Shown piece by piece: positions 1-21,142 of a DNA stretch of 21,142 nucleotides (position 1 is the stretch's first letter; each line of letters begins with the position of its first letter). The DNA is from a virus. The position numbers and the translations under genes are program-made. Below the pieces are notes generated by a model. That model did not search any database. It had not been told where the DNA came from and saw only the letters and a list, made by a program, of their open reading frames with translations. The stretch spans positions 1 through 21,142 of IMG/VR virus record IMGVR_UViG_3300005913_001201; one strand, 5' to 3'.

Positions 1-178
1 TATAGGTGCTCAAGGTACTACTGGTACAACAGGATCTACAGGCGCTCAAGGTACTGCAGGTACTAATGGTGCTCAAGGTACTACTGGTACAACAGGCGCT
101 ATAGGTGCTCAAGGTACTACGGGTACTGATATTATGGGAACAAGAGTTATTGCACTAGCAATGATATTAGGGGGATAA
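1..178 (+). CDS. Collagen-like tail fibre protein, C-terminal end (partial)
   Basis: The gene enters from the left edge; the reading frame begins at base 2 and stops at TAA 176-178, leaving 58 residues. The first 43 residues are strict Gly-X-Y triplets built from alternating 12- and 9-residue units that each begin GAQGT. After these comes a short non-collagen tail ([15 protein letters not shown]). Collagen-like triplets are common in phage tail fibres and other virion projections, where they form trimeric rods. The neighbouring fibre-type genes support a structural role. The missing N-terminus prevents assignment to a specific virion part. The next gene's ATG directly follows the stop codon, so the two are probably translationally coupled. 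Confidence 0.7.
5..130 (+). repeat. Tandem collagen-coding repeat, four units
   Basis: Four tandem units start at 5, 41, 68 and 104, with lengths 36, 27, 36 and 27 bases. Each opens with GGT/GGC GCT CAA GGT ACT (GAQGT). The units are nearly identical at the DNA level, so copy number could change by slippage or recombination. The array probably continues left of the window. Confidence 0.8.
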
Positions 179-538
179 ATGGCTGCACCAAATATAGTAG
201 GAGTAACTACAGTATTAGGCAAGACCGCAGTACTTTCTGTAACTACATCAGAAACTGCCGTACTTTTAAATAGTAATGCTTCTGGCAAAGTGTTAAAGGT
301 AAATGCTTTAATTGTAGCAAATATAGACGGAACTAACCCTGCAGATATTTCTGTGCGATTTAAGCGTTCAGCAACCAATTACTCACTAGCAAATACTATA
401 CCAGTACCAGCGGACTCGTCCCTAGTAGTGATTAGTAAGGAGAGCCCAATCTATCTCGAAGAGGGAGATGGCCTGTATGCTCTTGCATCTGCCGCTTCTG
501 ATCTACAGATTGTGTGCTCCTATGAGGATATTTCTTAA
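179..538 (+). CDS. Small virion-type protein, function unknown
   Basis: A 119-residue protein starting at an ATG that abuts the preceding stop, with a purine-rich AGGGGGA ribosome site at 169-175. It has no signal peptide or transmembrane segment. It is rich in Thr, Val, Ala and Ser with alternating beta-type patterns (residues 1-30 and 45-115), which suggests a compact beta-sandwich. Similar small beta-rich proteins lie between fibre genes in marine phages, so a tail- or fibre-associated virion role is inferred from context. No catalytic motif is visible. The stop overlaps the next ATG (TAATG at 536-540). Confidence 0.55.
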   Translation: MAAPNIVGVTTVLGKTAVLSVTTSETAVLLNSNASGKVLKVNALIVANIDGTNPADISVRFKRSATNYSLANTIPVPADSSLVVISKESPIYLEEGDGLYALASAASDLQIVCSYEDIS

Positions 539-1308
539 TGGGTAGTATCTTTGATAATGGGGGCATTATAGGTCTGGTTAAGGACTATAATGCCTCCGCC
601 TCAGGGATATGGAGCTTAGGTGCTGTTAGGGCTGCAGCACTAGCCCCCTCAGGCCCATCCGAGCCTAGCTTTGTGTGGGCGGCCTTTAGTGGCGGTTCTG
701 GTACATACGACATGAGCGCGCAAGACGTTGCCGAAGGTGACGTCATTATGATGGTGACCATCGGGCAGCAAATAAATACTCCGACCTACGGAAACCATTC
801 CGTTCAATACGACGGCTGGACGCTCATCTATACAAATGGATCAAGTGGAGCCGCCACAACGCTCAGTTATCGGATAGTGGACGCGGCTTATTTGCTTGTG
901 CTTGATGGCGCTAGGTCTGGTAACAGCGCGGCTTTGCAAATGATTTGGTGCGTCCGTGGCGCTGACCTTGCACAGTTTGCGGCGACGGACATGGGCGGGT
1001 ATCTGGAAATTGCCGATGCAACTGTCTCAACATTTGGAAACACCGGAACCAATATCAACACAGCCGCCGGGACCGTTGACGTTGCCGACTCGCTCATTTT
1101 TTCGCTTGGTGTCAGTCGAAGGCGTTGGAGGGTTAAGACTGCACCAGCGGGATACACAATGGAGGCACAAGGTCAGGATTTCACAACAATGTCGCTCTTC
1201 ATTGCCAGCAAGGCGAATCCATCTGTCGGAACGGAAAACCCTGGCGCATTCTCGGGCGGGAGAACAGGCACCTTTAGGGGCTATACGCTCGTGATTGCGC
1301 CGCTCTAA
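538..1308 (+). CDS. Tail fibre-like / host-recognition protein with a compositionally foreign C-terminus
   Basis: A 256-residue protein whose ATG overlaps the upstream stop and is preceded by GAGGA at 524-528. Residues 1-30 (SIFDNGGIIGLVKDY, then SASGIWSL) match a short N-terminal pattern seen in phage tail and fibre proteins and probably form the attachment part. The rest is Gly/Ser/Thr-rich and beta-patterned, as expected for a receptor-binding or carbohydrate-binding head; no enzymatic motif is evident. From about base 660 the DNA becomes G+C-rich (961-1020 is 35 of 60 G or C). Its leucine codons switch from the window's usual CTA to CTC and CTT. This suggests that a foreign head domain was joined to a resident N-terminus. 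The assignment rests on context and composition. Confidence 0.5.
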   Translation: MGSIFDNGGIIGLVKDYNASASGIWSLGAVRAAALAPSGPSEPSFVWAAFSGGSGTYDMSAQDVAEGDVIMMVTIGQQINTPTYGNHSVQYDGWTLIYTNGSSGAATTLSYRIVDAAYLLVLDGARSGNSAALQMIWCVRGADLAQFAATDMGGYLEIADATVSTFGNTGTNINTAAGTVDVADSLIFSLGVSRRRWRVKTAPAGYTMEAQGQDFTTMSLFIASKANPSVGTENPGAFSGGRTGTFRGYTLVIAPL

Positions 1309-1358
1309 TTAACTCCAAAAATCATGCCGTTGGGGCGGATAAAACGAAGGTGAATCAA

Positions 1359-1563
1359 ATGGCTTTAAAACTATCTGCAGAACGCGCGACTCGACGCAAT
1401 CGAAACAACAATAAGTACGGACGCCACGGGCGGCTATGCTGACCATACCGCCTATATGGGTAGCGCGATCATTGGTCAGTACGGCGACGTTCGCTTGTGG
1501 GATAAATCGCTAACGGATATTGAAATCAGCGCCCTTTATACGGCGGGCAGAAAGACTTACTAA
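1359..1563 (+). pseudogene. Frameshifted remnant of a tail protein / LamG-like C-terminus
   Basis: An ATG at 1359 opens with MALKLS, a common N-terminus of phage tail proteins, but this frame hits TGA at 1440-1442 after 27 residues. A second frame, open from 1369 and meaningful from CTG 1375, reads LQNARLDAIETTIST directly after the break. That is the continuation expected after MALKLS. It runs to TAA 1561-1563 and ends with GDVRLWDKSLTDIEISALY, which resembles the last strand of LamG/concanavalin A-like domains. The two pieces look like one gene broken by an indel near 1370-1377, probably with a larger internal deletion. A slippery T TTA AAA is present, but a -1 shift there would not reach the second frame. 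The segment shares the G+C-rich composition of the gene before it. Confidence 0.55.
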
Positions 1564-2123
1564 TGTTATACTCATTTTTAGGGACAACTCCTAAGGAGAT
1601 CCCATTTCGAATTATCCTCAGCGATGGGCGTTCAAGAACAGACCCAACTACCTTCACTCCGGAAGAAATTGCCGATGCTGGGTATGTAGCAGCACCTGAT
1701 AAACCTGCGGATGTGGTATTTAATGATACTATATGGAACGGCAGCTCCTGGGACCAAGTAGAGAATAGAACTTTTGCGATAGCTAAAAGTGACAAGCTAG
1801 AAGATCTAAGAACTATGCGAGAATACCAAGAGACGCAGTTAGTTTTTGCAGGTATGCCAATCTTTCTAGATAAAGCAAACCAGGCCCGTATGAGTGCCGC
1901 ACTAGCAGGCTTCGAATATGAGCCAAACGCTACAGTTCCTTGGGAAGTCTCTTATGGCGTATATGTAGACTTTAATGCTTCTACTATGCAAGCAATTGCT
2001 ATGGCTGCTTGGAACCACATAAGACTATGCTATGAGAACTCTAGATCACTCACTATTACTATTAATGCAGCAACTACAATAGCAGAAATAGATGCTATTG
2101 ATTTAATGATAAATTGGCCATAA
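1563..2123 (+). CDS. Phage tail protein with DUF4376-like domain
   Basis: A 186-residue protein whose ATG overlaps the stop of the preceding remnant frame (TAATG at 1561-1565). Residues about 78-165 follow the DUF4376 pattern: a helix (DKLEDLRTMREYQET), a short strand with the target-like segment VFAGMPIFLDKANQARM, a PWEVSYGVYVDF turn, and a final AIAMAAWNHIRLCYE helix. DUF4376 proteins are found in phage tail-fibre regions, often like chaperones or fibre-associated proteins. The N-terminal 75 residues contain a small beta-rich domain. DNA composition returns here to the A+T-rich, CTA/CTAG-rich style of the rest of the window. The molecular role is unknown. Confidence 0.55.
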   Translation: MLYSFLGTTPKEIPFRIILSDGRSRTDPTTFTPEEIADAGYVAAPDKPADVVFNDTIWNGSSWDQVENRTFAIAKSDKLEDLRTMREYQETQLVFAGMPIFLDKANQARMSAALAGFEYEPNATVPWEVSYGVYVDFNASTMQAIAMAAWNHIRLCYENSRSLTITINAATTIAEIDAIDLMINWP

Positions 2124-2138
2124 TATAAGGAGACTAAA

Positions 2139-3107
2139 TTGTTAGTCAAAGACGCACTAAATAACGGGGGTTCATTACATCCGCTAATCCTGCCACACTC
2201 AGTGACAGGAGGGGTAGGTGTGATGAACCCCTCTGTTTTTGTAAATAGTAATAATGAAATATTTTGTAATATTAGAGTAGTAAACTATGCTCTTTATCAC
2301 TCTAGAAAGCACCCACATAAATATGGGCCGCTGCAATATCTTCATGAAGAGGATAATATTGCCTTAGATACCTTTAATGTACTAGCAAAGCTAGACCAGG
2401 ATCTTAATATAGTAAGTCACCACAAAGTAGATACTTCAGCAAACGACACGCCTCCTGCGTGGAATTTCACAGGACTAGAGGATGCACGTCTTGTAGAGTG
2501 GGATGAAGAAACTTTTCTAATTGGTGTAAGGCGCGATGTTAAGTCCGACGGAGAAGGTCGAATGGAGATGTCAGCCTTAACCTTTAATAGTGGAGAGGCT
2601 TCAGAAGACTATAGAACTAGAATGGAACCACCGGTACCTTCGTATTGCGAAAAGAACTGGATGCCTATTCTAGACTGGCCACATCACTTCGTTAAATGGA
2701 CTAGTCCAACAGAAATTGTTAAGCATGATGGTAACGGAAAGTGCGAAACTGTACGTGTACTAGAAAGTAGATTTGATGGTACTTTGCGTAGAGACCTGCG
2801 TGGCGGCTCGCAGCTAGTTCCATTCAAAGATGGCTACTTAGCATTAACACATGATAGTGTGCTTTATAAAACCCAACAAAACCAAAAGGATGCAACCTAT
2901 TTGCATCGATTTGTATTTTTTAATATAGATCTTGAGCTTACTGAAATTACTGATACTTTTACCCTTTTAGGTGGTGATATTGAGTTTTGTTGTGGATTAG
3001 CCGCATACGAAGATGACCTACTAATTTCATTTGGCTATCAGGATAGTTCTGCTTTTATACTAAAAATTTCAAAAGAACAAGTGAGCAATATAATATGGAA
3101 GTCTTAG
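2139..3107 (+). CDS. GH130-like beta-propeller protein (glycoside phosphorylase/hydrolase-like)
   Basis: A 322-residue protein starting at TTG 2139, six bases after a strong AAGGAG site at 2127-2132; no closer ATG fits. It has features of the five-bladed propeller of GH130-type enzymes: MNPSVFV (29-35), GLEDARLVEW (112-121), EKNWMP (171-176), GGSQLVP (222-228) and CCGLA (284-288), followed by a D at 302. GH130 members act on mannosides by phosphorolysis or hydrolysis. Whether this protein is catalytic cannot be judged from these motifs alone. It overlaps the TPR-FkbM gene by 13 bases, so the two form a unit next to the fibre genes. A role in modifying host or virion glycans is inferred. It could equally be a non-enzymatic sugar-binding propeller. 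Confidence 0.55.
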   Translation: MLVKDALNNGGSLHPLILPHSVTGGVGVMNPSVFVNSNNEIFCNIRVVNYALYHSRKHPHKYGPLQYLHEEDNIALDTFNVLAKLDQDLNIVSHHKVDTSANDTPPAWNFTGLEDARLVEWDEETFLIGVRRDVKSDGEGRMEMSALTFNSGEASEDYRTRMEPPVPSYCEKNWMPILDWPHHFVKWTSPTEIVKHDGNGKCETVRVLESRFDGTLRRDLRGGSQLVPFKDGYLALTHDSVLYKTQQNQKDATYLHRFVFFNIDLELTEITDTFTLLGGDIEFCCGLAAYEDDLLISFGYQDSSAFILKISKEQVSNIIWKS

Positions 3108-4270
3108 ATAATTTTGTAAAATATAATACTCCAGGTAGTTATTATAATTTAGCGCTGTACTACTACAATAGAAAACAGTATGCATCAGCAATTACTTTTT
3201 TTCTACAGTGCGCCGATAAGAATGAAGATGACGAAAAAGTATATCTATCCCTAGCACACGTAGCATTATGCCTAGCTAACCTAGGTAGAAGAGAAGCTAG
3301 TTTAGAAGACTTATTGTTATACATTAGTGCTAAATTTAAGAAAAAAGCAGGCCCATACCACCAACTGAGTAAGCTATACGAACGTCAAGGTAGATGGATA
3401 CAATCGTACGCAGCAGCTAGTACAGCTTGTGAGTTACACGATTCAGAAGACCTGCTAACTGAAGGCTTTAATGCTTCTTGGTTTCAACAAGGTGTAGCTG
3501 CTTGGTGGATTGGTCAGCTAGAAGAGGCTAGAAATACTATGTTTATAGTATATAAAAGCACTAATAGTTCTGAAACGCACAAGGATGCTGCACTTCGTAA
3601 TCTTCAAAGCATTGGGTGGCCTAGGGAAATAAACTCGTATAAAGGGTCCGTTGGCCTAAAAACTTCATTTAGTGGTGCTAATTTATTCACAAATAATAAT
3701 GCTCAAAGTATGCAAGATATATTTGTAATATCTGCGCTAGACGGTAAGCGGCTAGGTAGATTTGTTGAGATAGGCTCTGGCGATCCCGAATACTGTAATA
3801 ACACAAAACTGTTAGAAGATAAGTATGGTTGGTTAGGAATAGCATTTGACATAGATGCAGCTTTGGTTTCTAAGTATAATTTACTACGAAAGAGCATTTG
3901 TTATCTACAAGATGCCACAACCATTACTAGTGATAATCTTAGCTACTATGATATAGACTATTTGCAGGTAGATTGCGAGCCACCCGAAGTTTCTTTTCGT
4001 GCTTTGAAAAATATATTTGATAATAACCTATTACTACCTAAAGTTATTACTTTTGAGCATGATGCCTATACTGGACCAGAAGGTGAGCGTATTCGTAAAG
4101 AGTCCAGAATCTATCTAGAGAATAAGGGTTACGATTTGGTAGTACCCAATGTTTGTTCAGAGCCTGGCAGGCCTTTTGAGGACTGGTGGATTCATCGCAG
4201 CATAGAGCATGCTATGCCTTTTAGTACTAATGAAACTATTATGCCCCGGGAGTATTTTTATGTTCAATAA
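3095..4270 (+). CDS. TPR repeat - FkbM-type methyltransferase fusion
   Basis: A 391-residue two-domain protein. Residues 15-175 are helical repeats of TPR type (for example YYNLALYYYNRKQYASAITF and YHQLSKLYERQGRWIQSYAA). Residues about 207-385 resemble FkbM-family SAM-dependent methyltransferases: FVEIGSGDPEYCNNTKLLE (223-241) fits the SAM-binding motif I region, GIAFDID (248-254) the acidic end of strand 2, and IDYLQVDCEPPE (287-298) the post-motif strand. FkbM enzymes usually methylate oxygens on sugars or small molecules. With the GH130-like neighbour this suggests a glycan-modifying module. The substrate is unknown. The ATG at 3095 lies inside the upstream gene with only a weak ribosome site (AAGTGAG), suggesting translational coupling. 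Confidence 0.65.
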   Translation: MEVLDNFVKYNTPGSYYNLALYYYNRKQYASAITFFLQCADKNEDDEKVYLSLAHVALCLANLGRREASLEDLLLYISAKFKKKAGPYHQLSKLYERQGRWIQSYAAASTACELHDSEDLLTEGFNASWFQQGVAAWWIGQLEEARNTMFIVYKSTNSSETHKDAALRNLQSIGWPREINSYKGSVGLKTSFSGANLFTNNNAQSMQDIFVISALDGKRLGRFVEIGSGDPEYCNNTKLLEDKYGWLGIAFDIDAALVSKYNLLRKSICYLQDATTITSDNLSYYDIDYLQVDCEPPEVSFRALKNIFDNNLLLPKVITFEHDAYTGPEGERIRKESRIYLENKGYDLVVPNVCSEPGRPFEDWWIHRSIEHAMPFSTNETIMPREYFYVQ

Positions 4271-4637
4271 AACAGTCAATGAGATCATACTAGAAGAAAA
4301 ACTAGCCAGAGCCCTAGATGAGCTGCAGTACTTACGCAGGAACCTTGAAGGTCCTGGCAAACGTATGCAATACCTTGGCGATGGTACTTATGAAACCAAT
4401 ATAGAATTAAGGCCCAATCAACATCTAGATAGGATTGCATTCATACAAACTCGCCCAGATGACTTTAATTTATGCGTTTTAGCTTCTGGTGCTTATGCAA
4501 GCACTGAGCGAGTAGAAGTATCATACTACGCGCCTAAAGAACTAGAGTTTGGCAATGAATATATTATTAATAGTATTTTGCCTAGGCTTCATGAGGAGTT
4601 TCTTAATAGACTTCGTAGTGTCCTAACGGAAAAGTAA
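4260..4637 (+). CDS. Hypothetical protein
   Basis: A 125-residue protein that I do not recognise. The ATG at 4260 is chosen because GGGAG (4248-4252) lies seven bases upstream and it gives only an 11-base overlap with the methyltransferase gene. A longer in-frame start at 4209 would overlap that gene by 62 bases. The first 35 residues are a charged helix (IILEEKLARALDELQYLRR) with coiled-coil character. The remainder is mixed alpha/beta, with a closing helix (LPRLHEEFLNRLRSVL). No membrane segment or catalytic motif is seen. It is the last gene of the tail/glycan block before a 30-base gap. Confidence 0.6.
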   Translation: MFNKTVNEIILEEKLARALDELQYLRRNLEGPGKRMQYLGDGTYETNIELRPNQHLDRIAFIQTRPDDFNLCVLASGAYASTERVEVSYYAPKELEFGNEYIINSILPRLHEEFLNRLRSVLTEK

Positions 4638-4667
4638 AAGAGTTTTTACTGACTCATAAGGAGAACT

Positions 4668-4928
4668 ATGAATAAACAAGAAGCTAAAGACAAGATCAGA
4701 GAGCTTGGTGATGCTGTTGTTACATATCGTGCCGAAAATTCAAAGAAACTAAAATATAACGTAGTTACACTTGATTTCGTGGGGTATATCAGCAGTAAAC
4801 GTACCCATGCTGTAGAAGAAGACAATACAATTCTTACCTTTGCATGGGATACAGATTCTTATAGGCTGCTTCGTACTGACCTCATTACTTCTATAGTGCC
4901 GCTTGCGGCACTACTAAGGAACCAATGA
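4668..4928 (+). CDS. Hypothetical protein
   Basis: An 86-residue soluble protein preceded by a good AAGGAG site (4658-4663). It starts with a charged helix (MNKQEAKDKIRELGDAVVTYR), then has beta-patterned segments (YNVVTLDFVGYI and NTILTFAWDTDSYRLLR). I do not recognise the family. Its last codons contain a perfect inverted repeat just ahead of the next gene's ribosome site. It overlaps that gene by four bases (ATGA), so the two are likely co-translated. Confidence 0.6.
   Translation: MNKQEAKDKIRELGDAVVTYRAENSKKLKYNVVTLDFVGYISSKRTHAVEEDNTILTFAWDTDSYRLLRTDLITSIVPLAALLRNQ
4894..4913 (+). promoter_or_regulatory. Hairpin just upstream of the ribosome site of the 4925 gene
   Basis: TAGTGCCGC at 4894-4902 and GCGGCACTA at 4905-4913 form a perfect nine-base inverted repeat separated by TT. 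It ends two bases before the AAGGA ribosome site (4916-4920) of the next gene. No T-run follows, so it is not a terminator. A role in translation or mRNA stability is inferred. Confidence 0.45.
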
Positions 4929-5209
4929 GCGATAATATGTATGAACGCATCATTCATGAGAATGAAACATTTCAATGGCGATTAACTGTTAACGCATTTA
5001 GAGATGAGGAATATTTACATTTAAGGAAGTACATCCTAGACTTCGACGAAAATTGGGTCCCTATTAAAGAGGGTGTCGCTTTTCCTCTAGACTTAGATAA
5101 TGTACGAGAACTATTTATAGGTATCCTTGAAATACTATCACTAGGGGAGAGCCGTGCAGCAGTAGAGGAAATCTTTGGATCCCTACTAAAAGACGTTTAT
5201 CAAGAATAG
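4925..5209 (+). CDS. PC4-like (transcriptional coactivator p15) ssDNA-binding protein, putative
   Basis: A 94-residue protein whose ATG overlaps the upstream TGA (ATGA), with AAGGA four bases before it. Residues 14-60 read as a PC4 fold: strand FQWRLTVNAFRDEEYLHLRKY, turn DENWVPIKEGVAF with the usual G-V after the charged turn, then a long helix (VRELFIGILEILSLG). PC4-type proteins bind single-stranded DNA as dimers through the curved sheet. In phages they may assist replication or transcription. The similarity is from pattern only. The acidic C-terminal extension (85-94) is unusual for the short family members. The gene lies directly before the ligA promoter. Confidence 0.45.
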   Translation: MSDNMYERIIHENETFQWRLTVNAFRDEEYLHLRKYILDFDENWVPIKEGVAFPLDLDNVRELFIGILEILSLGESRAAVEEIFGSLLKDVYQE

Positions 5210-5241
5210 TTCTTGACTTCCCCCTCAAATGGATTTATACT
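5209..5241 (+). promoter_or_regulatory. Promoter P1 before ligA (sigma70 type)
   Basis: TTGACT at 5213-5218 and TATACT at 5236-5241 are separated by 17 bases. The upstream part GTTCTTGAC is shared with two other promoters in the window. A start seven bases after the -10 box falls at about 5248, the first base of the ligA ATG, so the transcript would be leaderless. Confidence 0.8.
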
Positions 5242-5247
5242 GATTAA

Positions 5248-6174
5248 ATGATGAAAGAACTTCTAGACAGTGCTTCAGTGGCCTATTACAATGGAACTCC
5301 TATCATTAGTGATGAGGAGTTTGATAGGCTTGCAGAAATTAGTGGTTACGGTGAACTTGGGGCCCCCGCCCCAAATGCTGTACCTCATTTTGCTAAAATG
5401 TATTCCCTTAGTAAGGTGCATTTCGGGGAAGAAGAGCCTAAATTACCTGAGCCAGTAAAAACTCCAAAACTTGATGGCGCAGCCATCTCGCTTTTGTATA
5501 TTAAACAAGAAGAGGTTCTTGTACTGTCTAAAGTTCTAACGCGCGGAAATGGAGTAAAAGGTCAAGATATAACTGAAAAAGTACGTCACTTAGTGCCTGC
5601 TCATTTTTCTGCCCCACATCAAATAGTTCAAATCGTAGCTGAGGTTGTAGCTCCCAAAACTATTCCTAATTCTAGGAATTATGCGGCGGGTGCCCTTAAT
5701 CTTAAATCTATTGAAGAAGTTAAGTCCAGAGATCTAACTGTAGTTGCGTATGGCACAAGTTGCCATGAAGATACGTACCTAGAGGATCTCAAAATGTTAG
5801 TCGGTTGGGGGTTCCTTACTGTTGATAAAGTTATTGATACTTTCCCAACCGATGGTTTTGTTATTCGTGTAAACGATAACAAAACCTATCAAAGCCTGGG
5901 CTTCACCGCGAAACACCCACGTGGTGCATACGCCCTGAAGCCCAAGGCCGAGATAGTTACTACAATATTAAAAGACGTAGAATGGCAGGTAGGCCGCTCG
6001 GGAGTAGTTTCTCCAGTAGCAATACTAGAGCCTGTATTGATTGGTGACGCCACGGTAAGCCGGGCAACACTACATAATATGGATTATATTAATGCTCTAA
6101 ATCTGGAGCTAGGGTGTACTGTAGAAGTTATTCGCTCGGGAGAAATCATCCCACGTATTATAGGAAGAGTATGA
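5248..6174 (+). CDS. ligA: NAD-dependent DNA ligase, subunit A (adenylation and OB domains)
   Basis: A 308-residue N-terminal half of a bacterial-type NAD+ ligase, which seals nicks in duplex DNA. A shortened Ia region carries ISDEEFDRL (20-28). The nucleotidyltransferase domain has the adenylated Lys in TPKLDG (K74), TRGNGVKGQDIT (98-109), catalytic VAEVV (E132), TDGFVIR (201-207) and the motif V Lys in YALKPK (K231). The OB fold follows with GRSGVVSPVAILEPV and TLHNMDY. The protein stops after IIPRIIGRV, exactly where single-chain ligases pass into the zinc finger. The remaining domains are encoded at 7887. Phage T5 has the same two-gene arrangement. No ribosome site precedes the tandem ATGs at 5248/5251, in line with a leaderless message. 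Confidence 0.92.
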   Translation: MMKELLDSASVAYYNGTPIISDEEFDRLAEISGYGELGAPAPNAVPHFAKMYSLSKVHFGEEEPKLPEPVKTPKLDGAAISLLYIKQEEVLVLSKVLTRGNGVKGQDITEKVRHLVPAHFSAPHQIVQIVAEVVAPKTIPNSRNYAAGALNLKSIEEVKSRDLTVVAYGTSCHEDTYLEDLKMLVGWGFLTVDKVIDTFPTDGFVIRVNDNKTYQSLGFTAKHPRGAYALKPKAEIVTTILKDVEWQVGRSGVVSPVAILEPVLIGDATVSRATLHNMDYINALNLELGCTVEVIRSGEIIPRIIGRV

Positions 6175-6527
6175 GTTATAGCACAACAGCATTTAATAAT
6201 GATCCAGAAAAAGCTAATCGCCCAGGAATTCTATACGTTATTGTTCTAGTTAATAAAAAGACATTTGAACGAGAGTGTGTTAAAATTGGGATCACTAAAG
6301 GGCGTTCATTTAAAGACGCTAATAAGAGAGCCAAAGGTTTTGACGGCTATGAAATAAGAATACAAAAGCTAGTCAAGGGAACCCTAGAGGAAGTATATAA
6401 TCTAGAGCAGGCGCTACACCGAGAGTTTGCTTATGCGAGTTATTTACCAAAACAAGCTTTTGGCGGAAAAACGGAGTGTTTCGACATTAATATACTATCA
6501 TCCGTCTTAAAATATATAAAGGAATGA
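6171..6527 (+). CDS. GIY-YIG superfamily nuclease-like protein (T5orf172/Mug113 type)
   Basis: A 118-residue protein. The ATG at 6171 overlaps the ligA stop (ATGA) and follows AGGA at 6162-6165, so an in-frame start further upstream is not used here. ILYVIVL (20-26) and VKIGIT (37-42) form the paired GIY and YIG strands. R53, the Glu of NLEQALHREF (E79) and the final FGGKTECFD (97-105) match the rest of the GIY-YIG core, especially the T5orf172/Mug113 branch. Such proteins cut DNA or are stand-alone homing nucleases. It sits exactly at the break between the two ligase halves. Activity and target are unknown. Confidence 0.65.
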   Translation: MSYSTTAFNNDPEKANRPGILYVIVLVNKKTFERECVKIGITKGRSFKDANKRAKGFDGYEIRIQKLVKGTLEEVYNLEQALHREFAYASYLPKQAFGGKTECFDINILSSVLKYIKE

Positions 6528-6529
6528 CC

Positions 6530-6826
6530 ATGATCTTCATTATTGACACAGAAGTTACAGTTACTAAGCAGTACGCTGTTGAGGCTGAGTCCTCCGCAGA
6601 AGCTGTGGAGTATTTAGAAGATGCTGTAAATTCCCATGAGGAGATTGAGGAGTTTAGTGCCACAGAGCCTAGCGAATATGTAGTTCGTTCTCGCCCCGGC
6701 CTTACAGAAGAAGAAGCAGTAAGCCTAATTAAACAAACACTAGAGATTAGTGATGATGATGAAATCTGGAATGATACTATGGTTGAGTCTATGATTTTGT
6801 GGTATGATGAGGAAGCTGATGACTGA
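6530..6826 (+). CDS. Hypothetical small acidic protein
   Basis: A 98-residue very acidic protein. The ATG at 6530 is preferred over 6524, because AAAGGA (6518-6523) touches the first ATG but is six bases from the second. An initial strand (FIIDTEVTVTKQYAVEAES) is followed by helices rich in Glu and Asp and a closing WYDEEADD. It is not recognised. Acidic small proteins in phages are sometimes DNA mimics or inhibitors of host enzymes, but nothing specific supports that here. It lies between the nuclease-like gene and thyA. Confidence 0.6.
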   Translation: MIFIIDTEVTVTKQYAVEAESSAEAVEYLEDAVNSHEEIEEFSATEPSEYVVRSRPGLTEEEAVSLIKQTLEISDDDEIWNDTMVESMILWYDEEADD

Positions 6827-6980
6827 GTATAACGTGCAGGGAGCTTCTTTTTCAGACGTTGAGCGAATTATGACTGCACTTAAGTTATACAAAAACTCTA
6901 CACAACTTATTGTAATAGTCTCAAATGAAGATAAAGAAGATACCTATAATATAGTATATAAATCACTAGCGGAGCTGTAA
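6819..6980 (+). CDS. Hypothetical 53-residue protein
   Basis: A short gene of 53 residues with an ATG at 6819, a GAGG site at 6809-6812, an 8-base overlap with the preceding gene and a TAATG overlap with thyA. It reads MTEYNVQGASFSDVERIMTA, then a beta strand (TQLIVIVSN) and an acidic segment. Without it there would be an unexplained 150-base gap in an otherwise continuous gene chain. It is not recognised. Confidence 0.55.
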   Translation: MTEYNVQGASFSDVERIMTALKLYKNSTQLIVIVSNEDKEDTYNIVYKSLAEL

Positions 6981-7810
6981 TGACTAGGCACGATTCGGAA
7001 TACGCCCTATTAATGAACCATATCCTAGAGTTTGGGGAAGATCGCCCAGATCGAACAGGGACGGGAACTATTGGGGTATTTGGCCCTAAGGTGACCTATA
7101 GAAATATTAATACTTCATTTCCGCTACTTACTACAAAAAAGATTCCGTTCAAAGCAGTTCTTTCAGAGCTACTTTGGTTTCTGTCTGGTAGTGTTAATGA
7201 CTTTGACTTACGTAAGTTAAATGGTACACCGCGTACTATTTGGACTGATAACCTAGAAGCTCCTTACTGGAGGCAGCAAAAAAGCGGCAATCTGGGTAGA
7301 ATCTACGGTGCTCAATGGCGTAATTGGGACGGTATTGACCAAATTAAAAACCTTGAGCATGGATTGCTGCATGACCCTTACAGCCGCCGGCATCTACTAC
7401 AATCTTATAGCCCAACGCAAATCAATAATGCGGCATTACCGGCTTGCCATCTAGTAGCGCAATTTAATGTAACTACTACTGGCGCACTTGATTGTTTAGT
7501 ATATATCAGGTCCAATGATATGTTTCTAGGGCATCCCTTCAATGTCGCCTCATATGCGCTACTAACGTACATGCTGGCCGAAGTTATTGGGTACCATCCG
7601 GGTAATCTTATCATTATGATGGGTGATGCACATATTTATAGAAATCACCTAGAGCAGGTTGAAACTCAGCTAGATCGAGTGGGGCAACAGGGCAATGTAA
7701 AATTACATATCGCACCAGGTAGATATAGCATTTTGGATTATACTATGGAAGATTTTGAGCTGGTGAACTATAACCCAGATCCAGCAATTAAAGCCCCTAT
7801 GGCGGTCTAA
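6980..7810 (+). CDS. thyA: Thymidylate synthase (ThyA type)
   Basis: A 276-residue enzyme that methylates dUMP to dTMP using methylenetetrahydrofolate. All family landmarks are present: DRTGTGT (24-30), PLLTTKK (48-54), ELLWFLSG (63-70), GRIYGAQWR (106-114), the phosphate-binding DPYSRR (132-137), the catalytic Cys156 in LPACH, RSNDMFLGHPFN (178-189) and GDAHIY (215-220). It ends in the typical PMAV. Asn188 in PFN marks a dUMP enzyme; dCMP hydroxymethylases have Asp there. LPACH replaces the commoner LPPCH. The length is normal. The start overlaps the preceding stop, with GGAG at 6971-6974. It lies between ligA and ligB and would supply dTMP for phage replication. Confidence 0.95.
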   Translation: MTRHDSEYALLMNHILEFGEDRPDRTGTGTIGVFGPKVTYRNINTSFPLLTTKKIPFKAVLSELLWFLSGSVNDFDLRKLNGTPRTIWTDNLEAPYWRQQKSGNLGRIYGAQWRNWDGIDQIKNLEHGLLHDPYSRRHLLQSYSPTQINNAALPACHLVAQFNVTTTGALDCLVYIRSNDMFLGHPFNVASYALLTYMLAEVIGYHPGNLIIMMGDAHIYRNHLEQVETQLDRVGQQGNVKLHIAPGRYSILDYTMEDFELVNYNPDPAIKAPMAV

Positions 7811-7823
7811 GGTACACCCCCGA

Positions 7824-7862
7824 AAAATTGTTCTTGACTTTTGGATGTTCTTGGGCTATAAT
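7824..7862 (+). promoter_or_regulatory. Promoter P2 before ligB (sigma70 type)
   Basis: TTGACT at 7834-7839 and a perfect TATAAT at 7857-7862 are separated by 17 bases, behind an A-rich tract. The 15 bases AAAATTGTTCTTGAC (7824-7838) recur exactly before the primase gene. The predicted start at about 7869 gives an 18-base leader containing the ligB ribosome site. Confidence 0.85.
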
Positions 7863-7886
7863 ATACAAACATTGAAGGAAAGATGT

Positions 7887-8609
7887 ATGAAGATCGAAGC
7901 ACCAACTAATTGTCCATCTTGTGACTTTGAGCTTGAGACTGATAACTCTATCCTTTACTGTCGTAACTCTGAGTGTCCTGCACAAGGGCATAAATTAGTT
8001 GAAAATTTTGCTAAGGGCATGAAGATCCTAGGATTGGGCCCTGTAGCAATTAAAAAACTAGGCTTGTTCAATATTCCTGATATATATGCAAAGACGGAAG
8101 ATGAACTAATTCAGACGTTGGGTTCAGCCTTAGGAAGTAAGCTTTACAAAAATATTCAAGTATCAAAAACAGCTTCACTAAACCAAGCGCTGCCCACACT
8201 AGGAATACCACTTATTGGGAAAACAGCCACAGATAAGATATGTGCCAGCGGACTTACCAGGTTTGACTGGCTCACAGAAGAAATAGCTAACAAAGCTCTA
8301 GGGCCTAAAGCTGCAGCCAGCCTCATTAAATATTTTGAGTCTGGTGCTTGGAAGGAGTTACCGTTCTCCTTACTTGTCGAAACAAAAACTAAAACAAGCG
8401 GTAAGACTGTATGCATAACAGGCAAACTAACCTCTTTCAAAACCAAAGCTGAAGCCGCAAAGTATCTAACTGAGAAGGGATACCAAGTAGTGGATAGCGT
8501 GACAAAAACAACTGAGATTCTAGTGAATGAGTCTGGTATTGAAAGCTCTAAAACCAAAAAAGCGAGTGCAAATGGCACTCAAATTGTTAACAATATAAAG
8601 GACCTATAA
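7887..8609 (+). CDS. ligB: NAD-dependent DNA ligase, subunit B (zinc finger, HhH, BRCT domains)
   Basis: A 240-residue C-terminal half of the ligase. ATG 7887 is chosen because it follows AAGGAA (7875-7880) and lies downstream of P2; the in-frame ATG at 7845 is inside the promoter. A four-Cys zinc finger (C9, C12, C25, C30: CPSC and CRNSECPAQ) is followed by helix-hairpin-helix repeats (KILGLGPVAIKKL and LGIPLIGKTATDKI). A BRCT domain from about residue 170 contains GKTVCITGKL and YLTEKGYQVVDSV. It lacks the nucleotidyltransferase core, so it must act together with LigA to bind and encircle nicked DNA, as inferred for T5. It has its own promoter, unlike the genes between the two halves. Confidence 0.88.
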   Translation: MKIEAPTNCPSCDFELETDNSILYCRNSECPAQGHKLVENFAKGMKILGLGPVAIKKLGLFNIPDIYAKTEDELIQTLGSALGSKLYKNIQVSKTASLNQALPTLGIPLIGKTATDKICASGLTRFDWLTEEIANKALGPKAAASLIKYFESGAWKELPFSLLVETKTKTSGKTVCITGKLTSFKTKAEAAKYLTEKGYQVVDSVTKTTEILVNESGIESSKTKKASANGTQIVNNIKDL

Positions 8610-8612
8610 ATA

Positions 8613-9341
8613 ATGTCAGCACTACCAAAATGGGATGAAACCCGCACAGAAACACTCCGCAACTTTGTTGGAGACGAAAGCCCTATCTCGCTATCAACTG
8701 TAGCAGAAGCTGCTACAGAGCTTGAAACCTCGACTCGTTCGATCGCTGCAAAGCTGCGTAAACTGGGCTATGAAGTAGAGAAAGTTACTACTACACCATC
8801 GCGTACCTTCACTGGTGTGCAGGAAGAAGAACTTCGCGCTTTCCTAGTAGCCAACGAAGACAAGTACACGTTTGAAGAAATTGCCGGAGCTTTTGCTGCT
8901 GGGAATTTCTCCGCCAAGCAAATTCAAGGTAAAATCCTTTCTATGGAATTTACTCACCTTGTAAAGCCTGCGGAAAAGAAAGTGTACGAGCGTACTTATG
9001 ATGATGCTGCAGAAGCAACGATTATCAAAATGGCTAATGCCGGTGCCTTCCTAGAAGATATTGCCGAAGCTGTTGGTCGTACGACACAGTCAGTACGTGG
9101 TAAAGCTCTTTCACTTCTGCGCGTTAGCAAAATCGAAGCAATTCCTTCGCCTAAGAACGTTGCAAAAGCAATCGATCCTTTCCAGGGTCTAGACACCACA
9201 GCACATACAGTTGCTGAGATTGCTACAAAGATTGAAAAGACTGAGCGTGGCGTTAAGACCATGCTTACTCGTCGCGGCCTAGTAGCAAAAGACTACGATG
9301 GAGCTGCTAAAAAAGCAAAAGCTGATGCAGCAGCCGCTTAA
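8613..9341 (+). CDS. D5: D5-like DNA-binding protein
   Basis: A 242-residue basic/Ala-rich protein with three repeated helix-turn-helix-like segments: STVAEAATELETSTRSIAAKL (27-47), FEEIAGAFAAGNFSAKQIQGKI (around 90-111) and LEDIAEAVGRTTQSVRGKAL (around 148-167). A fourth, weaker copy is near VAEIATKIEKTERGVKTML. Size, repeats and position just before the DnaB-type helicase gene match T5 gpD5, a double-strand DNA-binding protein needed for replication and late transcription. All 13 Arg codons are CGT or CGC, whereas AGA dominates in genes such as phoH, which suggests high expression. An intrinsic terminator follows directly. The identity is from remembered family pattern and gene order. Confidence 0.7.
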   Translation: MSALPKWDETRTETLRNFVGDESPISLSTVAEAATELETSTRSIAAKLRKLGYEVEKVTTTPSRTFTGVQEEELRAFLVANEDKYTFEEIAGAFAAGNFSAKQIQGKILSMEFTHLVKPAEKKVYERTYDDAAEATIIKMANAGAFLEDIAEAVGRTTQSVRGKALSLLRVSKIEAIPSPKNVAKAIDPFQGLDTTAHTVAEIATKIEKTERGVKTMLTRRGLVAKDYDGAAKKAKADAAAA

Positions 9342-9364
9342 TTACTAACTGTAAGTAGAGAAAG

Positions 9365-9397
9365 CGGGACGTAGTAATAAGCTGCGTCCCGTTTTTT
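9365..9397 (+). terminator. Intrinsic terminator after the D5-like gene
   Basis: CGGGACGTAG (9365-9374) pairs with CTGCGTCCCG (9382-9391), ten pairs including one G-U, with a seven-base loop. TTTTTT follows at 9392-9397. Upstream A residues allow some extension. The next gene begins only 13 bases later. Confidence 0.9.
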
Positions 9398-9410
9398 GTC
9401 GGAGAAAACT

Positions 9411-10754
9411 TTGGACCTTGCTAGTGCACTATTAAAGCAAATAATTAGCCAGCAAGACATAGCTACTTGGACTCTTTTAAGACAAAACTATTTACCACCC
9501 GAATATAAAGAATTTCATAAACGAGTCGGATCCTTTGTGGATAGATTCGGTAAGGTTCCTACCTTTGAAGAACTGAAGTTCGACGCTCACGGGAAGCAAC
9601 TTCAACAAAAGATCGCTATTGTAGAACTCGTTGAGGTTGAAGCCGACGCGGAGATACTTCTAGAGTTTCTAAAAAGTGATTACGCCAACCAGCTAACTAT
9701 GGATGGCATTGATAAGTTGTTAGATAAATCCGTTGCCTTTGAGACCCCTACAGATAGTATAGAGGCTCTACAAGTCATTGTCCAAGATATCGAAGACAAG
9801 ATTGATATTGATACTGGCGGCGAAAGTATGCAAAGAATTGAGCTGTTTGAGTCTGAGGAGGCTATGTCTAGTCGTGTTACTCTGGGGCTAAATACAGAGT
9901 ACGACGCGAATATTCAGTTTAGCCCGGAAGACCTAGTTCTGCTCGGCGGTAGACGCGGTGCGGGTAAATCCATTGTATGTGCTAATTTAGTTGCTGATAG
10001 TTACGAAAAAGACGAGTCAGCTATGTATTTTACCATAGAAATGAACCAGCGGGAAACGCTGCAACGTATTGTTTCTATGAGCGCTAGAGTGTCACATTAT
10101 AGGTTGAAAAACAGAACGCTCCACCCAGATGAGTTACAACGAGTAGCTAAGTGGTGGTCTGCCAGATATATTGATGGTGAAGAATTTTACGAAAAACACT
10201 ACAGCTTAGAACTTGCTTTCGATGAGTATCATAGTAAGCTATGTAAGTTGCCCCTAAAAGATACTAGGTTTGATATTATTTATGATTCACAGCTTACTAT
10301 CCCTAAACTACAGTCTGAACTAGAGCGTAAAGTACCAATACTACGGCCTAAAAAGATTATTGTAGACTACCTAAACAAAGTTCAGCTACACGCTTCCCCA
10401 TCTAAGCGTGGGCAGTTTGACTGGACTGAGCAAATTGAAGTTGCTGATAAGCTAAAGAAGTTAGCACAAAAATACAAAGTGCCGATCTTCGCGCCGTACC
10501 AAACTGATGCTAGTGGGGAGGCACGCTTCGCCAAGGGTATCTTAGACGCTGCAGATGCTTCCTTTTCTCTAGATGCCCATACCAAAGATGATATGGCTAT
10601 TACGTTTAACTGTACAAAAATGCGTAGTAACGATGAAGTTAATTTTTGTAGTGTTATGGATTGGGAAACTCTCAAGCTTGGTCCACAAACTGCGATTATT
10701 AAAGAAAAAGATGAAGATGCCGAGGAAATAGCAGATGGGCCAACGCCTTGGTAA
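9411..10754 (+). CDS. Replicative DNA helicase, DnaB/RecA-fold type
   Basis: A 447-residue ring-helicase-type ATPase that would unwind DNA at the fork. The start is TTG 9411, six bases after GGAG (9401-9404); the earlier TTG at 9396 lies in the terminator T-run. Residues 1-150 are helical, like a DnaB N-terminal region. Then come the Walker A GGRRGAGKS (179-187, K186), YFTIEMNQRE around 206-215 (the DnaB H1a-like E-M segment) and Walker B IIVDYLNKV (316-324). Further on, FAPYQTDASGEAR resembles the DnaB H3 loop, where Gln contacts phosphate. It sits between D5 and primase, as in T5. A terminator with no promoter after it precedes this gene, so expression depends on read-through. Confidence 0.85.
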   Translation: MDLASALLKQIISQQDIATWTLLRQNYLPPEYKEFHKRVGSFVDRFGKVPTFEELKFDAHGKQLQQKIAIVELVEVEADAEILLEFLKSDYANQLTMDGIDKLLDKSVAFETPTDSIEALQVIVQDIEDKIDIDTGGESMQRIELFESEEAMSSRVTLGLNTEYDANIQFSPEDLVLLGGRRGAGKSIVCANLVADSYEKDESAMYFTIEMNQRETLQRIVSMSARVSHYRLKNRTLHPDELQRVAKWWSARYIDGEEFYEKHYSLELAFDEYHSKLCKLPLKDTRFDIIYDSQLTIPKLQSELERKVPILRPKKIIVDYLNKVQLHASPSKRGQFDWTEQIEVADKLKKLAQKYKVPIFAPYQTDASGEARFAKGILDAADASFSLDAHTKDDMAITFNCTKMRSNDEVNFCSVMDWETLKLGPQTAIIKEKDEDAEEIADGPTPW

Positions 10755-10791
10755 AATTGTTCTTGACAGCTAACTTAAACTATGCTATATT
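10753..10791 (+). promoter_or_regulatory. Promoter P3 before the primase gene (sigma70 type, extended -10)
   Basis: A consensus TTGACA at 10763-10768 and TATATT at 10786-10791 are separated by 17 bases, with TG at 10783-10784 making an extended -10. AAAATTGTTCTTGAC at 10753-10767 is identical to P2 and overlaps the helicase stop codon. The predicted start at about 10798 is only four bases before the primase ATG. Confidence 0.85.
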
Positions 10792-10801
10792 AAGGTTATA
10801 A

Positions 10802-11647
10802 ATGACACCCTTAGAACTACTTGAAAAGCAGAATATACCCTACAAAGCGCAGGGTAGAGACTTCCTTATACCATGCCTCAACCCAGCACATGAGGATACT
10901 AATCCCTCTATGCGGGTTGATAGTATAACTGGAATTTTCCACTGTTTTTCTTGTGGTTATAAGGGTAATATTTTAACTAGGTATAATGTAGCAGTATCTA
11001 AACTGCACATGTCTAGAGAGCGTCTAAAAGAGAAATTGAACACAATTCGTATGGAGACTGTAGGGCTTACTATACCTGAAGATGCGGTTTACTGGGATAA
11101 AGATTATCGTAATATATCAGCAGCTACATATAGAAAGTTTAAAGCCTTTACCTATGAGGGTGAAGAGTTTATAAACTATCTAGTATTCCCTATCTTTGAT
11201 ATTACAGGTAAAATTTCTTGTTTCGTGGGTAGAAATCTAGATGACTTTGCTAAGCCAAAATATAAAGTGTATCCTAGAAAAGCATATGTTCCTATTTACC
11301 CCCTGACTGCTAAGCCGATCATGGGCTCAGTCGTACTAGTAGAGGGTATCTTTGATATGCTTAATCTACACGATAAAGGGATTACAAATGCTATGTGCGT
11401 ATTTGGCACACAAACTGTTACAGAAGAAAAACTAAGATTAATTCAGCTACTTGGCACTCAAACTATACATGTATTCTTTGATGGCGATGAGGCTGGAGAA
11501 ACTGCTGCGGAAAAGTTGAAAGATGTAATTTATGAACTTGGAATGAAGTCAGAAAACATCTACTGGAAAGACAGAGACCCAGGTAGTTTAAGCGCAACTC
11601 AAATAGAAAGGCTAGCAAAGAATAAATGGCCAATGTACTTCTCGTAG
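10802..11647 (+). CDS. DNA primase (CHC2 zinc finger + TOPRIM)
   Basis: A 281-residue DnaG-type primase that would lay RNA primers for the phage polymerase. The CHC2 zinc ribbon has C25, H30, C48 and C51 (IPCLNPAHED and FHCFSCGYKGN). A primase core segment with FPIFDITGKISCFVGRNLDD (129-148) and the TOPRIM motifs VLVEGIFD (178-185, E181) and FFDGDEAG (225-232, D227 and D229) follow. It lacks the C-terminal helicase-interaction domain of full bacterial DnaG, so it is compact, as in phages with a separate helicase. ATG 10802 is six bases after AAGG, but P3 predicts a transcript starting at about 10798, which would omit that site. It overlaps the polymerase gene by 22 bases. Confidence 0.88.
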   Translation: MTPLELLEKQNIPYKAQGRDFLIPCLNPAHEDTNPSMRVDSITGIFHCFSCGYKGNILTRYNVAVSKLHMSRERLKEKLNTIRMETVGLTIPEDAVYWDKDYRNISAATYRKFKAFTYEGEEFINYLVFPIFDITGKISCFVGRNLDDFAKPKYKVYPRKAYVPIYPLTAKPIMGSVVLVEGIFDMLNLHDKGITNAMCVFGTQTVTEEKLRLIQLLGTQTIHVFFDGDEAGETAAEKLKDVIYELGMKSENIYWKDRDPGSLSATQIERLAKNKWPMYFS

Positions 11648-13929
11648 AGACTAAACCCTCTAGAAACACTTTTTCAGACTTTGAGTTTGACTTTGATAGG
11701 GTTACTCTTACAAGTGATCCTAACCTAAAGAAAGTACTAAAAAAAGATGTAGAGATTGAAAAGTCTCTAGCAGATAAATATGACTGGGTAATTCTAGTCG
11801 GCTCTGAAGCTTTTAAATTCTTTACAGGCAAAGGCTCTATTATGGAGTACGCAGGTAAGGTAATTGATGATAAATTTATTGCCACTATTAATCCAGCTAT
11901 GTTAGCTTTTAAACCAGAGGCTCGCCCCATGTGGGAAGGCTCTGTTAAATCTATTAATGAATATATAACCGGCAAGAAGATTGTGCGTAAATATGACGCA
12001 TCTAACTTCTTTGGGATTACGGATGAAAAACAAGCTCTTGAGTATATCCAGAAAGTATCAGACTACCCATTCTCGTACGTTGGCCTCGATTCTGAGACTA
12101 GTGCTCTATACCCCCGTGATGGCCATATGCTTGGCATTTCTCTTTGTGGTTCGCATAATACTGGCGCTTATATTTCAACTGACTGCATTTCCGAAGATGT
12201 GTTTGATGCTCTTCAAGCTCTCTTTAAGAAAAAGACTGTCGTCTTCCACAACGCGAAATTCGACTTAGCCTGGTTTCAATTTCATTTTGGATTTGAGTTC
12301 CCAGCTGTCGAAGATACAATGCTACTGCATTATGTTCTCGACGAACGTCCTGGCAATCATGGTCTTAAAGGACTTGCACTTCAATATACTGAGTACGGAG
12401 ACTATGAAGAACCTCTGTATGAATTTATTAAAGAGTACTGCTCTAAGCATGGCATTCTTAAAAGTGACTTTTCTTGGGACCTAATTCCATTCGATATGAT
12501 GGTAGAGTACGCTGCGATTGACTCCTGCGTCACTTTTATGCTCTTTGATAAGTTTAAGCGTGCTGTAGAAGCCAACCCTAAACTTAATGAAGTATATAAT
12601 AATATCCTAATTCCAGGCATGCGCTTCCTAGTAGATGTTCAGGATAACGGAGTCCCATTCTCTAGGGACAGACTGTCCTTCTCACAACGTGTTATGGAGG
12701 CACGTCTTGAGAAAGCACGAGCGGAACTTTATGAATACGAAGAAATTGCCAAATTTGAAGAGTACCAGGGTGCACCCTTTAACCCTAACTCAGTACAACA
12801 ACTTAGAAAACTACTATTCGACTTTATTGGCCTTAAGCCGACAGGGATCAAAACCGGACAAGGAGCAGACTCCACCAACGCAGAAGTACTAGAGATCCTA
12901 GCAGAACAGCATCCAGTGCCTGCTCTGATTATGAAGATTCGAAAAGATAGTAAAATCAAGAATACATATCTTGATAAAATCCTTCCGCAGCTTGATCGCG
13001 ATGATCGTCTGCGTACTAACTTCAACCTGCATAGTACTACCTCAGGGCGTCTATCCTCTAGTGGTAAACTAAATATGCAACAGCTTCCTCGTGATGAGTC
13101 GGCTGTTAAAGGTTGTATACAAGCCCGTCCTGGATATAAGATCGTATCAATGGACCTTAGAACTGCTGAAGTTTATATTGCAGCAGTGTTGTCTCAAGAT
13201 AAAGAACTTATGGCCGTCTTCCAAGAAGGCGGAGACTTCCACAGCACTATGGCTAAGAGAGTGTTTAAACTCCCATGCCCAGTGGAAGAAGTCAAAGACA
13301 CTTACCCGCTACAGAGACAAGCAGCAAAAGCTGTTACCTTTGGTATCCTGTATGGTGCTAAAGCTAATAAAATCTCCATGCAGGTTACTAAGGACTCAGG
13401 AACTTATTTCAGCAAAGCAGAAGCTCAGGAAGTTATTGATGAATACTTTAAAACTTTCCGGGGCCTTGCCAAGTGGCTTAAACGTGCAGAGGACCAGATC
13501 CTCACACAAGGCTTTACTTACAGTCATTTTGGCCGTAAGCGTCGTCTTCGCAACATCAAGAGTGATAATGCGGGTCTAGTGGCACATGAAGTTCGATCGG
13601 GTATTAACTTTTTGATTCAATCTCCTTCATCAGATATCAACCTGTTAGGTGCTATTGAAGCAGAAAAGATTATTAGAAAAACGGGTATGGATGCTAAGAT
13701 CTTTGCCCTAGTTCATGACTCTGTACTTGCAGAAGTGCGTGAAGATCAAGTAGACCAATACTGTGCTATACTGGATGCTTGTATCAAGACAGATAGGGGT
13801 CTAACTATCCCTAACTGTCCTATTGGAACTGACTTTGAAGTTGGAGAAGACTACTCATTCGGTAAGTTTAGGAAAGTATACCTTGATAACAATAACGACG
13901 TACAGTTCGATAAAGTTTCCGGTTTATAA
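11626..13929 (+). CDS. DNA polymerase, family A, with 3'-5' exonuclease
   Basis: A 767-residue T5-like replicative polymerase. Residues 1-115 resemble a degenerate uracil-DNA glycosylase fold (WVILVGSEAFKFFTG, then FIATINPAMLAF). The DnaQ-like proofreading domain has YVGLDSETSA (D155, E157), FHNAKFD (D213) and YAAIDS (Y295, D299), all intact. The polymerase domain has TTSGRLSS (471-478), motif A SMDLRTAEVY (D510, E515), motif B RQAAKAVTFGILYG (R564, K568, F572, Y576) and motif C LVHDS (D698). Phe572 matches Taq F667. Motif A has Tyr where Pol I has Arg, and motif C has HDS rather than HDE. The core ends with FEVGEDYSFGKF. The weak ribosome site inside the primase gene suggests coupling. Confidence 0.92.
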   Translation: MANVLLVETKPSRNTFSDFEFDFDRVTLTSDPNLKKVLKKDVEIEKSLADKYDWVILVGSEAFKFFTGKGSIMEYAGKVIDDKFIATINPAMLAFKPEARPMWEGSVKSINEYITGKKIVRKYDASNFFGITDEKQALEYIQKVSDYPFSYVGLDSETSALYPRDGHMLGISLCGSHNTGAYISTDCISEDVFDALQALFKKKTVVFHNAKFDLAWFQFHFGFEFPAVEDTMLLHYVLDERPGNHGLKGLALQYTEYGDYEEPLYEFIKEYCSKHGILKSDFSWDLIPFDMMVEYAAIDSCVTFMLFDKFKRAVEANPKLNEVYNNILIPGMRFLVDVQDNGVPFSRDRLSFSQRVMEARLEKARAELYEYEEIAKFEEYQGAPFNPNSVQQLRKLLFDFIGLKPTGIKTGQGADSTNAEVLEILAEQHPVPALIMKIRKDSKIKNTYLDKILPQLDRDDRLRTNFNLHSTTSGRLSSSGKLNMQQLPRDESAVKGCIQARPGYKIVSMDLRTAEVYIAAVLSQDKELMAVFQEGGDFHSTMAKRVFKLPCPVEEVKDTYPLQRQAAKAVTFGILYGAKANKISMQVTKDSGTYFSKAEAQEVIDEYFKTFRGLAKWLKRAEDQILTQGFTYSHFGRKRRLRNIKSDNAGLVAHEVRSGINFLIQSPSSDINLLGAIEAEKIIRKTGMDAKIFALVHDSVLAEVREDQVDQYCAILDACIKTDRGLTIPNCPIGTDFEVGEDYSFGKFRKVYLDNNNDVQFDKVSGL

Positions 13930-14371
13930 GCTCCCCGCTGAACCTCTGGTTAGAAATGGCCTAGTGGTCAGCGAAGGAAGACTAATTGACGATAGAAACG
14001 TCAAGGGAGATACTTTAGGGGAGAGGAGACTAAAAACTACCCTAAAGAAGTCTAGAATATCCACATATAAAGCGGATATAATCTCTTTAATAAAAGGCAC
14101 TAATGCCACAGAATCGTGGTACATTGATTATTATGGTACTGTATTCTGCTATAGGAAAACTAGAACAGAGAGAGTCTTGTGCCATAGAATCACTAAAATA
14201 ACACCAATGGACACTTATAGTGTATTATCTCTAGAAGGTATTGATTTTCCTTTCCTGGTGCCAAGGCCGCCTACTGGTAGCTTTGCTCAAGTTATCTATA
14301 TAGGAGACTTTCCATGGAAGATACTAAATACTGTGCCAATGCGAGTTAAAAGTACCACTAAGAAAGTATAA
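13883..14371 (+). CDS. Hypothetical protein between polymerase and PhoH genes
   Basis: About 162 residues, not recognised. There is no ATG near the start of this frame. TTG 13883 is preferred because AGGAAAG (13870-13876) lies at a suitable distance, giving a 47-base overlap with the polymerase gene. TTG 13823 would overlap by 107 bases, and an ATA at 13910 is also possible. After the start, KFPVYKLPAEPLV and EGRLIDDR look like the beginning of the folded part. The middle is basic (ERRLKTTLKKSRISTYKADI). The C-terminal half is beta-rich with aromatics (WYIDYYGTVFCYRKTRTE). The position in the replication cluster suggests an accessory DNA-metabolism role, with no direct evidence. Confidence 0.6.
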   Translation: MITITTYSSIKFPVYKLPAEPLVRNGLVVSEGRLIDDRNVKGDTLGERRLKTTLKKSRISTYKADIISLIKGTNATESWYIDYYGTVFCYRKTRTERVLCHRITKITPMDTYSVLSLEGIDFPFLVPRPPTGSFAQVIYIGDFPWKILNTVPMRVKSTTKKV

Positions 14372-15018
14372 TGTCTCAAAAAGGTAAATTAGAACTATCC
14401 AAAATAGAAGCACTAAATGAAAAGCAAGCTACGGTACTAAAAGCTCATGGGGGTTTAGTCCTCTGTGGGGCCGCCGGTACCGGCAAAACTTTCCTTTTAG
14501 TTTATAAAGCCCTAAAAGCTGTACAGCGTGGGGAAGTAGATAGTATTCTTATAGTAAGAAGCACGGTATCCTCAAGAGATGTGGGGTATTTACCGGGCAA
14601 CCTAGATGATAAGATAAAGATGTATGAAGAGCCTTATGAAGGTATATTTGCAACTCTTTACGGAGAACCTACAGCATATAGAACCTTTAAAAAGCAACAT
14701 AAGCTAGTAGACTTTAAGCCTACTTCTTTTATGCGTGGTAATAATATCTGTAATACGTTTATTATTGTAGATGAGTTTCAAAATATGACTGCTCAAGAGC
14801 TAGATTCCATTATTACTAGAGTAGCTGATGGAAGCTCTATTCATTTCTGCGGTGATATAGCGCAATCTGACCTTACAAAAAATGGGTTTGAGCAATTTAC
14901 TAGAATTCTCAGCCATATGCCGGATGACTTTACAATAGTAGAGTTTGGTGTAGAAGATATTGTTAGAAGTGGTCTGGTCAAAAGATACCTGACTATGAAA
15001 CATAAGTTAGGATACTAA
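14371..15018 (+). CDS. phoH: PhoH-like ATPase
   Basis: A 215-residue P-loop protein of the PhoH family. Walker A is GAAGTGKT (33-40, K39). STVSSRDVGYLPGNLDDK (64-81) is the family's conserved R..GYLPG segment, TSFMRG (118-123) follows, Walker B is IIVDEFQNM (131-139, D134 and E135), and the sensor region is FCGDIAQSDL (159-168). PhoH proteins are ATPases related to SF1 helicases; their phage function is unsettled, with RNA or DNA unwinding proposed. The ATG overlaps the preceding stop (TAATG). Seven of nine Arg codons are AGA, typical of the moderately expressed genes here. Gene order (polymerase, small gene, PhoH, D10-like) is consistent with a T5-like replication block. Confidence 0.85.
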   Translation: MSQKGKLELSKIEALNEKQATVLKAHGGLVLCGAAGTGKTFLLVYKALKAVQRGEVDSILIVRSTVSSRDVGYLPGNLDDKIKMYEEPYEGIFATLYGEPTAYRTFKKQHKLVDFKPTSFMRGNNICNTFIIVDEFQNMTAQELDSIITRVADGSSIHFCGDIAQSDLTKNGFEQFTRILSHMPDDFTIVEFGVEDIVRSGLVKRYLTMKHKLGY

Positions 15019-16295
15019 TGCCCAAAGCAGTAATTACAAATAGGATTTATTTGGACACCAATCCCGAAGTGGAGCGGCTACTTCTAAATGAGCTAACCTA
15101 TAGTATTCCTGCCTACAGACCTGAGTTACCGCCCAAAATTCTAACAACGGCGAGGGTCGTTAATGAAACATTAATGACCCTCCCGTCTGGCAGAATTGAC
15201 CTCATTCCAGAGGACTATCATATAATTGATAGGCGAGTAACAGTGCCTGTAGAGTTCCCAAAGTTTAAATTCACGCCTAGGGAGTCTCAACAGAGAGTTA
15301 TTGATGCTGTGGATAGTGATTGCTTTATTAACGCCTTCACTAGCTGGGGGAAAACGTTCACTGGGTTGGCCATCGCTGAAAAGCTAGGGCAAAAAACTTT
15401 GATCATTGTGCATACTCTGGCTTTGCGAGATCAATGGGCAGAAGAGGTTGAGAAGGTCTTTGGCTTTAAACCATCTATTTATGGCTCTGGCTTAAAAGAG
15501 ACCCATGCGCCGATAACGATTGGAAACATACAAAGTCTTACGCGTGCCCCTAAGTCAACCTTTGATAAAACATTTGGGCTATTAATCGTGGATGAGTGTC
15601 ATCATATTCCTTCTACAACCTTCTCAAGACTAGTAGACAGGAGCCACGCAAAATATAAAATAGGCCTTTCAGCCTCTAATAGGAGAAAAGATGGGTTACA
15701 TATTCTATTCCAGGATTACTTCAGCCCTAAAACATTTACTCCGCCCGCTGAAAACTATATGGTCCCTTCTATACACCGTATTTCTATTCCTATACGTTTC
15801 CCTGATTCTGGCGCTTGGCACGAAAGGCTAACAGACCTAGACCATAATGAAGAGTATCATAAGATGCTCGCTATGATAGCCAAAAGTTATGCGTCTAAGG
15901 GCCACAAAGTACTAGTTCTATCTTCTAGGACTAACCTTATGGCTGCTGCTAGTGAGCATGACAACTCTAGTTTAGTCATTGATGGGAATACCAAAGAACG
16001 TAAGGAAATAATGGAGGAAGTAATGTATGGAAAAGACTTTCATACACTTTATGGTAGTTCCAACATATTTGCGGAAGGTGTCTCAGCTAACCCATTTAGT
16101 TGCTTAGTACTAGGTACTCCAATGAATAACGAACCATTACTAGAACAGTTTATTGGCAGGGTAATTAGACAACATCCAGATAAACTTGCCCCAATCGTAG
16201 TAGACCCACAGCTTCAAGGCTACACAGTAGAAAGACAGCAGCAAATACGTTTGGGATACTACATTAATAAGGGCTACAAAATTAAGAACATATAA
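15018..16295 (+). CDS. D10: D10-like SF2 DNA helicase
   Basis: A 425-residue superfamily 2 helicase. An 85-residue N-terminal region precedes a Q-like FTPRESQQRVID (85-96). Motif I is AFTSWGKT (106-113, K112), motif II VDECHH (191-196), motif III GLSAS (216-220) and motif VI QFIGRVIRQ (377-385). Motif I lacks the first Gly and Pro of the usual APTGSGKT, and motif III is LSAS rather than SAT. T5 D10 is a branch-migrating SF2 helicase acting on forked and Holliday-type DNA. Size and gene order fit that protein. AGGA at 15009-15012 and a TAATG overlap set the start. Confidence 0.82.
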   Translation: MPKAVITNRIYLDTNPEVERLLLNELTYSIPAYRPELPPKILTTARVVNETLMTLPSGRIDLIPEDYHIIDRRVTVPVEFPKFKFTPRESQQRVIDAVDSDCFINAFTSWGKTFTGLAIAEKLGQKTLIIVHTLALRDQWAEEVEKVFGFKPSIYGSGLKETHAPITIGNIQSLTRAPKSTFDKTFGLLIVDECHHIPSTTFSRLVDRSHAKYKIGLSASNRRKDGLHILFQDYFSPKTFTPPAENYMVPSIHRISIPIRFPDSGAWHERLTDLDHNEEYHKMLAMIAKSYASKGHKVLVLSSRTNLMAAASEHDNSSLVIDGNTKERKEIMEEVMYGKDFHTLYGSSNIFAEGVSANPFSCLVLGTPMNNEPLLEQFIGRVIRQHPDKLAPIVVDPQLQGYTVERQQQIRLGYYINKGYKIKNI

Positions 16296-16300
16296 AAGAT

Positions 16301-16334
16301 TTTCCTTGACTTCACAGATCAACTATGGTAATAT
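16301..16334 (+). promoter_or_regulatory. Promoter P4 before the 16336 gene and ssb (sigma70 type, extended -10)
   Basis: TTGACT at 16306-16311 and TAATAT at 16329-16334 are 17 bases apart, with TG at 16326-16327 as an extended -10. CCTTGACTT resembles the other promoters' TTCTTGAC core. The predicted start at about 16341 lies downstream of the ATG at 16336, so this promoter may mainly serve the ssDNA-binding gene. Confidence 0.75.
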
Positions 16335-16335
16335 C

Positions 16336-16701
16336 ATGATTCTATTCGACTGGCATAAGGTTAAGTTCCACGCAGATGGTAAAGCTAGCAACATAATGCT
16401 AATTATGCATGCTATCACTTGGCCATATGTATTACCTTCGTATAGAATGAGAAAAGTAAACCCCTTCTACGATATTGATTTTAATGGGCATAGTTTCTTG
16501 TTAGACCCAGAGAGATTTCTAAATCGAAGAGACGTTCCGCTCACTAAGCGGGTGGAATATGTCTCACTAGCTAGTAGGCGCTGCTATGCAGAATATCTAT
16601 TAAGCGGTGAGAAAACACTAGACTGTAGGCTAGTAAAGAGACCTATAGACAATGAGCTACTAACAGTAAAAACAAACCGAGTATGCTTTGCATACGAATA
16701 A
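16336..16701 (+). CDS. Hypothetical protein upstream of ssb
   Basis: 121 residues from ATG 16336; not recognised. The longer reading to TTG 16306 would start inside the -35 box and is rejected. No convincing ribosome site precedes 16336, and a transcript from P4 would begin just after this ATG. The gene may therefore be read mainly from upstream transcripts, or may start at ATG 16396. The protein is basic and aromatic-rich (LFDWHKVKFHADGK, YVLPSYRMRKVNPFYDIDF), with a helical middle (KRVEYVSLASRRCYAEYLL). The place between D10 and ssb suggests it may correspond to T5 D11, but I could not confirm this by sequence. Confidence 0.55.
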   Translation: MILFDWHKVKFHADGKASNIMLIMHAITWPYVLPSYRMRKVNPFYDIDFNGHSFLLDPERFLNRRDVPLTKRVEYVSLASRRCYAEYLLSGEKTLDCRLVKRPIDNELLTVKTNRVCFAYE

Positions 16702-16713
16702 GGAAGAACCAAA

Positions 16714-17361
16714 ATGGCAGCATTAAGCTTTAACCAAGTCAAGGGTGAATCGTCTAAGGACAAAACACCTAGTTATAAAATGAAAGACGGCAACAACAAA
16801 GTACGCGTAATTGGCGGTGTCCTAGCGCGTTACATCTATTGGGTGCCTAATAAAGGCGGTACTAATAGCCCCGTTGAATGCCTAGCATTTGACCGCGATC
16901 AAGAAAAATTCACAAATGAAAAAAAGGACTGGGTTAAAGAATATTACCCCGACCTTAAAGCTGAGTGGGCATATGCTAGCCTAGTGTTAGACGAAGAAGG
17001 TAACATTGTTATCTTTAACCACAAGAAAAAGCTTCTTAAGGCAATTATCGATGCAGTGGAAGACCTAGGCGATCCATCAGACCCAGCAACTGGTTGGGAT
17101 ATTTGTTTTACTCGTGCTAAAACGGGGCCGAAAGTGTACAACGTAGAATACACGCTACAAACACTTAAGTGCAGTAAATCAGTACGTGCTCTCACTACTG
17201 AAGAACTAGAGAAGGTTGAGGCGCACCCTAGCATTGATGAAGTGCTTAAGCGTCCTGATCCAGAAGCTATCAAGAAGTATCTTGATGAGATTCGCTCTGG
17301 TGCTCCAGCCGACGGTGGAGAAGCTGTAGACGACGAAATTCCAGACGACTTTAGCGAATAA
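16714..17361 (+). CDS. Single-stranded DNA-binding protein
   Basis: A 215-residue replication SSB of phage type. The central region contains the basic-aromatic stretch ARYIYWVPNKGG (38-49), VECLAFDRDQEKFTN and KDWVKEYYPDL, in a gp32-like pattern of OB-fold strands. The C-terminal end is strongly acidic (EAVDDEIPDDFSE), as in SSBs that recruit partner proteins through an acidic tip ending in aromatic/hydrophobic residues. A strong AAGGAAG site (16700-16706) lies seven bases before the ATG. All seven Arg codons are CGT or CGC, a bias shared with the D5-like gene and unlike most neighbours, which suggests high expression. It is followed directly by an intrinsic terminator. It coats ssDNA during replication and recombination. 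Confidence 0.8.
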   Translation: MAALSFNQVKGESSKDKTPSYKMKDGNNKVRVIGGVLARYIYWVPNKGGTNSPVECLAFDRDQEKFTNEKKDWVKEYYPDLKAEWAYASLVLDEEGNIVIFNHKKKLLKAIIDAVEDLGDPSDPATGWDICFTRAKTGPKVYNVEYTLQTLKCSKSVRALTTEELEKVEAHPSIDEVLKRPDPEAIKKYLDEIRSGAPADGGEAVDDEIPDDFSE

Positions 17362-17367
17362 GAAATG

Positions 17368-17400
17368 TAGGGGGCGACTTATATCGCCCCCTATACTTTT
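17368..17400 (+). terminator. Intrinsic terminator after ssb
   Basis: TAGGGGGCGA (17368-17377) pairs perfectly with TCGCCCCCTA (17384-17393) around a six-base loop, followed by TACTTTT. The T-run is short and interrupted, so termination may be partial. The sbcD ATG is only 17 bases past the stem and no promoter fits between. Confidence 0.85.
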
Positions 17401-17410
17401 GAAAGGATAC

Positions 17411-18355
17411 ATGTTATTATTTACAGCAGATTGGCATATAAAGATAGGCCAGAAAAATGTGCCTAAAGATTGGGCCAAAAATAGGTATGAACTATTTATA
17501 GAGCAAGTAAGAGAGCTAGAGACGCAAGTTAGCTTACATATTGTAGGTGGGGATGTATTTGATAAGCTGCCTAGCTTAGAAGAACTAAGTATATATTTTA
17601 ATTTTATAAGGGGAGTTACTGTTCCAACCTTGGTATTCCCAGGAAACCACGAAGCCCTAAAGAAAGACACGTCTTTCTTTGACCAGCTAGTAGAGGTTAC
17701 ACAAGCTATTAACCCCCTAGTGACAGTAGTAACTACTACTACAGAGTACGATAATTTTACTATACTGCCCTTTGCAGACTTGCATAGAAAAAATTCTATT
17801 GAAGACTGCCCACAGGATAAACCATTATTTACTCATGTCCGTGGCGAAATACTACCACACGTAAAGCCCGAAGTTGACCTAGACCGTTTTAATAAGTTCC
17901 CTATTGTGTATGCAGGAGATTTGCACAGCCACTCTAACACTCAAAGAAACATAGTGTACCCTGGAAGCCCAATGACTACTAGCTTCCATAGGAGCCTAGT
18001 GGATACCGGATACTTACTTATAGATGAGGAAGATCTTACTAAGTGGTCTTGGCATAAGTTTGAACTACCTCAGCTAATTAGAAAAACTGTAGAAAGTACT
18101 GAGGATATGATAGCTACCGACTTTCACCACACTATCTACGAAATCGAAGGCGACCTCCAACAACTAAGTGGTATCGCTAATACCGAGCTTCTAGATAAAA
18201 AGATTGTAAAGCGTAATAGTGAAGTTACAGTAGATCTAACAGGCAAAACTATACAACAAGAACTAGAGGCTTATTTGATTGACGTACTTACGCTCCCAGA
18301 CGTTACTGTTGAAAAAGCTATGGAGGTATTTAATGCTAATTTTAAAGGAAGTTAG
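17411..18355 (+). CDS. sbcD: SbcD/Mre11-type nuclease (T5 D12-like)
   Basis: A 314-residue metallophosphoesterase, the nuclease subunit of an SbcCD complex. ATG 17411 follows AAAGGA (17402-17407); an in-frame TTG at 17399 would lie in the terminator tail. Metal-binding motifs are in order: TADWH (D7, H9), GGDVFD (about 48-53), FPGNHE (about 77-82), and the late YAGDLHSHS followed by YPGSPMTT. These match Mre11/SbcD. The complex cuts hairpins and DNA ends, and in T5 D12/D13 act in recombination and end processing. The C-terminal 90 residues would be the capping/SbcC-contact part. It overlaps sbcC by 23 bases. Confidence 0.9.
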   Translation: MLLFTADWHIKIGQKNVPKDWAKNRYELFIEQVRELETQVSLHIVGGDVFDKLPSLEELSIYFNFIRGVTVPTLVFPGNHEALKKDTSFFDQLVEVTQAINPLVTVVTTTTEYDNFTILPFADLHRKNSIEDCPQDKPLFTHVRGEILPHVKPEVDLDRFNKFPIVYAGDLHSHSNTQRNIVYPGSPMTTSFHRSLVDTGYLLIDEEDLTKWSWHKFELPQLIRKTVESTEDMIATDFHHTIYEIEGDLQQLSGIANTELLDKKIVKRNSEVTVDLTGKTIQQELEAYLIDVLTLPDVTVEKAMEVFNANFKGS

Positions 18356-20126
18356 ATGGGGTGATTGTTTTAGTTATGGGGACGGTAACTCTCTTAAACT
18401 CAATGAAAATACAATTACTCAGCTAATTGGGGAGAATGGTAGTGGGAAATCTTCTATCGCACTTATTCTCCAGGAGGTGCTTTGGAACAAGAACTCTAAG
18501 GGTATTAAGAAGTCCGATATAGGCAACCGAGAGTTCGGAGACGGGCATTATTGGATTGAACTAGACTGGAGTTTCAATGATAAAGAGTATAAAATTGAAC
18601 TAATTAGAAGAAGTAGTCTAAAAGTAATACTTCTAGAAGACGGTGCTGATATATCATCCCATACCGCTACTGGTACTTTCAAAACTATAGAATCTATTTT
18701 TGGTATTGACTTTAAAATCTTTGTGCAGCTTATGTACCAAAGCGTTAATGATGGGCTTTCTTTCCTCACAGCTACAGATAGTAATCGTAAGAAATTTCTT
18801 ATCGACCTATTCAAGCTTGACGAGTATGAGGGCTATCACGTATTGTTCAAAGAAATGGTTCAAGATATCAGCCAAAGAATGAACAAAGCAAAGGGTGCTA
18901 TTGACGCGCTACAACGCTGGGTAGATAAGAATAAAGATATAGATGATCCGCAGGAGCTAGTAGAGGTTCCAGAGGGCCCTGAAGATGACGATGAGCTTTG
19001 GAGTCTAAAAGATCAATCCTCTAGGCTTAAAGAGATAAACCTAAAGATTTCTAATAATAACAAGCTAAAAGAAATGCTGTCATCTATTACTTATGATGAT
19101 AATATGTTAAAAGAATCTCTAGAAGATACCGCCGAGCATTCTAGTGAGCTAGGAGCATTAAAGGCAGAGGCTACTACGAAGCAGGCTTTCCTAGCTAAGA
19201 TGACTAAATTGGGGCAACGTTGCCCAACGTGTGAGCAGGACATTGATAAGGATATTCAACATAACCTTATCTCGGAGACTCAGGCGCGACTAGACGTGCT
19301 TTCCAATAGCACTAAGGAGATTGAAGCGCTTATACAAGCTACAAAGTCCCGCAATGCTGACATATCAAAAAATAAAAAGGCCCGCGCCGAGTGGGAATCT
19401 ATTCTTACCAAAATCGACCGTGACCTTGAGGAAGCCCCCGTATCTATTGGAGATATAAACGAAAAGATCGTTAGCATAGAGGCTTCTATTACTAAACAAA
19501 AAGCTGCCTATAATAGTGCGATCAAACACAATGCGGGAGTAGAGGCGCACAATGTACGTCTTATGGTCATACAAGAGCAACTAGAAGAGCACAAGGTAGA
19601 GTTAGCTAATGCTCACAAAGAATTACAGGATATTATTCAGGATTTATCTATAGCTGAAATACTGAAGAAAGCATTCTCTAATAATGGGCTAGTAGCGCAT
19701 AAACTAGAGAACCTAGTAAAAGACATAGAAAATCTAGCTAATGATTATTTAGCTGAGCTATCTGACGGTAGATTTACCCTTAATTTTACAGTTAGCTCTG
19801 ATAAGCTAAATGTTGCATTAACAGATGAGGGAGCAGAGATAACAATAGCTGCACTTAGTAGTGGAGAGCTTGCTCGTGTAAATACGGCTATGCTTTTAGC
19901 TATCCGTCGTATGATGAACTCAATCTCTAAAACCCAAATCAATATTCTGTTTCTAGACGAAGTTATAAATGTTTTGGACGAGTACGGGCGAGACAAATTA
20001 GTAGAAGTCCTATTAAACGAAGAGGGACTCAATACGTTCCTAGTATCTCATGGCTGGAGTCACCCACTTCTAGCCAAGGTTAGAGTTACTAAAGAGAACG
20101 GTATTTCTAGCCTACAATACGACTAG
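18333..20126 (+). CDS. sbcC: SbcC/Rad50-type ATPase (T5 D13-like)
   Basis: A 597-residue SMC-like ATPase, partner of the SbcD product. ATG 18333 has a perfect GGAGGT (18322-18327) five bases upstream. Walker A is GENGSGKS (33-40). Long coiled-coil arms (about 180-480) are joined by a zinc hook CPTC at residues 297-300, allowing dimerisation. The ABC signature is LSSGELARVN (508-517), Walker B is ILFLDE (538-543), and the His switch lies in FLVSHGW. The length is a little over half that of E. coli SbcC, close to phage D13/gp46 proteins with short arms. Together with SbcD it would process DNA ends and recombination intermediates. Confidence 0.92.
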   Translation: MLILKEVRWGDCFSYGDGNSLKLNENTITQLIGENGSGKSSIALILQEVLWNKNSKGIKKSDIGNREFGDGHYWIELDWSFNDKEYKIELIRRSSLKVILLEDGADISSHTATGTFKTIESIFGIDFKIFVQLMYQSVNDGLSFLTATDSNRKKFLIDLFKLDEYEGYHVLFKEMVQDISQRMNKAKGAIDALQRWVDKNKDIDDPQELVEVPEGPEDDDELWSLKDQSSRLKEINLKISNNNKLKEMLSSITYDDNMLKESLEDTAEHSSELGALKAEATTKQAFLAKMTKLGQRCPTCEQDIDKDIQHNLISETQARLDVLSNSTKEIEALIQATKSRNADISKNKKARAEWESILTKIDRDLEEAPVSIGDINEKIVSIEASITKQKAAYNSAIKHNAGVEAHNVRLMVIQEQLEEHKVELANAHKELQDIIQDLSIAEILKKAFSNNGLVAHKLENLVKDIENLANDYLAELSDGRFTLNFTVSSDKLNVALTDEGAEITIAALSSGELARVNTAMLLAIRRMMNSISKTQINILFLDEVINVLDEYGRDKLVEVLLNEEGLNTFLVSHGWSHPLLAKVRVTKENGISSLQYD

Positions 20127-20157
20127 GACAAGGGCATTAGTGCCAACAAAGGACCAT

Positions 20158-20610
20158 ATGGTAGATACTAGAACTAAAGGGCTAAGAGGAGAGTATGCAA
20201 TACGTGATCTTCTTAGAACTCATACAGGAGATGCTTGGGAGCGCACCCCAAGTTCGGGCGCCCTGGCCCACACTAAGGGAGATATTTATCTCCCACAAAC
20301 TAAACAACTATACGTAATCGAAGTAAAAAACTATAAAGATACAGCTATAGATCACACTATCTTAACGGCGGTAACTAATAAGCTTACTACCTGGTGGACT
20401 AAGCTTATTCACCAAGCTAGTACAGCTAAGTGCGAGCCAGTACTATTTTTCAAACACGATAGATCAAAGTGGTTTGTAGCCGTAGATCGCGAACCGAAAT
20501 TCGTAAAAAAGTATCTTTACTTGTCCCCTCATAACTGCTATACTATGCTTGCAGAAGAATGGTTAGAGAAAGAATGGAAAAACTATGTCGAAGTCACTAG
20601 CAAAAGCTGA
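20158..20610 (+). CDS. Hjc-like PD-(D/E)XK nuclease (putative Holliday junction resolvase)
   Basis: 150 residues from ATG 20158, which follows AAAGGA (20147-20152). GTG 20140, after AAGGG, is an equally well-supported alternative adding six residues. The active-site pattern of the archaeal Hjc/restriction-enzyme fold is visible: RGEYAIRDLL (E12), ERTPSSGAL (28-36), KGDIYLP (D42) and YVIEVKNYK (E55, K57). These enzymes cut four-way junctions symmetrically. The location between sbcC and the flap endonuclease supports a recombination role, possibly the D14 position of T5. The C-terminal part is rich in Trp and Lys (TWWTKL, KWFVAVDREPKFVKKY). It overlaps the next gene by 26 bases. Confidence 0.7.
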   Translation: MVDTRTKGLRGEYAIRDLLRTHTGDAWERTPSSGALAHTKGDIYLPQTKQLYVIEVKNYKDTAIDHTILTAVTNKLTTWWTKLIHQASTAKCEPVLFFKHDRSKWFVAVDREPKFVKKYLYLSPHNCYTMLAEEWLEKEWKNYVEVTSKS

Positions 20611-21142
20611 GCCACGAGACCCTAAAAATACACTACTAGTGGATGGGCTAAACCTGGCATTCAGGTGGAAACACCAGCGTAAGCCTGAAGACATGGTCTT
20701 TGACTTTGTTAGCACTATTAAATCACTAGCAAAGTCATATGACTGTGGTACTATTATTGTATTAGGTGACGGTGGCAGTGACTGGCGGCGTGAAATCCAT
20801 CCAGGGTATAAAGCTACTCGTAAAGCAAAATTTGCGGAGCAAACTGATGCCGAAAAGGCAGAGTCCGAAGAATTTTTTGAGATTTATGAACGCGCCTTGT
20901 TTCGATGTAGAGAGGCGGGCATACCAACCATACGGTTGGGTGGGGTCGAGGCTGACGACATTGCCGCTTATATAGTTGAAAATAAGTATGGTTTAGATAT
21001 CAATACAATTTGGCTAATCAGTTCTGACCGAGATTGGGACCTATTGCTTGAGGAAGATGTACATAGATTTTCTACAGTTACGCGAGTCGAGATGACTTTA
21101 GAAACTTGGGACTACCCTTGTAGCCCGGAAAATTATATTTCA
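20585..21142 (+). CDS. D15: Flap endonuclease / 5'-3' exonuclease (T5 D15-like), partial at 3' end
   Basis: The frame from ATG 20585 stays open to the window edge, giving 186 residues. Metal-binding and arch motifs of FEN nucleases are present: LLVDGLNLAFRW (17-28, D20), LGDGGSDWRRE (60-70, D62, R69), PGYKATRKAKF (73-83), GVEADDIAAY (120-129, E122, D124, D125) and ISSDRDWDLL (145-154, D148, D150). The helix-hairpin-helix C-terminal region lies beyond the edge; T5 D15 is about 290 residues, so roughly 100 are missing. It would remove 5' flaps and RNA primers, with the ligase sealing the nicks. The start overlaps the Hjc-like gene by 26 bases with a weak ribosome site, so coupling is likely. 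Confidence 0.9.
   Translation, partial: MSKSLAKAEPRDPKNTLLVDGLNLAFRWKHQRKPEDMVFDFVSTIKSLAKSYDCGTIIVLGDGGSDWRREIHPGYKATRKAKFAEQTDAEKAESEEFFEIYERALFRCREAGIPTIRLGGVEADDIAAYIVENKYGLDINTIWLISSDRDWDLLLEEDVHRFSTVTRVEMTLETWDYPCSPENYIS

Follow-up and report, generated by a model that had tools for sequence, protein, structure and literature searches.

Promoter spacing predicts a leaderless ligA mRNA in a T5-like phage and in some of its relatives

Introduction

Phage T5 (AY543070) resembles the phage DNA described here in having split ligA and ligB genes, annotated promoters directly before both (ligA early promoter, 65284 to 65358), and a similar gene order. The T5 ligA promoter has TTGCTT at -35 and leaves 31 nt between the -10 box and the ATG, whereas the DNA described here has TTGACT and 6 nt. 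T5 ligA is preceded by a weak GAGAG-type Shine-Dalgarno (SD) sequence, and the SD sequence of T5 ligB is stronger. The distances between promoters and genes in T5 peak at 29 to 31 nt (14 of 26). Pairs at 6 to 7 nt were absent both from T5 (0 of 26; bases 1 to 90000 of 121,750, scanned with a looser -35 than the contigs below) and from Eps7 (0 of 5; 40,001 bases).

Leaderless mRNA and 70S initiation are covered by a review (PMC9031893), excerpts of which describe leaderless mRNAs as rare in enterobacteria; this may count against a leaderless gene here. In leaderless bacterial genes, a -10-like box about 10 to 12 bp before the start codon replaces the SD sequence and is a published mark of such genes, according to excerpts of the paper concerned (PMC3160421). 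An excerpt of a phage paper holds a passing remark that phage transcripts are often leaderless (PMC5312081). Among the open-licence titles and abstract openings listed, a literature search did not find leaderless genes of T5-like phages, which does not imply that they are absent from the literature.

Here, we analyze a stretch of 21,142 nucleotides (positions 1 to 21,142 of IMG/VR virus record IMGVR_UViG_3300005913_001201), hereafter the window. We propose that a sigma-70 promoter belonging to ligA of this T5-like phage very probably yields a leaderless mRNA for the gene, a reading that is built on sequence comparison.

Results

In the window, ligA encodes subunit A of a split NAD-dependent DNA ligase and lies inside a T5-like replication module, as judged by gene order against T5, with a promoter directly upstream (Table 1). 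The preliminary description had reported that this promoter is near consensus (TTGACT-17-TATACT) and that the ATG is repeated at 5251, and both statements were confirmed. The stop codon of the PC4-like gene lies 3 nt upstream of the -35 box and 38 nt upstream of ATG 5248, so the 38-nt intergenic stretch holds little beyond the promoter. The A of ATG 5248 is the seventh base past the -10 box, which is a usual sigma-70 start position. The -10 box thus places the predicted +1 on or beside an AUG start codon; since 5246, 5247, and 5248 are all A, a transcription start 1 or 2 nt before 5248 is also compatible. The leader of about 30 nt that runs from the -10 box to the ATG in T5-type genes was not found at this ligA. 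Downstream, the stretch that separates ligA from ligB (6171 to 7810) holds a gene with a T5orf172 domain (weak match) and one for thymidylate synthase; thy sits elsewhere in T5.

Table 1. Coordinates of ligA, its promoter, and related features in the window
Feature	Position	Strand	Remark
Upstream gene, PC4-like transcription regulator	4925..5209	+	Stop TAG 5207-5209
TTCTTGACT, containing the -35 element TTGACT of the ligA promoter	from 5210	+	
-35 element TTGACT	5213..5218	+	Read in sequence; same place and form in relatives
-10 element TATACT	5236..5241	+	17-nt spacer after TTGACT; read in sequence
GATTAA between -10 box and ligA ATG	5242-5247	+	
Predicted transcription start (AAA)	5246..5248	+	Best guess 5248; inferred from spacing; 6 nt kept in relatives
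ligA, NAD-dependent DNA ligase subunit A	5248..6174	+	Adenylation and OB domains; ATG 5248
Second in-frame ATG of ligA	5251..5253	+	
ligB sister promoter	7834..7862	+	24 nt before SD-led ATG at 7887; contrast case
Primase sister promoter	10763..10791	+	10 nt before ATG 10802

Homologues of ligA were collected from viral contigs (7 loci, then at least 80, one of them already included, and then at least 80 largely from the same contigs), from genome contigs (2 of 80 loci entered the set), and from regions of eight named phages, and the resulting 177 entries were reduced to 114 distinct loci. A promoter was accepted when its -35 element began with TTGAC, TTGAT, or TTTAC. Loci with an in-frame ATG 4 to 9 nt behind the -10 box were classified as close-spaced, and distances to the start were counted from 15 nt upward for the leadered class. 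Among the matches listed, the promoter was present at the same place in 88 of the 114 distinct loci. These comprised 24 close-spaced loci and 64 leadered loci with the start at 20 to 32 nt, a gap that is partly a product of the rule because an in-frame ATG, GTG, or TTG also occurs at 10 to 13 nt in several loci of the leadered class. Twenty-four further loci were promoterless, including all eight named phages, whose -35 boxes are of the T5 type and fall outside the rule, and 2 were cut off. None of the eight named phage regions examined showed the close-spaced geometry. The ATG in all 24 close-spaced loci is required by the classification rule, and no locus with a TTG start among those classed as leadered was close-spaced.

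The distance from the -10 box to the ATG was 6 nt in 23 of the 24 close-spaced loci and 5 nt in the remaining one (L018). Clustering of the proteins of these loci gives 15 groups at 90% identity and 10 at 70%. The intervening letters vary (GATTAA, AGCATT, ACTTAA, ATACAA, ATAACA, GCTTGA, ATATAA, ATACAT, and ATAAGA), indicating that it is chiefly the length that is conserved. The start matches ATG 5248 in six of the seven close-spaced relatives of the window's own clade (L012, L015, L016, L017, L018, and L155) and lies one codon later in the seventh (L001). In a second group, clade B, ligA starts two or three codons earlier than the match to 5248, as placed by tblastn. Wherever the start codon shifts relative to the protein, the distance from the -10 box stays at 6 nt, except for the 5 nt of L018. 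That the -10 box and the start codon shift jointly suggests selection on the distance itself. Of the 24 close-spaced loci, only that of the window has the doubled ATG, so a general role for this repeat is not supported.

SD pairing was scored as the best duplex with the 16S end in the region 18 to 4 nt before the start, with a threshold of -3.5 kcal/mol. Upstream of 5248, the best duplex reached -3.1 kcal/mol, versus -9.3 for the strongest genes of the window, and it involves nucleotides that precede the predicted +1. A good SD sequence is absent from ligA, in agreement with the earlier statement that no ribosome site precedes this gene. Pairing was weaker than the threshold at 6 of 20 gene starts in the window (ligA and five other genes), after exclusion of 3 of 23 positions (two wrong starts and the alternative at 5251). 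The same score was applied to the first 93 ligA loci with duplicates removed, the start being off by a few nucleotides in L028, L036, and L042. Among the distinct starts of the matches listed, the threshold was reached by none of the 20 close-spaced starts, by 35 of the 36 in the leadered class, and by 9 of the 11 that are promoterless. The sole leadered start below the threshold was that of Eps7 (-2.9), and since the ligA leaders of both T5 and Eps7 are only weakly SD-like, a weak SD sequence need not mean a leaderless mRNA. The leaderless-type geometry noted in the preliminary description is supported for the predicted start by these comparisons, with 24 of 114 distinct loci at 5 to 6 nt and SD pairing lost alongside.

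A tree was built from 80 distinct LigA proteins out of 92, with L006 dropped as short. For the tree labels, L091, L093, L094, and the cut-off L076 were scored as leadered by eye; in the rule-based survey, the first three have no such promoter and L076 is cut off. With these labels, the close-spaced state requires at least three changes. It falls in two groups, namely the window's clade, with 7 rows, and clade B, with 17, and the leadered L034 is nested inside clade B. T5 and many relatives have a leadered ligA. On this tree, the close-spaced state of ligA is reconstructed as having been gained or lost more than once.

The pattern TTGAC-N18-TANNNT-N6-ATG matched 52 times in 22 of 25 virus records, a count to which related records and some questionable -10 boxes contribute, and the same pattern read backwards matched 0 times. 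Promoter-gene pairs were then defined as a promoter site with the ATG of an open reading frame (ORF) of at least 40 codons within 60 nt. Pairs at 6 to 7 nt made up 35 of 65 in eight clade B contigs (24 at 6 nt and 11 at 7 nt), 7 of 60 in five contigs with a leadered ligA, and 4 of 35 in six contigs of the window's clade. Because of relatedness among the clade B contigs, their 35 of 65 pairs are not independent, and the stricter filter of this count passed over the promoters of ligA in G004, G005, and G006. Without the ORF filter, ATG occurred at 6 nt 12, 28, and 4 times in the three contig groups, and GTA, as a control, 0, 3, and 2 times. In clade B, the genes with this geometry include ligA, the DNA-binding proteins phrog_624 and phrog_1725, and small genes without known function. 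The ATG of the DNA polymerase gene lies 7 nt (L101, G015) or 6 nt (L109, G011) behind a consensus -10 box. Within the window's clade, ligA is the recurrent gene, and three ORFs of 69 to 176 codons show the geometry in single contigs. Two phage-like contigs with a leadered ligA (L226 and L227, which supplied the two loci taken from genome contigs) are found in marine gammaproteobacterial MAGs (Porticoccaceae and Halieaceae); the binning may be wrong, and these families are a weak hint to the hosts of the wider group.

Generic promoter-like sites numbered 56 in the window versus 46.7 (standard deviation, 6.2) in shuffles, and enrichment is not clear. The stricter pattern TTCTTGAC-N18/19-TATA gave three forward matches in the window, directly before ligA, ligB, and primase, with 0 on the reverse strand and 0 in the reversed-pattern control. 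With its ATG 10 nt behind the promoter, primase would have a leader of about 4 nt. As a second leaderless gene it was rejected, because of the 10 nt in the window and a spacing that is not conserved among relatives. Elsewhere, a promoter (TTGACT, 17 nt, TAATAT; 16306 to 16336) ends 1 nt before the ATG of a phrog_4258 gene (16336 to 16701), so that the annotated start codon would be missing from the RNA; many relatives likewise have the -10 box 0 to 2 nt ahead of the ATG of this gene. A terminator-like hairpin with a T run (about 9360 to 9411) directly precedes the SD sequence of a DnaB-like helicase gene. Hairpins similar by eye are present in several relatives, and attenuation or antitermination is possible. 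An Rfam search of the whole window gave 0 matches, and a structured or known RNA element was rejected accordingly.

When eight predicted mRNAs were folded, at least the first 9 nt were unpaired in the minimum-energy structure of all eight. A special lack of 5' structure was rejected, because z-scores ran from -0.68 to 1.47 (window, 1.47) with no consistent trend. A phage-encoded initiator tRNA as a helper was also dropped, since the pattern is strongest in the eight clade B contigs, of which seven lack tRNA genes and one carries two others. No tRNA genes were found in the window. Its relative G001 has a tRNA cluster that includes a tRNA-Met and, besides 21 tRNA genes, carries a tmRNA gene (L130:3891-4296); a tmRNA gene is also present in G002 (L136:19032-19439), likewise of the window's clade.

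Discussion

Under the proposed mechanism, sigma-70 polymerase would start at 5248 (or 5246 to 5247), and the RNA would then begin with AUG after 0 to 2 nt. A 70S ribosome with initiator tRNA would take this 5'-terminal AUG, giving LigA. Transcripts reading through from upstream would yield little LigA, because the same AUG would then be internal and without an SD sequence; LigA output would consequently follow the ligA promoter. The arrangement may keep the intergenic region compact, make ligA independent of SD-led initiation, or serve its timing.

A very short leader, with transcription from 5243 to 5245 and the AUG near the 5' end instead of at it, appears unlikely. Start-site choice does vary by a few nucleotides, the primase ATG of the window lies 10 nt behind its -10 box, and the 35 close pairs of clade B are divided between 6 nt (24) and 7 nt (11), but the distance is fixed at 6 (once 5) in the 24 ligA loci. 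Even such a leader would leave translation in the leaderless or near-leaderless category. The closeness of the PC4-like gene, which ends only 38 nt before ATG 5248, and the 24 promoterless loci among the 114 distinct ones in the matches listed would fit a ligA translated mainly from longer transcripts that begin upstream, whether through SD-less initiation or through reinitiation after the stop at 5209, with the promoter spacing a coincidence. We consider this very unlikely, given that the spacing is kept in diverged loci and that 9 of 11 distinct promoterless starts have an SD sequence, unlike the close-spaced ones.

Translation from ATG 5251, behind a leader of at least 3 nt, would match the many relatives, including L001 and leadered ones, that start at the corresponding codon. 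Six of the seven close-spaced relatives in the window's clade nevertheless start at the match to 5248 and lack the second ATG, which makes this choice of codon highly improbable. That the promoter is an unused chance match is scarcely credible: generic promoter-like sites barely exceed those in shuffles of the window, yet a promoter stands at this place in 88 of the 114 distinct loci among the matches listed, and an annotated T5 promoter stands there as well. A leaderless ligA mRNA starting at or beside 5248 is the reading that we prefer.

A broader reading, which we offer tentatively as possible if rather doubtful, is that uncultured T5-like lineages have switched genes between SD-led and leaderless expression. 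Part of the infection program would thereby be read via the 70S leaderless route, possibly escaping host or defense steps that act on SD-led initiation. The switched set would be ligA in the window's clade and a battery of early and replication genes in clade B, comprising ligA, the genes of two DNA-binding proteins, several small genes, and, in certain contigs, that of DNA polymerase.

These loci provide a natural comparison in which one gene and its promoter can be followed across many related phages with the leader present or absent, and they allow one to ask when and why an SD leader was lost or gained. Should many clade B genes really have leaderless starts, SD-dependent gene callers may misplace start codons there, and such phages would be a lytic system for studies of 70S initiation.

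Leaderless mRNA is already known; what is new is that T5-like phages are predicted to use it recurrently for one of their replication genes. Bacterial genes led by a TA-type box have a -10-like element, whereas the window's ligA has a full -35/-10 promoter, and here a single gene family with both leadered and leaderless members is followed. The closest likeness in mode of working is to lambda cI, a phage mRNA with a 5' AUG that is bound by 70S ribosomes, as given in excerpts of the source (PMC4965119), the ligA case being predicted from sequence. The likeness does not extend to a claim of gene kinship: lambda cI is the repressor of a temperate phage, whereas the window's ligA is a replication gene of a T5-like phage.
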